Shown: positions 1 through 64,000 of the stretch, one piece after another
Layout: every line of letters starts with the position of its first letter
How positions within the stretch are numbered: the stretch's first letter is position 1
Assembly (NCBI RefSeq): GCF_900163625.1
Contig: NZ_FUIE01000049.1
Coordinates: forward strand, 1 to 64,000
DNA: 64,000 nucleotides
Direction: 5' to 3'
DNA from: Brevundimonas diminuta 3F5N
GTDB lineage: Bacteria; Pseudomonadota; Alphaproteobacteria; Caulobacterales; Caulobacteraceae
Notes under the pieces: model-generated
What the model was told of the DNA's origin: nothing
Seen by the model: the letters and a program-made list of their open reading frames with translations, nothing else
Database searches by the model: none
Translations under genes and position numbers: made by a program

Positions 1-6
1 ATCTGG

Positions 7-26
7 ATCCCGGCCTTCGCCGGGAT
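7..26. repeat. REP-like palindrome
   Basis: Perfect inverted repeat with arms ATCCCGGC and GCCGGGAT around a CTTC loop, just past the 3' end of mutL. It looks like the short intergenic REP-type palindromes common in GC-rich alphaproteobacteria, and it could also act as the mutL terminator although no T-run follows. Only one copy was noticed here. Confidence 0.5.
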
Positions 27-40
27 GAGCGAGGGGAGGG

Positions 41-1963
41 TCAGCGTCGCCCGAACAGCTTTTCGAGATCGTGCAGCTTCAACTCCACATAAGTCGGGCG
101 GCCGTGGTTGCACTGGCCGGAGTGAGGTGTGGCCTCCATCTGGCGCAGCAGGGCGTTCATCTCAGGCGCCGACAGGACGCGGCCCGAGCGCACCGAGCCG
201 TGGCAGGCCATGGTGCCGCAGACCTCGGCCATCCGTTCCTTCAACGACAGGGCGGCGCCGTGTTCGGACAGGTCGTCGGCGATGTCGCGGATCAGTCCCT
301 GAACGTCGGTGTCGCCCAGAAGGGCCGGGGTTTCGCGCACCAGCACCGCGCCTGCGCCGAAGGCTTCGACGATCAGCCCCATTTCGGCCAGCTCCTCGGC
401 CTTGGCGGCGACGCGCTCGGCTTCGGCGGGGTCCAGTTCGACCACTTCAGGCGTCAGCAGGGCCTGGCGGGTGACGGCGCCGTCGGCCATCTGGGCCTTC
501 ATCCGCTCATAGACGAGGCGTTCATGCGCTGCGTGCTGGTCGACGATGACGAGCCCGTCGCGGGTCTGGGCGACAATGTAGTTGGCGTGAAGCTGCGCCC
601 GCGCAGCGCCCAGCGGATAGTCGATCAGGTCGATGGGGGCTGGAGCGCCGGGCGCGATCTGGCCGGCGTGTTCGGCCTGGATTTCGCCCAAGGTGCGGAA
701 GCTGGCGGCGGCGGCTTCGCCGTTCCACGTATGTTCGACGCGCCCGGAGCGTTCGTTGAGGCCGGGCAGGTTCTGGGCGGCGGCGGCCGGTTGCGACCAG
801 CCTTGCCAGCCGCTCCAGCCCGGCGCGGCGTTGCTGAACGATTGCGGGGCGGCGGGGTTGTAGAGGGCCTCGCCCGTATGAGGACGGAACCCCGACAAGG
901 CGTCGGCGGCGACCGTGGTCGAGGCGCGGTGTCCCGCCGCGTGCAGGGCGTGACGCAGGGCGCCGACAATCAGGCCGCGCACCAGCGCCGGATCGCGGAA
1001 GCGCACCTCCGCCTTGGCCGGGTGGACGTTCACGTCGACATACAGCGGGTCGATGTCGATGAAGAGGGCCGCCGCCGGGTGCCGGTCGCGCGCCAGGAAG
1101 TCGGCGTAGGCGCCGCGCAGGGCCCCTTGCAGCAGGCGGTCCCGCACCGGGCGGCCGTTGACGAACAGGAACTGGTGCGCCGCATTGCCGCGCGAATAGG
1201 TCGGCAGGCCCGCATAGCCGGACAGGCGCACGCCGTCGCGTTCCTGATCGATCAGGAGGGCGTTGGCCTCGAAGTCGCGGCCCAGCAGGGCGCCGAGGCG
1301 TTTCAACCGTCCTTCGTCGCCGGGATGTTCGGCGGGGAGACGCAGGGTCGTCTTGCCGTCGAGGCTGAGGGTGAAAGCCACGGCCTCGTGCGCCATGGCC
1401 TGGCGCTTGATCTCTTCTGAGATGGCCATGGCCTCGGCCCGCTCGGACTTCATGAACTTCAGCCGGGCAGGGGTGGCGTAGAAGAGGTCGCGCACCTCGA
1501 CCCGCGCGCCGTGCGGGCCGGGGAAGGCGGCGGGCGACAGGGGCCGCTGGGCGCCGCCCTCGACGGAGATGGCCCAGGCGTCGTTCTGGGGCTGGCCCGT
1601 CTCGACCCTGGCGCGGGTGGTGATGTTCAACCGGGCGACCGAACCGATGGAGGGCAGGGCCTCGCCCCGGAAGCCCAGGGTGAAGATGCGCAGCAGGTCC
1701 ACGTCGCCCGCGTCGTCCGGCTCAAGCTTCGACGTCGCGTGGCGCTCGATGGCGACGGGCAGTTCATCGCGCGGGATGCCCTTGCCGTCGTCGGCGATCA
1801 GGATGCGGGTCAGGCCGCCGCCGTCCGCCTGAATCTCGATGCTGCGGGCGTCGGCGTCGATGGCGTTCTCGACCAGCTCCTTGATGGCGCTGGCCGGGCG
1901 TTCGACCACTTCGCCGGCGGCGATGCGGTTGACGGTTTCGGGGGGGAGACGGCGGATGGTCAT
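41..1963 (-). CDS. mutL: DNA mismatch repair protein MutL
   Basis: MutL of 640 aa, the mismatch-repair ATPase that links MutS recognition to strand incision. The N-terminal GHKL ATPase shows [20 protein letters not shown] near residue 10 and GFRGEAL near residue 98. The C-terminal domain carries [12 protein letters not shown], the DQHA(X)2E(X)4E metal site of the endonuclease form, plus ACHGSVRSG and CNHGRP near the end. That fits a nicking MutL, as expected in a lineage without MutH. The frame stays open far upstream, but the conserved start [12 protein letters not shown] fixes the ATG at 1963. Confidence 0.96.
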
Positions 1964-2051
1964 GTGAGTCGCGAAGATAGGCGCCGTCGCCCAAGGACGC
2001 ACCTCAATCCTTTTTTCGTGAGGCCTGAGGCGGATTTCGTGATCAGGGGGG

Positions 2052-2079
2052 TTGAAGCGCGTGAATGGCAACTTATACT
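2052..2079 (+). promoter_or_regulatory. Sigma-70-type promoter for the YceI lipoprotein
   Basis: TTGAAG at 2052-2057 and TATACT at 2074-2079 are separated by 16 bp, about 97 bp before the ATG at 2177. This is a good match to a housekeeping promoter in a GC-rich background. The call rests on sequence match alone. Confidence 0.5.
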
Positions 2080-2176
2080 GTTGCAGTCCGACGGCGAGGC
2101 CGGATGGACACTCGACCTGTTTCCGGACTGTCTGTCCAGTTTTCGTTTCAACCGTTTGATTGAGGTTTCCTCTCAC

Positions 2177-2890
2177 ATGAAGATCAAAGCCGCCCTGATC
2201 GCCGTATCGGCCGCCGCCCTGCTGGCCGCCTGCAGCCAGCCCGCTGACACCGCCGGCGCCCCGACGACCGACGCCGCCTCGACCGCCCCGGTGGCGCTGA
2301 AGGCCACCTCGGGCGTCTATGTGATGGACCCGACCCACGCTTCGCTGCAGTGGTCGCTGCCGCACAACTCGATCTCGAACTACACGGCGCGCTTCAACAA
2401 GTTCGACGCCAAGATCACCCTGGATACCGCCAACCTGGCCAACAGCACGGTTGAGGCGACCATCGATCCGACCTCGGTCGACGCCAACTATCAGGGCGAC
2501 TACGTCGGCACCCACGCCGCCACCGGCTTCAAGAGCTGGAGCGAGGACATCGCCAAGAACAAGAACTTCCTGAACGCCGGCGCCTTCCCGCAGATCACCT
2601 TCAAGTCGACCAAGGTCGAGCTGACGGGCACGCGCACCGCCAAGGTGACGGGCGACCTGACCTTCCTGGGCGTGACCAAGCCGGTGACGCTGGACGCGAC
2701 GTTCAACGGCGATCTGGAGAAGCACCCGTTCGTGCCGGCGCCGGCCATCGGCTTCTCGGCTGAAGGCAAGTTCAAGCGCACCGATTTCGGCATGGCGCTG
2801 GGCCCGGTCGGCGATGAGGTGACGATCCGCTTCGACGCCGAGTTTATCCAGGAAGTCGCCCCGGCGGCCCCGGCGGCTCCCGCCGCCTGA
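2177..2890 (+). CDS. YceI-family lipoprotein
   Basis: YceI-domain protein of 237 aa. An N-terminal signal ends in a lipobox (LLAAC, Cys19), so it is probably anchored in a membrane facing the periplasm. The rest is one YceI lipocalin-like domain ([16 protein letters not shown] start; [15 protein letters not shown]-type end), a family that binds polyisoprenoids such as ubiquinone precursors. The next gene carries a second YceI domain fused to a cytochrome b561, which points to a shared quinone or isoprenoid role. The start is set by the signal peptide; upstream in-frame codons are not conserved. Confidence 0.88.
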
Positions 2891-2906
2891 TAGGCGAAAG
2901 CACGAC

Positions 2907-2938
2907 GAAGGGGCGGGGCCGTTGGGTCCCGCCCTCTT
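2907..2938 (+). terminator. Hairpin after the YceI lipoprotein gene
   Basis: GGGCGGG (2911-2917) pairs with CCCGCCC (2928-2934), flanked by GAAG and CTTC, 20 bp after the stop codon. No T-run follows, so it may be an attenuating or RNA-stabilising hairpin between the two YceI genes rather than a strong terminator. Confidence 0.35.
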
Positions 2939-2966
2939 CATGTTCAGACCGAACGCGAGACTTCCC

Positions 2967-5651
<2,685 letters not shown>

Positions 5652-5652
<1 letters not shown>

Positions 5653-6443
5653 TGCGTATCCTTCTGACCAACGACGACGGCATCGAGGCCGAGGGCCTGG
5701 CGTGCCTGGAGAAGATCGCCCGCACCCTGTCGGACGACGTCTGGATCGTCGCGCCCCAGACCGAGCAGTCGGCCAAGGGGCGGGGCATCACCCTGACCGA
5801 GCCTCTCCGCGTCAATCAACTGGGCGACAAGCGGTTCGCGGTGACCGGCACCCCGACGGATTGCGTCATCCTGGCCGTCAACGACATCATGCCCGAGAAG
5901 CCCGATCTGGTGCTGTCGGGCGTCAATCGCGGCCACAACGTGGGCGAGGACGTCAGCTATTCCGGCACGGTGGCGGGCGCGCTTCAGGGCATGGCCTTCG
6001 GCATCCGCTCCATCGCCCTGTCGCAGTCGCTGGAGCGTTTCCATGACGAGGCGATCGCCCATTGGGAGACGGCCGAAGCCTTTGGTCCTGGCATCGTCGC
6101 TCGCCTGCTGGAGCAGAAATGGGGGGAGGGCGTGGTCATGAACGTCAACTTCCCGCGCCTGCCGCCCGAACTGGTCAAGACGGTCGAGGTGACGCGCCAG
6201 GGCTTCCGCGACATCGGCGAGATGCACGCTATCCGCCGCACGGACCTGCGCGGTCGCGACTACTACTGGATGGCCTTCCGCGGCGCGCCGCAGGAACACG
6301 CCGACGGCACCGATCTGCGCGCCATGGACGAGGGCCGCATCTCGGTCACGCCGCTGCACATCGACCTGACGCATATGCAGTCGGTCAACGATCTGAAGAA
6401 GGTGCTGGGCGGCGCTCCGCCCAAGGGGCCGCAGGAAAAATGA
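5652..6443 (+). CDS. surE: 5'/3'-nucleotidase SurE
   Basis: SurE nucleotidase and exopolyphosphatase, 263 aa. The metal-binding N-terminus RILLTNDDGIEAEG and the conserved SAKGRGITLT and SGVNRGHNVGEDVSYSGT segments are intact. SurE dephosphorylates nucleoside monophosphates and is often co-transcribed with pcm. Here it starts inside the serS stop (TGATG) and its own stop overlaps pcm by 4 bp, giving a tight serS-surE-pcm unit. Confidence 0.96.
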
Positions 6444-7084
6444 GTCTCAAGGACGACCGCGCGGGCCGATTGATCCTGTCGCTGCGGCGTCAGGGGGTGA
6501 CGGACGCGCGGGTGCTGAAGGCGATGGAATCCATCGACCGCGCCGTCTTCGTCCATGAGAAGTTCCTCGATCAGGCGTGGGAGGATCAGGCCCTGCCGAT
6601 CGACTGCGCCCAGACGATCAGCCAGCCTTTCATCGTCGGCCTGATGACCCAGGCGCTGGACGTCCAGCCGCGCCACCGCGTGCTCGAGATCGGCACCGGC
6701 AGCGGCTATCAGTGCGCGGTGCTCAGTCGTATGGCGCGCTTCGTCTATTCGGTCGAACGCTACAAAAGTCTCTTAAATGAGGCTGAAAACCGATTGAAAA
6801 TACTCGGCATCGACAATGTCTTCACCCGCCATGGCGACGGCGGACAGGGCTGGATGGAACAGGCGCCGTTTGACCGGATCATGGTCACGGCCGCTTCGCC
6901 GCACGAGCCGACCGAGCTGCTGAAGCAGTTGAAGCCGGGCGGCGTCCTGGTCGCGCCGGTCGGGCGCACCTCGGTGCAGATGCTGAACCGCTACACCGGC
7001 CAGCCGGACGGCAGTTTCCAGCGCGAGAGTCTGTGCGAAGTCCGTTTCGTGCCGCTGGTCGAGGGCACGGCGAAAGAGGGTTGA
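6440..7084 (+). CDS. pcm: Protein-L-isoaspartate O-methyltransferase
   Basis: PCMT of 214 aa that methylates isoaspartyl residues to start their repair. It has the family signature TISQPFIVGLMTQALD and the SAM-binding loop VLEIGTGSGYQCAVL around residue 80. The ATG at 6440 overlaps the surE stop by 4 bp (ATGA), and the protein begins MSLKDDRAGRLILSLRRQGV as expected. A run of rare AT-rich codons, including TTA and ATA, sits at about 6768-6807. The order surE-pcm followed by a LysM/M23 lipoprotein matches the enterobacterial surE-pcm-nlpD order. Confidence 0.95.
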   Translation: MSLKDDRAGRLILSLRRQGVTDARVLKAMESIDRAVFVHEKFLDQAWEDQALPIDCAQTISQPFIVGLMTQALDVQPRHRVLEIGTGSGYQCAVLSRMARFVYSVERYKSLLNEAENRLKILGIDNVFTRHGDGGQGWMEQAPFDRIMVTAASPHEPTELLKQLKPGGVLVAPVGRTSVQMLNRYTGQPDGSFQRESLCEVRFVPLVEGTAKEG

Positions 7085-7184
7085 GGGGCGAAATCTCACC
7101 GCTCCATTAACCTTTCCGCCCCACTTTCGCGCGGGTTACCGGGTTGGATTCGGCTACGGGTCGGGGCAAACCGGGCCTTCAAGG

Positions 7185-7199
7185 TTGAACCAAGGTTAA
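7185..7199 (+). promoter_or_regulatory. CtrA-like site before the LysM/M23 lipoprotein gene
   Basis: TTGA-N7-TTAA matches the CtrA consensus TTAA-N7-TTAA at 7 of 8 positions and lies 13 bp before the ATG. It could be a repressor-type site for a cell-division factor, but one mismatch and the closeness to the start keep confidence low. Confidence 0.3.
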
Positions 7200-7212
7200 T
7201 ACGGAGAGACGC

Positions 7213-8298
7213 ATGAGCGGCTTCACAGGCTGGATCAGGGCGGCGGTCGTCGTCGGCGGGGCGCTGGCGGTTACGGCGTGTTCGACCTATCCGAGCGAGC
7301 CGCGCTATTCGACCCGGCCGACCACGCCGGGCGCCTATCCGCAGCAGCCGGGTCAACCTCAGGGTCAGCAGCCCGGCGCCTATCCGAACAATCCGTATTA
7401 CCAAGGGCCGGCGACGCAGCCGCAGCCGCCAGTGCAGCCGCCGATCCAGGAAGGGCCGCGCGCCCCGGCCGGCGATATCGAAGGCGGCGGCCTGCCGCCG
7501 GCGGGCGGTCCCGCCTATCCGTCGACGGGCGCGCCGATTTCGGTGACGCCGCCCCCCGCTGCGGGCAATCCTTCGATGCCGGGCGCGACCTATGTGATCC
7601 AGCCGGGCGACACCATTTCGGGCGTGGGGCGTCGTTTCCGTACGCCTGTGCAGATTCTGATCGACTTGAACGGCCTGGGGCCGCGCGGCGCGATCTCTGC
7701 GGGGCAACGCATCATCCTGCCGGACAGCGCGGTGGATGCAGGTACGGATCCCTACGCCATGGGCCCGTCGCCGGTCGGCGTGCGTACGCCGAACAGCGGG
7801 GTGATCCCGCCGCCTCCGCCGCCGCCAAGCGGTAATGCGCCGCTGCCGCCGACCCGTACGCCCGCTGCGGCGGCGCCGGCGCGCACGCCCTCGACGGCGG
7901 TTGGTCAACCGCTGGCCCTGCAATGGCCGGTGCGGGGCGATATCCTGCGCCGCTTCGGCCCGGTGGGCATGGGCGAGCGCAACAACGGCATCAACATCGG
8001 CGCTTCGGCCGGAACCGAGGTCAAGGCCTCGGCCGACGGCACGGTGGCCTATGTCGGCGACGACATCGTGGGGCAGGGGCTGACGGTCCTGGTCGTTCAC
8101 CGCGACGGTTGGCGCACGGTTTACGGCCATCTGGGTTCGGCCACGGTGCGCGACGGGGCGCAGGTTCGCGCCGGTCAAGCCATCGGCACGGTCGGTCTGA
8201 CGGCGGGCGATGGACGCCCGTCGATCCACTATGAAGTGCGTCAGATGCGCGGCGACGACCCGGTCGCCCTGGATCCGCTGACGGTCCTTCCGCGCTGA
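7213..8298 (+). CDS. LysM/M23-domain lipoprotein (NlpD/DipM-like)
   Basis: Envelope protein of 361 aa: a lipoprotein signal (AVTAC, Cys at about 23), a long Pro/Gln/Gly-rich linker, one LysM domain (about 128-175, TYVIQPGDTISGVGRRF) and a C-terminal LytM/M23 domain (about 235-361). The HxxxD zinc motif is replaced (NNGINIGAS has no His), while VYGHLG and IHYEVR remain. Like NlpD, EnvC and DipM it is therefore probably an amidase activator rather than a peptidase. Its place after surE-pcm supports an NlpD-type role in cell separation. The start has a good GGAGAG ribosome site. Confidence 0.87.
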   Translation: MSGFTGWIRAAVVVGGALAVTACSTYPSEPRYSTRPTTPGAYPQQPGQPQGQQPGAYPNNPYYQGPATQPQPPVQPPIQEGPRAPAGDIEGGGLPPAGGPAYPSTGAPISVTPPPAAGNPSMPGATYVIQPGDTISGVGRRFRTPVQILIDLNGLGPRGAISAGQRIILPDSAVDAGTDPYAMGPSPVGVRTPNSGVIPPPPPPPSGNAPLPPTRTPAAAAPARTPSTAVGQPLALQWPVRGDILRRFGPVGMGERNNGINIGASAGTEVKASADGTVAYVGDDIVGQGLTVLVVHRDGWRTVYGHLGSATVRDGAQVRAGQAIGTVGLTAGDGRPSIHYEVRQMRGDDPVALDPLTVLPR

Positions 8299-8311
8299 TC
8301 GAATGAAAAGT

Positions 8312-8340
8312 GGTGTCCGGACGGCAGCGTCCGGACAACC
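8312..8340 (+). terminator. Hairpin after the LysM/M23 lipoprotein gene
   Basis: TGTCCGGAC (8314-8322) pairs perfectly with GTCCGGACA (8329-8337), 16 bp past the stop and followed by AACCTTGT. It probably separates this unit from yajC-secDF, although the T-run is poor. Confidence 0.5.
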
Positions 8341-8444
8341 TTGTCACTGCGTCGCGTTGCAAATCGGCCCGGCGCGCCCTAGGTTCCGCGCCTTGTTTTT
8401 GATGGGCCCCCGATGAAGGCGCGGCCCGCGTCGGGGAGTTTCCA

Positions 8445-8759
8445 ATGACTGCAACCCAAGACGGCGGCCTGATGGCCCTTGTCATTCAGATCGCACCGAT
8501 CGTCGCGATCTTCATCCTGTTCTATTTCCTGATGATCCGTCCGCAGCAAAAGCGGATGAAGGCTCACCAGGCCCTGATCGCCGGCGTCAAGCGCGGCGAC
8601 GAGGTCGTTCTGTCGAACGGCATGGTCGGCAAGGTCACGCGCGTCGAGGACGCCGAGGCCATGGTCGAGATCTCGCAGGGCGTGAACGTCCGCGTGGTCA
8701 AGTCGATGATCGCCGAAGTGCGCAATCGCACCGCCATCGCTGCGAACGATAAGGGCTGA
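8445..8759 (+). CDS. yajC: Sec translocase accessory subunit YajC
   Basis: YajC of 104 aa: one N-terminal membrane helix (LVIQIAPIVAIFILFYFLM) followed by the conserved IRPQQKRMKAHQ and a small cytoplasmic domain with GDEVVLSNGMVGKVTRV. YajC associates with SecDF in the inner membrane. It sits directly before secD and secF, the usual operon order. Confidence 0.97.
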   Translation: MTATQDGGLMALVIQIAPIVAIFILFYFLMIRPQQKRMKAHQALIAGVKRGDEVVLSNGMVGKVTRVEDAEAMVEISQGVNVRVVKSMIAEVRNRTAIAANDKG

Positions 8760-8807
8760 TAGCCTCGCCTCGGCGCGGCGCGCGCCGGCCCTGAAGAGAA
8801 CCGAGAC

Positions 8808-10406
8808 ATGATTCAGCTTTCACGCTGGAAGATCACCCTGGTCGCGCTATCGCTCGTCATCGGGTTGTTCCTGGCCTATCCGAGCGTGCTGTCGCCGGCG
8901 CAGCGCGAAGCTCTGCCGAGCTGGCTGCCCAGTAACGGCCTGAACCTGGGCCTGGACCTTCAGGGGGGCTCCTACCTCCTGCTCGAGGTCGATGTGCCCG
9001 AGATGCGCGCCAAGCGCATTTCCAACCTGATGGAAGACGTCCGGGTTTCCCTGCGGGAAGACCAGGTCAACATCATGGGCATGCAGCGCGAGGCAGGCGG
9101 CGTCGTCGTGACCGTCGCGGAAGGCGCCGCCTATGACACGGCCTTCAACACCCTGCGCACTATGGCTCAACAGGGCGTCGGCCCCACCGGGCAGCCGGAC
9201 CGCGTGGCGACCAAGCTGGGTGGCGGTCGTATCCGCTACGCCTTCACCGACGCCGCCTTGGCCAGCATGGGCGCGACCGCCGTTGATCAGTCGATCGAGG
9301 TCGTACGCCGTCGTCTGGACAGCTCGGGCACCAAGGAAATCGCCATCACCCGTCAGGGTGCGGACCGTATCGTCATCCAGGCGCCGGGCCAGAGCGATCC
9401 GGCGGAGCTGGAACGTCTGGTGGGTCGTACGGCTCAACTGACCTTCCAGATGGTCGACACCTCGCCGACGGGGCTGAACGACGCCCTGGCCGGTCGCGTG
9501 CCGCCGGACGCCGAACTGCTGGTGGATGACCTGGGCACCCCCTACCTGGTCAAGCGCCGTATCCTGGTCTCGGGCGAGAACCTGACCCGCGCCGGCGTCG
9601 GCGCCGATCAGAACAACCGCCCGGCCATCGACTTCCAGTTCGACAGCCAGGGCTCGCGTCGTTTCGGCGAGGCGACGGCCCAGAACCTAGGCAAGCCCTT
9701 CGCTATCATCCTGGACGGCAAGGTTATTTCGGCTCCGACCATCCAGTCGCCGATCACCGGCGGGCGCGGTCAGATCACCGGCAGCTTCACCATCGCTTCG
9801 GCGTCTGAACTGGTGAACCTGCTGAACGGCGGCGCTCTTCCGGCTCCGCTGAAGGTCGAGGAACGCCGCGTCGTCACCGCCGAGCTGGGCGCAGACGCCG
9901 TGGCCGCTGGCGCGCTGTCGACGGCCCTGGGCTTCGTCGTCATCGTGGTGTTCATGATCCTGGCCTACGGTTTCCTCTTCGGCGGCATTTCGGTGATCGG
10001 CCTGGTGCTGAACGGCATCCTGATCGTCGCGGCCATGTCGCTGACCCAGGCCACGCTGACGTTACCGGGCATCGCGGGTCTGATCCTGACCTTCGCGGTG
10101 GCCGTTGACGCCAACGTGTTGATCTATGAGCGGATGCGTGACGAGGCGCGTCAGGGACGTTCCGTGGTGGCGTCGATGGATGCGGGCTTCAACCGCGCCA
10201 TGGGCACCATCATCGACGCCAACCTGACCACCCTGGTGGCGGCCATCATCATGTTCATGTTCGGCGCCGGCCCCGTGCGCGGCTTCGCCTGGACCCTGAC
10301 CATCGGCGTCTTCACCTCCGTCTTCTCTTCGGTGCTGACGGCCCAAGTCCTGCTCGGCTACTGGCTCAAGATCGCCAAGCCGAAGAAACTGCCGATCGCG
10401 GAGTGA
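8808..10406 (+). CDS. secD: Protein translocase subunit SecD
   Basis: SecD of 532 aa, part of the SecDF complex that uses the proton gradient to pull proteins across the inner membrane. It has an N-terminal membrane helix, the LNLGLDLQGGSYLLLEVD signature near residue 45, a large periplasmic P1 region (about 70-330), and five C-terminal helices with the AVAVDANVLIYERMRDE RND motif. Its stop overlaps the secF start. Length is typical of alphaproteobacteria. Confidence 0.97.
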   Translation: MIQLSRWKITLVALSLVIGLFLAYPSVLSPAQREALPSWLPSNGLNLGLDLQGGSYLLLEVDVPEMRAKRISNLMEDVRVSLREDQVNIMGMQREAGGVVVTVAEGAAYDTAFNTLRTMAQQGVGPTGQPDRVATKLGGGRIRYAFTDAALASMGATAVDQSIEVVRRRLDSSGTKEIAITRQGADRIVIQAPGQSDPAELERLVGRTAQLTFQMVDTSPTGLNDALAGRVPPDAELLVDDLGTPYLVKRRILVSGENLTRAGVGADQNNRPAIDFQFDSQGSRRFGEATAQNLGKPFAIILDGKVISAPTIQSPITGGRGQITGSFTIASASELVNLLNGGALPAPLKVEERRVVTAELGADAVAAGALSTALGFVVIVVFMILAYGFLFGGISVIGLVLNGILIVAAMSLTQATLTLPGIAGLILTFAVAVDANVLIYERMRDEARQGRSVVASMDAGFNRAMGTIIDANLTTLVAAIIMFMFGAGPVRGFAWTLTIGVFTSVFSSVLTAQVLLGYWLKIAKPKKLPIAE

Positions 10407-11398
10407 TGTCGATGAACGGTTGGCCTCTTATCAAACTGCTGCCGCACAAGACGAACTTCCAGTTCGTCAAATACGCCAAGGGTTTCGCCGTCCTGTCGGC
10501 GATCCTGACGGTGGCGGCGATCATCGGCTGCTTCTACCCCGGCCTGAACCTGGGCATCGACTTCCGGGGCGGCGCCTCGATGGAAGTCGCCAAGCCTGCT
10601 GGTCAGGCGCTGGAGCTGGACAAGCTGCGCGGCGCCGTCAGCGGCTTGGACCTGGGCGATGTCCAGGTGCAGGGCATCGCGCGGCGCGACACCAACCTGG
10701 ATGACGGCTCGACGGCTATCGTTCGCTTCCAGGTGCCGGAAAACGAAGACCAGACGGCCGTTGTCCAGAAGGTCGAGGGCGCGATCAGCGAGGCCGTCGG
10801 CGATGTCGCCTATTCGGGCGTCAGCGTCGTGGGCTCGAAGGTTTCGGGCGAGTTGCTGAGCAATGGGGTGATGGCCCTGCTGGTGGCTGTGGTGCTGATG
10901 TTCCTCTACATCGCCTTCCGCTTCCCCTGGCAGTTCGGCATCGGCGCCGTGGCGGGCCTGCTGCATGACGTGGCGCTGACGTTCGGCTTGATCGTCGCCC
11001 TGCGGATGGAGTTCAGCCTGAACTTGGTCGCTGCCTTGCTGACGGTCATCGGCTATTCGATGAACGACACCGTCGTGGTGTTCGACCGCCTGCGTGAGAA
11101 TCTGCGCAAGTACAAGGTCATGCCTCTGCGCGAGGTGATCGACCTGTCGATCAACGAGACTCTGTCGCGGACCATCATCACCGGGGTGACCACGGTCATG
11201 GTGTTGATCGTTTTGGCTGTGTTCGGCGGCGAGGCCCTGCGCGGCTTCTCGATCACCCTGGCCTTCGGCGTCGTGATCGGCACCTTCTCGTCGATCTATG
11301 TGGGCGCGCCGATCATCCTGCTGTGGGGCGTGGACCGTAGCGGCGGGAACAAGGCCGACACGACTCCGGTCAAACTGGGCATGGCCAGCCGCCCGTAA
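10406..11398 (+). CDS. secF: Protein translocase subunit SecF
   Basis: SecF, 330 aa from the ATG at 10406, partner of SecD. It shows LGIDFRGGASMEV near residue 50 and the C-terminal six-helix RND core with YSMNDTVVVFDRLREN. Three closely spaced start codons exist (GTG 10403, ATG 10406, ATG 10412). The TGATG overlap with the secD stop favours 10406. Confidence 0.96.
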   Translation: MSMNGWPLIKLLPHKTNFQFVKYAKGFAVLSAILTVAAIIGCFYPGLNLGIDFRGGASMEVAKPAGQALELDKLRGAVSGLDLGDVQVQGIARRDTNLDDGSTAIVRFQVPENEDQTAVVQKVEGAISEAVGDVAYSGVSVVGSKVSGELLSNGVMALLVAVVLMFLYIAFRFPWQFGIGAVAGLLHDVALTFGLIVALRMEFSLNLVAALLTVIGYSMNDTVVVFDRLRENLRKYKVMPLREVIDLSINETLSRTIITGVTTVMVLIVLAVFGGEALRGFSITLAFGVVIGTFSSIYVGAPIILLWGVDRSGGNKADTTPVKLGMASRP

Positions 11399-11418
11399 GG
11401 ACGTCGTCTGCCCTGAAC

Positions 11419-11452
11419 CACGGCCCGTCTTCCGAAAGGGAGGCGGGCCGTG
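11419..11452 (+). terminator. Long hairpin with GAAA loop after secF
   Basis: A 15-bp stem (CACGGCCCGTCTTCC against GGGAGGCGGGCCGTG, two wobble pairs) closed by a GAAA tetraloop, 21 bp after secF. No T-run follows, so it may terminate by another route or stabilise the secDF mRNA. Its position argues against starting the next gene at the in-frame codon at 11450. Confidence 0.55.
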
Positions 11453-11503
11453 TGCGTTCGGGGGCTTGATGCGGGCGCTTCAATGGTCGAAGGGCCTGTC
11501 GTC

Positions 11504-12130
11504 ATGACTGTTGATCTTGATGCTCAGGTTCGCGCCGCCGACCTCGACCGCTGGCTGGCCAGCCGCTTTGTGGCGGACGAACAGGCGCGGGCCGACCTGA
11601 TCGCCCTCTACGCCTTCGAGACGGAGCTGATGGCCATTCCGACGCGCGTGACCCAGCCGCTTCTGGCCGAGATGCGTTACGCCTGGTGGGGCGAGCAGAT
11701 GGAGGGCGTCTTCACCGATACGCCGCGCGTCGGCCATCCCGTTCTGGAGGCCCTGACGACGGCGGTGACGCGGCATGGCCTGGAACGCGCGTCGTTCGAC
11801 GCTCTGATCGAGGCCCATATCGGTCGCGTGCATGGCGAGCCGCACGATCTGGACGCCTTCTATGTCGGCCCCATGCAGGCGGCGGTGCGCGTTCTGGCAG
11901 GCGAGGGGCATGAAGCGTCTGCTACCGCCGCCGGACGATTGCGAGGACTGGCTCAGACCGGACGACTGGATGAAGCGCAGGTTGCGCGTGCTGAGACCAA
12001 TAGAGCGCTTAGGACTTTGCCTGCAGCGGCTTTTCCTGCTGTGGCGGCTGCGGCGCTCACCCGTGCAGATGAGCCGGAGCCTTTCAAAAGGCTGCGCCTG
12101 TTCTGGGCCGTCCTGCGTGGACGGGTCTGA
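11504..12130 (+). CDS. Squalene/phytoene synthase family protein (NDUFAF6-like)
   Basis: Protein of 208 aa with the N-terminal part of a squalene/phytoene synthase fold (LDRWLASRFVADEQARADLIALYAFETEL, then PLLAEMRYAWWGEQMEG). It is shorter than true synthases and the DxxxD prenyl-diphosphate motifs are not evident, so it resembles the NDUFAF6-like branch linked to complex I assembly rather than a carotenoid enzyme. Genes of this type often follow yajC-secDF in alphaproteobacteria. Starts at 11480 or 11450 are possible; 11504 avoids the upstream hairpin. Confidence 0.75.
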   Translation: MTVDLDAQVRAADLDRWLASRFVADEQARADLIALYAFETELMAIPTRVTQPLLAEMRYAWWGEQMEGVFTDTPRVGHPVLEALTTAVTRHGLERASFDALIEAHIGRVHGEPHDLDAFYVGPMQAAVRVLAGEGHEASATAAGRLRGLAQTGRLDEAQVARAETNRALRTLPAAAFPAVAAAALTRADEPEPFKRLRLFWAVLRGRV

Positions 12131-12135
12131 TTTTA

Positions 12136-12157
12136 TATATTAGGCATTGCTAATTTA
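12136..12157. promoter_or_regulatory. BigR/SqrR-type operator
   Basis: Imperfect AT-rich palindrome TATATTAG-N6-CTAATTTA just before the ArsR-type gene. It resembles the ATTAG/CTAAT inverted repeat bound by BigR-like persulfide sensors, and it lies where a core promoter would be, so autorepression is likely. Confidence 0.55.
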
Positions 12158-12180
12158 GTGCCATAGCATATATCGATGCC

Positions 12181-12498
12181 ATGGTTGACTTCGAACGTAT
12201 GGGGCTGGAGCGCTTTCAAGCCAACGCGGGCGACGCGTCCCGGCTGCTGAAAGCGTTGTCAAACGAACATCGCCTGATGATCCTGTGTCAGATCGGCGAG
12301 GGCGAGCGTCAGGTGTCCGATCTTCAGGTCGGTTTGTCGCAATCGGCGCTGTCGCAGCATCTGGCTCGCCTGCGTGAAGACGGTCTGGTCAGCGCGCGTA
12401 AGAGCGGCACCGCCGTCTTTTACCGCATAGCTGATCCCGCCGCCCTGAAGGTGATCGGGGTGCTGGCCGAGATTTTTTGTCCGCCCGAGGCGCGTTGA
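12181..12498 (+). CDS. ArsR-family regulator, BigR/SqrR-like
   Basis: Winged-helix repressor of 105 aa. The recognition helix SQSALSQHLARLREDGLV is followed by the wing RKSGTAVFYRI. Two cysteines, Cys36 in LMILC and Cys100 in EIFC, sit where BigR/SqrR regulators carry the pair that forms a tetrasulfide bridge with reactive sulfur. No arsenic-type CVC motif is present. The downstream rhodanese gene and the upstream palindrome agree with a sulfide/persulfide-sensing role. Confidence 0.85.
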   Translation: MVDFERMGLERFQANAGDASRLLKALSNEHRLMILCQIGEGERQVSDLQVGLSQSALSQHLARLREDGLVSARKSGTAVFYRIADPAALKVIGVLAEIFCPPEAR

Positions 12499-12527
12499 GC
12501 TGCGCCGCCTCCTTGAAGGAATCGTCG

Positions 12528-13061
12528 ATGAATTCGCTGATCTCTCTTTCGCCCGCTGACGTAGCCGCTCGCTTGAAGGCGGGGCGAGCCGTGTTGATCG
12601 ACGTGCGCGAGCCGGATGAGCACGCGCGCGAACATATCGCGGGCGCCGTCACCGCGCCCCTGTCGGCTTTTGAGGGCGCCGATCTGGGCCTCAAGCCCGG
12701 CGGCGACGTGATCTTCATGTGCCGCAGCGGCAACCGCACGGCTGGGAACGGCGACCGATTAGCCGCGCGCATCGACGGCCCGGCGCACGTTCTGGCGGGC
12801 GGTCTGGACGCCTGGAAGAAGGCGGGCCTGCCGGTCGTCGCCGATCGCAAGCAGCCGCTGGAGCTGATGCGCCAGGTGCAGATGGCGGCGGGCGGGTTGA
12901 TCCTGTTGGGCGGGGCGCTAGGCGTTATGGTTCACCCCGGCTTCTGGGGGATCAGCGCCTTCGTCGGCGCGGGCCTGTTCGTGGCGGGCGCCACCGGATT
13001 CTGCGGCATGGCGCGGTTGCTGGCGGTCATGCCTTGGAACCGCCGGATGAAGCGCGCCTAG
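12528..13061 (+). CDS. Rhodanese-DUF2892 membrane sulfurtransferase
   Basis: Protein of 177 aa: an N-terminal rhodanese domain (about 5-105, VLIDVREPDEHAREH; active-site loop MCRSGNRT with Cys at about 66) fused to two C-terminal membrane helices of the DUF2892 type (GGLILLGGALGVMV and GAGLFVAGATGFCGMARLL). The catalytic cysteine is intact, so sulfur transfer from persulfide or thiosulfate is plausible at the inner membrane. It follows the BigR-like gene by 29 bp with an AAGGA ribosome site and probably shares its control. Confidence 0.9.
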   Translation: MNSLISLSPADVAARLKAGRAVLIDVREPDEHAREHIAGAVTAPLSAFEGADLGLKPGGDVIFMCRSGNRTAGNGDRLAARIDGPAHVLAGGLDAWKKAGLPVVADRKQPLELMRQVQMAAGGLILLGGALGVMVHPGFWGISAFVGAGLFVAGATGFCGMARLLAVMPWNRRMKRA

Positions 13062-13549
13062 GACTGCAACGCGCCGATCAAACGGGCGAGCAGGGCGCCC
13101 AGCGTGGCCTGCTCTTCGCGCGACAGGTCGGCCAGCATGGCCTGGCTTTCGGCCATGTGCAGCGGCATCAGGCCGTCGATGAGGTCGAAGCCCTTGGGCG
13201 TCAGCCTGACCAGTGAGGCGCGGCGGTCGCTGGGGTGGGGCGTGCGCTCGATCAGGTCGGATTTCTGCAGCCGGTCCAACCGCGCCGTCATGCCGCCGGA
13301 CGACATCATCGTCGCCTCATAGAGGGCCGTCGGCGTCAACCCGTCGGGCGAGGGCGCGCGGCGCAGGGTGGCCAGGACGTCGAACTCGCCATGCTGCAAG
13401 CCATGGCGGGCGTAGAGCGGCGCTTGCCGCTCGCGCGTCACCAGGATGGAGGCCTCATGCAGACGACCGAGCGTCTCCATGGCCAGAAGGTCGAGGTCGG
13501 GGCGCGCGACCGCCCATTGGGCGGCGGCGCGGGAAGCGCGATCGGTCAT
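13058..13549 (-). CDS. MarR-family transcriptional regulator
   Basis: MarR-type regulator, 163 aa, with the winged helix at about 70-130 (LTPTALYEATMMSSGGMTAR, then DRRASLVRLTPKG). It is divergent from an MFS efflux-type gene with palindromic sites between them, a common pairing in which the regulator represses the pump and itself. Its stop overlaps the stop of the converging rhodanese gene within CTAG. The ligand is unknown. Confidence 0.9.
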   Translation of the reverse strand: MTDRASRAAAQWAVARPDLDLLAMETLGRLHEASILVTRERQAPLYARHGLQHGEFDVLATLRRAPSPDGLTPTALYEATMMSSGGMTARLDRLQKSDLIERTPHPSDRRASLVRLTPKGFDLIDGLMPLHMAESQAMLADLSREEQATLGALLARLIGALQS

Positions 13550-13551
13550 TG

Positions 13552-13576
13552 TCTTGACATCAAGATATTTGATATC
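13552..13576. promoter_or_regulatory. Palindromic operator pair in the marR/MFS divergent promoter
   Basis: TCTTGACATCAAGA (13552-13565) and GATATTTGATATC (13564-13576) are adjoining inverted repeats between the MarR gene and the MFS gene. Their sequence (TCTTGA/TCAAGA, GATATC) is typical of MarR-family operators. Binding is inferred from position and symmetry. Confidence 0.5.
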
Positions 13577-13613
13577 GAGATACTATCGCCTTCTGCCGCC
13601 GGAGTCACTTCGT

Positions 13614-14819
13614 ATGGATCAGTCGAACGCCTCGCCGTCGTCACGCGGCGCGGGTCTGCTGCTGATCGCAGCCATCTTCGCCCTGGCGCTGAACCTTCGC
13701 CCGGCGATGGCGGCGGTCGGGCCGCTGCTGGACCTGATCGAAGCGGCGACCGGCATGGATTCGACCACGGCCAGCCTGCTGACCACCCTGCCGGTGGCGA
13801 TGATCGGCGTCGGCGCTCTGTCGATCCGGCCGTTGAGACGGCGTCTGGGCGAGCGCAAGGGTATCCTGCTGGGCGCGGTGCTCATCGGCCTGGCCTGTCT
13901 GGCGCGGGCGGTTTGCGACGGCGCGGCGGGTCTGATCGCCAGCGCGGTCGTGGTGGGTGTCGGGGTAGCCCTGATCCAGGCCCTGGCGCCCGTGGTCATC
14001 AAGCGGGCCTTCCCGTCGCGCTTCGGCACGATCATGGGCGTCTATACGACCGGCATCATGGGCGGCGCGGCCGTGGCGGCGGCGACGGCGGCCGGTTTGG
14101 CGGAAGCGGTCGGCTGGGCCGGGGCGCTGGCGCTATGGGCGGTCCCGGCTTTCCTGGCGGCGGGTGTCTGGATCATCGCCGCCCGCGACCCAACGGCTGA
14201 AGAGGCGAACCGCGCCGCCGTAGCCGAAGGAACCCACCCCGAGGTTCCGTTCTGGAAGCAGCCTAGGGCATGGGCGCTGGTGCCGATCCTGGGACTGGGC
14301 ACCTCGGCCTATACGCTCGTGCTGGCCTGGCTGCCGCCCTATTACGTCGACATGGGCCAGGCGCGGTCAACGGCGGGCTTTCTGCTCAGCGGCATGACCG
14401 GGGCTGAGGTCGCGGCGGGCGTGCTGGTGTCCCTGTTCATCGCGCGCTTCCCCGACCGGCGCGGGCCGATGCTTTTGGCTGTCGCCCTGGCTCTGGTCGG
14501 TCTGGCGGGGCTGGTTCTGACGCCGGTCAGCCTGGCGGTTCCGGTCATGCTGCTGCTGGGCCTGGGGATCGGTGCGGTGTTTCCGCTGACCCTGATCCTG
14601 GCCATGGACCAGATCGACGATCCGGTGCGATCAGGCGACCTGCTCGCCTTCGTCCAGGGCGGCGGCTACATCATCGCCAGCCTGTCGCCGCTGGCGGCCG
14701 GGCTGCTGCGCGACCGCCTGTCGGACCTCAGCCAGGCCTGGATGCTGATGGGACTGGGGCTTGTCGCCATGGCCGTGATGACCCTGGCCTTCAAGCCCGG
14801 CGGCGCGAAGTTGCGTTAG
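13614..14819 (+). CDS. MFS transporter, CynX/NimT type
   Basis: Twelve-helix major facilitator of 401 aa. The N-terminus [19 protein letters not shown] is characteristic of the CynX/NimT group (cyanate or 2-nitroimidazole transport relatives), and [13 protein letters not shown] is the cytoplasmic loop after helix 2. Substrate cannot be read from sequence. The divergent MarR gene suggests inducible efflux or uptake. The stop overlaps that of the converging trmFO gene. Confidence 0.85.
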
Positions 14820-16234
14820 GCCGCAGCGTCCCGCCAGGCTTTCAGGGCGTCCATGGCGCGGATGCTCTGCAGGCGCTTCTTGGCGCGACCGCGCTCCTTG
14901 GGATGAATGCGCTTGCCGTCTTCATCGACCTTGGGCGCTTCCAGCGGCGGCAGCAGGCCGTAGTTGATGTTCATCGGCTGGAACTTCGACCCTTCCAGGT
15001 GGCCGCCGGTGATGTGCTCGACCAGGGCCCCCATGGCGGTTTCTGGCGGCGGCGGGGTCAGGTCGCGACCCAGCGCCTGGGCGGCGGCTAGACGGCCGGT
15101 TAGCAGGCCCATGGCCGCGCTCTCGACATAGCCCTCGACCCCTGTCACCTGACCGGCGAAACGCAGGCGCGGAAGGGCCTTCAGCCGCATCTGCTTGTCC
15201 AGCAGCTTCGGGCTGTTCAGGAAGGTGTTGCGGTGCAGGCCGCCCAGACGGGCGAACTGGGCGTTCTCCAGGCCGGGGATCATGCGGAACACATCAGTCT
15301 GGGCGCCGTACTTCAGCTTGGTCTGGAAGCCGACCATGTTGAACAGGGTGCCGAGCGCGTTGTCCTGACGCAGTTGGACGATGGCGTAGGGCTTGACCGT
15401 CGGGTTGTGCTGATTGGTCAGGCCGACGGGCTTCATCGGGCCGTGGCGCAGGGTCTCGCGGCCGCGCTCGGCCATGACCTCGATCGGCAGGCAGCCGTCG
15501 AAATAGGGGACGTTCTCCCATTCCTTGAACTCGGCTTTCGGGCCGTCCAATAGGGCGTCGATGAAGGCTTCGTACTGGGCCTTGTCCATCGGGCAGTTGA
15601 CGTAGGCGGCCGCGTCGCCGCCGGGGCCTTCCTTGTCATAGCGCGACTGGCGCCAGGCCACGTCGAAGTCGATGCTGTCGGCGTGCAGGATCGGCGCGAT
15701 GGCGTCGAAGAAGCTGAGGCTTTCTTCGCCGGTCGCCTTCAGGATGGCGTCAGCCAGGGCGGGCGAAGTCAACGGGCCGGTGGCGACGATGACGTTGTCC
15801 CAGTCTTCCGGCGGGATGCCCGCGATCTCCTCGCGCACGATGGTCACCAGGGGGTGAGCCTCAAGATTGGCCGTCACGGCGTCCGAGAAGCCGATGCGGT
15901 CGACCGCCAGGGCGCCGCCCGCCGGCACCTGATTGGCGTCGCCCGAGGCCATGATCAGGCTGCCCAGCGCCCGCATCTCGGCGTGCAGCAGGCCAACGGC
16001 GTTGTATTCCCAATCGTCCGATCGGAAGGAGTTGGAGCAGACCAGCTCGGCCAGGCCCGCGGTGTGGTGGGCGTCGGTGCGGACCTGTTCCGGCTCGTCC
16101 CGCCGCATCTCGTGCAGGATCACGGGCACGCCCGCCTGGGCGATCTGCCAGGCGGCTTCGGATCCGGCGAGACCGCCACCGATGACGTGCACAGGAGCGG
16201 GGGCGGGGCGGGGAGCAGGAGACGCGTTCGACAT
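14816..16234 (-). CDS. trmFO: tRNA (uracil-54-C5)-methyltransferase TrmFO
   Basis: Folate/FAD-dependent enzyme that makes m5U54 in the T-loop of tRNAs, 472 aa. It has the FAD-binding [19 protein letters not shown] near residue 15, the signature [19 protein letters not shown], and the C-terminal [17 protein letters not shown]. The extra N-terminal APRPAPAP run is low complexity. This family replaces TrmA in many alphaproteobacteria. Confidence 0.96.
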
Positions 16235-16346
16235 GGCGGCCTAATAGCCGTCTGGCGTGGTCCTGTCATGCAAACCTGTGTGGCGTGATGCGGGCGGGGT
16301 GTCCCGGCCGCGGCTTCCCCCCTATAGAAAACGGCGGAGGCTGTTC

Positions 16347-17285
16347 ATGACCCAAGGATTCTCGATCGGCGATGCGCTGACGGACGGATTTCGTCTGATC
16401 GGGCGCAAACCCCTCAACGTGCTAGCTTGGGGCATATTGCTGACCCTGCCGATCCTACTTTCGGTGTTTCTGGTGGTGGACATGATCGCCGCAATTGGCG
16501 TCGATGCGATGGCCGCCCAGGAGCCGGGGCCAGAGGCGTTCGCGGTCATGATGCGGATGCAGGCGCTGTCTGGGCTGGTGAATCTGCTGCAGCTGTGCGG
16601 CTATGTCCTGATCATCGCGGCGATCTGTCGAGCGGTGCTTTGGCCTGAACGGACGCCGGGGCGCATCTTCGATCTCCGCATCGGCATGGACGAGGCTCGG
16701 GTGGCCGTCGCCTGCGTGGCCCTCATGATCGGCTGCTACGGGGTTCTGTTCGTCATCCTGCTGTTGGCCTTCGCGTTTGGCGCTGCCTTGTGGATGGTGT
16801 CCGAAGCGGCGGCGGTGAGCCTGGGCGTGATTGTCGGCCTGGCGGGGCTAGTCGGCGTGGCCTGGGCGGCGCTGAGGGCGTCGATGATCATCCCGGCCAG
16901 CGTGGGGCTGAAAGACTTCGCCTTTGTCGACGGCTGGCGTTTGACGAAGGGACGGGTCGCGCCGTTGCTGGGGCTGGCCGTGACGACGCTTCTGCTGGCC
17001 CTGCTGGTTCAGATCCTGATCATGACGATCATCGCTGTCGTAGCGTTCGCGATCAGCATTCCCTTCTGGCCGCAATTGCTCGCCTGGGCTGAGGGGATGG
17101 AGGTCGGCGCGGCGCCGCAGTTCAACGTCGGCGTCGTCATGGCTATGAGCCTAGCCCTGTTTCCCGTGATTGCGGCCTATTACGGCGCGATCACCGTGAT
17201 CACGACCGCGCCCTGGGTTTCGGCCTGTCGTCAGATGCTGGATGCGAAGGCGGGGGACGAAACTTCCGCCGCTGCGTTAAGCTGA
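16347..17285 (+). CDS. Multi-pass membrane protein, paralogue 1
   Basis: Integral membrane protein of 312 aa with about six hydrophobic segments (near 30-50, 85-105, 130-155, 160-185, 220-250 and 275-305). It shares a plan with the next gene, including a cytoplasmic WRLTKGRVAPLLGLAV segment between helices like the one in glycerophosphodiester-phosphodiesterase membrane domains and YciC-like proteins. No function can be assigned. The start was chosen at MTQGFSIGDALTDGF behind a GGAGG ribosome site. Confidence 0.78.
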   Translation: MTQGFSIGDALTDGFRLIGRKPLNVLAWGILLTLPILLSVFLVVDMIAAIGVDAMAAQEPGPEAFAVMMRMQALSGLVNLLQLCGYVLIIAAICRAVLWPERTPGRIFDLRIGMDEARVAVACVALMIGCYGVLFVILLLAFAFGAALWMVSEAAAVSLGVIVGLAGLVGVAWAALRASMIIPASVGLKDFAFVDGWRLTKGRVAPLLGLAVTTLLLALLVQILIMTIIAVVAFAISIPFWPQLLAWAEGMEVGAAPQFNVGVVMAMSLALFPVIAAYYGAITVITTAPWVSACRQMLDAKAGDETSAAALS

Positions 17286-17306
17286 ACGGGAATCATGAGG
17301 AGCAGC

Positions 17307-18197
17307 ATGAGCTTCAACGCCACCGAATCCGCCTTTGAGGGCTTCCGTCTGGCGCGCCGCGCGCCGTTGGCCATTCTGGCCTGGGCTGCAGCCTATGTGA
17401 TCTTTTTCGCCGTCTTCTTCGCCGTGGCGGGGGGCAGCTTGATCAATGTCGTCTCCCTGGCCGAACAGCTTGAGCAAAGCGCCGAGCCGTCGATGGAGCA
17501 GGTGACGACCATACTGCGGGCCTATGGGACGCTGATGTTCCTGGTCCTGCCTTTGTCGATGCTGTTCAGCGCCGTGCTGAGTACAGGTGTCGCCCGCGCC
17601 GTCATTCGCCCGCAGGAAGGGCGTTTCGGCTATCTGCGACTGGGCAGGAACGAACTGCGGATTCTGCTGGCGATGCTGGCGGTCGGTCTGCTCATGCTGG
17701 GCGTGACGGTCGGCGGCATGGGCGTGGCGAGCGTGCTGGGCGGATTGGCGGCGGAGACGAATACGCCGCTCCTGATCTTGCCGGCTGTGCTGGTCGGGCT
17801 GGCGACGGTCGGCGTGTCCATCTGGTTGGCCGTTCGCCTTAGCCTGGTCGTACCGATCAGCTTCGCCGAAGAGAAGATCGCTCTCAAGGAAAGCTGGGTC
17901 ATGAGCAAGGGGCGCTTCTGGCCGCTGCTGGGCATGGCGGTGCTGGCCGGCGTGATGTCCATGCTGGTGGGGCTGCTGGGCTCCATCGTCATCGCGCCGC
18001 TGAACCTGATCTTCGGCGGTCTGGAGAGCCTGGCGGGAGCGGAGACGACAAATATCGCTACGCTTTTCGTGAAGTTCTGGCCGGCTCTGCTGGTGTGGGG
18101 CGTCGTCAACGCCCTGCTGTCGGCGGCGCAGGCGGCCATCATCTATGCGCCGTTCTCTGCGGCCTATCTGGGCATCAAGGGCGTGTCGCGCGTCTGA
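17307..18197 (+). CDS. Multi-pass membrane protein, paralogue 2
   Basis: Membrane protein of 296 aa, similar in layout to the gene before it. It has about six hydrophobic segments and the matching WVMSKGRFWPLLGMAVLAG stretch before the last helices. A GAGGAG ribosome site 6 bp upstream selects the ATG at 17307 over the codon at 17295. The 21-bp gap to the upstream gene suggests one operon and a possible hetero-oligomer. Function unknown. Confidence 0.78.
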   Translation: MSFNATESAFEGFRLARRAPLAILAWAAAYVIFFAVFFAVAGGSLINVVSLAEQLEQSAEPSMEQVTTILRAYGTLMFLVLPLSMLFSAVLSTGVARAVIRPQEGRFGYLRLGRNELRILLAMLAVGLLMLGVTVGGMGVASVLGGLAAETNTPLLILPAVLVGLATVGVSIWLAVRLSLVVPISFAEEKIALKESWVMSKGRFWPLLGMAVLAGVMSMLVGLLGSIVIAPLNLIFGGLESLAGAETTNIATLFVKFWPALLVWGVVNALLSAAQAAIIYAPFSAAYLGIKGVSRV

Positions 18198-18221
18198 CCC
18201 GACGACCGCCGCTGGAATGAA

Positions 18222-18256
18222 AACGCCGCGCTCCGAGAGGGGCGCGGCGTTCTTTT
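18222..18256. terminator. Bidirectional terminator between membrane protein and uvrA
   Basis: AACGCCGCGC (18222-18231) pairs with GCGCGGCGTT (18242-18251), with AAAA on the left and TTTTT on the right, so it can end transcription from both sides of the convergent pair. Confidence 0.8.
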
Positions 18257-18260
18257 TAGG

Positions 18261-21200
18261 TCAGGCGCTCTTGCGGGCCTTGGCGCGTTTGGCGGGCGCG
18301 GGTTCGGCGGTCAGGGCGGCGATGCGGCCCTTGCGGCGCTCCTCATGCCGGTCCAGCACTTCCTTCAGATAGCGGCCGGTCCAACTGGCGGGGTTCTCGG
18401 CGACCTGTTCCGGGGTGCCGACGGCGACGATCTCACCCCCGCCGTCGCCGCCCTCGGGACCGAAGTCCAGCAGGTGGTCGGCCACCTTGATGACGTCGAG
18501 GTTGTGCTCGATCACCACGATGGTGTTGCCGTTCTCGACCAGTTCCTGAAGCACCTCCAGCAGCTTGCGCGTGTCCTCGAAGTGCAGGCCGGTCGTCGGC
18601 TCATCGAGGATGTAGAGGGTCTTGCCGGTGGCCCGTTTCGAGAGCTCTTTCGACAGTTTGACCCGCTGGGCCTCGCCGCCGGACAGGGTGGTGGCGGGCT
18701 GGCCGACCTTCACGTAGCCCAGACCCACGCGCTCCAGCGTCAGCATCTTGTCGCGGATCGAGGGCACGGCGGTGAAGAAGCGCGCGGCCTCTTCAACCGT
18801 CATGTCCAGAACATCGGATATGCTCTTACCCTTGAAGACGATTTCCAGTGTTTCGCGGTTGTAGCGCTTGCCCTTGCAGACGTCGCAGGTGACGTAGACG
18901 TCGGGCAGGAAGTGCATCTCGATCTTGATGACGCCGTCGCCCTGACAGGCCTCGCAACGGCCGCCCTTGACGTTGAAGCTGAAGCGGCCGGGGCCATAAC
19001 CGCGCGCCTTGGCCTCGGGCAGGCCCGCATACCAGTCGCGGATCGGGCCGAAGGCGCCGGTGTAGGTCGCCGGATTCGAACGCGGGGTGCGGCCAATCGG
19101 CGACTGGTCGATGTCGATGACCTTGTCGAAATGCTCCAGCCCCTCGATCCGGTCGAAGGGCGCGGGGGCGTCGGACGCATTGTTCAGGCGACGCGCGGCG
19201 GCCTTGTACAGGGTCTCGATGGTGAAGGTCGACTTACCGCCGCCCGACACGCCGGTGATGCAGGTGAAGACGCCGACCGGGATCTCGCCCGTGACGTTCT
19301 TCAGGTTGTTGCCCGTGGCACCCGAGACCTTGAGCATCCGCTTGCGGTCGACCGGGCGGCGGCCTTCGGGCGGCAGTTCGATCTCTCGCGCGCCGGTCAG
19401 ATATTGGCCGGTCAGGGAGTTGGGGTTGGCCATGACCTGCGCGGGCGTGCCCTCGGCGCAGACCTGGCCGCCGTGGACGCCAGCGGCCGGGCCCATGTCG
19501 ATGACGTAGTCGGCCGTCAGGATGGCTTCCTCGTCATGCTCGACGACCAGGACCGAGTTGCCGAGGTCGCGCAGCCCCTTCAGGCTGTCCAGCAGGCGGG
19601 TGTTGTCGCGCTGGTGCAGGCCGATCGACGGCTCGTCCAGCACATAGAGGACGCCGGTCAGCCCCGAGCCGATCTGCGACGCCAGACGGATGCGCTGGCT
19701 CTCGCCGCCCGACAGGGTGCCGGACGAACGCGACAGGTTCAGATAGTCGAGGCCGACATTGTTCAGGAAGCGCAGCCGGTCGGTGATTTCCTTCAGGATG
19801 CGCCGGGCGATCTCGATCTGCTTTTCGGTCAGATCGTCTTCCAGCGTCGAGAACCACAGGAAGGCCTTGGAGATCGACAGGTTGGAGATGTCGGCGATGT
19901 CCACGCCGCCGACCTTGACCGCCAGGGCCTCGGGCTTCAGGCGCTTGCCGCCGCAAACCTCGCACGGGGTTTCCGACTGATAACGGCCCAGTTCCTCGCG
20001 CACCCAGGCGCTGTCGGTCTCGCGCCAGCGACGCTCAAGGTTCGGCAGCACGCCCTCGAACGGTTTCGAGACCTCGTATTTGCGGGCGTTGTCGTCATAG
20101 ACGAACTTGATCTTGTCGCCGCCCGAGCCGCGCAGGATGACGCTTTGCGCCTTCTCCGGCAGGTCGCGCCACGCCTTGTCCATCGAGAAGCCGTAGTGCA
20201 GGGCTAGCGACTGCAGCGTCTGCGTATAGAGGGGCGAAGGGCCGCGCGCCCACGGCGCCACCGCGCCCTTGTGCAGGGTCTTGTCGCGGTCCGGGATCAC
20301 CAGATCGGCGTCGAAGGCCAGCTTGACGCCCAGACCGTCACAGGCCGGGCAGGCGCCGAACGGGTTGTTGAACGAGAACAGCCGCGGCTCGATCTCGCTG
20401 ATGGTGAAGCCCGAGACGGGGCAGGCGAACTTTTCAGAAAAGACGATGCGGCGGGGCTCTTCCCCTTCGGGCGCGCTCGCCCATTCCGCTGTGGCGATGC
20501 CCTCAGCCAGACCGAGTGCAGTCTGGATGCTGTCGGCGTATCTCGGTTCAAGACCTGCTTTGGTTACAATGCGGTCCACGACAATATCGATGTCGTGCTT
20601 GAACTTCTTGTCGAGCGCGGGGGCGTCCTCGATGGCGTAAAATTCGCCGTCGATCTTCAGCCGCTGGAAGCCCTGCCGCTGCCACTCGGCCATTTCCTTC
20701 TTGTATTCGCCCTTTCGGCCGCGAACGACGGGCGCCAGCAGCAGAATGCGCTCGCCGTCGGGCAGGGCGGTCAGCTTGTCGACCATCTGGCTGATGGTCT
20801 GGCTCTCGATTGGCAGGCCGGTGGCGGGCGAATAGGGAACACCCACGCGCGCCCACAACAGACGCATGTAGTCGTGGATTTCCGTGACGGTTCCGACGGT
20901 CGAGCGCGGGTTCTTCGACGTCGTTTTCTGTTCGATGGAGATGGCCGGGGACAGGCCCTCGATCAGGTCCACGTCTGGCTTGCCCATCAGTTCCAGGAAC
21001 TGCCGCGCATAGGCGCTGAGCGACTCGACATAGCGGCGCTGGCCCTCGGCGTAGATGGTGTCGAACGCCAGCGAGGATTTGCCCGACCCCGACAGGCCGG
21101 TCATGACCACCAGCTGCTCACGCGGAATGTCGAGATCGACGCCCTTGAGGTTATGCTCGCGGGCGCCGCGAACGCGGATGAAGTTGTGCTTTTCGATCAT
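18261..21200 (-). CDS. uvrA: Excinuclease ABC subunit UvrA
   Basis: Damage-recognition ATPase of nucleotide excision repair, 979 aa. It begins with [18 protein letters not shown] and the first Walker [21 protein letters not shown]. Zinc-binding CxxC pairs include CPACDG, CEVCGG, CEACQG and CDVCKG. Signature motifs [12 protein letters not shown] and [12 protein letters not shown] and the second Walker [10 protein letters not shown] are all present. A Lys/Arg-rich tail extends the C-terminus slightly beyond E. coli UvrA. An SOS box lies 82 bp before the start. Confidence 0.98.
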
Positions 21201-21281
21201 GTGATCCGAGGAACGCGGGAGACCCCGAAAACGGTCCGGGGCGACGACACTATATGGGGATCAATTCGCCCGAAACAGCAA

Positions 21282-21296
21282 GAACAATATGAGAAC
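21282..21296 (-). promoter_or_regulatory. LexA (SOS) box of uvrA
   Basis: On the minus strand the sequence is GTTC-TCATATT-GTTC, an exact match to the alphaproteobacterial LexA site GTTC-N7-GTTC, placed upstream of uvrA. SOS control of uvrA is well established in this group. Confidence 0.85.
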
Positions 21297-21298
21297 TT

Positions 21299-21826
21299 TT
21301 AGCCGGCTTCGGGCGTCCAGGGCGTTTCGGGTCGGCGATAGCGCTCACCGGGACCGACCAGGACGCCGTTGGCGTTGGCGACGCCCAGCTCAAGGCTTTC
21401 GGCGATGCGGTGCGCGCGGACGATGAAGTGTTCGGCGGCGACGGGCGGGCATAGTTTGCGGGCGGTCGCCTCGAACAGGTCAAGCCAATGATCGAAGTGG
21501 CGCGAGTCGATGGGCAAGGGCAGATGTTTCGGCATCGGCCGTCCCTGATAGGCGCCGGTGGACAGGGCCACAGACGACCAGAACAGTTTCATCTGCTCCA
21601 GATGCGGGCCCCAGTCGTCGATGTGGGCGGCGAAGATAGGGCCGATGACGTCGTCTTCGCGCACCTTGGCGTAGAAGCCCTCGACCAGGGCGTCGATCAT
21701 GGCCTCGTCGATGCCCGTTTCGGCGCGGATGCGGGCGACAGCGGCTTCACGACGGGCGGCGGCCTCGACGCGATCCGGCGCAGGACGGTCGATGCGGAAG
21801 GCGACGGGGCGATCGGGCGTGCTCAT
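21299..21826 (-). CDS. Group III truncated haemoglobin
   Basis: Globin of 175 aa of the truncated group III type: FYAKVREDDVIGPIFAAH (helix B/E region), then MKLFWSSVALSTGAYQGRPM, and the proximal histidine in HFDHWLDLF (His at about 117). These small haem proteins bind O2 or NO and often protect against nitrosative stress. The ATG at 21826 gives the family's length; an upstream extension of 44 residues has no globin similarity. The gene is in line with uvrA but is followed by uvrA's own SOS promoter. Confidence 0.88.
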   Translation of the reverse strand: MSTPDRPVAFRIDRPAPDRVEAAARREAAVARIRAETGIDEAMIDALVEGFYAKVREDDVIGPIFAAHIDDWGPHLEQMKLFWSSVALSTGAYQGRPMPKHLPLPIDSRHFDHWLDLFEATARKLCPPVAAEHFIVRAHRIAESLELGVANANGVLVGPGERYRRPETPWTPEAG

Positions 21827-21992
21827 GATGGCAAGATAGGAAGCGACGGTACAGAAGACCATGACGCCGATTGTCCAAGGCGGGCGCCGTTGCTGCATTG
21901 CGAAAGCTGTGCTGCAAATTGGGGGTTGCGTTACGAAACGTCCGTCCCCATCCTTCAATCAGCCAACGCATCAGTGAGGAGGCGCGACGATC

Positions 21993-22130
21993 ATGATCAG
22001 CACCCTGGAAATCGGTTTCGCCCTTTCCGTTCCGCTGCTCGTGTTCGCCTATGTCCTCGCACAACCCAAGCCCAAGCCGGTCCGCATCCGCGCTCGTGAC
22101 GCTCAACAGCGTCGCGGCCCGCACGCCTGA
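21993..22130 (+). CDS. Small single-helix membrane protein overlapping the ABC-F gene
   Basis: A 45-codon frame behind a strong GAGGAGG ribosome site (about 21976-21982). The product has one hydrophobic helix (IGFALSVPLLVFAYVLA) followed by a Pro/Lys/Arg-rich basic tail. It overlaps the 5' end of the ABC-F gene in a different frame, so translation through it may deliver ribosomes to the ABC-F start. It is too short for family assignment. Real expression is inferred from the ribosome site and the membrane-helix character. Confidence 0.5.
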   Translation: MISTLEIGFALSVPLLVFAYVLAQPKPKPVRIRARDAQQRRGPHA

Positions 22131-23697
22131 CGGCAGAGGCCTCTTCGACAATCTGACGCTCGCCTTCGGGCGCGAACGCACGGCCGTCGTGGGCCGCAAC
22201 GGCGTGGGCAAGACCACGCTGCTGCGCCTTGTCGCCGGTCTGGCTGAACCCGCCGAGGGCGCCATCTCGCGTGCTGGAACGGTCGGCTGGCTGGCGCAGG
22301 CCCAGATGCCGGGGGATGACGAAACAGTGGCGGATACACTGGGCGTTGCAGCGCCGCTAGCGATCCTGCATCGCGTGCTGGCGGGCGAAGGCTCGCTGGA
22401 CGACATGGCCGAGGCGGACTGGACGCTGGAAGAGCGTCTGCAGGCGGCTCTGGCCGAGGTCGGGTTGGCCGATCTGGCGCTGGATCGCCGCACGGCCGAC
22501 CTCAGCGGCGGCGAGCAGACGCGGCTGCGGCTGGCGGGCTTGAAGCTGGCCGCGCCGGACCTTCTGGTGCTGGACGAGCCGACCAACCATCTGGACGCCG
22601 AGGCCCGCGCCATGATCGCCGATGTGGTGGCCGACTGGCCGGGCGGCGTGGTGCTGGTCAGCCACGACCGCGCCCTTCTGCGCCGCGTGGATCGCATCGT
22701 GGAGTTGTCCAGTCTGGGCGCGCGTGTGCATGGCGGCGGCTGGGATCTGTATGTCGAGCGGCGCGACGCTGAACGGGCCGCCGCCGAACGCGATCTGGAA
22801 CAGGCCGAGCGCGCCATCGGCCGTGTCCAGCGCGAGACCCAGATCGCACAGGAGCGTCAGGCAAGGCGTGATCGGGCGGGCAAGGCGGCGCGCGCCAACA
22901 GCTCCGATCCCAAGATTCTGCTCGATGCACAGGCTCAGCGGGCCGAGGAGAGCGGCGCGCGCGGCCAGCGTCTGGCCGAACGCAAACGTCAGACGGTCGA
23001 GGCCGATCTGGCCGAGGCGCGCGAACGGGTCGAGCGGGTGCGCCAGATGGCGCTGGCCATGCCGCCGACGGGCCTGCCTGCGGGCCGCATGGTGCTGAAC
23101 CTGAATGAGGCGGTCGTGAGGGCCGACGAAGGCCGCTGTTTATTGGGGCCGATCTCCCTGCGCCTGACCGGACCGGAGAGGGTGGCTGTGGTCGGTCCCA
23201 ACGGTGCGGGCAAGACGACCCTGTTGAAGCTGATCGCGGGGTTGACCGAACCATCGGCGGGAACGGTCGAGCGGCCGGTTCGCGCGGCCCTGCTGGATCA
23301 GCAGGCGGCCATGCTGAAGCCTGACGAAACACTCGTCGAAGGCTGGCTGCGGTTGAACACGCAGGGGACGCCCAATGCGGCGCGGGCGGCTCTGGCGCGG
23401 TTTCTGTTCCGTAATGTGCAGGCGGACCGCAAAACCGGAGACCTGTCCGGCGGCGAGCGGCTGCGCGCGGCCCTGGCCTGCGTCATGACCGGAACCCAGC
23501 CGCCGCAACTGCTTGTGCTGGATGAGCCGACCAACCACCTGGACATCGATTCCGTCGAGGCGGTGGAGGCGGCGTTATCAGGCTATGACGGCGCTCTGGT
23601 GGTGGTCAGCCACGACACTGATTTTCTGGATAATCTGGGCGTCGAACGGACGATCATGCTGAAGGACGGTCAGCTCCAGCCTTCGACCACGCCCTGA
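22051..23697 (+). CDS. ABC-F family ATP-binding protein
   Basis: Soluble twin-ATPase protein of 548 aa with no membrane domain, as in ABC-F translation factors. ABC1 has VGRNGVGKTTLLRL, LSGGEQTRLRLAG and VLDEPTNHLDAEA; ABC2 has VGPNGAGKTTLLKL, LSGGERLRAALAC and VLDEPTNHLDIDS. A charged linker (about 235-325) joins them. ABC-F proteins act at the ribosomal E site in stalled-translation rescue or antibiotic resistance; the subfamily is unclear. The start is uncertain: ATG 22051 is used here, but GTG 22096 would begin at VTLNSVAARTPDG, a more typical N-terminus. Confidence 0.88.
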   Translation: MSSHNPSPSRSASALVTLNSVAARTPDGRGLFDNLTLAFGRERTAVVGRNGVGKTTLLRLVAGLAEPAEGAISRAGTVGWLAQAQMPGDDETVADTLGVAAPLAILHRVLAGEGSLDDMAEADWTLEERLQAALAEVGLADLALDRRTADLSGGEQTRLRLAGLKLAAPDLLVLDEPTNHLDAEARAMIADVVADWPGGVVLVSHDRALLRRVDRIVELSSLGARVHGGGWDLYVERRDAERAAAERDLEQAERAIGRVQRETQIAQERQARRDRAGKAARANSSDPKILLDAQAQRAEESGARGQRLAERKRQTVEADLAEARERVERVRQMALAMPPTGLPAGRMVLNLNEAVVRADEGRCLLGPISLRLTGPERVAVVGPNGAGKTTLLKLIAGLTEPSAGTVERPVRAALLDQQAAMLKPDETLVEGWLRLNTQGTPNAARAALARFLFRNVQADRKTGDLSGGERLRAALACVMTGTQPPQLLVLDEPTNHLDIDSVEAVEAALSGYDGALVVVSHDTDFLDNLGVERTIMLKDGQLQPSTTP

Positions 23698-25271
23698 CGG
23701 CGCCCCCGGATCGCGGAGCTGTTCAGGATGGTGCGGGGCTCGGCCTCGGCCCGACCGAACAACCACCCCTGACCGTGGGTGACGCCCAGATCGCGCAGGG
23801 CGTCGGCGACCTGATCCGTCTCGATCATCTCGGCGATGGTCTCAAGGTCTAGCGACCCGCACAGTTCGACCAGATGGGCGAGCAGGGTGCGCGTGCGGGT
23901 GTCGATGTCGATATCGCGCACCAGAGCGCCGTCGATCTTCACCGCATCGACGGACAGGCCGCGTAGATAGTCGAACGAGGCCGAACCTGCGCCGAAGTCG
24001 TCGATGCAGACCTTGATGCCTGCATTACGCAGAGCGCCCAGACGCCGGTCGGCGGCGGCCAGATCGGCCAGGGCGGCGGTCTCGGTCACTTCGACCATCA
24101 GACGCCGGCGATCATCGGGCGCCGAGGCGGTCATTTTCAGCAGGGCGGCGACATAGGCGTCGTTGGCCAGAGATGCGCCCGAGACGTTGACGGCGATCTT
24201 CAGCAGGCCGCCGCCCGGCTCGCGTAGGCGCCGCACCGCCTTTTCCGCCACGGCCAGATCGAAGCCGTCGATCAGCGCCAGTTCCTCAGCCATGCGGATG
24301 GCGGCGGCGGGACCTGATCCCTTGCCGAAGCGGGCCAGCGCTTCGAAATGGTGCACGGCTCGCGTCTTCAGGTCGACGATGGGCTGGTAGTAGAGGGCGA
24401 ACTCACGGTCGCGCACGATGCTGCGGAAACGTTCGGCGTCTTTCAGCGTGCGTTGCAGGGAATCGGCGAAGGACATTTCGGGCTGATCCAGTCCGCCGTC
24501 CTTCAGGCAGCCCTCGATGGCGAAGCGCATGGCGCGCAGGGCCGAGGCGGCGTCGCCGCCTAGGGCGCTTTGCGTGGCGACGGCGGACAGGGCCAGGCCC
24601 TCGGCTTGACCGACTTTCTGCATTTCCGCGGCCAGCTCGCGCGTATCGTCCAGATCGCGGATCAGGGCGTAGCGGTCGGGCGTCAACTGACCCGCGCTGG
24701 CGCCGTCATGCGAGGCGGCGTTCAGGGTGGCGCCGATGCGGTTGTGGACCCGCCCCAGCGTGGCGGGATCGACGCCCTGCAGGCCGTTCACGTCGATGAA
24801 GGCCAGGGCCAGCCGCTGAAGGGCGCCGGCCTCGCCGCCTGCCAGGCTGACGCGGGCATGGTTGAGGAAGCCTTCGGCGTCTCTGGTCGGGGCGCCGACG
24901 GGGAGGGGCGTGTCCTCGACGACGAAGGGCTCGCCTTCATAGGACAGGGCGCAGGACTGCGCCGGCGCGATGTCGGGCAAGGCGAAGGCGCGCAAGGTGG
25001 CGCGGCGCATCCGGCCGTCGCCGCAGTCGACCAGCACTTCGGCGGCCGGACTGCGCTGGCCGGGGCGAAGCCCGCCCAGCAGGTTCTGAAGGGCGGCGGC
25101 GCTGTTGATCGACAGGCGGTCGCTGAGGGGGTGGCCGACCCAGGCGGCCGTCTGCTGGCCCGCAACGGCGCCGGAGCCCAGGGCGAAGCGCACCACGCCA
25201 TGCTGATCGACTTCGATCAGGGCGTCGGCGGCGGCGAAAGCCAGGCCCAAGAGGCGCGGGGTCAGGGTCAT
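23670..25271 (-). CDS. EAL-domain cyclic-di-GMP phosphodiesterase
   Basis: Protein of 533 aa without membrane segments. The N-terminal 270 residues hold a PAS-like start (LGLAFAAADALIEVDQHGVVRF) and a GGDEF-like region without its motif. Residues about 280-515 are an EAL domain with YYQPIVDLKTR, the HFEALARF signature, VNVSG, VEVTETA, DDFGAG and AVKIDG, so most catalytic and metal ligands look intact and c-di-GMP hydrolysis is plausible. Its 3' end overlaps the converging ABC-F gene by 28 bp. It lies directly after flbY, hinting at a motility role. Confidence 0.86.
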   Translation of the reverse strand: MTLTPRLLGLAFAAADALIEVDQHGVVRFALGSGAVAGQQTAAWVGHPLSDRLSINSAAALQNLLGGLRPGQRSPAAEVLVDCGDGRMRRATLRAFALPDIAPAQSCALSYEGEPFVVEDTPLPVGAPTRDAEGFLNHARVSLAGGEAGALQRLALAFIDVNGLQGVDPATLGRVHNRIGATLNAASHDGASAGQLTPDRYALIRDLDDTRELAAEMQKVGQAEGLALSAVATQSALGGDAASALRAMRFAIEGCLKDGGLDQPEMSFADSLQRTLKDAERFRSIVRDREFALYYQPIVDLKTRAVHHFEALARFGKGSGPAAAIRMAEELALIDGFDLAVAEKAVRRLREPGGGLLKIAVNVSGASLANDAYVAALLKMTASAPDDRRRLMVEVTETAALADLAAADRRLGALRNAGIKVCIDDFGAGSASFDYLRGLSVDAVKIDGALVRDIDIDTRTRTLLAHLVELCGSLDLETIAEMIETDQVADALRDLGVTHGQGWLFGRAEAEPRTILNSSAIRGRRQGVVEGWS

Positions 25272-25318
25272 GCCAAAGCCATAGGACGCGGGCTGTTAAA
25301 GAATAGCGACGGTTGGCT

Positions 25319-25759
25319 TCAGGCTGTGCGGTTCAACGCTACCGCCCGTCCGTCGCCCTGCATGGCCTGACCCGAGGCGCCATAACCCACACCCTGTGCG
25401 CGTGCGCCCGCCACTTCGGCGGCGATGGTGCGGACCAGGCCTTCGGAGACCTGGCGCGCCGCTTCCACGGTCACGGCGTGCTCGCCCAGCACCTCTTCAA
25501 AGGCCTCGGTGGCCTTGATCAGGGCGCGGCGATCGGCCTCTGGCGCGGCGACGATGGCGGCTGGATTGGCTTTCACCTGGGCGGATTCTCGACGGTAAAG
25601 ATTGGCCATCTCCTGCGTCTGCGCCATGCCCTCGTTCAGATCCTGAGGGCGGTGGGCGCGCAGGGCTTCCATTTCCAACGACAATCGCTCGGTCAGGTCG
25701 TAGGTCAGGCGCGTCAGGTGTTGCACGCGCAGGGTGGCGGTTTCGACATCGGCGGTCAT
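25319..25759 (-). CDS. flbY: Flagellar protein FlbY
   Basis: Small helical protein of 146 aa (VQHLTRLTYDLTERLSLEME and long Ala/Glu-rich helices, with a Gly-rich tail). Its position as third gene of flgI-cheL-flbY matches Caulobacter flbY, and the helical N-terminus resembles FlgN-like chaperones. It starts inside the cheL stop (ATGA). The assignment leans on gene order; the exact role is not established from sequence. Confidence 0.68.
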   Translation of the reverse strand: MTADVETATLRVQHLTRLTYDLTERLSLEMEALRAHRPQDLNEGMAQTQEMANLYRRESAQVKANPAAIVAAPEADRRALIKATEAFEEVLGEHAVTVEAARQVSEGLVRTIAAEVAGARAQGVGYGASGQAMQGDGRAVALNRTA

Positions 25760-26064
25760 GCGCCTTGCTCCTGCATCTTGATCATCTGGGCCAGAACGCT
25801 GTCGGCCAGGCCGACGCCGCCCGCTTTCACGGTCTGCTGGGCCATGGCGTCGACCAGGAAGCCGCGCCAGGCGGCCTCGCCCGCGCCGCCGCCGAAGGGG
25901 GCCTCTGTGCTCAGGCCTTCGAACATGGGTTTCATCATCTGCGACAGGAAGCTGGCTTCGAAGGCTTCGGCCGTGCGGCGCATGGCTTTCTGGTTCTCAG
26001 ACTGGTCCGGGCTGGCGGGGACATTGGCGCGCAGCAGGTCGGGAGAGACGGCGAGGGGGCTCAT
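25756..26064 (-). CDS. cheL: Rod-binding protein CheL (FlgJ N-domain type)
   Basis: Short protein of 102 aa consisting of the rod-binding domain found in the N-half of FlgJ (AEAFEASFLSQMMKPMFEGL, then GFLVDAMAQQTVKAGGVGLAD). No muramidase domain follows, which is the Caulobacterales CheL form. It probably caps or organises rod assembly. It overlaps flgI upstream (TGATG) and flbY downstream. Confidence 0.85.
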   Translation of the reverse strand: MSPLAVSPDLLRANVPASPDQSENQKAMRRTAEAFEASFLSQMMKPMFEGLSTEAPFGGGAGEAAWRGFLVDAMAQQTVKAGGVGLADSVLAQMIKMQEQGA

Positions 26065-27182
26065 CAGATCACCTCGATTTCGGCCTGCAGGGCGCCGGCG
26101 GCCTTGATGGCCTGAAGAATGCTGATCATGTCGCGCGGGCTGACGCCGAGGGCGTTCAGGCCATTGACCAGGGTGGACAGAGAGGTCGAGCCGCCGACGA
26201 TCCGCATCTGGCGTCCGGTTTCCTCGGAGATGCTGATGTCCGACTGGGGCACGACGACCGTTTGGCCGCCGCGGCTGAACGGCTCGGGCTGGCTGACCAG
26301 CGGAGTCTCCTGGACAGAGACGGTCAGATTGCCCTGCGCAACGGCGACGGTGGAGATGCGGACGGCTTCGCCCATGACGATGACGCCGTTGACCTCGTCG
26401 ATGATGACCTTGGCCGGGGAATCGATCTGGACCGGCAGGTTCTCGACCCGGCTGAGGAAGCCCGCCATGCCGAAGTTCTGGGGCGCGCGGATGGCGACGA
26501 CGGTGCCGTTCTCGGCGAAGGCGGTCTGGGGGTAGGTCTGGTTAATGGCGGCGGCGATACGTTGGGCTGTGGTGAAGTCCGGATTGCGCAGGTTCAGGCG
26601 CACCACCGGCATGGAGCCGAGGTCGAAACCAGTCTCGCGCTCGACCACGCCGCCGGAAGCGATGCGGCCCGCCGTGGGAACGCCGCGGGTGATCGAGGAG
26701 CCGGAGCCGCCCGAGGCAGAGACGGCGCCGGTCTGAACCGAGCCTTGCGACACGGCGTAGATTTCGCCGTCAGCGCCTTGCAGGGCGGTGACCAGCAGCG
26801 TGCCGCCCAGCAGGCTCTTCGCGTCGCCCATGGCCGAGACGCTGACGTCCAGCCGCGAACCCGGCGTGGCGAAGGGCGGCAGCTCGGCCGTGACCATGAC
26901 GGCGGCCACATTCTTGGTGTTCAGGTTGGCGCCGCGGATGTTGACGCCCTGACGCTCCATCATCCCTTCCAGCGACTGGCGGGTGAAGGGCGAGTTGCGG
27001 ACGCTGTCGCCGGTGCCGTTCAGGCCGACCACCAGGCCGTATCCGACCAGTTGGTTCGAGCGGACGCCTTCGATGGAAACGATGTCCTTGATGCGCGACT
27101 GGGCCTCGGCCGCATCCGGCTGGGCGGCGAGAACCAGGGCCGCGATGGCCGGGCCGATAAGGGCGGTAAGCAACTTCTGCAT
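26064..27182 (-). CDS. flgI: Flagellar P-ring protein FlgI
   Basis: Periplasmic P-ring subunit of the flagellar basal body, 372 aa, with a cleavable signal peptide (MQKLLTALIGPAIAALVLAA, cut near AEAQS). The mature N-terminus SRIKDIVSIEGVRSNQLVGY and LVVGLNGTGDSVRN are FlgI hallmarks, as is the C-terminal LVNGLNALGVSPRDMISILQ. The ATG at 27182 is preferred because it starts the signal peptide. First gene of flgI-cheL-flbY, with a sigma-54-type promoter just upstream. Confidence 0.96.
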   Translation of the reverse strand: MQKLLTALIGPAIAALVLAAQPDAAEAQSRIKDIVSIEGVRSNQLVGYGLVVGLNGTGDSVRNSPFTRQSLEGMMERQGVNIRGANLNTKNVAAVMVTAELPPFATPGSRLDVSVSAMGDAKSLLGGTLLVTALQGADGEIYAVSQGSVQTGAVSASGGSGSSITRGVPTAGRIASGGVVERETGFDLGSMPVVRLNLRNPDFTTAQRIAAAINQTYPQTAFAENGTVVAIRAPQNFGMAGFLSRVENLPVQIDSPAKVIIDEVNGVIVMGEAVRISTVAVAQGNLTVSVQETPLVSQPEPFSRGGQTVVVPQSDISISEETGRQMRIVGGSTSLSTLVNGLNALGVSPRDMISILQAIKAAGALQAEIEVI

Positions 27183-27220
27183 ACGACAGACGTCCCTGCG
27201 TGAGCGTTCGTGATTAACCA

Positions 27221-27240
27221 TGCGAGGATCATGCCGGACA
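27221..27240 (-). promoter_or_regulatory. Sigma-54-type promoter of flgI
   Basis: On the minus strand TCCGGCATGATCCTCGCATG gives GG-N10-GC spacing (GG at 27235-27234, GC at 27223-27222), the -24/-12 pattern of RpoN promoters. A start about 12 bp downstream leaves roughly a 30-nt leader to the flgI ATG. Caulobacter class III flagellar genes use this promoter type. Confidence 0.6.
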
Positions 27241-27285
27241 AAAACACTATTGAATTCAATATCGATCGATCTTTGGCCCTGCGCT

Positions 27286-27305
27286 CCGCGGCAGGTTTTG
27301 CCGGG
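27286..27305. promoter_or_regulatory. ftr-like element (FlbD binding)
   Basis: CCGCGGCAGGTTTTGCCGGG contains CGGCA-N5-TGCCG, similar to Caulobacter ftr enhancers bound by FlbD. It lies 50-70 bp upstream of the flgI -24 element, a normal enhancer distance. A perfect AT-rich palindrome at 27248-27261 sits between them, where IHF sites occur in such promoters. Confidence 0.45.
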
Positions 27306-27308
27306 TCG

Positions 27309-27323
27309 TTAACCAAGACTTCA
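27309..27323 (+). promoter_or_regulatory. CtrA-like box upstream of fliX
   Basis: TTAA-N7-TTCA, 7 of 8 matches to TTAA-N7-TTAA, 44-58 bp before the fliX start. In Caulobacter fliX is a class II gene activated by CtrA, so the position makes sense. Confidence 0.5.
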
Positions 27324-27366
27324 GCCCCTGAGGGCATGATGCGAAGCATAGAAGGAGACGTCTTGC

Positions 27367-27795
27367 ATGAAGGTCACCGGACCGTTGGGCGCCGCTTCGA
27401 CGCCGACCACGCGCCCCGCTGCACGCGCGGCGGGCGGTTTCGCCTTGCCGACGACCGGAGGCGCGGCCTCTGCGGCTCAGGCCGGCGCGACCTCATCCGC
27501 ATCGGGCGTCGCGAGCGCTGCGGCGCTGATGGCTTTGCAAGGCGTGGAAGACCCGACGGAGCGCCGCCGCCGGGCCATTAGGCGGGGCTCTGGTCTGCTG
27601 GATCGACTGGACGAGCTGAAGCTGGCGCTGCTGGGCGGTCAGGACGGGGCGACGGCTCTGGGACGTCTGGCTCGTGATTTGCGCGAAGAGCGCGATGAGG
27701 ATTCTGAGCCGGGCCTGAAAGCTGTGCTGGACCAGATCGACCTGCGCGCTTCGGTAGAATTGGCAAAAGCGGAAATGAGCCGATCACGCGCCTAA
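27367..27795 (+). CDS. fliX: Flagellar assembly regulator FliX
   Basis: FliX, 142 aa, the trans-acting factor that couples class II flagellar assembly to FlbD activity. The N-terminal half is Ala/Gly/Thr-rich and low complexity. The conserved C-terminal half carries ERRRRAIRRGSGLLDRLDEL and DLRASVELAKAEMSR. Divergent from flgI exactly as in Caulobacter, with a strong AAGGAG ribosome site. Confidence 0.9.
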   Translation: MKVTGPLGAASTPTTRPAARAAGGFALPTTGGAASAAQAGATSSASGVASAAALMALQGVEDPTERRRRAIRRGSGLLDRLDELKLALLGGQDGATALGRLARDLREERDEDSEPGLKAVLDQIDLRASVELAKAEMSRSRA

Positions 27796-27906
27796 AGACG
27801 TTGAAACTTCGGCTGAACCCTGCGTTTCCGGGGCTTTGTGAGGATAATTCGCCACACTAACCCCGCGTAAGCGCAGCTTAGCCATATCACGGACTCGCGA
27901 ACGCCA

Positions 27907-27935
27907 TTGCCGCGACTCTTGCGCTTGCCTATACG
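27907..27935 (+). promoter_or_regulatory. Promoter of dksA
   Basis: TTGCCG (27907-27912) and TATACG (27930-27935) with a 17-bp spacer, 33 bp upstream of the dksA start. A good sigma-70 match for this genus. Confidence 0.55.
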
Positions 27936-27967
27936 GCCCATGCGCCGCAGGGGGGCGCGATTAGGGA

Positions 27968-28417
27968 ATGAGTGTGAGTGCGATGACCGCATTGGCCTCT
28001 GTAGTGTCCGGGGACATGGCTGTGTATCGGCCGACCGACGACGAGCCGTTCATGAACGAACGGCAGGTCGCCTATTTCAAGACCAAGCTTCTGTCCTGGA
28101 AAGACGACATTCTTCGCGAGTCGAAGGGCACCGTCACCAATCTGAAAGCCGAGACCGAGAACCACCCCGACCTGGTGGACCGGGCATCGTCGGAATCCGA
28201 TCGCGCGCTGGAGCTTCGAACTCGTGACCGGCAACGTAAGCTGATCTCCAAGATCGACGACGCGCTGCGCCGGATCGAGGACGGCTCCTACGGTTATTGC
28301 GAGGATACCGGCGAGCCGATCGGCCTGGGTCGCCTGGAAGCTCGGCCGACAGCCACCTTGTCGGTGGAGGCTCAGGAGCGGCATGAACGTCGTGAGCGAG
28401 TTCACCGCGACGACTGA
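27968..28417 (+). CDS. dksA: RNA polymerase-binding protein DksA
   Basis: DksA, 149 aa, a secondary-channel factor that works with ppGpp on rRNA and amino-acid promoters. The coiled coil (about 30-95) includes FKTKLLSWKDDILRES and DRASSESDRALELRTRDRQ. The zinc-finger region GYCEDTGEPIGLGRLEARP keeps one cysteine instead of four, the alphaproteobacterial form that does not need the classical C4 site. The tail QERHERRERV is conserved. The extra N-terminal 25 residues are variable. Confidence 0.94.
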   Translation: MSVSAMTALASVVSGDMAVYRPTDDEPFMNERQVAYFKTKLLSWKDDILRESKGTVTNLKAETENHPDLVDRASSESDRALELRTRDRQRKLISKIDDALRRIEDGSYGYCEDTGEPIGLGRLEARPTATLSVEAQERHERRERVHRDD

Positions 28418-28550
28418 TTGGCGATGCAAACTTTCGTCAAATGACGAAAAGTTCGGGTTTGCTCCAAGTTTGAGCCATGTTGCGCCTGCAATAGGCGGGC
28501 GACGGCGGTTGATCTGCCGCTGTCGTCCATAACTTGCGCAAGGATATTTC

Positions 28551-28925
28551 ATGACCCGTACGTTTGCTTCTCTTTCGGCTGTCGCTTTGTTGGCGCTCGG
28601 CGCCTGCGCCCAGACCCCTGCTGTCGAACCCGCGCCGCTGGTTCCCGCAGGCCAGGGCGACGTCGTGGAGAAGGTTGTGTACGTGGCCTCTGAGGTGCGC
28701 CCATGCACGGCGGGCGTGGCGCGGACCACTTGCCTGCAGGTGCGGGAGACCGAGAGCCAGCCTTGGGAACTGCACTATTTCGGCTATGAAGGCTTTGAGC
28801 ATAAGCCGGGTGTTGAATACCGCCTGCGCGTTCGTGGCACGCCGGTCGCCAATCCGCCGGCCGACGCCTCGTCTGTGCGCTGGTCGCTGATCGAAATCCT
28901 CGACCAGAAGCCTGCTCAGCGCTGA
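28551..28925 (+). CDS. DUF4377 lipoprotein
   Basis: Lipoprotein of 124 aa with signal and lipobox LGAC (Cys19). The mature part is a DUF4377 domain: VYVASEVRPCTAGVARTTCL, then VRETESQPWELHYFGYEGF and GVEYRLRVR. The two internal cysteines may form a disulfide. Family function is unknown; homologues occur beside META/HslJ-type heat-shock lipoproteins. It stands alone between dksA and gltX. Confidence 0.82.
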   Translation: MTRTFASLSAVALLALGACAQTPAVEPAPLVPAGQGDVVEKVVYVASEVRPCTAGVARTTCLQVRETESQPWELHYFGYEGFEHKPGVEYRLRVRGTPVANPPADASSVRWSLIEILDQKPAQR

Positions 28926-29116
28926 TCAGGTTTCCACACGCGCCTCTCTTGACTTCGAGGGGGCCGTGATCGACCTAGACCCCTATCGGAACGGCGTCAC
29001 GCCCGCGCGGGTGCGACGCCTTTTCGACGTTTTCAGAGACTGGACGCTCTGCCCGGATCATCATGGTTCGCGGCGGGCCGCCCGGCCGCCTTCGCTTTCA
29101 GGCTCGCAGGATCCTC

Positions 29117-30451
29117 ATGTCCGTCAAGGTTCGTTTCGCTCCGTCTCCCACGGGTAAGCTGCACGTCGGCAATGTCCGCACGGCTCTGGTGAACTGGCTG
29201 TTCGCCAAGGGGCAGGGCGGCTCCTTCGTGCTGCGGATCGACGACACCGACCTGGTCCGTTCGACGCAGGAGTCGGAAGACAACATCGAGATCGACCTGA
29301 AGTGGCTCGGCCTGACCTGGGACGAACGCTACAACCAGTCCAAGCGGTTCGACCGCTATGAAGAGGCTGCCGCCAAGCTGAAGGCTGAAGGTCGCCTCTA
29401 CCCCTGCTATGAGACCGCCGACGAATTGGACCGCCGCCGCAAGGTGCAGCTGTCGCGCGGCCTGCCGCCCATCTACGACCGCGCCGCCCTGTCGCTGACT
29501 GAGGCCGAAAAGGCCGCCCTGGAGGCCGAAGGCCGCCGCCCGCACTGGCGCTTCAAGCTGGAAGGCAAGCGCGTCGCCTGGGAAGACCTGGCGCGCGGCC
29601 ATGCCGAGGTGGACACCGCCTCCATGTCCGACCCGGTGCTGATCCGCGAGGACGGCCTGTTCCTCTATACGCTGCCGTCGGTCGTCGACGACATCGACAT
29701 GGAGATCACTCACATCATCCGGGGCGAGGACCACGTCACCAACACCGGCGCACAGATCGAGATTTTCGAAGCGTTGGGGGCCAAGGTTCCGGGCTTCGCC
29801 CACATGCCGCTGCTGGTCGACGCCGACGGCACGGCCCTGTCCAAGCGTCTCGGCTCGCTGGCCATCATGGACATGCGCGCCGATGGTTATGAGCCGATCG
29901 CCATCACCAGCCACCTGGGCAAGATCGGCACTTCGGACAATCTGGAGGTCGCCGCCTCGCTGCAGGACCTGGGCGAGGCCTTCGCCTTCTCCAAGATGGG
30001 CCGCTCGCCCGCCCGTTACGACACGGCCGATCTGGATCGTCTGAACGCGCAGGCGGTTCACGCTATCGACTACGCCGCCGCCAAGCCGCGCCTTGAGGCT
30101 CTGGGCGTCGACCTGGGCGAGACCTTCTGGAACACCGTGAAGGGCAACCTCAGCAAGTTTGGCGATGTCGTTGAAATGGCGAAGATCGTCATGGGGCCAG
30201 TGGCGCCGGTGATCGAAGACGCCGCCTTCGCCGCCGCGGCTCTGGACCTGTTGCCTGAGACCATCGACGCCGAGGCGTGGTCGGCCTGGACGGCGGCGGT
30301 GAAGGACAAGACCGGCGCCAAGGGCAAGGGCCTGTTCATGCCGCTGCGCCTGATCCTGACGGGGCAGGCGCATGGGCCGGATATGGCCGCGATGATCCCG
30401 CTCATCGGCCGCGAACGCATGGTTCAGCGACTGAAGGGCGAAACCGCCTGA
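29117..30451 (+). CDS. gltX: Glutamyl-tRNA synthetase
   Basis: Class I synthetase, 444 aa, that charges tRNA-Glu (and tRNA-Gln for amidation in lineages lacking GlnRS). The HIGH-type motif is in FAPSPTGKLHVGNVRTALVN, and the KMSKS-type motif is ALSKRLGS near residue 240. Alphaproteobacteria often carry two gltX genes; the HVGN variant and short C-terminal domain suggest this is one of a pair. The start MSVKVRFAPS was chosen over an upstream GTG. Confidence 0.94.
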   Translation: MSVKVRFAPSPTGKLHVGNVRTALVNWLFAKGQGGSFVLRIDDTDLVRSTQESEDNIEIDLKWLGLTWDERYNQSKRFDRYEEAAAKLKAEGRLYPCYETADELDRRRKVQLSRGLPPIYDRAALSLTEAEKAALEAEGRRPHWRFKLEGKRVAWEDLARGHAEVDTASMSDPVLIREDGLFLYTLPSVVDDIDMEITHIIRGEDHVTNTGAQIEIFEALGAKVPGFAHMPLLVDADGTALSKRLGSLAIMDMRADGYEPIAITSHLGKIGTSDNLEVAASLQDLGEAFAFSKMGRSPARYDTADLDRLNAQAVHAIDYAAAKPRLEALGVDLGETFWNTVKGNLSKFGDVVEMAKIVMGPVAPVIEDAAFAAAALDLLPETIDAEAWSAWTAAVKDKTGAKGKGLFMPLRLILTGQAHGPDMAAMIPLIGRERMVQRLKGETA

Positions 30452-30460
30452 CGGCTCGCC

Positions 30461-30487
30461 CAGCGCAAACAAGCCAGCGCAAACAAG
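30461..30487. repeat. Tandem 14-bp duplication after gltX
   Basis: CAGCGCAAACAAG occurs twice (30461-30473 and 30475-30487) separated by one C, directly between the gltX stop and its terminator. It looks like a slippage duplication with no evident function. Confidence 0.7.
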
Positions 30488-30520
30488 AAAGGCCGCCTTC
30501 ATCGTGAAGGCGGCCTTTTT
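30488..30520 (+). terminator. Intrinsic terminator of gltX
   Basis: A 14-bp perfect stem (AAAGGCCGCCTTCA against TGAAGGCGGCCTTT) with a TCG loop and a T-run. The A-run on the other side lets it also serve the convergent gene at 30541. Confidence 0.88.
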
Positions 30521-30540
30521 CGTTCAGGACTGAATCTGGA

Positions 30541-30834
30541 TCAGCTTGCGTTGCAGGCGGCGACCTCTTCAGCGCTCAGGGCCTGGCCCTTGTAGGAGAA
30601 GCTGGTCACCGGACCCAGCTTGGCCACCACGCGGCGGCAGGCGCGCGTCGCGGGTTGGTTGGAGCCGCCGGTGGCGGTGCAGGCGTCGCCCTCGCAGCGC
30701 CAGGTGGCGCCGTCGACGATCACACGGCCGGTCGGGGCCTTGGCGGCGTCAGCCAGGGTGGCGCTGGTGGCCGGGGCCTGGGCGAAGGCAGGAGCGGCCG
30801 CGAACAAGGCGACGGCGGCGAGAAGAGCACGCAT
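30541..30834 (-). CDS. CC_3452-family exported protein
   Basis: Small secreted protein of 97 aa with a signal peptide cut after APAFA. The mature part has a disulfide-suited pattern (WRCEGDACTATGGSNQPATR and the tail LSAEEVAACNAS) and the family motif CRRVVAKLGPVTSFSYKGQ. The family is restricted largely to Caulobacterales and related alphaproteobacteria; its role is unknown. Confidence 0.78.
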   Translation of the reverse strand: MRALLAAVALFAAAPAFAQAPATSATLADAAKAPTGRVIVDGATWRCEGDACTATGGSNQPATRACRRVVAKLGPVTSFSYKGQALSAEEVAACNAS

Positions 30835-30874
30835 GAACAGTCTCCGATAAGGGTGGGGCGCACGCCCAGCATCG

Positions 30875-30904
30875 CCATAGGCCGTTTTTTAAGAAAACTG
30901 TCAA
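30875..30904 (-). promoter_or_regulatory. Promoter of the CC_3452-family gene
   Basis: A consensus -35 TTGACA (30904-30899 on the minus strand) is followed after 18 bp by CTATGG, about 41 bp before the start codon. The -10 match is only fair. Confidence 0.45.
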
Positions 30905-30949
30905 TCCAGCTTCTCGCCTGACGGACCGGCGTTACTGACGCACGTTTAC

Positions 30950-31555
30950 TTACCGACGATCATGTTGCAAGTGCGGCGTGTCCTGAGCTGATTTCATGGC
31001 CTCGATCGCACCCTCGACCGAATCGACGCTGACATAGGCCTCCAGGAAGCTGGCCGGCGTCATGCCCTTTTCGACCGTGTGTTCGATCAAGGTGAAGAAT
31101 CCGTCCCAGAAGCCGTCCAGATTCAAGAAGATGACGGGCTTGGCGTGCAGATCCAGCCGCTTCCATGACAGCAGCTCCACGACCTCTTCCAGCGTGCCGA
31201 CACCGCCGGGTGCGACAACGAAGACGTCGGATTCGTCGTACATGAGCTGTTTACGCTCGTGCATGGAGGTGACGACGATCGTCTCCACGTCATCGAACAG
31301 GCGCTCGCGGCTGCGCAGGAAGGCGGGCATGATGCCGACGACGCGGCCGCCTGCTTCATGTGCCGCGCGAGCCGAGGCGCCCATCAGGCCTACGCCGCCG
31401 CCGCCATAGACGAAGCGCCACCCCGCTTCGGCCGTCGCCTTGCCGAACTCCGAAGCCGCCTGGATGTAGCGCGGATCGGTCCCATCGGAAGAACCGCAGA
31501 ATAGGCAGACGGATTGGCCCTCGAACGGGGCGATATTGACGGAGGGCAGGGACAT
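30950..31555 (-). CDS. LOG-family protein (cytokinin-riboside phosphoribohydrolase type)
   Basis: Rossmann-like protein of 201 aa with the LOG signatures GGGGVGLMGASARAAHEAGG and PGGVGTLEEVVELLSW. Members cleave nucleoside 5'-monophosphates such as cytokinin ribotides or AMP to base and ribose phosphate. The start was placed at MSLPSVNIAPFEGQSVCLFC, where the domain begins; the frame is open far upstream without similarity. Divergent from the Ig-like lipoprotein gene. Confidence 0.9.
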   Translation of the reverse strand: MSLPSVNIAPFEGQSVCLFCGSSDGTDPRYIQAASEFGKATAEAGWRFVYGGGGVGLMGASARAAHEAGGRVVGIMPAFLRSRERLFDDVETIVVTSMHERKQLMYDESDVFVVAPGGVGTLEEVVELLSWKRLDLHAKPVIFLNLDGFWDGFFTLIEHTVEKGMTPASFLEAYVSVDSVEGAIEAMKSAQDTPHLQHDRR

Positions 31556-31675
31556 GGGACCTTTGGTGACCTCAGGCGGGCAAGTGAAGACAGGCGGGGA
31601 GCGCCAAGCGGGTTGCGCCGAAGGGGCTGGGCCAAGCGAACGGAGCCGTCTATCTGGACACACAGCCTTATAGCG

Positions 31676-32446
31676 ATGCGGGACAGGATGGAACGAAGGA
31701 TCGGCCTGCGATTGAGTTTGAGCCTGGCGCTGGGATTGGCGACGGCGCTTTCGGCATGCGGCGCCCCCAAGAGCGATGCGGAAGCTGATGCGGCCGAAGT
31801 GCAGGACGGCGACTGGATGGCGACGCCGCGCATCACCAGCGTTCTTTCTCAGGCGTCTGGCGGCGTCTTGGTGCGGGGAGAAGCCGCGCCAGGCGCGCGC
31901 GTGATCCTCGGCGGGACGGACGGCTCGGTTGTGGCCGCTGCTGCGGATGCGCGAGGACGGTTTGAACTGCATGTCAGTCCGGCGGCGGTCGGGCAAATTC
32001 TGACGCCTGAGATCCAGATCGGCCAGGCGACGACGCCGGGCCCAGAGCGCCTGCTGGTGGTTGGAGGGACCGGAGGCCTGGCCGCTCTTCTGACGGACGG
32101 CGGCGCCAGCCTGCGTCTGACGCCGGGGCCGACCTTGGACGCCCTGGACGGTGACGGGCGCGGTCTGATTGCCTCCGGCCGCGCCGACCCTGGCAAAAAA
32201 GTCGCCGTGCGGGCCGGTGGAGGGACGGCTCATGGCGTGGCGGATTCCCATGGTCGTTGGGGCGTTGTCGTCCCTGTTGTAGGAGATCGGGCGAGCGACA
32301 TCGAGGTAGAGGGACGCGTCTTCCACTATCCCGGCCCTGGCGTGTCCGCTGACCGAGCCGAGCGGGCAGGAGAGGGGTGGCGGGTCACGCGTCAGTTGTC
32401 GAGCGCGGCGCGTCAGACGACTTGGTTTCCCGATCCAGATGCCTGA
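31676..32446 (+). CDS. Lipoprotein with two Ig-like repeats
   Basis: Lipoprotein of about 256 aa with signal and lipobox LSAC. The mature part holds two similar beta-rich segments, SGGVLVRGEAAPGARVILGG and GRGLIASGRADPGKKVAVRA, each followed by ARGRFELHV or SHGRWGVVV. This pattern is typical of bacterial Ig-like domains used for adhesion or scaffolding in the envelope. Function unknown. The start could also be the ATG at 31688. Confidence 0.68.
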   Translation: MRDRMERRIGLRLSLSLALGLATALSACGAPKSDAEADAAEVQDGDWMATPRITSVLSQASGGVLVRGEAAPGARVILGGTDGSVVAAAADARGRFELHVSPAAVGQILTPEIQIGQATTPGPERLLVVGGTGGLAALLTDGGASLRLTPGPTLDALDGDGRGLIASGRADPGKKVAVRAGGGTAHGVADSHGRWGVVVPVVGDRASDIEVEGRVFHYPGPGVSADRAERAGEGWRVTRQLSSAARQTTWFPDPDA

Positions 32447-32465
32447 ATTTCGGAGCGGATCGTCG

Positions 32466-32480
32466 TTAATGCGGCATTAA
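32466..32480. promoter_or_regulatory. Perfect CtrA box
   Basis: TTAA-TGCGGCA-TTAA matches the full CtrA consensus TTAA-N7-TTAA and forms a palindrome with flanking bases (GTTAATGC-G-GCATTAAC, 32465-32481). It is intergenic and faces the candidate small RNA with its own terminator. Confidence 0.65.
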
Positions 32481-32494
32481 CCAAACCAGTTGAT

Positions 32495-32576
32495 CAAGAG
32501 AGGGTCTTCCTTCTTCGAGGACACCCACCATCACCAAACGACTTTCAGCCCGATGCTCAGTGCGTCGGGCTTTTTT
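32495..32576 (+). ncRNA. Candidate small RNA downstream of a CtrA box
   Basis: About 80 nt between the lipoprotein gene and the permease gene with no reading frame. It contains a possible hairpin (GGGT with ACCC, loop CTTCTTCG, 32502-32526), an unpaired CACCATCACCAAACGAC stretch, and an intrinsic terminator AGCCCGATGC / GCGTCGGGCT (32547-32571) with six Ts. It could also be the 3' end of the upstream gene's mRNA. Ends are approximate. Confidence 0.45.
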
Positions 32577-32629
32577 CTTATGCCGGGCCCGATACGTGAC
32601 GCACGATCGTGAGCGGCGCTGTCACCGAG

Positions 32630-32658
32630 TTGCAGTAAATTTGGTCTAGACCAATATC
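32630..32658 (+). promoter_or_regulatory. Promoter and GntR operator of the permease gene
   Basis: TTGCAG (32630-32635) and AATATC (32653-32658) are 17 bp apart, and the perfect palindrome TTGGTCTAGACCAA (32641-32654) fills most of the spacer. TGGTnTAnACCA is the core bound by HutC-subfamily GntR repressors. A second small palindrome, CTCGTACGAG (32659-32668), follows. Confidence 0.65.
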
Positions 32659-32682
32659 TCGTACGAGAAGGTTGGTCCGGAC

Positions 32683-33999
32683 GTGAAATCTCTAACGCAA
32701 AAATTGAAGGATGCGGGTCCGATCGGTTTCTCGATCTTCGCGGGCCTGGCGGGGTTTTGCGCCTACTTCTCCATGTACGCCTTCCGCAAGCCGTTCTCAG
32801 CGGCGACGTTCGAAGGGGTAGAGGGCTGGGCCTTCGTGCTGGACTACAAGGTCGCCCTCGTGATCGCCCAGGTCATCGGTTACGCCCTGTCCAAGTGGAT
32901 CGGCGTCAAGGTGATCGCCGAGGCGGACGGTCAGGGACGCGGCCGCGCCATCCTTATGCTGATCGGCGCCTCATGGCTGGCGCTAGTGGCGTTCGCCCTG
33001 ATCCCGGCACCGTGGAATGTGGCGGCCCTGTTCTTCAACGGCCTGCCGCTGGGCCTGATCTGGGGGCTGGTGTTCGCCTATATGGAAGGGAGGCGGGTCT
33101 CCGACGTGTTGGGCGCCGTGCTGTGCGCCAGCTTCATCCTGTCGTCGGGCGTGGTGAAGGCGGTCGGCAAGCTGCTGCTTCAGGCGGCCGTCAGCGATCT
33201 GTGGATGCCGGCGGCGGCGGGCATGGTCTTCATGCCCCTGTTGCTGGTTTCGGTCTGGGGACTGGCGCAACTGCCCGGCCCTAACGCAGATGACGAACGC
33301 GAGCGCATTCGCCGCGCACCGATGAACAAGGATGATCGGCGCCACTTTCTGGCCGACTACGGGCTGGGACTGGCCGCGCTGATCGCCGCCTATGTCCTGT
33401 TCACCGCCTTCCGGGATTTCCGCGACAACTTCTCGGCAGAGGTTTGGGAGGCGGTCGGATATGGCGATGCGGCGGGCGTCTTCGCCGCCAGCGAACTGCC
33501 GGTGGCGGTCATCGTGCTGATCGTGCTGGGCAGTCTGATCCTGATCCGCGACAACCGGCGTGCGCTGATGGTGATGCATGGCGTGGTGATCGCGGGCGCC
33601 GCCCTGATCGGCCTGTCGACCCTGGCCTTTCAGGCAGAGTTGGTGTCGGCGCTGACATGGATGATCCTGAGCGGCGCGGGCCTCTACATGGCCTACACCC
33701 CCTTCAACGCCATGCTGTTCGACCGGATGCTGGCGGCGACGCGCAGAGTCGGGACGGCAGGCTTCCTGATCTATGTGGCCGATGCGTCAGGCTATATCGG
33801 CAGCGTCATCCTGTTGCTCTATCGTAGCTTCGCGGCGCCACAACTGGATTGGCTGCAGTTCTTCATCGGCGCAGCATATGCCTCAGCAGCGGCCAGCCTG
33901 GTTCTGACCCTGGCGTCGGCGGTCTATTTCGGGCGGAAGCTGGGACGAAAGCATCAGGTCCAGATGGCGCAGGCCGCACCAGACGCGGCGGCCTCCTGA
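32683..33999 (+). CDS. DUF5690 / MFS-like permease
   Basis: Integral membrane protein of 438 aa with about 12 helices and an MFS-like two-half layout. It begins GFSIFAGLAGFCAYFSMYAF, which, with RKPFSAATF, is typical of the DUF5690 family. A cytoplasmic loop (about 205-225, NADDERERIRRAPMNKDDRR) separates the halves. Substrate is unknown. The operator before it and the neighbouring TonB receptor suggest it is the inner-membrane step of the same uptake route. GTG start behind GAGAAGG. Confidence 0.75.
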   Translation: MKSLTQKLKDAGPIGFSIFAGLAGFCAYFSMYAFRKPFSAATFEGVEGWAFVLDYKVALVIAQVIGYALSKWIGVKVIAEADGQGRGRAILMLIGASWLALVAFALIPAPWNVAALFFNGLPLGLIWGLVFAYMEGRRVSDVLGAVLCASFILSSGVVKAVGKLLLQAAVSDLWMPAAAGMVFMPLLLVSVWGLAQLPGPNADDERERIRRAPMNKDDRRHFLADYGLGLAALIAAYVLFTAFRDFRDNFSAEVWEAVGYGDAAGVFAASELPVAVIVLIVLGSLILIRDNRRALMVMHGVVIAGAALIGLSTLAFQAELVSALTWMILSGAGLYMAYTPFNAMLFDRMLAATRRVGTAGFLIYVADASGYIGSVILLLYRSFAAPQLDWLQFFIGAAYASAAASLVLTLASAVYFGRKLGRKHQVQMAQAAPDAAAS

Positions 34000-34009
34000 C
34001 CACCTGGCG

Positions 34010-34777
34010 TCAGGGCGTGACGTCCAGATCGACCTTCACGCGCAGGGCGTCGTGGCGCCAGTATTCGTGGTCGTATTCGACGATACGGCCGGCCGCGTCG
34101 AAGCTGGCGCGGATGACCAGAAGGCCCGGCGTGCCTGATTTGACGCCCAGAGCCTCGGCCTCTTCCTGGATCAGGGCGCAAGGCTGCATCTCGACCCGGT
34201 TGCGCGTCACCGCCAGCCGATAACGGCTCTTGAGGATCTGCGTCAGCGAGCCGTCCAGATCGTGCGCCAGCAGATCCGGCGCCCGCTCCGCCTCGACATA
34301 GATGCGCTCGACCAGCACAGGCCGCCCGTCGATCAGACGCCGCCGCCGGATCAGATGCACCGGCGCGCCCAGCGGCAGGCCCATGGCCTTGGCGACCCCG
34401 TCCTGCGCCTCGACCGAGGCGGTCGACAGGGTCTCGGTCGCGGGCTGGCGGCCCTGTTCGGCGACATAGGTCATGAAGCCCGCCCATCGGGTCGGATCAT
34501 AGGTCACGGGCTCGGGCGAGACATACCAGCCGCTGCGGTCGCGGCGGAAGATCATCCCCTCAGACTCCAACTGGAACAGGGCTTCGCGGATCGTGCCGCG
34601 TGCGACGCCCAGCCCATCCTGAAGCTGGCGTTCCGACGGCAGCTTGGCGCCCGGCTTCAGTGCGCCGCTGTGGATCTGGCGGGCGATATGGTCGCGGGCC
34701 ACCAGATAGCGGCCCCGATCGCCCGCAGGCGTTTCGGTCGGTGCGTTCCACCAGGCAGGCGCAGGGGCGGCGGACAT
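34010..34777 (-). CDS. GntR-family repressor, HutC/UTRA type
   Basis: Regulator of 255 aa: an N-terminal winged helix (about 25-92, KLPSERQLQDGLGVARGTIR, then LESEGMIFRRDRSGWYV) and a C-terminal UTRA ligand-binding domain (about 110-250, LPLGAPVHLIRRRRLIDGRP; VEYDHEYWRHDALRVKVDL). HutC-type regulators bind TGGTnTAnACCA palindromes, and three such sites lie within 6 kb, before the permease, the TonB receptor and the phosphatase. PhnF/PhnR regulators of phosphonate genes belong to this subfamily. Convergent with the permease gene. The effector is unknown. Confidence 0.88.
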   Translation of the reverse strand: MSAAPAPAWWNAPTETPAGDRGRYLVARDHIARQIHSGALKPGAKLPSERQLQDGLGVARGTIREALFQLESEGMIFRRDRSGWYVSPEPVTYDPTRWAGFMTYVAEQGRQPATETLSTASVEAQDGVAKAMGLPLGAPVHLIRRRRLIDGRPVLVERIYVEAERAPDLLAHDLDGSLTQILKSRYRLAVTRNRVEMQPCALIQEEAEALGVKSGTPGLLVIRASFDAAGRIVEYDHEYWRHDALRVKVDLDVTP

Positions 34778-34863
34778 AAAGGCTCGTCGGCTGAGAAGTC
34801 GTTGACGCCTTATCGCGTCTTCGCGCCCCGGCGTCGATCCTTTGCGCCGCCCGTAACGAAAAC

Positions 34864-34889
34864 GGCGGCGACCCTTTCGGATCGCCGCC
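34864..34889 (-). terminator. Terminator of the TonB-dependent receptor gene
   Basis: GGCGGCGACCC pairs with GGATCGCCGCC (one mismatch) around a TTTC loop; read on the minus strand it is followed by GTTTTCG, 27 bp after the receptor stop. Confidence 0.65.
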
Positions 34890-34915
34890 GCCAGAACATC
34901 GGACTGCCGATAACC

Positions 34916-37753
34916 TCAGTAGCTGTAGCTCATGCGGAACAGGAAGGTCCGGCCCGGCTCCATGTAGTCCTTCATGTAGCTGGGGCTTTCGCCCTTGGTC
35001 GTATAGTAGCGGTGGCCGTCCAGAATGTTCTGCACGTCGAAATCGACCGCCAGTTGTTCGTTGACGTGATAGCGCGAGTGGAAGTCCAGCGTCTTGGTCG
35101 GCTGCACCCATTTGTCGACGGCGTTGTCGCGCAGATCCTCAATATACTCGCCCTGATAGTTGTAGGACAGGCGCGCCTCGAAACCATATTTCTGATAGGT
35201 CAGAGAGGCGTTGTACATCAGGTCCGGCGCGCCGACGAAGGAGATCGGACGGCCCTTGCGGTAGTCTAGGCCCGTCTCGCCCTCGCTGGTCTGCAAGGTC
35301 AGATTGCCCTCGAAACCGAAGCCGTCCAGCGGCGCGGCCAGGCCGTCGAAGCTCTTGATGAAGTTGAACTCGACCCCGGCGATCTCGGCGGTGTCGCCGT
35401 TCTTGGGCTGGGTGATTTCGATGAAGCCCTCGGTCGTGGTGGCGTCGACCTGGCTGCCGTTGGTGAAGATGAAGTTGTCAATCTTCTTGTAGAAGACGCC
35501 CGCCGACAAGACGCTGCTGCGGTCGGGATAGAACTCGGCCGACAGGTCCAGGTTCAGCGCTTCCGCCGGTTTCAGGTCCGGATTGCCGCGGCTGATGGCC
35601 AGGATCTCGTTGGTCACCGGATCGCGCGTTACCGATTGCCCACCCGAGATGTAGCCGTACTCGGGCCGCGAGAAGCTGGTCCACAGGGCGGCGCGATAGA
35701 CCCACTGCTCGTTCGGACGATAGGTCGCCGTCACGCTGGGCAGGAAGACGCCGTAGTCTGCGTCGCTGGTGTCAAACCCGCTGGCGTCGCCGTCGTCCGA
35801 CCAGAAGGTGTTCTTGATGTCAGTCTGTTCGTACCGGCCGCCCGCGATGACCTGCAGGTCGCCCCAGCGCAACTGCGCCAGGGCATAGGCGGCGTAGATG
35901 CTTTCCTGGCCCTGCTTATCGTCCTGGCTCAGGCGCTCATAGGACATGGTCGCCGGATTGGCGGCCTCGGCCGCGTGGATGGCGGCGATCACGCGGTCGC
36001 GGTTGAAGACGGCGCCATAGTAGTAGCGGCCGCCCAGGATGCGATCCACCTCGCGTTCGATCAGGCCAGACGCCGCCATGGACAGACCGTCCAGCGCCGT
36101 GCCGGCGAAGTCGCCGTCCCAGATCGGGGTGCTGTCGTATTCACGCTCGGATTTCAGGTATTTGGCGCCGAAGCGGACCTGTTCCAGCGGGCCGCGATCG
36201 ACCTGGTAGCGAGCGTCGATCTTGAAGGCGAGGCGGTCGTCCTTCTGGCGCGAACGGCTGTGGCCCAGACCGTCCAGCGGCAGCAGCGACGGGTCGCGTT
36301 CAACATGGGCGGCGAAGGCCGGCAGTTGCGGCATGGGGAATCGGCCGTCGTAGGACGACCACAGAAGGCCGGTCCCGTTCAGCGGCCAGGCGCAGGCGTC
36401 GCAGTTATAGCCGATGGAGTAGTTGTCGGGGTTTTCGCGTTCGCCGAAGCTGTAGCTCAGGTCATAGCTCAGCTCGAGCGCGTTCAGGCGACTGACGCCG
36501 CCCAGGTTGACGGTGGCCAGGGTCTGGTTCTCGTCGGAAATGTCCATGTTGCGCGAGAACTGGAAGGCCTGAGGATCCCACACGCCCGAGCGGCCGTGCA
36601 GGGACCAGTAGGATTTACGCGTCCGGTCCGCATCGGTGATGCGGCCGTCGCCGTCGGCGTCGACGATCTGACCGGTCGTGTAGCCGTAGATGGCGCCCAG
36701 GGTCGCGTCCTGGCCGATGATCATCTTTTCCGGCGCCGACAGGCTGCGGTCTTCGTCGTTCACCTGCACCAGGCGCGTGGTCGGGCGGCTGCGATAGTCG
36801 GTCCAGTCATTGGTCGAGGCGCGCTCGAAGCGGTTGTACTGGCCGCGCAGATAGAGGTCATGATCGCCGCCGCGATAGTCGAAGGAGACGTTACCGCCAT
36901 AACGCTCCTGCTCGTTGCGGCGGTAGTCCAGGTCAATGCCCGGCAGATACATGGAGCGTTCGTCGATCGCCTCTTCGGCGTTCTTGCGCCAGATGTAGGG
37001 CTCCCATTCGCCGTCGTTCTCGGTCTCTTCGGTGACGCCGTTCGAGCGGCCGTAGTTGACCGAGGCGAAGACGCCGAAGCGTTCGTCCTTCAGTCGACGG
37101 CCGAAGTCGGCCTGCAGCAGATAGTTATCCGAGGCCTCGCCCTGATCCTTGGCGCGGTCGTTGAAACCGTAGCTGGCGAACAGGCGCGCGACCGGGGCGT
37201 TGAAGTCGAAGGCGTTGGGCGTGCGGAAGTCGATCGAGCCGCCGATGGCGTCGCCGTCCATGTCGGGCGTCAGCGTCTTGGACACCGAGATCGCCTGCAG
37301 GCCGTTGGGCGGCAGGACGGTCATCGACATCTTGCGGCTGTCGGTGTCGGTCAGGGCCACGCGCACGCCGTTGATCGAATAGGCGTTGAAGGTGCCGGCG
37401 AAGCCCCGGACGGTGACGTATTCGCCCTCGCCTGTCGTCTGGTTGACGATTACGTTGACCCCCGGCAGGCGGGCCAGGGCGTCGGCGACGTTGGCGTCGG
37501 GCAGCTTGCCCATGTCATCGGCCGACAGGACGTTGACCACGCCGTCGGCGCGGCGCTGGGCCGAGATGGCGTTGGCGGTGCCCAGACGCTGACCGGTCAC
37601 CACGACTTCACCGACGACGGTCGGCTGGGCTTGATCTTCTTCAGAAGAGGCGGCGACGGCTGCGCCCGAAACGGCCCAGGCCAGGGCCAGGGCGCTGACG
37701 CCCGCGATGCGGTTCGCCGTGCGTGGTGCAACGGCGGCGGAATATAATGACAT
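34916..37753 (-). CDS. TonB-dependent receptor (Xanthomonas/Caulobacter type)
   Basis: Outer-membrane receptor of 945 aa: signal peptide (about 1-35), a TonB-box-like GEVVVTGQRLG, the plug domain (about 60-170, LSADDMGKLPDANVADALAR; GGSIDFRTPNAF) and a 22-strand barrel ending in an aromatic residue (FLFRMSYSY). The plug pattern matches the TIGR01782 group, which imports oligosaccharides and other large nutrients. The ATG at 37753 starts the signal sequence; an open 33-codon upstream extension is ignored. It has its own GntR-type operator and sits downstream of the HD oxygenase gene. Confidence 0.92.
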   Translation of the reverse strand: MSLYSAAVAPRTANRIAGVSALALAWAVSGAAVAASSEEDQAQPTVVGEVVVTGQRLGTANAISAQRRADGVVNVLSADDMGKLPDANVADALARLPGVNVIVNQTTGEGEYVTVRGFAGTFNAYSINGVRVALTDTDSRKMSMTVLPPNGLQAISVSKTLTPDMDGDAIGGSIDFRTPNAFDFNAPVARLFASYGFNDRAKDQGEASDNYLLQADFGRRLKDERFGVFASVNYGRSNGVTEETENDGEWEPYIWRKNAEEAIDERSMYLPGIDLDYRRNEQERYGGNVSFDYRGGDHDLYLRGQYNRFERASTNDWTDYRSRPTTRLVQVNDEDRSLSAPEKMIIGQDATLGAIYGYTTGQIVDADGDGRITDADRTRKSYWSLHGRSGVWDPQAFQFSRNMDISDENQTLATVNLGGVSRLNALELSYDLSYSFGERENPDNYSIGYNCDACAWPLNGTGLLWSSYDGRFPMPQLPAFAAHVERDPSLLPLDGLGHSRSRQKDDRLAFKIDARYQVDRGPLEQVRFGAKYLKSEREYDSTPIWDGDFAGTALDGLSMAASGLIEREVDRILGGRYYYGAVFNRDRVIAAIHAAEAANPATMSYERLSQDDKQGQESIYAAYALAQLRWGDLQVIAGGRYEQTDIKNTFWSDDGDASGFDTSDADYGVFLPSVTATYRPNEQWVYRAALWTSFSRPEYGYISGGQSVTRDPVTNEILAISRGNPDLKPAEALNLDLSAEFYPDRSSVLSAGVFYKKIDNFIFTNGSQVDATTTEGFIEITQPKNGDTAEIAGVEFNFIKSFDGLAAPLDGFGFEGNLTLQTSEGETGLDYRKGRPISFVGAPDLMYNASLTYQKYGFEARLSYNYQGEYIEDLRDNAVDKWVQPTKTLDFHSRYHVNEQLAVDFDVQNILDGHRYYTTKGESPSYMKDYMEPGRTFLFRMSYSY

Positions 37754-37856
37754 TGGTGATCCCCACCCAGAGTCCAGAAATCTTGGCTGGGGGAGGGCGC
37801 TGCTCGGGCCGTCCCCCGTCCGCATCGGCGGACGAGGGCGGGGTAGCCTCAAGCCA

Positions 37857-37874
37857 AACTGGTGTAAACCAGTT
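37857..37874. promoter_or_regulatory. GntR operator of the TonB-dependent receptor
   Basis: AACTGGT-GTAA-ACCAGTT has 7-bp arms and the core TGGTnTAnACCA shared with the sites at 32641 and 38591. It lies about 104 bp upstream of the receptor start, inside the 203-bp gap to the HD gene. Confidence 0.6.
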
Positions 37875-37956
37875 GCTTTGATCTACACAAAACATTCACG
37901 CTCTGAATGTTTGCATATATGAGTATTGTTATCCGACTTCGGATATATGCGTGTTT

Positions 37957-38487
37957 CTATTTCATCGCCGCCTGGATGATGTCGATATAATGCGAGACAT
38001 CAGGCGTAATAACGCCGGGCTGCTTGCCCAGGTCGTCGTAGCGGCGCAAGCGAAGGGCCTCCTTGAAAAACGGGTGCGCCTCAAAGGCCGTGCATTCCGC
38101 CTCGTCGAACGGGCCGCCTTGAAGGTTCAGGCTTAGCGCCGATGCGCCGCTCAGGCCCTCAAGATAGCCTGGTTCAACGGCGCACAGATAGCGTTTGGCG
38201 GCGACATGCAAGGCGATCGGGGCCGTCACCGCTTCAGGAAACCATTGAGATAGAAAGACTTCACCCAGCTTTTCATGAGCGGCGTCATAGCCGTGATCCT
38301 CGGCCGCATCGCCCGCGCCTTCAAGGAACTGCCCCACGTCATGCAGCAGGGCCGCTGCGATCATAGCCGGGGTGTCTCCGGCGTCTTCCGCCAGCTTGGC
38401 GCATTGCAACATATGCTCGCGCTGATTGACGTGCTCGCCATATCGGCTCTCGCCATGGCGGTCGAAGAGGTCGGTAATCTGCTTCAC
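37957..38487 (-). CDS. PhnZ-like HD-domain oxygenase
   Basis: HD-domain protein of 176 aa of the phosphonate-associated type (TIGR03276/PhnZ-like). The N-terminus SRYGEHVNQREHMLQCAKLA holds the conserved Tyr, Glu and first His. AALLHDVGQFL gives the HD pair, and DHGYDAAHE plus ALHVAAKRYL supply further metal histidines, so a mixed-valence di-iron site is plausible. PhnZ oxidatively cleaves the C-P bond of alpha-hydroxyphosphonates made by PhnY; no PhnY homologue lies nearby. GTG start. Divergent from the phosphatase and in line with the TonB receptor. Confidence 0.82.
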   Translation of the reverse strand: MKQITDLFDRHGESRYGEHVNQREHMLQCAKLAEDAGDTPAMIAAALLHDVGQFLEGAGDAAEDHGYDAAHEKLGEVFLSQWFPEAVTAPIALHVAAKRYLCAVEPGYLEGLSGASALSLNLQGGPFDEAECTAFEAHPFFKEALRLRRYDDLGKQPGVITPDVSHYIDIIQAAMK

Positions 38488-38590
38488 AGGCGTAGCCCTC
38501 GCCGTCGACCAGAGGTCGCAAACGGCTGTTCAGTTGTTGTGGGGTGTTTCTGCGCTCGCCTAGTCATCAAACAGTCATGGCGAACCCTTA

Positions 38591-38604
38591 TTGGTCTAGA
38601 CCAC
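38591..38604. promoter_or_regulatory. GntR operator of the phosphatase gene
   Basis: TTGGTCTAGACCA repeats 13 bases of the permease operator exactly and lies 36-49 bp before the phosphatase start. Being in the divergent region (HD gene start at 38487), it may also affect the HD oxygenase gene. Confidence 0.65.
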
Positions 38605-38639
38605 AAAATCGTCTCCAGCAAGACCACGGACAGATTGTC

Positions 38640-40439
38640 ATGAACCGCACGCTCCTCGCCGCCCTGCTGGCTTCAGCCTGCCTGATCCCGACTGGCGTTC
38701 AGGCGATGCAAAGCCAGGCCTGGGATTTCACGCCGCGCTACGAACTGCCGCGTGGCGCCGGGTCGCAGCGTGCAGACACGCCGCCGCCGATAGCGAGTCT
38801 GACCCCGTCCGCGACCTCCATGCGGTTCAACGGCATGACGCCGACGGAAAGCCGAATCCTGGAAACGACTTTTGATTCTAGACGCGATTTCACCGTCGAG
38901 ATGTGGATTCTGGATCATGTGAATCACCCGGTCGCCGCTGTCCTGACGCCGGGCGACGCGAACGGCGCGACGCCCTGGCTGCTGTCCTATCGCGACGGCC
39001 GGGCCTCGTTCGGCCCGGCGGGCGCGGCCATGGTCGACGCCCCCGACTACAAAGACGTCTGGCGTCACGTCGTGGGGGTGCGTCAGGGCGACGCCTGGCG
39101 CCTTTACGTCAACGGCGCCCTCGCTGGATCGACGTCGGCGCGCATGACCGGCGCCTCGGAGAGCTCATTGGCGCTGACGGCCTATCTGGAAGCCGAGCCT
39201 TATATGTCGCTGCCGGACCTGGTGCGCGGCGCAGCCGTGCATGACCGCGCCCTCAGCGCCGCAGAGGTTGAGGCCGCCTTCGCCGCCCGCGCCGCCCTGG
39301 TCGATCAGGGCCGCCTGAACGCGGAGAGCTTCCACTTCACCCAGCCGCCTTATCTGAACGCCCCGACGACGCAGGACATCCAGCTGTCGTGGGAGACGGA
39401 TCGTCCAGCCCGCTTCACGGTCGCCTGGGGCGAGGCGGAGGCTCAGATGCGTCGCATCGAGGTTCCCGCCGCCGAAGAGGGCCGCCTGGGCGGCGCGACG
39501 CTGGACGGTTTGAAGGCCGACACGCCCTATTTCTACCGCGTCACGGCCTCGACCGAGGATGGGCGGACGCTGGACTCCGGTCTGTTGTCGTTCCGCTCGG
39601 CGCCGCTGCCCGGCGCGCCCTTCGTCATCGCCGTTTCGGCCGACACAGAGGCGCGCCCCCATATCAACAACCGCATGAGCCAGCTGATCTGGGAGGAGCG
39701 GCCGAATCTGCTGCTGCTGGCCGGCGACCTGACCGACGGCGGCGACATCGAGCGCCGCTATCAGTGGACGCACGAGTACTTCCTGGGCATGGGCGGTCTG
39801 TTCGGGCGCGTGCCGATCATCACCGCCCCCGGCAACGGCGAGGGCGAGCAGCACTGGTTCCGCCGCTATCATCGTCAGCCAGGCGACGAGGCCTATTTCA
39901 GCCACCGCTACGGGGATGTCGAGTTCTTCGTCCTCGACAGCAATCTGGAGGATAGCGAGGAACGGAAGCCTGGCTTCCGGGCGCGACAGGCCGCCTGGCT
40001 GGATCAGGCCCTGGCCCGTTCCACTGCCCGTTGGAAGATCGCCATGCACCACCATGACGTCTTCACCAGTGATGAAGACGATCACGGCGATAGCTGGGCC
40101 GCTCGCTCAACCTACGGCAGCGAGACGATGCAGCGCGAGTTCACCTCGATCTTCGAGCGTCATGGAGTCGATCTGGTCATCTACGGCCACTTGCACGCCT
40201 ATGAGCGCACCTGGCCGATGACGCAGGGCTCGGTCGATCTCGAAAACGGCGTCACCTATGTTCAGGTCGGCGGCATGGGCGGCAATCTGGAAGACTTTGC
40301 GCCGAACAAGCCGGCCTTCAGCGCCAAGACCGCCCGGACGCACCACTATGTCATGTTGCGCGGGGCAGGCGATCGGATCGAGGTCGAGATGATCGATATC
40401 GAAGGCCGGTCGCGCGACCGCTTCAGCTTGACGAAGTAG
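38640..40439 (+). CDS. Secreted LamG / purple-acid-phosphatase-like metallophosphoesterase
   Basis: Exported enzyme of 599 aa: signal peptide ending GVQA, a LamG/concanavalin-like domain (about 75-215, FTVEMWILDHVNHPVA; VWRHVVGVRQGDAWRLYVNG), a PAP-type FN3 domain (about 235-330) and a calcineurin-like phosphoesterase domain (about 335-590). Motifs are GDLTDGG, HHHDVFTS and YGHLHAYERT, the last being typical of purple acid phosphatases. Motif I reads SADTEAR and GNHE is replaced by GNGE. It probably releases phosphate or a phosphonate from a larger substrate outside the inner membrane. Controlled by the adjacent GntR-type operator. Confidence 0.85.
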   Translation: MNRTLLAALLASACLIPTGVQAMQSQAWDFTPRYELPRGAGSQRADTPPPIASLTPSATSMRFNGMTPTESRILETTFDSRRDFTVEMWILDHVNHPVAAVLTPGDANGATPWLLSYRDGRASFGPAGAAMVDAPDYKDVWRHVVGVRQGDAWRLYVNGALAGSTSARMTGASESSLALTAYLEAEPYMSLPDLVRGAAVHDRALSAAEVEAAFAARAALVDQGRLNAESFHFTQPPYLNAPTTQDIQLSWETDRPARFTVAWGEAEAQMRRIEVPAAEEGRLGGATLDGLKADTPYFYRVTASTEDGRTLDSGLLSFRSAPLPGAPFVIAVSADTEARPHINNRMSQLIWEERPNLLLLAGDLTDGGDIERRYQWTHEYFLGMGGLFGRVPIITAPGNGEGEQHWFRRYHRQPGDEAYFSHRYGDVEFFVLDSNLEDSEERKPGFRARQAAWLDQALARSTARWKIAMHHHDVFTSDEDDHGDSWAARSTYGSETMQREFTSIFERHGVDLVIYGHLHAYERTWPMTQGSVDLENGVTYVQVGGMGGNLEDFAPNKPAFSAKTARTHHYVMLRGAGDRIEVEMIDIEGRSRDRFSLTK

Positions 40440-40468
40440 TCTGCGTTTCAGTCTGGTCGGGTGAGGCG

Positions 40469-40650
40469 TCGATCCGGGGCGGCGTTAGCGAGGGAGGGCT
40501 ATCAAGGCTCTCACCTTGGGCTGACGAACTGGCCGAACTCGATCTGAGCTATCTGCACGTCGCCCACGGGGGAGATGACGACCTGTTGAGGCGTATCCGC
40601 GAGATCTGCCCTAAGGCCCTGCTGGTCAACCGGATCAATCGGCTGCTCGA
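40469..40650 (+). pseudogene. Remnant of an old-yellow-enzyme (alkene reductase) gene
   Basis: In one frame this stretch reads WADELAELDLSYLHVAHGGD followed by DLLRRIREICPKALLVNR, which resembles the central part of NADH:flavin oxidoreductases (NemA/OYE family; usually a YLH segment followed by a rRIR...LivN segment). No start codon, flavin-binding N-terminus or C-terminal half is present; the frame runs on without similarity to a stop at 40816. It is therefore a decayed fragment. The rest of the gap up to tRNA-Asn holds nothing recognisable. Confidence 0.4.
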
Positions 40651-40875
40651 AGCCGCCGTGTCGGATATGGAAGCGGCCTGGCGCCGGTCGAGCGCTGCGC
40701 GTCGTGGTGGCTGCCTTGACCACGGCAAGGACTCTCAAACGCATAACGGCTTGAGATGCGGTGCAAAAAGCCATGCAAGCGAACGTGAGTTCGTGAACGT
40801 CCGTCGTGGCTGCTAGGTGGGAGGCCTGACGAGCTAAAAACAGCTTATCGATCTTTTGGGCTAAATGCCCCCGAG

Positions 40876-40950
40876 TGGCTCCGCGGGTAGGATTCGAACC
40901 TACGACCAGCCGATTAACAGTCGGCTGCTCTACCACTGAGCTACCGCGGA
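40876..40950 (-). tRNA. tRNA-Asn (GTT)
   Basis: A 75-nt gene with encoded CCA. Acceptor stem TCCGCGG/CCGCGGA, D-arm AGCTCAGTGGTAGAGC, anticodon loop CTGTTAA within stem AGCCGA/TCGGCT, and T-loop GGTTCGAATCC. Anticodon GTT reads AAC and AAU. Confidence 0.97.
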
Positions 40951-40972
40951 ACATCCCCTCGGGGGAGGCCGG

Positions 40973-41002
40973 CGTATAGCAGCGCCTTTTCGATTCATGC
41001 AA
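40973..41002 (-). promoter_or_regulatory. Promoter of tRNA-Asn
   Basis: On the minus strand TTGCAT (41002-40997) and TATACG (40978-40973), 18 bp apart, precede the tRNA by 22 bp. The T-free GC-rich stretch between -10 and the tRNA is usual for stable RNA genes. Confidence 0.5.
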
Positions 41003-41061
41003 CGGGTAAAAGGCAGAAATCGCCAAATTTTTTCGCAAAGCCCTGCGCTACAAGGCTCCGC

Positions 41062-41871
41062 ATGACTCCAATCCATGTGAACGACCCCGAGGACCCACGC
41101 ATCGCTGCCTTTCGCGATGTGAGGGAGCGCGATCTGACCGGTCGGCAGGGGCTTTTCATCGCTGAGGGCGAGGTGGTGTTGCGCGTGCTGGCGTCCGAGG
41201 CCTCGCGCTGCACGCCGGCGTCCGTTCTGATCGCTGAGAAGCGCCTGGAGAACCTGCGAGAACTGCTGGAGCGTCTGCCGGGCGACGTGCCGGTTCATGT
41301 GGCGTCGCAGGCCGTCTTGAACGCTGTGGCGGGCTTTGACCTGCATCGCGGCATTCTCGCCCTGGGGTGCAAGCCTGAGCCCCTCGAACCGGAAGCCCTG
41401 CTGGACAGCTTGCCGGAGCGGGCCGTGGCGGTCGTGGCGAGCGGAATCGGCAATCACGACAACATGGGCGGGTTGTTCCGCAACGCCGCCGCCTTTGGAG
41501 CTGGAGCGGTGCTGCTGGATCAGACCTGCTGCGATCCCTTTTACCGCAAGGCGATCAGGGTCTCGGTCGGCGCCGTGCTGCGGACGCCCATGGCGACGGG
41601 CCTGGACGTTGAAGCCATGATCGAGCTGTTGCGGGGCAGGGGCTTTGAGGTGCTGGCGCTGACGCCGGCGGCGGAACAGACGTTGGCGGAGCTGAAGCCG
41701 GGGAAGCGCACGGCGCTCCTGTTGGGCAGCGAAGGGCCAGGGCTGCCGCGAGAGATCATCGCGCGCTGTCGTCCGGTCGGCATCCGGATGGCGGGCGGAT
41801 TCGATTCGCTGAACGTCGCCACGACCAGCGCTGTCGCCCTGCATCATCTGACGACGGCGGGAGCGGGGTAG
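41062..41871 (+). CDS. SpoU/TrmH-family RNA methyltransferase
   Basis: SPOUT-class RNA 2'-O-methyltransferase, 269 aa. An N-terminal L30e-like substrate-binding part (about 20-100) precedes the knotted catalytic domain with motif 1 NHDNMGGLFRNAAAFG, motif 2 LLLGSEGPGLP and motif 3 IRMAGGFDSLNVATTSAVAL. The target (tRNA or rRNA) cannot be told. Divergent from tRNA-Asn and followed by a terminator and tRNA-Cys. Confidence 0.9.
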   Translation: MTPIHVNDPEDPRIAAFRDVRERDLTGRQGLFIAEGEVVLRVLASEASRCTPASVLIAEKRLENLRELLERLPGDVPVHVASQAVLNAVAGFDLHRGILALGCKPEPLEPEALLDSLPERAVAVVASGIGNHDNMGGLFRNAAAFGAGAVLLDQTCCDPFYRKAIRVSVGAVLRTPMATGLDVEAMIELLRGRGFEVLALTPAAEQTLAELKPGKRTALLLGSEGPGLPREIIARCRPVGIRMAGGFDSLNVATTSAVALHHLTTAGAG

Positions 41872-41882
41872 ATCAGAAACAA

Positions 41883-41908
41883 GAAAGCCGCCCCGGAGGG
41901 CGGCTTTC
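41883..41908. terminator. Bidirectional terminator between the SpoU gene and tRNA-Cys
   Basis: GAAAGCCGCC pairs with GGCGGCTTTC around CCCGGA... loop bases; the stem itself carries A and T runs at its ends, suiting both the upstream gene and the converging tRNA. Confidence 0.72.
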
Positions 41909-41924
41909 TCGATGTTCATCGCGA

Positions 41925-41998
41925 TGGAGGCCTGACCGGGAATCGAACCCGGGTGCAAGGATTTGCAGTCCTCTGCGTCACCACTCCGCCATCAGGCC
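41925..41998 (-). tRNA. tRNA-Cys (GCA)
   Basis: A 74-nt gene with encoded CCA. Acceptor stem GGCCTGA/TCAGGCC with discriminator T, anticodon loop CTGCAAA in stem GAGGA/TCCTT, and T-arm CCGGGTTCGATTCCCGG. Anticodon GCA decodes UGC and UGU. Confidence 0.97.
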
Positions 41999-42055
41999 GT
42001 GACCTCGTATTTCAGAGGCCCCGCCATCGCGAGGGCCGTCAGCTATCAGATCGGA

Positions 42056-42084
42056 TTGTCCGCTGCAACGCACGGACCTATAAG
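42056..42084 (+). promoter_or_regulatory. Promoter of the PCMT-like gene
   Basis: TTGTCC and TATAAG with a 17-bp spacer, about 46 bp before the start codon at 42130. It lies back to back with the tRNA-Cys promoter region. Confidence 0.5.
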
Positions 42085-42129
42085 CGCGTCACATTTCTTC
42101 GCCTAAGCCGACCTGAAGGACTTCGGATT

Positions 42130-42759
42130 ATGGATTTCGCCGCCGCCCGCAAGGTGATGCTGGACTCGCAGGTCCGCGTGAACGACGTCACCGACCGCCA
42201 ACTGCACGCCGCCATCGGCGCTGTGGAGCGCGAGCGATTCTGCGCTGCCGACCGCGCCTTCTCGGCCTACGCCGATGTCGAGCCGGAAATCACAGGCGAC
42301 CGCCGTCTGATGCTGCCGCGCGACGTGGCCAAGCTGCTGCAGGGGCTGGACGCCCGCGCTGGCGAAAAGGCGCTGGCTATCGCGGGGCCGTACGCCGCCG
42401 CCGTCCTGGCGCACATGGGCCTGTCGGTGACGGCCCAGGAATCGGACGCGGCCGTATTTGACGTGGTCGGCGCCGCCCTGGCTGACGCTGGGGTCGAGAC
42501 CGTTGTGGCGCCGCTGAGCCAGCCGCAGGGCGAAGGCTACGATCTGATCATCAGCGAAGGCGCGGTCATCGCGCGCCCCGAATCGTGGATTGCAGCTCTG
42601 CGTCAGGGCGGCCGTCTTGCCGTGGTGGAGCGCGACGGCGCCAGCGGCGCGGCGGTCCTTTATGTGCGCGGTCGTGAAGGCGTCTCGCGACGCGAGCTGT
42701 TCGACGCTGCGCCGGAGTTACTGGCGGAAATGGTCCCGGCGCCTGCGTTTGCGCTTTAA
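42130..42759 (+). CDS. Degenerate protein-L-isoaspartate methyltransferase-like protein
   Basis: Protein of 209 aa with the outline of PCMT: MDFAAARKVMLDSQVRVNDV at the N-terminus and RLMLPRDVAKLLQGLD where PCMT has its isoAsp site. The SAM loop VLEIGTGSGY is replaced by ALAIAGPYAAAVL, so methyl transfer is doubtful. Such proteins commonly precede tolC in Caulobacterales, as here (137-bp gap), and may have a structural or regulatory role. A catalytic Pcm is encoded separately at 6440. Confidence 0.8.
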   Translation: MDFAAARKVMLDSQVRVNDVTDRQLHAAIGAVERERFCAADRAFSAYADVEPEITGDRRLMLPRDVAKLLQGLDARAGEKALAIAGPYAAAVLAHMGLSVTAQESDAAVFDVVGAALADAGVETVVAPLSQPQGEGYDLIISEGAVIARPESWIAALRQGGRLAVVERDGASGAAVLYVRGREGVSRRELFDAAPELLAEMVPAPAFAL

Positions 42760-42896
42760 GGTCATTCGCGGCGACGGAAGGGGCGTCGCTCTGCGTGAAA
42801 AAAACTTAACTGGCGTCGGGCGGGCCTAGCCTCCAACTACGCGGATACAAGGCACTACAGGCGCGCCGGATGGGGGCGTCAGGCAGGGACAGGTTC

Positions 42897-44471
42897 ATGT
42901 TGAAACGCTCGCGCGCGCTCGCTTCGGTCGCACTGGTCGCATTGACGATGGGGGCGACGCCGGTCTTCGCCGAGTCGTTGCAGGAAGCCATCGGTCTGGC
43001 CTACCGCACCAACCCGACCCTGTTGGCGCAGCGGGCGAATCAACGGGCTCTGGATGAGAGCATCGTCCAGGCGCGCGCTGGACTGCGTCCGACCGTCAAC
43101 GCTTCGGCGGGTGTCGATTACAGCCGGACGCGCACTGATCGTGTGACGACGACGATCCCTGGCCAGACCTTCTCGATCGACACCAATGGCGATGGCGTGC
43201 CTGACGCCACCGGCACGTTGCCGGGCAACAGCAGCACCAGCGGCGGCACGATCGAAAGCGACGGCGCCAGCGCCAGCGTCAGCCTGACGCAGAACATCTG
43301 GACGGCCGGACGCGTGTCGCACGGCATTTCTGCGGCCGAGGCCAATGTCCTGGCCGGTCGCGAGAACCTGCGTCAGGTTGAACAGCAGGTCATGGTGACG
43401 GTCATTCAGGCCTACGCCGATGTCACCCGCGATCTGGAAGTCCTGCGCATCCGCCAGGAGAACCTGAAGGTGTTGCGTCGCCAGTTGGACGAATCGAACG
43501 CTCGATTCGAGGTCGGCGAGATCACCCGCACTGACGTCGCCCAGTCCGAAGCCCGTCTGGCGCAGTCCGAATCCGATCTGGCCGGCGCTCAGGCGCAACT
43601 GTCGGTGTCGCGCGCGGCTTACGCCGCCGTGGTGGGGCAGGCGCCGTCCAACCTGCAGACTCTGCCGACGCTGCCGGGCCTGCCGACTGATTTCGACAGC
43701 GCCATGGACGTCGGCCTTGCCGAGAATCCCGGCGTGCTGTCGGCCGTTCACGCACAGCGCGCGGCCGAGGCCAATGTGGCGGCCGCGCGGGCGGAATATC
43801 TGCCTTCGGCGCGTCTGAACGCCTCCTACGGCGGGACGGCCAACGACTTGTCGGGCTTTGACCTCGGGGATCGCACCAGCTTTACGGCCGGCGCCACCGT
43901 CTCGGTGCCCTTGTTCACGGGCGGCTTGAACCGTTCGCGCGTAGCCCAGGCTCTGGAGCGCGCCAACGCCGCCCAGATCAACGTCGAGGGTGAACGTCGC
44001 ACGGTTCTGCAATCGGTCAGTTCGGCCTATGCCCAGAGCACTTCGGCGCGTTCCAGCGTTCAGGCGGGCGAACAGGCGGTGCGCGCCGCTTCGGTCGCCG
44101 CCGAGGGCGTGCGCCAGGAAGCGCAAGTCGGCCTGCGCACCACCCTGGACGTGCTGAACCAGGAGCTCGAACTGCGAAGCGCAGAAGTCGCCCTGACCAG
44201 CGCTCGTCGCAATGAGTATGTGGCTCAGGCCCAGCTTCTGGCGGCTATGGGCCGACTGGGCGGTCCCAACCTGGATCCGACGATCGAGGCCTATGATCCG
44301 TCCGACAACTATCGTGCGGTGCGTAATCGCGGCGCCCTGCCGTGGGATGGCGTGATCGAGGCCATCGACCGTGTGGCCGCCCCGGCGACGACGCCTGCCG
44401 TCGACGTCGAAGACGCCCCGGTCGACCGCCAGTTGAAGGGCGAAGTCGTTCGCACTGCTCCCCAGGGCTGA
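42897..44471 (+). CDS. tolC: TolC-family outer-membrane efflux protein
   Basis: Outer-membrane channel of 524 aa for type I secretion and multidrug efflux. Signal peptide MLKRSRALASVALVALTMG is cut after VFA. Two OEP repeats follow: SLQEAIGLAYRTNPTLLAQR with ARFEVGEITRTDVAQSEARL, and the second with GLRTTLDVLNQELEL. A Ser/Gly/Thr-rich insertion near 90-120 and a 60-residue C-terminal extension are variable. In Caulobacter the homologue exports the S-layer protein. Confidence 0.93.
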   Translation: MLKRSRALASVALVALTMGATPVFAESLQEAIGLAYRTNPTLLAQRANQRALDESIVQARAGLRPTVNASAGVDYSRTRTDRVTTTIPGQTFSIDTNGDGVPDATGTLPGNSSTSGGTIESDGASASVSLTQNIWTAGRVSHGISAAEANVLAGRENLRQVEQQVMVTVIQAYADVTRDLEVLRIRQENLKVLRRQLDESNARFEVGEITRTDVAQSEARLAQSESDLAGAQAQLSVSRAAYAAVVGQAPSNLQTLPTLPGLPTDFDSAMDVGLAENPGVLSAVHAQRAAEANVAAARAEYLPSARLNASYGGTANDLSGFDLGDRTSFTAGATVSVPLFTGGLNRSRVAQALERANAAQINVEGERRTVLQSVSSAYAQSTSARSSVQAGEQAVRAASVAAEGVRQEAQVGLRTTLDVLNQELELRSAEVALTSARRNEYVAQAQLLAAMGRLGGPNLDPTIEAYDPSDNYRAVRNRGALPWDGVIEAIDRVAAPATTPAVDVEDAPVDRQLKGEVVRTAPQG

Positions 44472-44495
44472 AGACTGAACGACAAAACGTCCGTT

Positions 44496-44545
44496 GATTC
44501 CGACGGGCGTTGATGCGACGACAGGATTCAAGGGGGAGGCGAGTC
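44496..44545. promoter_or_regulatory. Cluster of three GANTC (CcrM) sites upstream of popZ
   Basis: GATTC at 44496, GATTC at 44525 and GAGTC at 44541 lie within 50 bp, 86-135 bp before the popZ start. In Caulobacterales CcrM methylates GANTC and GcrA uses methylated sites to drive cell-cycle promoters. The same stretch has a weak hairpin (AACGTCCGT/ACGGGCGTT) that may end tolC. Confidence 0.45.
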
Positions 44546-44630
44546 TGACAACTCGGTCCCCATCGTCGCCTGCCTAGTCCGCATCGGTTGGCGAATGTCC
44601 CCGTTCGAGCGCCCAGGTTGAGGTTCCGAC

Positions 44631-45203
44631 ATGACCGAACAAGCCGCCCAGGAACCGACGATGGAAGAGATTCTGGCGTCGATCCGCCGGATTATCTCTG
44701 AAGACGACGCTCCGGCCGAAACCGCTCCCGCAGCGGAAACGGATCCCGAGCCCGCGCCGGAGCCAGAACCCGTCGTTGCTGCACCTGAGCCCGTGCCGGC
44801 GGAAGACGAAGTGCTGGAACTGACCGAGCCGTATGAGGCGCCGGCCGCTGAAGCCATCGGCGATCTGGACGTTGCGGACGCCGCGCCGTTCCCGATCGAG
44901 CCCACGCCGACAGCGCCGCAGCCTGTAGTCGATGCGGCAAAGGTCGAGACCCTGGTCGGTGAAACGGCCGCCGCCAGCGCCGCCTCGGCCTTTGCCGGAC
45001 TGGCCGCCAGCTTCCAGAAGCCTGAACCTGCGCCTGTGGCGTCGGCTGCCGACATGAACTTCATGAGCGGCAATACGGTCGAGGCCATGGTCCGTGAGAT
45101 GCTGCGCCCGATGTTGAAGGACTGGCTGGACGCCAATCTGCCGACCATCGTCGAGGCGCAGGTCCGCAAGGAAGTCGAACGCATCGCCCGCAACGCAGGC
45201 TGA
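44631..45203 (+). CDS. popZ: Polar organizing protein PopZ (DUF2497)
   Basis: PopZ, 190 aa, which self-assembles into polar condensates that anchor the ParB/parS origin and recruit signalling proteins. The three-part plan is visible: an N-terminal helix (PTMEEILASIRRIISEDD, residues 9-26) that binds partners, a Pro/Glu-rich disordered region (about 27-90), and the C-terminal oligomerisation helices (GNTVEAMVREMLRPMLKDWL, then EAQVRKEVERIAR). Confidence 0.94.
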   Translation: MTEQAAQEPTMEEILASIRRIISEDDAPAETAPAAETDPEPAPEPEPVVAAPEPVPAEDEVLELTEPYEAPAAEAIGDLDVADAAPFPIEPTPTAPQPVVDAAKVETLVGETAAASAASAFAGLAASFQKPEPAPVASAADMNFMSGNTVEAMVREMLRPMLKDWLDANLPTIVEAQVRKEVERIARNAG

Positions 45204-45230
45204 TCGCTTCAAAATCTCGCTGAGTTTACG

Positions 45231-45264
45231 ACGCCCCTCAGTCCGCTGTGGGGCGTTCGTTTTT
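45231..45264 (+). terminator. popZ terminator inside the recG 3' end
   Basis: ACGCCCC (45231-45237) and GGGGCGT (45250-45256) followed by TCGTTTTT. The hairpin's right arm and T-run lie within the last codons of the converging recG gene. Confidence 0.7.
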
Positions 45265-47331
45265 CCAGTCGAACAAGGCTTCCAGCAGGCGCACGGCCTG
45301 ACCGCGCTCGCTGGCCAGTTCTGGATCTCGCCCCAACAGCAGGCGTGCATCGTCCGCCGCCGCCAGCAGCAGCGAGCGATGGCGGATCGGGTCTGCGAAG
45401 CGATAGGCCGGGAAGCCGCTTTGTTTCAGACCCAGCGGATCGCCGCCGCCCCGCAGGCGGAAGTCCTCTTCGGCGATGACGAAGCCGTCCTCGGTGCGGC
45501 GCAGGGTCTCCAGCCGCTCCTTCGCCGTTTCGCCCAGCGCGCCGTCCTCGCCGCCGTACAGCAGGATGCAGGAACTGGCCTTGGCGCCGCGTCCCACGCG
45601 CCCGCGCAACTGGTGAAGCTGGGCCAGACCGAAGCAATCGGCGTGTTCGATCACCATGATGGAGGCGTTGGGCACGTCGACGCCGACCTCGACCACGGTC
45701 GTGGCGACCAGAACGGGCAGGCGGCCCTGCGCGAACTCGGCCATCACGGCTTCGCGCTCGGCGCCCGGCATCTGGCCGTGGGCCAGGCCGACCTCGGTTC
45801 CCAGGTACTTGCGCAGGTCATTCGCCCGATCCTCGGCGGCGGCCAGGTCGATGGCTTCGGATTCGGCCACCAGAGGGCAGATCCAATAGGCTTGCGCGCC
45901 GGCCTCGACCGCCGCCTTCAGCCGCTTCGCCACCTCGCCGATACGCGCCAGCGGCAGGACAGCCGTGGTCACGGGCGTGCGGCCGGACGGCTTCTCCATC
46001 AGACGGCTGACCTCCAGTTCGCCGTATTGCGTCAGTTCCAACGTGCGCGGGATCGGCGTCGCCGACATGGTCAGCAGATGGACGCCGCCCAGAGCGGGAT
46101 CGCCCTTGGCCTGTAGTCGTTGGCGCTCACGCACGCCGAAGCGATGCTGCTCATCGATGACGGCCAGGGCCAGACGGTCGAATTGCACCGCATCCTGGAA
46201 CAGGGCGTGCGTGCCGATGGCGACCTGGGCGTCGCCCGAGGCCAAGGCAGCCAGTTTGCCACGCCGCTCAGCCGCCGTGTCGCGTCCGGTCAACAGCAGG
46301 CTGGACACGCCCGCCTGATCCAGCAGGGGCGACAGCTTGTCGTAGTGCTGTCGCGCCAGAATCTCGGTCGGCGCCATCAGGGCGGCCTGGAAGCCGCTGG
46401 AGGCCGCATCGGCCAGCGCCAGCGCCGCGACGGCGGTCTTGCCCGAGCCGACATCGCCTTGAAGCAGCCGGCCCATCTGTTCGCCGGACGCCAGATCGGC
46501 GCGGATTTCCGCGACTGCCTGTTCCTGCGCGCCGGTCAGGGTGAAGGGCAGGGCGCCCAGCAGCCGGGCAGAGGCCTCGCCGGGCGTGATGCGGGCGGCG
46601 GGCGTGATCTGGCGCGCGCGGCGACGGCGCGCCAGGGCCAGTTGGTGGGCGAACAGTTCGTCATAGGCCAGGCGCTGGCGCACCGGCGTGTCGGGCGTGA
46701 GGTCCGATTCGTTCGCGGGGGCGTGCAAGGCCTCCAGAGCCACGCGCCAACCGACCCAGCGCCGCGCCGCCAGCCAGTTCGGCTCCTGCCATTCCGGCAG
46801 TTCGGGCGCGAGGGCCAGCGCGCCCTGCGCCAGCTTGCGGATCTGGCGCGAGGTCAGCCCCTGCGTCGCCGGATAGACAGGCTCGGACAACGGAATTTCA
46901 TCCGCCTTTTCGACGGGCAGGATGTAGTCCGGATGGGCGATCTGGACTTCGCTGTTGAAGCGCTCGACCTTGCCGGTCACCAGTCGTCGCGATCCGCGCG
47001 GGGCCAGGCTCTCGATATGGCGCGGCGAACCGGCGAACCAGATCAGGTGAATGAAGCCCGTGTCATCGATGGCGCGCACCTTGATGGGGGCGCCGTGTTT
47101 GTGCGGGGGGATCAGACGGTCGATCGTCACCTCGAAGACGCCGATCTCGCCGTCGACGGCCTCCATCGCCGTGGTGCGCCGACGTTGGATCACGCCGCTG
47201 GGCGACAGGAACAGCACGTCGCGCACCAGCGGACCCGCCACCTTCTGCACCAGAGGGGCGCTGCGCGGCCCCACGCCTTTCAGCGTGGTGACGTCCGCGA
47301 ACAGGGGAAAGAGAATCTCGGGCCTCATCAT
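45238..47331 (-). CDS. recG: ATP-dependent DNA helicase RecG
   Basis: Replication-fork regression helicase, 697 aa. It has an N-terminal wedge/OB domain (about 60-170), Walker A LLQGDVGSGKTAVAALALAD, motif II VIDEQHRFGV, motif [14 protein letters not shown], and the C-terminal HQLRGRVGRGAKASSC and LRGGGDPLGLKQSG. Length and motifs are standard. Divergent from sdhE-mfd. Confidence 0.97.
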   Translation of the reverse strand: MMRPEILFPLFADVTTLKGVGPRSAPLVQKVAGPLVRDVLFLSPSGVIQRRRTTAMEAVDGEIGVFEVTIDRLIPPHKHGAPIKVRAIDDTGFIHLIWFAGSPRHIESLAPRGSRRLVTGKVERFNSEVQIAHPDYILPVEKADEIPLSEPVYPATQGLTSRQIRKLAQGALALAPELPEWQEPNWLAARRWVGWRVALEALHAPANESDLTPDTPVRQRLAYDELFAHQLALARRRRARQITPAARITPGEASARLLGALPFTLTGAQEQAVAEIRADLASGEQMGRLLQGDVGSGKTAVAALALADAASSGFQAALMAPTEILARQHYDKLSPLLDQAGVSSLLLTGRDTAAERRGKLAALASGDAQVAIGTHALFQDAVQFDRLALAVIDEQHRFGVRERQRLQAKGDPALGGVHLLTMSATPIPRTLELTQYGELEVSRLMEKPSGRTPVTTAVLPLARIGEVAKRLKAAVEAGAQAYWICPLVAESEAIDLAAAEDRANDLRKYLGTEVGLAHGQMPGAEREAVMAEFAQGRLPVLVATTVVEVGVDVPNASIMVIEHADCFGLAQLHQLRGRVGRGAKASSCILLYGGEDGALGETAKERLETLRRTEDGFVIAEEDFRLRGGGDPLGLKQSGFPAYRFADPIRHRSLLLAAADDARLLLGRDPELASERGQAVRLLEALFDWKNERPTAD

Positions 47332-47415
47332 TGGACAGCATAGCTGGCGAAGCGGCGTCTGGAACGCTATCTGATCGGCCTCTTACCGAAGTGAACGGAC
47401 AGGCAAGGAAACCGC

Positions 47416-47745
47416 GTGGCCGATATCGACGCACGTCCCGAGGACGCCCTGAATTCTGACGACCGCAAGACGCGCCTGGGCCGCATCGTCTTTCGCGCCT
47501 GGCGCCGGGGCTTCCGCGAGGCGGACATGGTGCTGGGCCCGTTCGCCGATCAGGTTGCGCCGACGCTGAACGACAATGAACTGACCGAGTTCGAGCGTTT
47601 GCTGGATGAAGAGGACCAGTACCTCTACGCTTGGATCATCGAGCGTGAACCAACCCCGCCCGAGTTCGAAGGGCCCATGCTGGCCCGTATCCGCGCCTTC
47701 ATGCGCGAACATGTTGCGGCCGAAGTGGCCAAGGGCATCGGTTGA
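47416..47745 (+). CDS. sdhE: FAD assembly factor SdhE
   Basis: SdhE/Sdh5 (DUF339), 109 aa, which promotes FAD attachment to succinate dehydrogenase. The key motif RAWRRGFREADMVLGPFAD (RGxxE) is present, as is LLDEEDQYLYAWI. A 20-residue N-terminal extension precedes it. GTG start. The stop overlaps the mfd start (TGATG), so the two are co-translated. Confidence 0.93.
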   Translation: MADIDARPEDALNSDDRKTRLGRIVFRAWRRGFREADMVLGPFADQVAPTLNDNELTEFERLLDEEDQYLYAWIIEREPTPPEFEGPMLARIRAFMREHVAAEVAKGIG

Positions 47746-50700
47746 TGGACGCGGCGCTGGCGCGGATCGACGCGGAACTGGGCGGCGCGCCGGAGGGGCT
47801 GGACGCCCTGATCGTCGCCGAGCGGATCAAGACCCAGGGCGGCGTCGCCCTGTTCGTCGCGCGTGACTATCAGCGCACAGGAAACTTTATCCAGGCATTC
47901 CGTTTCTTCGCCAAGGATGTTGAAGTTCTTGAGTATCCGTCATGGGACTGTCTGCCCTATGACCGGTTGAGCCCGACGGCCTCGGTCGCGGCGCAGCGTA
48001 TGGCGACGCTGACGCGGCTGGCCGCGCGTGATCCGTCGGACCGGACGCCGCTGCTGGTGATCGCCACCGTGGCCGCCGCCGCTCAACGCACGCCGCCGCG
48101 CAGCGCTGTAACCGGCGCCGGCTTCGCGGCCAGGGTCGGCGCCGATCTCGATACGGCGGCTCTGGAGCGTTACGTAACGGCCAATGGCTATGTGCGCGCG
48201 TCGACCGTGTCCGAACGCGGCGAGTACGCCATTCGCGGCGGGGTGATCGACGTCTTTCCGCCGGGATTCGAGGAGCCGGTGCGCCTCGACATGTTCGGCT
48301 CCGAGCTGGAATCGATCCGCGCCTTCGATCCTGAGACCCAGCGCTCGACGCGTCAGTTGAAGGCTGTCTCTCTATCGCCGGTGTCCGAAGTGCTGATGGA
48401 TGCAGATTCCATCTCGCGTTTCCGTAGCGGCTATCTGAACCTGTTCGGCGCGCCGGGTGATGAACCCATGTACGCCGCCGTCAGCGAGGGCGCACGCCGT
48501 CAGGGCGTCGAACACTGGCTGCCGTTGTTCTACGACCGACTGGATACGCTGTTCGACTACCTGCCGGACACGGCGCCGGTCTTTCTGGACAGTCAGGCGG
48601 AGCAAGCGCGCGGCGAGCGCTGGAACCTGACCGTCGACGCCTATGAGGCGCGTAAGGAGGCGGCGCGCGGCAAGGGCGGGGCGGCCTATCGCGCCCTGCC
48701 GCCCGCGCGGCTCTATCTGGACGACGGCGACTGGAACAGCGCGCTGGTCGGGCGCGCCGTGCGCCGCCTGTCGCCGCTGGCCGCCGGTTCGGGCGAGGAT
48801 GCAGGCGGCCGCCTGGGCCGCAGCTTCGCTGCTGAGCGATCGCAGGACAGCGTCAACCTATTCGCCGCCGTGGCCCAACACGCCGAGGCGCTGAAGGCGC
48901 AGGGCAAGCGCGTCCTGTTCGCCTCATGGTCCGAAGGCTCGGCCGAGCGTCTGGCCGCCATGCTGGGCGATCACGGCCTGACGCACGTCGTGGCGGTGCG
49001 CGACTGGGATGATGTGCGGGGGGCGCCCGACGGCATCTACCTGCGCGCGGTGCTGCCGGTCGAGCATGGCTTCGCCACCGACGATCTGGCCGTCATTTCC
49101 GAGACCGACATTCTGGGCGACCGGTTGGCGCGACCCAAGCGCAAGCGGCGGGCGTCCAACTTCCTGGCCGAGGCATCGGCCCTGACGGCGGGCGATCTGG
49201 TCGTTCACCTGGATCACGGCATCGGGCGCTATGAGGGGCTGCGGACGCTGGAGATTCAGGAGGCGCCGCACGACTGCCTCGAACTCCTCTATGCCGGTGA
49301 GAGCAAGCTCTACCTGCCGGTTGAAAACATTGACCTTCTGACCCGCTACGGTACGGACGCCGAAGGGGTTCAACTGGACCGACTGGGCGGTGCCGGCTGG
49401 CAGGCGCGCAAGGCCAAGGCCAAGGAGCGCCTGCGCGCCATGGCCGAGGGGTTGATCGCGCTGGCGGCCAAGCGGGCGTTGCGCGTGTCCGACGCCATCG
49501 TGCCGCCCGCGGGCCTGTTCGACGAGTTCTGCGCCCGCTTCCCCTATGAGGAGACGGACGATCAGCTGAACGCCATCGGCGACGTGCTGGAAGACCTGGG
49601 CAAGGGCACGCCGATGGATCGCCTGATCTGCGGCGATGTCGGTTTCGGCAAGACGGAGGTCGCCCTGCGCGCCGCCTTCGTCGTGGCCATGACAGGCCAA
49701 CAGGTCGCCATCGTCTGCCCGACGACCCTGTTGGCGCGCCAGCACTTCAAGACCTTCAGCGAACGCTTTGCAGGCTGGCCGATCAAGGTGCGTCACCTGT
49801 CGCGCATGGTCACGGCCAAGGACGCGAACGAGACGCGCGCGGGCCTGAAGGACGGCAGTTTCGAGATCGTCGTCGGCACCCATGCCGTGCTGGCCGATCA
49901 GGTCGGCTTCAAGGATTTGGGCCTCGTCATCGTGGACGAGGAGCAGCACTTCGGCGTCAAGCACAAGGAGAAGCTGAAGTCCCTGCGGGCCGATGTTCAC
50001 CTGCTGACGCTGACCGCCACGCCGATCCCGCGTACGCTGCAGATGGCGCTGTCGGGCATCCGCGAGATGTCCATCATCGCCACGCCGCCGGTCGATCGTC
50101 TGGCGGTGCGGACCTATGTCACGCCGTGGGATCCGGTGCTGGTGCGCGAGGCCCTGCTGCGCGAGAAGTATCGCGGCGGTCAGGCCTATTACGTCGCGCC
50201 GCGCCTAAAGGATCTACCCGACATCGAGCGGTTCCTGCGCGAGCAGGTGCCCGAAGTGAAGTTCGTCGTCGGCCACGGCCAGATGAGTCCGACCCAACTG
50301 GAAGCCGTCATGAGCGCCTTCTACGATGGCGAATATGACGTCCTGGTCTCGACCACCATCGTCGAGAGCGGCATCGACATTCCAACGGCCAACACGCTTG
50401 TCGTGCATCGCGCCGACATGTTCGGTCTGGCTCAGCTGCACCAGATCAGAGGCCGGATCGGCCGGTCCAAGGCGCGGGCCTTCGCCTATCTGACGACCGA
50501 TCCGACCAAGCCGCTGAGCCTGTCGGCGGAGCGGCGTCTGCAGGTGTTGCAGTCGCTGGACAATCTGGGCGCAGGCTTCCAACTGGCCAGCCACGATCTG
50601 GACCAGCGCGGCGGCGGCAACCTGCTGGGCGACGAACAGTCGGGGCATATCCGCGAGGTGGGCGTCGAACTGTATCAGCAGATGTTGGAGGACGCCGTCG

Positions 50701-51194
50701 CCGAACTACGCGAGCAGGGCGAGGCGGCCCCGGATCGCGGCTGGTCGCCCTCGATCAACGTTGGCGCAGCTGTCCTGATTCCGGAGGAATACGTCCCGGA
50801 CCTGAACGTGCGTCTGAGCCTGTATCGTCGCCTGTCCGACGCCGAGAAGATGGAGGATCGCGAGGCCATGGCCGCCGAGCTGATCGATCGCTTCGGCCCT
50901 CTGCCGGACGAAGCGCAGCAGCTTCTGCGGATCGTGGGCGTCAAGGCCAACTGCCGCACGGCCATGATCGAAAAGATCGACATCGGGCCCAAGGGCGCGG
51001 TGCTGACCCTGCGCAACAACACCTTCCCCAATCCGATGGGGCTGGTCGGCCTGATCCAGAAGAATCATGGCTTCTGGAAGATCCGCCCGGATCAGAAGAT
51101 CGTCGTGAAGGGCGACTGGCCGACGCCGGAGGACCGCCTGAAGGTGGCCGAGCGCATCACCGCCGATCTGGCGCGGGTGGCGGGGGCGGCCTAG
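47745..51194 (+). CDS. mfd: Transcription-repair coupling factor Mfd
   Basis: Mfd, 1149 aa, which removes RNA polymerase stalled at lesions and recruits UvrA. It has UvrB-like N-terminal domains, the RNA polymerase-interacting Tudor-like segment (about 480-545, [20 protein letters not shown]), the RecG-like motor with Walker [26 protein letters not shown] and [24 protein letters not shown], and a C-terminal domain. The ATG at 47745 is preferred to TTG 47742. Confidence 0.97.
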
Positions 51195-51204
51195 CCCCCG
51201 CACC

Positions 51205-53481
51205 TCAGTCGACGCGAGCCTTCATGCTGCGTATCAGGGCGTCGAACAGGTTGACGTAGTCATCGGTCCACGGCCGCACCTCGGTCGGCTCCAGCTTGCG
51301 CCAGCGGCCGTCGGCCTTGAAGTCGGCCAGTCCCTCGGCGGTCGGCGAGATGACCAGAGCTTCGGTCGAAGCCTCGGCCATCAGCGCGGCCTCGGGGTTC
51401 TCGACGTAGACCTGATGCAGTTCGGCCGCGCCCAATTCGCGTGCGGCGGCGACGGCGGGCAGGGTGATCTCCAGGTTACGGTTGGACAAGTGCAGCACCA
51501 CGACGCCTGTCGGCTTCAACAGCTTCAGATAGCCTTCGATCGCTTCGCGGGTCAGCAGATGGGTCGGCACAGCGTCGGACGAGAAGGCGTCGATGACCAG
51601 CAGGTCATACGTGCCGCGAGGCTCCTTGTTCAGCGTCAGCCGCGCATCGCCCAGCACCGTGCGGATAGGCCCGTCGGCGCAATCCGAGATGAAGGTGAAC
51701 CAGTTCGGATCGCGTGAAATGCGGTCGACCATGGGGTCGATCTCGAAGAAGGTCATTTGGTCAGAGGCGCGCTTGTAGGCCGCCATGGCGCCCGAACCCT
51801 GACCCACGACGCCGATGACGGCGGCTGGGCTGCGAGCCTGGATCAGCTCCGCCGCCTGGCCCAAGGGCGTGGTGCGGGCGTAGTACATGGTCGGGGCGCA
51901 GGCGAAGTTCGGATGGCGCGCCTGGGCGCCGTGCAGGGTGGTGCCGTGCATCAACACATGGATGTCGCCGCCCATCTTGGGATCGGGCGTGACCGCCACG
52001 CGCATGACGCCGAAGAAGCTGCGCTCGGACAGGCTCCAGTCATAGCCGCGGCCGATGTAATGGGCGGACAGGGTCATGGCTGCGACCACAGCCGTGAACA
52101 TCAGCACTCGATCCCGAACCACGAAGGCGAGGATGGCGGCGACGCCCAGGATGATCTGAGCCGTCGCGGTCAGGCCGAACTCGCTGAAGGCCGTTCTCAG
52201 AGACGGGTTGTAGCGCAGCATCTCGAACAGCAGGGGGACGAAGAGGGCGATCACCAAACCGGCGGCCATCAGCCAGAATTCATGCTTGGCTGGACGATCG
52301 CCCAGCCAGGGACGGGCCAGGCAGACCAGCACCATGACGAGCGGATACTCCAGCACCGTCTCGAACACGACCGGCGCGATCAGGGCGGTGAAGGCGCCGC
52401 CCAACACGCCGCCCAGCGACAGCAACAGGTAGAATTCGGTCAATCGGTCCGGCGCCGGACGCCGCGCCGCCATCTGTTGGTGGCACATCAGGGCGGTGAC
52501 GAAGAAGCCCAGAAGGTGCAGGCCCAGCAACGCCAGCCACTGACCCGTCGTCATTCCGACCAGGGCGGCGATCAGCACCGTGAGGAAGGCCTGCAGCATC
52601 AGGGTGATGTGCAGCGGAATCCACGGCTTCGCCTGGAAGGCGATGACGAAGGTCAGCAGATAGAGGGCTAGGGGCGCGACCCAGAGGAAGGGAGCGGAGG
52701 CCACGTCCGTCGAAAGGTGAGCGGTGACGCCCAGCATCAGGCTGGATGGAGCCGCCGCGAGCAGAACCAGTACGATCTTCCGACGCCAGGGAATGGGCGG
52801 GCTGCGGTCAGCGGCTTTCTTGGGCTGGGCGATGCTCGCAGCGCGCGGCATGAGGATCGTGAGGCCCACCAGCATGACCGCGAAGACGCCGTAACCCACC
52901 GTCCAGCCCCATCTTTGTCCCGACAGGGAGGCCAGCGGTTCGATCAGGGCGGGATAGGCCAACAGGGCCAGGAAGCTTCCCAGGTTGGAGGCGGCGTAGA
53001 GGACATAGGGGTTCGCGCCGTCGGGTCGCCCTGCACGAACACGCGCATACCAGGCCTGCAACAGGGGGGCCGTGGCCGACAGGACCGCGAACGGGGCGCC
53101 GACCGACAGCGCCAGGGCGCCGAGCAGCCAGCCGATCGGCGCGGCCGGATCAGGATCGCCAAGCGCCTGGGTGATGCTGAGCGGCAGGAAGACGGCCGCC
53201 GCCGCCAGCAACACCAGATGGATCGTCGCCTGCACCCGTATCGACGGAATGCGTTGGAGCAGGTGGGCGTAGAGATAGCCCGCCAGCAGCGCCGCCTGGA
53301 AGAAGACCATGGCGGTGTTCCACACCGACGGCGATCCGCCCAGCAGCGGCAACACCAGCTTGGTCGTCATCGGCTGAACGACGAACACCAGGCTGGCCGA
53401 GGTGAAGACCGCGACGGCGAAGGCCGCAGGTGTTATCGCATCGACGCTGCGATGCGCCGGCGTCAGAGTTTGATCGGTCAT
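51205..53481 (-). CDS. Fused MFS/spermidine synthase-like membrane protein
   Basis: Membrane protein of 758 aa. The first 500 residues contain about 14 helices of an MFS-like module (SASLVFVVQPMTTKLVLPLL is the typical start). The C-terminal 250 residues are a spermidine-synthase-like Rossmann domain (VIGVVGQGSGAMAAYKRAS, ASDQMTFFEIDPMVDRISRD, LLVIDAFSSDAVPTHLL). The acidic residue binding the aminopropyl donor is present (EID). Substrate and activity of these fusions are unknown. Confidence 0.88.
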   Translation of the reverse strand: MTDQTLTPAHRSVDAITPAAFAVAVFTSASLVFVVQPMTTKLVLPLLGGSPSVWNTAMVFFQAALLAGYLYAHLLQRIPSIRVQATIHLVLLAAAAVFLPLSITQALGDPDPAAPIGWLLGALALSVGAPFAVLSATAPLLQAWYARVRAGRPDGANPYVLYAASNLGSFLALLAYPALIEPLASLSGQRWGWTVGYGVFAVMLVGLTILMPRAASIAQPKKAADRSPPIPWRRKIVLVLLAAAPSSLMLGVTAHLSTDVASAPFLWVAPLALYLLTFVIAFQAKPWIPLHITLMLQAFLTVLIAALVGMTTGQWLALLGLHLLGFFVTALMCHQQMAARRPAPDRLTEFYLLLSLGGVLGGAFTALIAPVVFETVLEYPLVMVLVCLARPWLGDRPAKHEFWLMAAGLVIALFVPLLFEMLRYNPSLRTAFSEFGLTATAQIILGVAAILAFVVRDRVLMFTAVVAAMTLSAHYIGRGYDWSLSERSFFGVMRVAVTPDPKMGGDIHVLMHGTTLHGAQARHPNFACAPTMYYARTTPLGQAAELIQARSPAAVIGVVGQGSGAMAAYKRASDQMTFFEIDPMVDRISRDPNWFTFISDCADGPIRTVLGDARLTLNKEPRGTYDLLVIDAFSSDAVPTHLLTREAIEGYLKLLKPTGVVVLHLSNRNLEITLPAVAAARELGAAELHQVYVENPEAALMAEASTEALVISPTAEGLADFKADGRWRKLEPTEVRPWTDDYVNLFDALIRSMKARVD

Positions 53482-53554
53482 TCGCTGCTTTCGACGTCGG
53501 GCGGCTGATTCCGTCCGGTGAGGCTATGACGACTCGTGGACGGAGCGAATTCCT

Positions 53555-54049
53555 ATGTTGCCGCAGGACATCGAGGCGATCGCCGAGGCCGTGATTCGTC
53601 GAGCGGAAGCTGCTGGCCTGATGATCTCCACGGCTGAAAGCTGTACCGGCGGTCTGGTGTCGGGCGCGTTGACGGCGATTGCAGGATCGTCCGCCGTGCT
53701 GGATCGCGGGTTCGTCACCTACAGCAATGAGGCCAAGGTCGAGATGCTGGGCGTGGACAGCGACCTGTTGGCGAGCTTCGGCGCCGTGTCCGAACCGACG
53801 GCCCGCGCCATGGCGGAAGGCGCCGTGACACGCTCGCGGGCCTCAATCGCCGTGTCTGTGACGGGCATCGCCGGGCCTGGAGGAGGCTCGCCGCAGAAAC
53901 CTGTGGGACTGGTGCATTTCGCCGCGCATGGCCCGAATGGCCGGACCGTGCATCTGGAGAAACGCTTCGGCGACATCGGACGCGATGCGATCCGGTTGGA
54001 AAGCGTGCGGATGGCCCTGGGGCTGCTGATGGACGCCGTGTCGGAATGA
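53555..54049 (+). CDS. pncC: Nicotinamide-nucleotide amidase (CinA C-domain)
   Basis: Stand-alone CinA C-terminal domain of 164 aa, an NMN deamidase in NAD recycling. Conserved segments are MISTAESCTGGLVSGALTAI, GFVTYSNEAKVEMLGV and VTGIAGPGGGSPQKPVGLVH. The last codons overlap the tusA-like gene by 4 bp, giving a two-gene unit. Confidence 0.93.
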   Translation: MLPQDIEAIAEAVIRRAEAAGLMISTAESCTGGLVSGALTAIAGSSAVLDRGFVTYSNEAKVEMLGVDSDLLASFGAVSEPTARAMAEGAVTRSRASIAVSVTGIAGPGGGSPQKPVGLVHFAAHGPNGRTVHLEKRFGDIGRDAIRLESVRMALGLLMDAVSE

Positions 54050-54291
54050 GCGAGGCTATGATGACAGTGGATGCGCGCGGGCACAAATGCCCGGTCCCCA
54101 GTCTGCGTCTTCGCAAGGCGCTGGAAGGGCGGGCGCCGGGCGTCCAACTGACCCTGCTGGCCACGGACGCCATGGCGCGGATTGATGTGCCGTTCCTGAT
54201 GCAGGAACTGGGCGGCCGCGTGGTTCAGATCGACGAGACGGACGGCGTCCTGAGCATCACTGTCGAGACTGGCGCCGCTCCGACAGGTTGA
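54046..54291 (+). CDS. TusA-family sulfur-carrier protein
   Basis: TusA/SirA-type protein of 81 aa with the signature DARGHKCPVPSLRLRKAL; Cys15 carries persulfide sulfur to tRNA thiolation, molybdenum cofactor or other acceptors. The fold's second half LLATDAMARIDVPFLMQELG is intact. The 3' end overlaps the converging yihY-like gene by 35 bp. Confidence 0.9.
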   Translation: MSEAMMTVDARGHKCPVPSLRLRKALEGRAPGVQLTLLATDAMARIDVPFLMQELGGRVVQIDETDGVLSITVETGAAPTG

Positions 54292-55186
54292 CGACCGTGT
54301 CGGGCAGGGCGGTCGGTTCGGGCGGAACCGCGCGTGTCTCCCACTCAATTTCCAGCTCTGTGGCGAAGGCGCCGCCGTAGAAGACGGCGTTGACGTTCCA
54401 CGACAGCCAGATCAGCAGCACCACCACGGCGCCGACTGAGCCATAGGTCGCGCCCAGGTGAACAATCTGCTCGACATAGATGGTGCACAGCCAGGAGAAG
54501 AAGGTGGACATGACGGTGGCCACCAGTCCGCCGATGATGGCGGCCTTCCAGGCTACGCGTTTGGCGTGGGCCATGGCGTAGCGATAGAGCATGGTCAGCC
54601 CCAGCCACAGGCCCAGCGCAGGCCACAGGCCGTCCAGCGGCAGGGCCAGCCAGCCGACGGGCTGATCGGCATAGGCGTGCTCCATCAGGCGTGAAGTCAC
54701 CACGGCGCCCGAGACGATAGTGAACAGCACGAAGGCCGCCAGGGCGACCAGGAAGGCCAGCATGTTGAACTTGAAGAAGCCGAGCGGGTTGGTCTCGTCG
54801 TGGATCAGGTTCAATCCGGCCAGCAGGGCCTTGAATCCACGGTGCGCCGCATAGGCGCCGATCACCAGGGCGATGGCGCTCTGAGCCGAGACCGTGCGGG
54901 CCGAGGCGTTCGCCAGACGGTCGATTTCATTCAGGAACAGAGTGCGCGCGGCCGAAGGGATGACATCCGCCAGGGCGGCGGCCTGCTCGCTGACCTGTCC
55001 GATAGTCAGAACGGCCTTGTAGAAGCCGATCAGGATGGCGATGGCCGGGAACAATGCCAGCAGGGCGAAGAAGGACACGCCGCCCGTATAGAGCATGACG
55101 TCGCGACCCCAGCTACGGCTGAAAGCCCGCGTCATCAGGCGTAGCCAGAGCCGGGGTTGGGCCGTGATCGGCTTGGAAAAGGTCAA
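54257..55186 (-). CDS. YihY/virulence factor BrkB family membrane protein
   Basis: Inner-membrane protein of 309 aa with six helices. The family start AFSRSWGRDVMLYTGGVSFF and the later LPLDGLWPALGLWLGLTMLY and GSVGAVVVLLIWLSWNVNAV are recognisable. Older annotation as RNase BN is not supported for this family; function unknown. The final 11 codons lie antisense to the end of the tusA-like gene. Confidence 0.88.
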   Translation of the reverse strand: MTFSKPITAQPRLWLRLMTRAFSRSWGRDVMLYTGGVSFFALLALFPAIAILIGFYKAVLTIGQVSEQAAALADVIPSAARTLFLNEIDRLANASARTVSAQSAIALVIGAYAAHRGFKALLAGLNLIHDETNPLGFFKFNMLAFLVALAAFVLFTIVSGAVVTSRLMEHAYADQPVGWLALPLDGLWPALGLWLGLTMLYRYAMAHAKRVAWKAAIIGGLVATVMSTFFSWLCTIYVEQIVHLGATYGSVGAVVVLLIWLSWNVNAVFYGGAFATELEIEWETRAVPPEPTALPDTVVNLSERRQSRQ

Positions 55187-55363
55187 ACGGCAGTCTCGAT
55201 CGTCAACGAAGGGGGCGGATTAACCCCATTCGCAGCAAGGTGAGAAGTCCCAATGTCGTCATCGGATGATCTGCCTTGCCCATTGCGGGCCTCGTCGGCG
55301 CCGGTATCATGGCGGCTCTGGAGCGGTCGCGGGGGCGAGCCGTCCAGGCCAAGGAGACAGTGT

Positions 55364-56662
55364 TTGGAATCGGATCCGCGCGTTCTGGTCGTCTCCGACG
55401 CCGACGATCAGCTTGGCTCGCTTTGCGAAGGATTGGACCGACTGGGGTGGCGCACCGTCACCGCGCGCTCGCTTGAAGCCGCGCTTCTGGCGGTGTCGGA
55501 CCTGCCGGTGGATGCGGCCGTGGTTGAGTTGAAGAGCCTTGCTGAAGGCGGGCTGGAGCGCCTGCGCCGTGCCGCCGCTCCGCGCTATCTGTCGATACTG
55601 GGCCTGGGCGCCGCATCAGAGCGCGGAGGCGAGGAATGCGACCTGGTTGTGTCGACGCATCCCCATCCGCTGCAGACGGCCTTCCGATTGGAGCAGCTGA
55701 CGCGCGCTGCGGTGGCAGAGGAAGAATTCAGGCTGCGTCAGGCGACGTTTGCGGCTCATGGCGTTGACCTGCCCGAGCCGACGATGGGCGACACGCCTTT
55801 ACAGGTGCTGACGGCGGGCGCGGCGGATCGCCGTTTCCTGGCCCTGTCCAACGCCCTGGCGGCGGCGGGCGCAGAGGCTGTGGCGGCGCCGACCCCCTAT
55901 ACGGCTTTCGATTATCTGCATGAGCGCGCCTTCGACGCCGCCGTGCTGTGGGGGGATCGGGACCATGCGCCGGCCTTGTCGATCGCGGCGGGCATGCGTC
56001 GCAACACGCGCCTCTATCATATCCCCCTGACCCTCTATCTGCGCGAGAAGGTCGAGCCTGACCTGGCGGCCCTGTTCGAACGAGGCTTCGCTGACGTCGC
56101 CGCCGCAGAGACTTCAGAGGAGGAAGCTGCTGAACGGGTGTTGGCCCTGGCGCGTAATCATCGCCGTCGGCAGGGCTTGAGGCGGGCTCTGGACGCCGTG
56201 CGTGGTTGCGACCTGATGGATCCCGAGACCGGACTGTTCAGTCGCGACCTGTTCGCGGCGCATCTGGCGCGCCTCGCCAAGGGCGCGCGTGAACGGAGCC
56301 GACGCCTGTCCGTGTGCGTCCTGCGCGTGCCGGATAGTGAAACCATGGCGGCGGTTCGCACGGGCGGGTGGCTGGAGCGGGCCATGCCTCAGATCGGCGC
56401 CATGGTGTCGCGTCTGGTGCGGGTGGAGGACACGGCCGCACGTCTGTCGTCGGAAACCTTCGCCCTGGCCTTGCCCGCGACGGATCACGCTGCAGCGCGC
56501 CTGACGGCGGAACGGATCGCGGCGGTGATCGCCTGCACCGCCTTTGACGCGGGGCCGAACCGCTCGCCTTTCGTGGTTGAGCTCGATGTCGGCGTCGCCG
56601 AGATGCAGCCGGATGAAACTCCGACCGCCTTGCTGGAGCGCGCTTCGGCCCAGGTATCATGA
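55364..56662 (+). CDS. popA: PopA-like c-di-GMP effector (REC-REC-degenerate GGDEF)
   Basis: Response-regulator-like protein of 432 aa: two receiver-type domains (about 1-125 and 135-270) and a C-terminal GGDEF-like domain (about 285-432). The active motif is replaced by SSETF in ARLSSETFALALP, while an upstream RVED keeps the RxxD inhibitory-site pattern that binds c-di-GMP. This is the layout of Caulobacter PopA, which recruits CtrA to the pole for ClpXP degradation. TTG 55364 was chosen because AAGGAG lies just upstream and MESDPRVLVVSDAD starts the first receiver domain. Confidence 0.78.
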   Translation: MESDPRVLVVSDADDQLGSLCEGLDRLGWRTVTARSLEAALLAVSDLPVDAAVVELKSLAEGGLERLRRAAAPRYLSILGLGAASERGGEECDLVVSTHPHPLQTAFRLEQLTRAAVAEEEFRLRQATFAAHGVDLPEPTMGDTPLQVLTAGAADRRFLALSNALAAAGAEAVAAPTPYTAFDYLHERAFDAAVLWGDRDHAPALSIAAGMRRNTRLYHIPLTLYLREKVEPDLAALFERGFADVAAAETSEEEAAERVLALARNHRRRQGLRRALDAVRGCDLMDPETGLFSRDLFAAHLARLAKGARERSRRLSVCVLRVPDSETMAAVRTGGWLERAMPQIGAMVSRLVRVEDTAARLSSETFALALPATDHAAARLTAERIAAVIACTAFDAGPNRSPFVVELDVGVAEMQPDETPTALLERASAQVS

Positions 56663-56666
56663 CGTT

Positions 56667-56855
56667 CTAGGCGTCGGTGTCGTCGTCCAGCTTGTGGCCG
56701 TCCAGGCGCATGGCGTCACGCTCGCGTTCGACCTTGGCCGCGTCACGTTCGGCGCGGGTGCGGCCGAAGGTCAGGCGGTTGGCTTCGGCCGTGCGCTTGG
56801 CGGCGGTTTTGTCACGGGCCTTTCGCGCCTTGTTCAGGTTGACGATCTCACCCAT
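56667..56855 (-). CDS. DUF4169 family protein
   Basis: Small basic protein of 62 aa with the DUF4169 pattern EIVNLNKARKARDKTAAKRT and TFGRTRAERDAAKVERERDA. It is highly charged, probably helical and cytoplasmic. Function unknown. Its start overlaps the stop of the upstream glutathione-transferase gene (TGATG), so the two form an operon. Confidence 0.85.
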   Translation of the reverse strand: MGEIVNLNKARKARDKTAAKRTAEANRLTFGRTRAERDAAKVERERDAMRLDGHKLDDDTDA

Positions 56856-57448
56856 CAGACATGACCGTCCGGGCTGTCCTTGGCCCAGGCGCGCTTCAGC
56901 GCTGGGCGCGCGCCGATGCGCTGGACATAGGCGTCATACGGTTCGCCCGCGGGCATGGCCGCGCGGAACCATTGCAGCAAACTGCCGAACAGGATGTCGA
57001 GGGCGGAGAAGTCGCCCAGGATGAAGCCGCCGTCTTGGATCGCCGCGCGCCAGCGCCGGTCCAACTCGGTATAGGCGGCCTTCTGCGTCTCGTTCCAACT
57101 GGCGGGCGGACCGGAGGTCAGCACCGTCTCCAGCACATTGTTGTAGAGGCCCAGCCACGACAGATATTCCGCCCGGCGCGGGTCGGCCGGTCCCGGCGCC
57201 AGGCCCGCATCAGGGTGGCGGTCGGTCAGGAACAGGAAGATCAGCACTGATTCGATCAGCACCTGCCCGTCGACTTCGAGCGCCGGGGCCTGTTTCAACG
57301 GATGAGGGTTGGCCGGATCGGTTCGGCCCTGGCCCTCACGCCGCAGAATATCGACGTAGTGGACGCGATAGTCCGCGCCCAGCTCCTCCAGCAACCACAG
57401 AAGGCGGGTCGAGCGTGACTGCGGCGCGTGATGAACGATCATCGACAT
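56855..57448 (-). CDS. Glutathione S-transferase family protein
   Basis: GST of 197 aa: a thioredoxin-like N-domain (MIVHHAPQSRSTRLLWLLEE; the catalytic Ser/Arg region SRSTR; substrate-binding QAPALEVDGQVLIESVLIF with the ES pair) and an all-helical C-domain (about 85-197, GDFSALDILFGSLLQW). Substrate unknown. The start is set by the beta-strand MIVHH; a 36-codon open extension upstream is ignored. Confidence 0.9.
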   Translation of the reverse strand: MSMIVHHAPQSRSTRLLWLLEELGADYRVHYVDILRREGQGRTDPANPHPLKQAPALEVDGQVLIESVLIFLFLTDRHPDAGLAPGPADPRRAEYLSWLGLYNNVLETVLTSGPPASWNETQKAAYTELDRRWRAAIQDGGFILGDFSALDILFGSLLQWFRAAMPAGEPYDAYVQRIGARPALKRAWAKDSPDGHV

Positions 57449-57533
57449 TGTGAACTTCCTCGCCTGGCTTTGCGGTGAACCCTCTAACGGCCGGGCCGTT
57501 CCGAGGCGGTCCCCATAGTAACGGAGAGCGTCA

Positions 57534-57767
57534 ATGATAAACGCCTCGATGATCAAGGAACATCAGGAAGTCGTCGGTTCGGACGGCGGTCATGTCGGTC
57601 GCGTGGACCATGTGATGGGCGACCAGATCGAACTGGCCAAGCTGGATCTGGGTTCAGGCCTCAAGCACCACATGATCCCCGTCACCTGGGTCACGCGCGT
57701 GGATGAGCACGTGCATCTGAACATGACGAAGGACGAGGCCAAGGCGCGCTGGACCGAGAAACACTAA
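57534..57767 (+). CDS. DUF2171 family protein
   Basis: Protein of 77 aa with the PRC-barrel-like DUF2171 pattern VVGSDGGHVGRVDHVMGDQI and MIPVTWVTRVDEHVHLNMTK. Such small domains bind partners or act in stress responses; the specific role is unknown. Divergent from the GST gene. Confidence 0.86.
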   Translation: MINASMIKEHQEVVGSDGGHVGRVDHVMGDQIELAKLDLGSGLKHHMIPVTWVTRVDEHVHLNMTKDEAKARWTEKH

Positions 57768-57794
57768 AGCGCCGCCTTACCGCGATTTCACCGG

Positions 57795-57820
57795 AGGCCC
57801 TGCTGCAATCAGCGGGGCCT
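57795..57820 (+). terminator. Terminator of the DUF2171 gene
   Basis: AGGCCCTGCTG pairs with CAGCGGGGCCT (one G-T wobble) around a CAAT loop, followed by TTTCG, 27 bp after the stop. Confidence 0.68.
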
Positions 57821-57863
57821 TTCGCCATATAGAGGGTGTGATTGACGCGAAGGGGCGACAGAC

Positions 57864-58259
57864 TTGATCCGACTGATCCTGAACTTGCTGTGGTTCTTCC
57901 TGGGCGGTTTCGCTTCGGGCCTGGCCTGGCTGTTTGGCGGGCTGCTGCTGGCGCTGACGGTCGTGGGCCTGCCGTGGGCGTTTTCGGCATGGCGCATCGC
58001 CAGCTATTCCTTCTGGCCGTTCGGGCGCGAGATCGTCTGGCGCGATCCGAACCCGGCTGACCTGGGCGCGGGTTGCCTGGGCGTCGGGCTGAACGTGATC
58101 TGGCTGGTGCTGGCGGGATGGTACATCGCCCTGGCGCATCTTCTGATCGCCGTCCCGCAGTTCGTCAGCCTGATTGGCATTCCGTTCGCGCTGAAGAACG
58201 TCGAACTGGCCAAGCTGTCGCTGGCCCCAGTGGGGCGGACGATCCGGGACCGGGGCTGA
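57864..58259 (+). CDS. YccF domain-containing membrane protein
   Basis: Membrane protein of 131 aa with two YccF repeats, each of paired helices. It starts MIRLILNLLWFFLGGFASGL, and the conserved GLPWAFSAWRIASYSFWPFG recurs as IGIPFALKNVELAKLSLAP in the second half. TTG start. Function unknown. Confidence 0.86.
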   Translation: MIRLILNLLWFFLGGFASGLAWLFGGLLLALTVVGLPWAFSAWRIASYSFWPFGREIVWRDPNPADLGAGCLGVGLNVIWLVLAGWYIALAHLLIAVPQFVSLIGIPFALKNVELAKLSLAPVGRTIRDRG

Positions 58260-58300
58260 CGGCGGCGTCCGTCAGACTCGCGCAAAAGCAGGCATGAAAA

Positions 58301-58330
58301 ACGCCGGCTGGGGCGAACCCGGCCGGCGTC
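58301..58330 (-). terminator. Terminator of fumC
   Basis: On the minus strand ACGCCGGCC...GCCGGCGT is followed by TTTTTC; it lies 25 bp after the fumC stop and also follows the yccF-type gene on the other strand. Confidence 0.72.
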
Positions 58331-58354
58331 TTCATGTCTGGCGCTAAGCGCGGC

Positions 58355-59746
58355 TTACTGCGGCGAGATCATCTTCTCGGGGCGGACCCACTCGTCGAAC
58401 TCTTCGTTCGTCAGATAGCCGCCGCCGACGGCTTCCTCGCGCAGGGTGGTGCCGTTCTTGTGCGCCGTCTTGGCGATCTTGGCGCAGGTGTCGTAGCCCA
58501 GCTTGGCGTTCAGGGCCGTGACCAGCATCAGGCTGTTTTCCAGGCCGTGCTTGATGTTGTCCTCGCGCGGCTCGATGCCGACGACGCAGTTGTCGGTGAA
58601 GCTGATGGCCGCATCGGCGACCAGACGGACCGATTGCAGGAAGTTGTAGGCCATCACCGGGTTATAGACGTTCAACTCGAAATGGCCTTGCGAGCCGGCG
58701 AACGACAAGGCGGCGTTGTTGCCGAACACCTGGACGCAGACCTGTGTCAGGGCTTCGCTCTGGGTCGGGTTGACCTTGCCCGGCATGATGGACGAGCCCG
58801 GCTCGTTTTCCGGCAGCGACAGCTCGCCTAGTCCAGCGCGCGGGCCCGAACCCAGGAAGCGGATGTCGTTGGCGATCTTGAACAGCGAGGCGGCGACCGT
58901 ATTGATCGCGCCGTGGGTGAAGACCATGGCGTCGTGAGCGGCCAGGGCCTCGAACTTGTTCGGCGCCGTGGTGAAGGGCAGGCCGGTGATGCCTGCGATC
59001 TGGGCCGCGACCTTTTCAGCAAAGCCGATCGGGGCGTTAAGGCCGGTGCCGACGGCGGTGCCGCCCTGGGCCAGCTCCATCAGGCGCGGCAGGGTCTGCT
59101 CGATGCGCTCGATGCCCATGGCGACCTGGTGGGCGTAGCCGCCGAATTCCTGGCCCAGCGTCAGGGGCGTGGCGTCCTGGGTGTGGGTGCGGCCGATCTT
59201 GATGATGTGCGCCCAGGCCTTGGCCTTGGCGTCCAGCGCAGCGTGCAGGTGCTTCAAGGCGGGGATCAGGTCGTTGACCACCTGCTCGGCGCAGGCGACG
59301 TGCATGGCCGTCGGATAGGTGTCGTTCGACGACTGGCTCATGTTGACGTGGTCGTTGGGGTGGACCGGCTTCTTGGAGCCCATCTCGCCGCCCAGCATCT
59401 CGATGGCGCGGTTCGAGATCACCTCATTGGCGTTCATGTTCGACTGGGTGCCCGAACCCGTCTGCCAGACGACCAGCGGGAAGTGGTCGTTCAGCTTGCC
59501 TTCGATCACTTCATTGGCGGCGGCGATGATGGCGTCGGCCAGCTTGGCGTCCAGCTTGCCCAGATCGCGGTTGGTCTCGGCGGCGGCGCGCTTGACGATG
59601 CCCAGAGCACGCACGACCGGCAGGGGCTGTTTCTCCCAACCGATCTTGAAGTTCCCGAGCGAGCGCTGGGCTTGCGCGCCCCAGTAGCGATCAGCGGCGA
59701 CCTCGATGGGGCCGAAGGTGTCGGTTTCGATACGAACGTTGCTCAT
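58355..59746 (-). CDS. fumC: Class II fumarate hydratase
   Basis: FumC, 463 aa, the oxygen-stable fumarase of the TCA cycle. It shows [19 protein letters not shown], the active-site His region [35 protein letters not shown], and the superfamily signature [15 protein letters not shown]. Ends with [13 protein letters not shown], as in other FumC proteins. Confidence 0.98.
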
Positions 59747-59851
59747 GTGCGCGGGACTCGTCTCTCAGGCGTGGCGGGAAGATGCCGGGCGGTGTAGCAC
59801 GCAGACGCGGCGGGGCAAGGCGAGCCGCACATCACGAAAGGCGGACGGCGC

Positions 59852-60202
59852 GTGGACGGCTGGATCGGAACCGGAAAGGTCAGGGCGCGCGAGCAGGGCG
59901 ATGCGGTCGAGATCGCCATCGACGGCCTGACCACCCAGGCCAAATACTACAAGCCGCTGGTCTATGAGTTCATGCGCAAGGAATGGGCGTCGCGACCATC
60001 GTGGGGCGACTACGTCGTCGAGATCGTGATGGAGCATGTCGGCGACCCGCCTTGGATGGACCTGGATAATCTGGCCAAGGCTCTCCTGGACGCCATCAAG
60101 GGCTATCTGTTCCACGACGACAGTCAGGTCGCCCGCCTGCTGGTCGAACGCCGCGAAGGCGAACGGGAGCGGATTACTATTCGCGTGTTTCCTAGAAAGT
60201 AG
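59852..60202 (+). CDS. RusA-like Holliday junction endonuclease
   Basis: Protein of 116 aa resembling RusA resolvases: WMDLDNLAKALLDAIKGYLF then HDDSQVARLLVERREGE carry the Asp/Lys metal-binding pattern of RusA (DLDN...K...DD). RusA genes are usually phage-borne, but no other phage gene is nearby and base composition is like the rest. GTG start. Activity is inferred. Confidence 0.75.
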   Translation: MDGWIGTGKVRAREQGDAVEIAIDGLTTQAKYYKPLVYEFMRKEWASRPSWGDYVVEIVMEHVGDPPWMDLDNLAKALLDAIKGYLFHDDSQVARLLVERREGERERITIRVFPRK

Positions 60203-60212
60203 GGCCACGAAA

Positions 60213-60241
60213 ATAGGGGCCGCGCTGGGCGCGATCCCTAT
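60213..60241. terminator. Hairpin between the RusA-like gene and the lipoprotein
   Basis: ATAGGG...CGCGC and GCGCG...CCCTAT form a two-part stem around TGGG between the convergent genes. No strong T-run follows, so the call is tentative. Confidence 0.4.
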
Positions 60242-60266
60242 CCTTTGACCGATCAGACGAGGCGGA

Positions 60267-60758
60267 TCAGCCTGCCGCGTTCGAGATCAACGTCTGCACG
60301 TCCTTCGGCTTGGCGATGTTCGAGCCGGCGGTCTTGTAGGTGGTCAGCTTGCCGCCTTCCCACAGGCCGACTTCCAGCGCCTTGCCGGCCGGATCGATCA
60401 GCAGATAGGCCGCGTTGACGCCGCCCTCATGCTGCTTGTTGCCCGAAGTGAACAGGACGGCGCCGTCTTTCTGCAGCGGCGCTTGAGTCTGCATGTTGGT
60501 CGCCAGAACGTCGAACTTGTCGCCCATCAGCGTCTTCAGATCAGCCGTGATCGCGCTGTCTTCCAGTAGCTTGGTCTCGTTCGGATATTTGCCGATCTGA
60601 GCGTTCAGCGCGCTCCAGTCCGCAGCGGCGGTTTCGGTTGCGGCAGGCGCGGCTTCAGTCGAGGCGGCCGGGGTTTCCGCCGGCGGCGTCGCTTCAGGCT
60701 GGCTGCAGGCGGCCAGCGTCAGGGAAACGGCGGCGACGGACATCAGGGACAGGCGCAT
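60267..60758 (-). CDS. Hypothetical lipoprotein
   Basis: Lipoprotein of 163 aa with lipobox LAAC (Cys18) and an Ala/Pro/Thr-rich linker (about 20-45). The globular part, from DWSALNAQIGKYPNETKLLE, is a small alpha/beta domain without a family I can name; it ends AAYLLIDPAGKALEVGLWEG and a short helix. Periplasmic location is likely. No functional hint comes from the neighbours. Confidence 0.7.
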   Translation of the reverse strand: MRLSLMSVAAVSLTLAACSQPEATPPAETPAASTEAAPAATETAAADWSALNAQIGKYPNETKLLEDSAITADLKTLMGDKFDVLATNMQTQAPLQKDGAVLFTSGNKQHEGGVNAAYLLIDPAGKALEVGLWEGGKLTTYKTAGSNIAKPKDVQTLISNAAG

Positions 60759-60845
60759 GAAAACAACCTCGCTTAGGTAAGGAAGGGGAGGTTACGGCAA
60801 CGCTTGTCTGCACCCAAAGGTTGCGTGACCTTTGGTGTGAGGGCG

Positions 60846-61343
60846 TTATTTCTTGCGGAACTGGTCCAGCGAAACGACCTTCGGCCCGTCGTCGTCCGAG
60901 GGCGGAGGCGGGGCGGCGTCCGGGTCGCGCGCAGGCGGCGACAGGGGCGCGATCTCTGCCTCGACGATTTCAGGCTCGTCGAACTGCAGCAGGAACTGCA
61001 CGCTGGGGTCGTAGAAGCGGACTACGGCGCTGTAGGGCACGGTCAGCACCTTGGGCGCGCCGCCGAACTTCAGCATGACCGAGAACAGGTCCGGCTCGAC
61101 CGCCAGATCCCAATACTGATGCTGCAGCACGACCGTCATTTCGTCCGGGTATTTGGCCAGGACGTCCGGCGGGACGCTGACGCCGGCGCCGCGGGTCTTG
61201 AAGGTGATGTAGAAGTGGTGGGCGCCAGGAATGCCCTCGGGCTCGGCCGCGCGCTCAAGCGCCAGGCGGATCACGCCGCGCAGGGCGTCCTGGGCGAGTT
61301 GCTCATAATGCATCTCGTCAACAGGGGGAGTTTGATCCGTCAT
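60846..61343 (-). CDS. sspB: ClpXP adaptor SspB (alpha type)
   Basis: SspB-alpha, 165 aa, which tethers ssrA-tagged proteins to the ClpXP protease. The dimeric tag-binding domain covers about 10-125 (HHFYITFKTRGAGVSVPPDV; EMTVVLQHQYWDLAVEPDLF). A flexible acidic/Pro-rich linker leads to the C-terminal ClpX-binding tail KVVSLDQFRKK. It lies immediately downstream of the ssrA gene in the same direction, so tag and adaptor are physically linked. Confidence 0.93.
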   Translation of the reverse strand: MTDQTPPVDEMHYEQLAQDALRGVIRLALERAAEPEGIPGAHHFYITFKTRGAGVSVPPDVLAKYPDEMTVVLQHQYWDLAVEPDLFSVMLKFGGAPKVLTVPYSAVVRFYDPSVQFLLQFDEPEIVEAEIAPLSPPARDPDAAPPPPSDDDGPKVVSLDQFRKK

Positions 61344-61429
61344 CGGCGCCTCAAAAAAGGGGAACGCGCGACTGTTACCCGCCCAAGGCGAGCGACGGAA
61401 GACGCAGAGTCGCCTGCGGCAAAGGAATT

Positions 61430-61657
61430 TCGATGTCGGGAGAAGCGCCGGGATTCTGTTGCCAGGCTCCCGACAGGCCCCGCCTAAGGATCTGAACCCC
61501 TAGGACTTAAGTGTTCGAAATCAACCGAACCGCATTACGCGGCGAGGCGGACTTCTCCAGCGAAGTTATCGTTCGCAGTTAGATAAAGGCCCGATACGGT
61601 GGGCCAGGACGAGCGAAAGCAATCCTCTTTACACGTCCGTCGATGCTAGTCGGCCCC
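61430..61657 (-). ncRNA. ssrA: tmRNA (ssrA), coding piece of the permuted two-piece form
   Basis: The minus-strand 5' end GGGGCCGACTAGCATCGACGG is the 5' acceptor half and D-arm analogue. The tag frame (61576 to 61535) encodes ANDNFAGEVRLAA and stops at TAA, so with the charged alanine the tag is 14 residues like that of Caulobacter. A long-range stem (GTCGGGAG 61435-61442 with CTCCCGAC 61467-61474) near the 3' end fits a pseudoknot element. GGGGCCG pairs with CGGCTCC of the acceptor piece. The exact 3' end is not certain. Confidence 0.9.
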
Positions 61658-61690
61658 ATGCTGCCTCCGCCGATAACGCGGGGAAGAAGT

Positions 61691-61785
61691 TGGTGGAGCC
61701 GCCGGGAATCGCACCCGGGTCCGGTCCGCTTATTACAGGCGCGTTTATCGCCATAGCTCGGGCGAACCCGAGCAGGATCAATATA
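61691..61785 (-). ncRNA. ssrA: tmRNA (ssrA), acceptor piece
   Basis: This piece lies upstream of the coding piece, as in alphaproteobacterial permuted ssrA. It has a T-arm (CCGGG/CCCGG around TGCGATT, 61702-61719) and the 3' end CGGCTCCACCA with encoded CCA at 61691. A strong hairpin GCTCGGG-TTCG-CCCGAGC (61756-61773) marks its 5' part. The sequence between 61658 and 61690 is presumably removed by processing. The 5' end is approximate. Confidence 0.88.
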
Positions 61786-61825
61786 GTATGGGCGGCGCGG
61801 CCTTCCAAGGGGCTGGCGAAGAAGT

Positions 61826-62707
61826 TCAGGCGAAACCGGGGTGACGGGGCCAGTCCCGCTGCTGGTTGCGGAACCAGGTCAGCTGGCGCTTGGCGTAGTT
61901 GCGGGTGGACTGCTTCACGGCCGCGACGGCGTCGGGCAAGGGCAGTTCACCGGCCAGATGCGCCGCCAGTTCGCGCACGCCGACAGCCTTCATCGCGGGC
62001 AGGTCCGGGTCGAGATCGCGGGCGACGAGGGCGCGCGCCTCGTCCAGCGCGCCGTGCGCCATCATCATGTCCACACGCGCATCGCATGAGGCGTAGAGGC
62101 GCTCGCGCGGCGGCTCCACGACCAGGGCGTCATAGCTGCCGGGCGCCAGCAGGGGCTGGGTGTCGGCCTTCCAGTCGCTGATCGCGCGGCCGCTGGCGCG
62201 ATGCACGCTGAGGGCGCGGACCAGACGCTGGCGATCACCGGGGAAGACGGCGGCCTCGGCGGCGCGGTCGACCTCAGCCAGATGGCGGCGGAATGCGGCT
62301 TCGCCGCCGGTGTCATATTCCGCCTGTACTGCATCGCGCATTTCGACCGATACGGGAGGAATCTCGGCCAACCCCTTGGTCAAGGCGTTAAAATAGAGAC
62401 CGGTGCCGCCGACCAGCAAGGCAGGTCGCCTCTCGGCGGCCAGTTCAGCCAGAAGGTCCATGACGGCTCGGCTCCAGCGGCCGACAGACCAGGCGTCGGC
62501 GGCGTCGGCCACGCCATAGAGACGGTGCGGGATTTCAGCCTCATCCTCGACCGAGGGGCGGGCGCTCAGCACGCGCAGGTCGGCGTAGAGCTGCTGGCTG
62601 TCGGCGTTGATGACGACGGCGCCCGTCGCGTGCGCGGTTTCCATCGCCAGGCGCGACTTGCCCGAGGCGGTTGGGCCGGCGATCAAGGTGATGATGGGCT
62701 GGGACAA
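61826..62707 (-). CDS. miaA: tRNA dimethylallyltransferase MiaA
   Basis: MiaA, 293 aa from TTG 62707, which adds the dimethylallyl group to A37 of tRNAs reading UNN codons. It has the P-loop LIAGPTASGKSRLAME, the DSQQLYADLRVLSARPS element, LLVGGTGLYFNALTKGL and the C-terminal RNYAKRQLTWFRNQ. The frame is open to an ATG at 62779, but the domain begins at SQPIITLIAG; the shorter start gives the usual length and is my preference. Confidence 0.94.
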   Translation of the reverse strand: MSQPIITLIAGPTASGKSRLAMETAHATGAVVINADSQQLYADLRVLSARPSVEDEAEIPHRLYGVADAADAWSVGRWSRAVMDLLAELAAERRPALLVGGTGLYFNALTKGLAEIPPVSVEMRDAVQAEYDTGGEAAFRRHLAEVDRAAEAAVFPGDRQRLVRALSVHRASGRAISDWKADTQPLLAPGSYDALVVEPPRERLYASCDARVDMMMAHGALDEARALVARDLDPDLPAMKAVGVRELAAHLAGELPLPDAVAAVKQSTRNYAKRQLTWFRNQQRDWPRHPGFA

Positions 62708-62794
62708 AGGATCAACTCGCGAACGGGAGCTTAGGGCGATAGAACGCCCATCATCGGCCCGGCAAGTCCGTCGGGCCATGAAGGAGTCTCAATC

Positions 62795-63862
62795 GTGACC
62801 GACCGCGCCGCCGTTCTCGCCGCCCTCGACGCCGTGACCGACCCGAAGTCGGGCCAGGGCCTGGCGGCGGCCGGGCTGGTGCAGGGGCTGGTCGTGGCCG
62901 ATGGTCGCGCGGGCTTCGTCATGGAAGTCCCGCACAATGAAACCGCGCGCTACGCCCCCGTGCGCGACGCGGCGGAAGCAGTGCTGAAAGCGATGCCGGG
63001 TATGGAGCGGGTGTCGGTCGTCCTGACCGCCGAAGCCGTGACCGCCGCGCCGCGCCGTACGGCGGGCCTGTCGAAGGCCGCGACAGATCAGGGACGGCCC
63101 AAGGCGCCTGTTCCGACGGATCGCCCCGCCCATGTGAAGCGCGTCCTGGCGGTCGCCAGCGGCAAGGGCGGCGTCGGAAAGTCGACGGTCTCGGTTAACC
63201 TGGCGGCGGCTCTGGCGGCGCGCGGTCTGTCGATCGGGGTGCTGGACGCCGATGTTTACGGCCCGTCGCTGCCGACCATGCTGGGGATTTCGGGCCAGCC
63301 CGCCTATGAGGACGGCGCCATGGTCCCGCACCTCGCGCATGGGCTGAAGGCCATGTCGGTGGGCCTGCTGACCAAGGCCGAGGACGCCATGATCTGGCGT
63401 GGGCCAATGGCGTCACAGGCCATCACCCAGATGCTGACCCAGACGCGCTGGGGGACGGAGGAGCAACCGCTGGACGTTCTGGTCATCGACCTGCCGCCCG
63501 GCACCGGCGACGTGCAACTGACCCTGATTCAGAAAACGCCGCTGGACGGGGCGGTGATCGTTTCGACGCCGCAGGAAGTGGCCCTGGCCGACGCCCGCCG
63601 GGCGCACACCCTGTTCGCCAAGGTCGGCGTGCCGACCCTGGGCCTGATCGAGAACATGAGCGGCGAGGTGTTCGGGACTGGCGGCGCCGAGGCCGAGGCC
63701 GCGCGCCTGGACGCGCCCTATCTGGGCGACCTGCCGCTGGACGGGGCGCTGCGCCGCGCGGGCGATGCGGGGCGGCCATTGGTCGCCGTTGACCCGCAGC
63801 ACCCGGCGTCTGACCGTTTCCATCAGATCGCCGCGCAGGTCGCTGCGGCGCTGGGCCTCTGA
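62795..63862 (+). CDS. mrp: Mrp/ApbC-type iron-sulfur cluster carrier ATPase
   Basis: P-loop protein of 355 aa. An N-terminal MIP18/DUF59-like domain (about 1-90) precedes the ATPase with the deviant Walker A VASGKGGVGKSTVSVNLA, DADVYGPSLPTMLG, and VIDLPPGTGDVQLTL. The family carries Fe-S clusters on a C-terminal CxxC at its dimer interface; here the corresponding region IENMSGEVFGTGGAEAEA has no cysteine, and none is seen elsewhere. GTG start. Confidence 0.92.
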   Translation: MTDRAAVLAALDAVTDPKSGQGLAAAGLVQGLVVADGRAGFVMEVPHNETARYAPVRDAAEAVLKAMPGMERVSVVLTAEAVTAAPRRTAGLSKAATDQGRPKAPVPTDRPAHVKRVLAVASGKGGVGKSTVSVNLAAALAARGLSIGVLDADVYGPSLPTMLGISGQPAYEDGAMVPHLAHGLKAMSVGLLTKAEDAMIWRGPMASQAITQMLTQTRWGTEEQPLDVLVIDLPPGTGDVQLTLIQKTPLDGAVIVSTPQEVALADARRAHTLFAKVGVPTLGLIENMSGEVFGTGGAEAEAARLDAPYLGDLPLDGALRRAGDAGRPLVAVDPQHPASDRFHQIAAQVAAALGL

Positions 63863-63873
63863 GGGCGGGGACT

Positions 63874-64000
63874 ATGGCTGAACAGGAAACGCCCGTGGTC
63901 GTCTGCGGCATTGATGGCAGCGCTCATGCCGAAACGGCCGTGCGTCTGGCGGCGCACCTGGCCAAGGCGAAGGGCGGCAAGCTGGCGCTGGTGGCGGTCA
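63874..64000 (+). CDS. Universal stress protein, partial
   Basis: The first 42 codons of a UspA-family protein run off the window: VVVCGIDGSAHAETAVRLAA, then KLALVAV. The beta-strand followed by IDGS is the usual start of the nucleotide-binding fold. It follows mrp by 11 bp and is probably co-transcribed. Confidence 0.8.
   Translation, partial: MAEQETPVVVCGIDGSAHAETAVRLAAHLAKAKGGKLALVAV

Follow-up and report, generated by a model that had tools for sequence, protein, structure and literature searches.

A stretch of DNA in the window (the whole 64,000 nt of Brevundimonas diminuta 3F5N that were analysed) probably codes for a small RNA, about 75 nt long, with a site in its promoter for CtrA, the master regulator of the alphaproteobacterial cell cycle. 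Judged from sequence comparison, this RNA belongs, as a divergent member, to a kind that is known but has hardly been studied and that is spread more widely than the Rfam model for it reaches, and what is new here is the spread beyond the family together with the constancy of the box, both of which are unreported among the literature matches listed. The reading held here, which we regard as quite probable, is that of an independent sRNA gene that is activated by CtrA, carries a C-rich core as a trans-acting seed and is related to the Caulobacter sRNA CC0196 as a divergent homologue (the coordinates of its parts and of the surrounding features are collected in Table 1).

Table 1. Features of the sRNA locus and its surroundings (positions are those of the window)
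Feature	Position	Strand	Basis or remark
Upstream lipoprotein-like gene, bacterial Ig domain (Pfam Big_6)	31688..32446	+	ORF; start codon uncertain
CtrA box TTAA-N7-TTAA, TTAATGCGGCATTAA	32466..32480	+	Perfect motif; extended to TTAACC at 32477-32482
Predicted transcription start region, best guess 32501	32496..32506	+	Inferred; box-hairpin gap of 23 or 24 nt in 113/118 regions
Predicted small RNA, divergent homologue of Caulobacter CC0196	32501..32576	+	R1 match, RF01519 match, fold z -3.8
5' hairpin GUCUUC...GAGGAC	32504..32522	+	Stem of 5-6 pairs; paired changes
Core ACACCCACCAUCACC, mostly unpaired, most conserved, likely seed	32521..32535	+	Identity and folds
Intrinsic terminator	32547..32576	+	Stem-loop 32547-32571 and T tract
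tRNA-Asn(gtt)	40876..40950	-	Frequent sRNA neighbour in other lineages
tRNA-Cys(gca)	41925..41998	-	Frequent sRNA neighbour in other lineages
Alphaproteobacterial tmRNA gene	61444..61812	-	RF01849, 223 bits; permuted-tmRNA model also matches

A blastn search with positions 32440-32600, box included, against 61 genomes gave matches in 30 of them, i.e., the genome itself, 23 of the 36 others of the genus and six of the 24 others of the order (all six belonging to a single family, f2), and the sequences of this first set share the core ACACCCACCATCACC, or a close variant of it, as well as the terminator, the box being at one mismatch or fewer in 27 of the 30. Three covariance models were built without the box, namely, R1, which has just the terminator pairs, and R2, which includes the 5' stem, from this first set, and R3 from 49 more distant members, and R1 matches the window copy at 32504-32575 with 79.8 bits. 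The RNA fold of 32494-32577 has an energy of -29.8 kcal/mol versus -18.9 for shuffles (z -3.8; none of 200 shuffles was as good), and the internal hairpin and strong intrinsic terminator that a first-pass annotation of the letters had described were both found, the latter having a 10-pair stem (seven G-C pairs) after which come five additional T and a C, with the T run ending at 32576. A simple terminator scan run on its own found one terminator versus 1.5 expected, i.e., not above chance. The core is 94% identical to the window over 22 relatives of the genus (scored at 32522-32536), and its mean unpaired probability ranges from 0.73 to 1.00 in 11 folded members, the window copy being the lowest because ACCC (32523-32526) pairs with GGGU there.

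The covariance search in related genomes that had been proposed as a check on the hairpins gave matches across and beyond the family, and both of the stems covary. The pair counts, which come from alignments fitted to the structure and are thus biased in its favour, amount to 92.1% of cells paired for 83 matches (79 distinct, one spurious partial row included), versus 83.6% for shuffles and 37-50% for slid pairings, and to 91.6% for the 49 distant members, versus 67.9% and 41-50%, respectively, with changes on both sides at 16 of 16 pairs; in the same 49 sequences, the terminator stem has 95.5% of its cells paired and both-side changes at 10 of 10 pairs, and the 5' hairpin (alignment A5) 85.1% and six of six. 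RNAalifold on its own recovered the terminator helix and not the 5' stem, and, given this and the fitted alignments, the 5' stem rests on an offset test (all 30 sequences of the first set have a stem of 5-6 pairs immediately ahead of the core when the best out of 20 offsets is chosen), the folds of the members and the fitted counts. It is comparison among sequences, then, that establishes the structure of the RNA, just as it establishes the conservation of the box.

The first-pass annotation had also described about 80 nt lacking a reading frame, which stands insofar as no ORF of at least 60 aa overlaps the sRNA stretch, and does not stand insofar as short ORFs of 23, 23, 40 and 29 aa cross it. 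These ORFs of 23 to 40 aa would be the material for a short coding gene, on either strand, in place of a non-coding RNA, a reading that is hardly credible in view of the core, whose length shifts by single-base insertions and deletions between lineages and thereby speaks against a conserved reading frame, of the covarying stems and of the Rfam entry of the homologue, which is an sRNA.

Upstream of the RNA, the perfect TTAA-N7-TTAA palindrome was borne out as a full CtrA motif and occurs just once in the 64 kb window, both strands counted, with 0.02 expected from shuffles. The RNA had been placed within 15 bp of this box, which proved too short a distance: the conserved hairpin starts 23 bp past the box, and among the 118 regions where a clear box and GTCTTC are both present, 71 have a gap of 23 nt and 42 one of 24 nt from the end of the former to the latter. 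A scan for sigma-70-type promoters gave no matches (0.2 expected). Both the box and the terminator, on whose conservation the annotation had staked its reading, turned out to be conserved. Of 129 distinct regions, 125 deviate from the box by no more than one of the eight half-site letters (63 have it perfect and 62 with a single mismatch) and the other four by two, against an expected rate for a site with zero or one mismatch of about 0.001 per 40 positions at the same loci away from the RNA. The blastn-derived first set, whose query included the box, accounts for 13, 14 and three regions with zero, one and two mismatches (30 in all), and the regions recruited by searches with models or a pattern that cover the RNA and not the box for 50, 48 and one (99 in all, up to seven of them contributed by the pattern search and the remainder by covariance models). 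In this count, identical regions were taken once (130 reduced to 128) and L144 was added to give 129, and second weak matches in L003, L214 and L137, as well as L160 (a different RNA), were omitted; L144 and L161 are genuine sRNA loci upon inspection of their sequences.

Over the 22 relatives of the genus, the half sites show an identity of 0.90 and 0.93 to the window, the spacer 0.37 and the flanks 0.49 before the box, 0.58 after it and 0.53 past the terminator, and the retention of half sites where neither spacer nor flanks are retained is the footprint of a protein site and not of general similarity. Loci with the core outside the order have a box with zero or one mismatch wherever upstream sequence is present; the upstream sequence of L222 is interrupted by a contig end, and the second copy in the same genome, L229, has the box.

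As for what CtrA might do at this site, Zhou et al. (PMC4287350) report -35 as the commonest starting position of full CtrA motifs, link these motifs to activation in the predivisional cell and count six non-coding RNAs among the CtrA-motif promoters, and that position, when applied here, would put the start of the RNA at 32501 and its length at about 75 nt. We infer transcription itself, as well as its activation by CtrA, its start near 32501, its timing and the base pairing with mRNAs, the steps envisaged being that CtrA would bind the full box in the -35 region and, once bound, would switch on transcription at about 32501, most probably in the late part of the cell cycle, during which CtrA is active, and that a transcript of about 75 nt would end at the intrinsic terminator near 32576. 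The 5' hairpin and the terminator hairpin would protect the ends of this transcript and keep the C-rich core ACACCCACCAUCACC mostly single-stranded, the core would base-pair with other mRNAs at G-rich stretches, which probably lie close to ribosome-binding sites, and such pairing would lower the translation or stability of those targets. It might also be supposed that the sRNA is real and that CtrA represses or merely modulates it, the RNA being made without CtrA (at the swarmer-to-stalked transition), for which one could cite the ability of CtrA half sites over -10 to repress in C. crescentus (PMC4287350) and the candidate Caulobacter record R0004 (provided that the identity drawn below is right), which carries no assigned phase in PMC5988900; this seems unlikely, as a full box with a rigid box-hairpin gap of 23-24 nt fits the -35 position given for activation (PMC4287350).

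The neighbours of the sRNA in the window are the Big_6 lipoprotein gene and a DUF5690 transporter-like gene, and the stop codon of the former lies just 19 bp before the box, so close that the stretch could be taken for the terminator or 3' UTR of the lipoprotein gene, with the box serving something else or nothing; the terminator would, indeed, end the lipoprotein mRNA too, and that mRNA may share it with the sRNA. Such a reading is nevertheless very improbable, since neighbours vary by lineage, with tRNA-Asn(gtt) in the flank of 58 of 69 scanned loci (49 of 57 plus nine of 12; the scans reached about 0.5 to 1.5 kb or more into the flanks), yet the box, hairpin, core and terminator stay together, and this recurring flank, along with the homologue being an Rfam sRNA family, upholds the earlier claim of an RNA independent of the upstream gene's 3' end. 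In 22 of the 69 loci (17 plus five), inside and outside the order, the sRNA sits between tRNA-Cys(gca) and tRNA-Asn. The same tRNA genes lie 8.3 kb (Asn) and 9.4 kb (Cys) downstream of the sRNA in the window, on the opposite strand, and this distance and strand are a rearrangement in this lineage.

At the sRNA stretch, all Rfam families stay below their cut-offs. The model of RF01519 (Caulobacter sRNA CC0196) matches whole (model positions 1-58) at 32512-32574 with an E of 0.003, which is the only match of the model in the genome at E 0.01, and as its 24.7 bits are below the gathering score of 35, the window RNA is called a divergent homologue of CC0196 and not a formal member of RF01519. The same model matches L088 and, with 95.2 bits, the locus L181 of Caulobacter vibrioides DSM 9893, and within the family, 73 of 99 genomes match it at E 0.01 and 35 pass its cut-off; the models R1 to R3 join the Caulobacter and window copies. 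CC0196 resembles the window RNA in its layout, its core (CACCCACCAUCAC), its tRNA-Asn neighbour and, at L181, a CtrA-type box upstream that is one mismatch off, and its Rfam model, of 58 positions, starts within the 5' hairpin, for which it includes no pairs. CC0196 is reported to have been described by Landt et al. in 2008, who reportedly found one sRNA to be apparently CtrA-controlled. A literature search, partly by name, over the main texts of mostly open-access papers gave neither a paper on CC0196 nor a CtrA-boxed sRNA beside tRNA-Asn among the matches listed.

Going by gene numbering and the label "cell cycle regulated" (PMC5988900, Table 1), CC0196 would appear to be CCNA_R0004, for which PMC5988900 gives low 5' RACE counts over the cell cycle (2.2 to 12.8), assigns no phase and scores just a CtrA half site; R0004 is not among the 18 Hfq-enriched sRNAs in Table 1 of PMC11005374, the main text of which nowhere contains "R0004". 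If R0004 is indeed CC0196, these data weaken strong CtrA timing in C. crescentus, and not the conserved box.

CcnA (CCNA_R0094) of C. crescentus is like the window RNA in having a CtrA box in its promoter, and it has a CCCC pairing stretch (PMC8959179), but, compared by description only, it is 182 nt long, lies within the replication origin and acts on the ctrA and gcrA mRNAs (PMC8959179), whereas the window RNA is of a kind that is often found beside tRNA genes and, at about 75 nt (as predicted from box, hairpin and terminator), falls short of the about 182 nt of CcnA. Since the authors of CcnA propose its conservation through Alphaproteobacteria and its coevolution with CtrA (PMC8959179), the idea as such of an old sRNA linked to CtrA is not new. 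RusT (CCNA_R0199), another small RNA of C. crescentus, has predicted half sites for CtrA and four stem-loops (PMC11005374); it was set aside because of its length, 118 nt, and its location between lolA and xth (PMC11005374). BjrC1505 (RF02356) was likewise discarded as a rhizobial relative, as its 50 bits were not reached and the genome has no match to it at E 0.001; in G549, BjrC1505 and the window-type RNA are at different places.

The alphaR8/suhB sRNAs (MmgR, SisA-D) share with the window RNA a hairpin, a single-stranded C-rich seed, a terminator and a similar length, and in the alphaR8 sRNAs it is a single-stranded 10-mer that pairs with mRNA leaders (PMC12559287), an equal layout by analogy with which the core here would be the seed. 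The two differ in the seed itself (UUUCCUCCCU there, ACACCCACCAUCACC here) and in that sisA-D are described as having no conserved upstream motif (PMC12559287), whereas the window RNA kind has a constant promoter box. The window RNA being a paralogue of these sRNAs with an altered seed is decidedly unlikely: although the layout of weak hairpin, single-stranded seed and terminator is the same (PMC12559287), suhB scores weakly on the window RNA (22.2 bits) and R3 matches one suhB place in G571 (G571:C1:1367810-1367868, E 7.8e-5; either a shared terminator or remote kinship of the two sRNA families), the 22.2 bits are below the suhB (RF00519) cut-off of 41 and possibly reflect the terminator alone, the seed UUUCCUCCCU is absent from the window RNA, and the genome has a clear suhB elsewhere (G000:C84:21534-21614, 65.2 bits).

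With regard to the spread of the CC0196-type RNA, R1 at E 0.01 matches 219 of 249 genomes of the family, in 22 of 22 genera, a count that may be too high as weak R1 matches can be bare terminators, and R1 with stricter filters has no match in 30 of the 249, the filters of large searches being such that weak true matches are dropped. In the genome itself, R1 has 10 additional matches if E values up to 1 are admitted; seven of these were inspected, and none has the core. R3 matches 59 of 75 genomes of Caulobacter (genus g32). At the level of the order, R2 at E 0.001 matches 141 of 200 genomes, in families f1 (Caulobacteraceae) to f4; no genome of family f5 is among these matches, and f5 may have lost or changed the RNA. 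In the class-wide samples, R2 matches 10 of 289 genomes at E 0.0001 and R3 22 of 385 at E 0.001, the latter being five in the order, 14 outside it with the core and three doubtful ones without it (G465, G667 and G571, which were excluded from the class-wide count). The sRNA is, hence, present in its own family, in three further families of the order and in six families outside (f8, f9, f95, f120, f127 and f141).

Two sRNA copies were seen in one genome in G821 (C40, C19) and in G645 (C117, C106), the latter pair lying at or near contig ends and possibly representing an assembly duplicate. A phage or plasmid origin was considered and is unsupported, blastn at E 0.1 giving no match in 72,556 plasmid or 50,697 phage records. 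Four IMG/VR contigs fit the RNA pattern; three of them (L304, L305 and L306) have a box of zero or one mismatch (by eye) and tRNA-Asn and are probably host DNA beside prophages, and the fourth (L307) has neither box nor tRNA-Asn.

Candidate targets were sought by screening nine genomes with the core's complement, a 14-letter pattern in which one mismatch was allowed; this gave 29 places, seven of which are the sRNA gene by place and an eighth (perfect, in G204) presumably so, leaving 21 versus six for the pattern read backwards. The majority of the 21 are located within long open frames, and no gene was seen to have one at its start in more than one genome; as no mRNA match recurs at gene starts in the nine genomes, no target is claimed. 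A 13/14 match to the core complement was noted in the dnaA leader of G036 (L254, G036:C1:170-183), about 30 nt before a start codon; no such site was seen in the window's own genome, and five of 20 chromosome starts have dnaA, G036 included, the other four having too little leader to judge.

The presence of box and RNA together over such a great evolutionary distance makes this gene a good candidate for an ancestral CtrA target. The picture towards which we lean, with rather less assurance than for the sRNA gene itself, is that of one sRNA gene under CtrA since before the order split from several alphaproteobacterial lineages, i.e., an ancestral RNA arm of the CtrA regulon with one promoter, a nearly invariant C-rich seed and conserved targets, kept through repeated changes of neighbourhood. 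An Rfam entry that passes its cut-off in just 35 of 99 genomes of the family thereby becomes a family reaching beyond the order, for which the R3 model could replace that of RF01519. An RNA and a CtrA site that are kept together in distant bacteria may be an old, overlooked part of cell-cycle control, and the sRNA offers a direct test of CtrA action after transcription.
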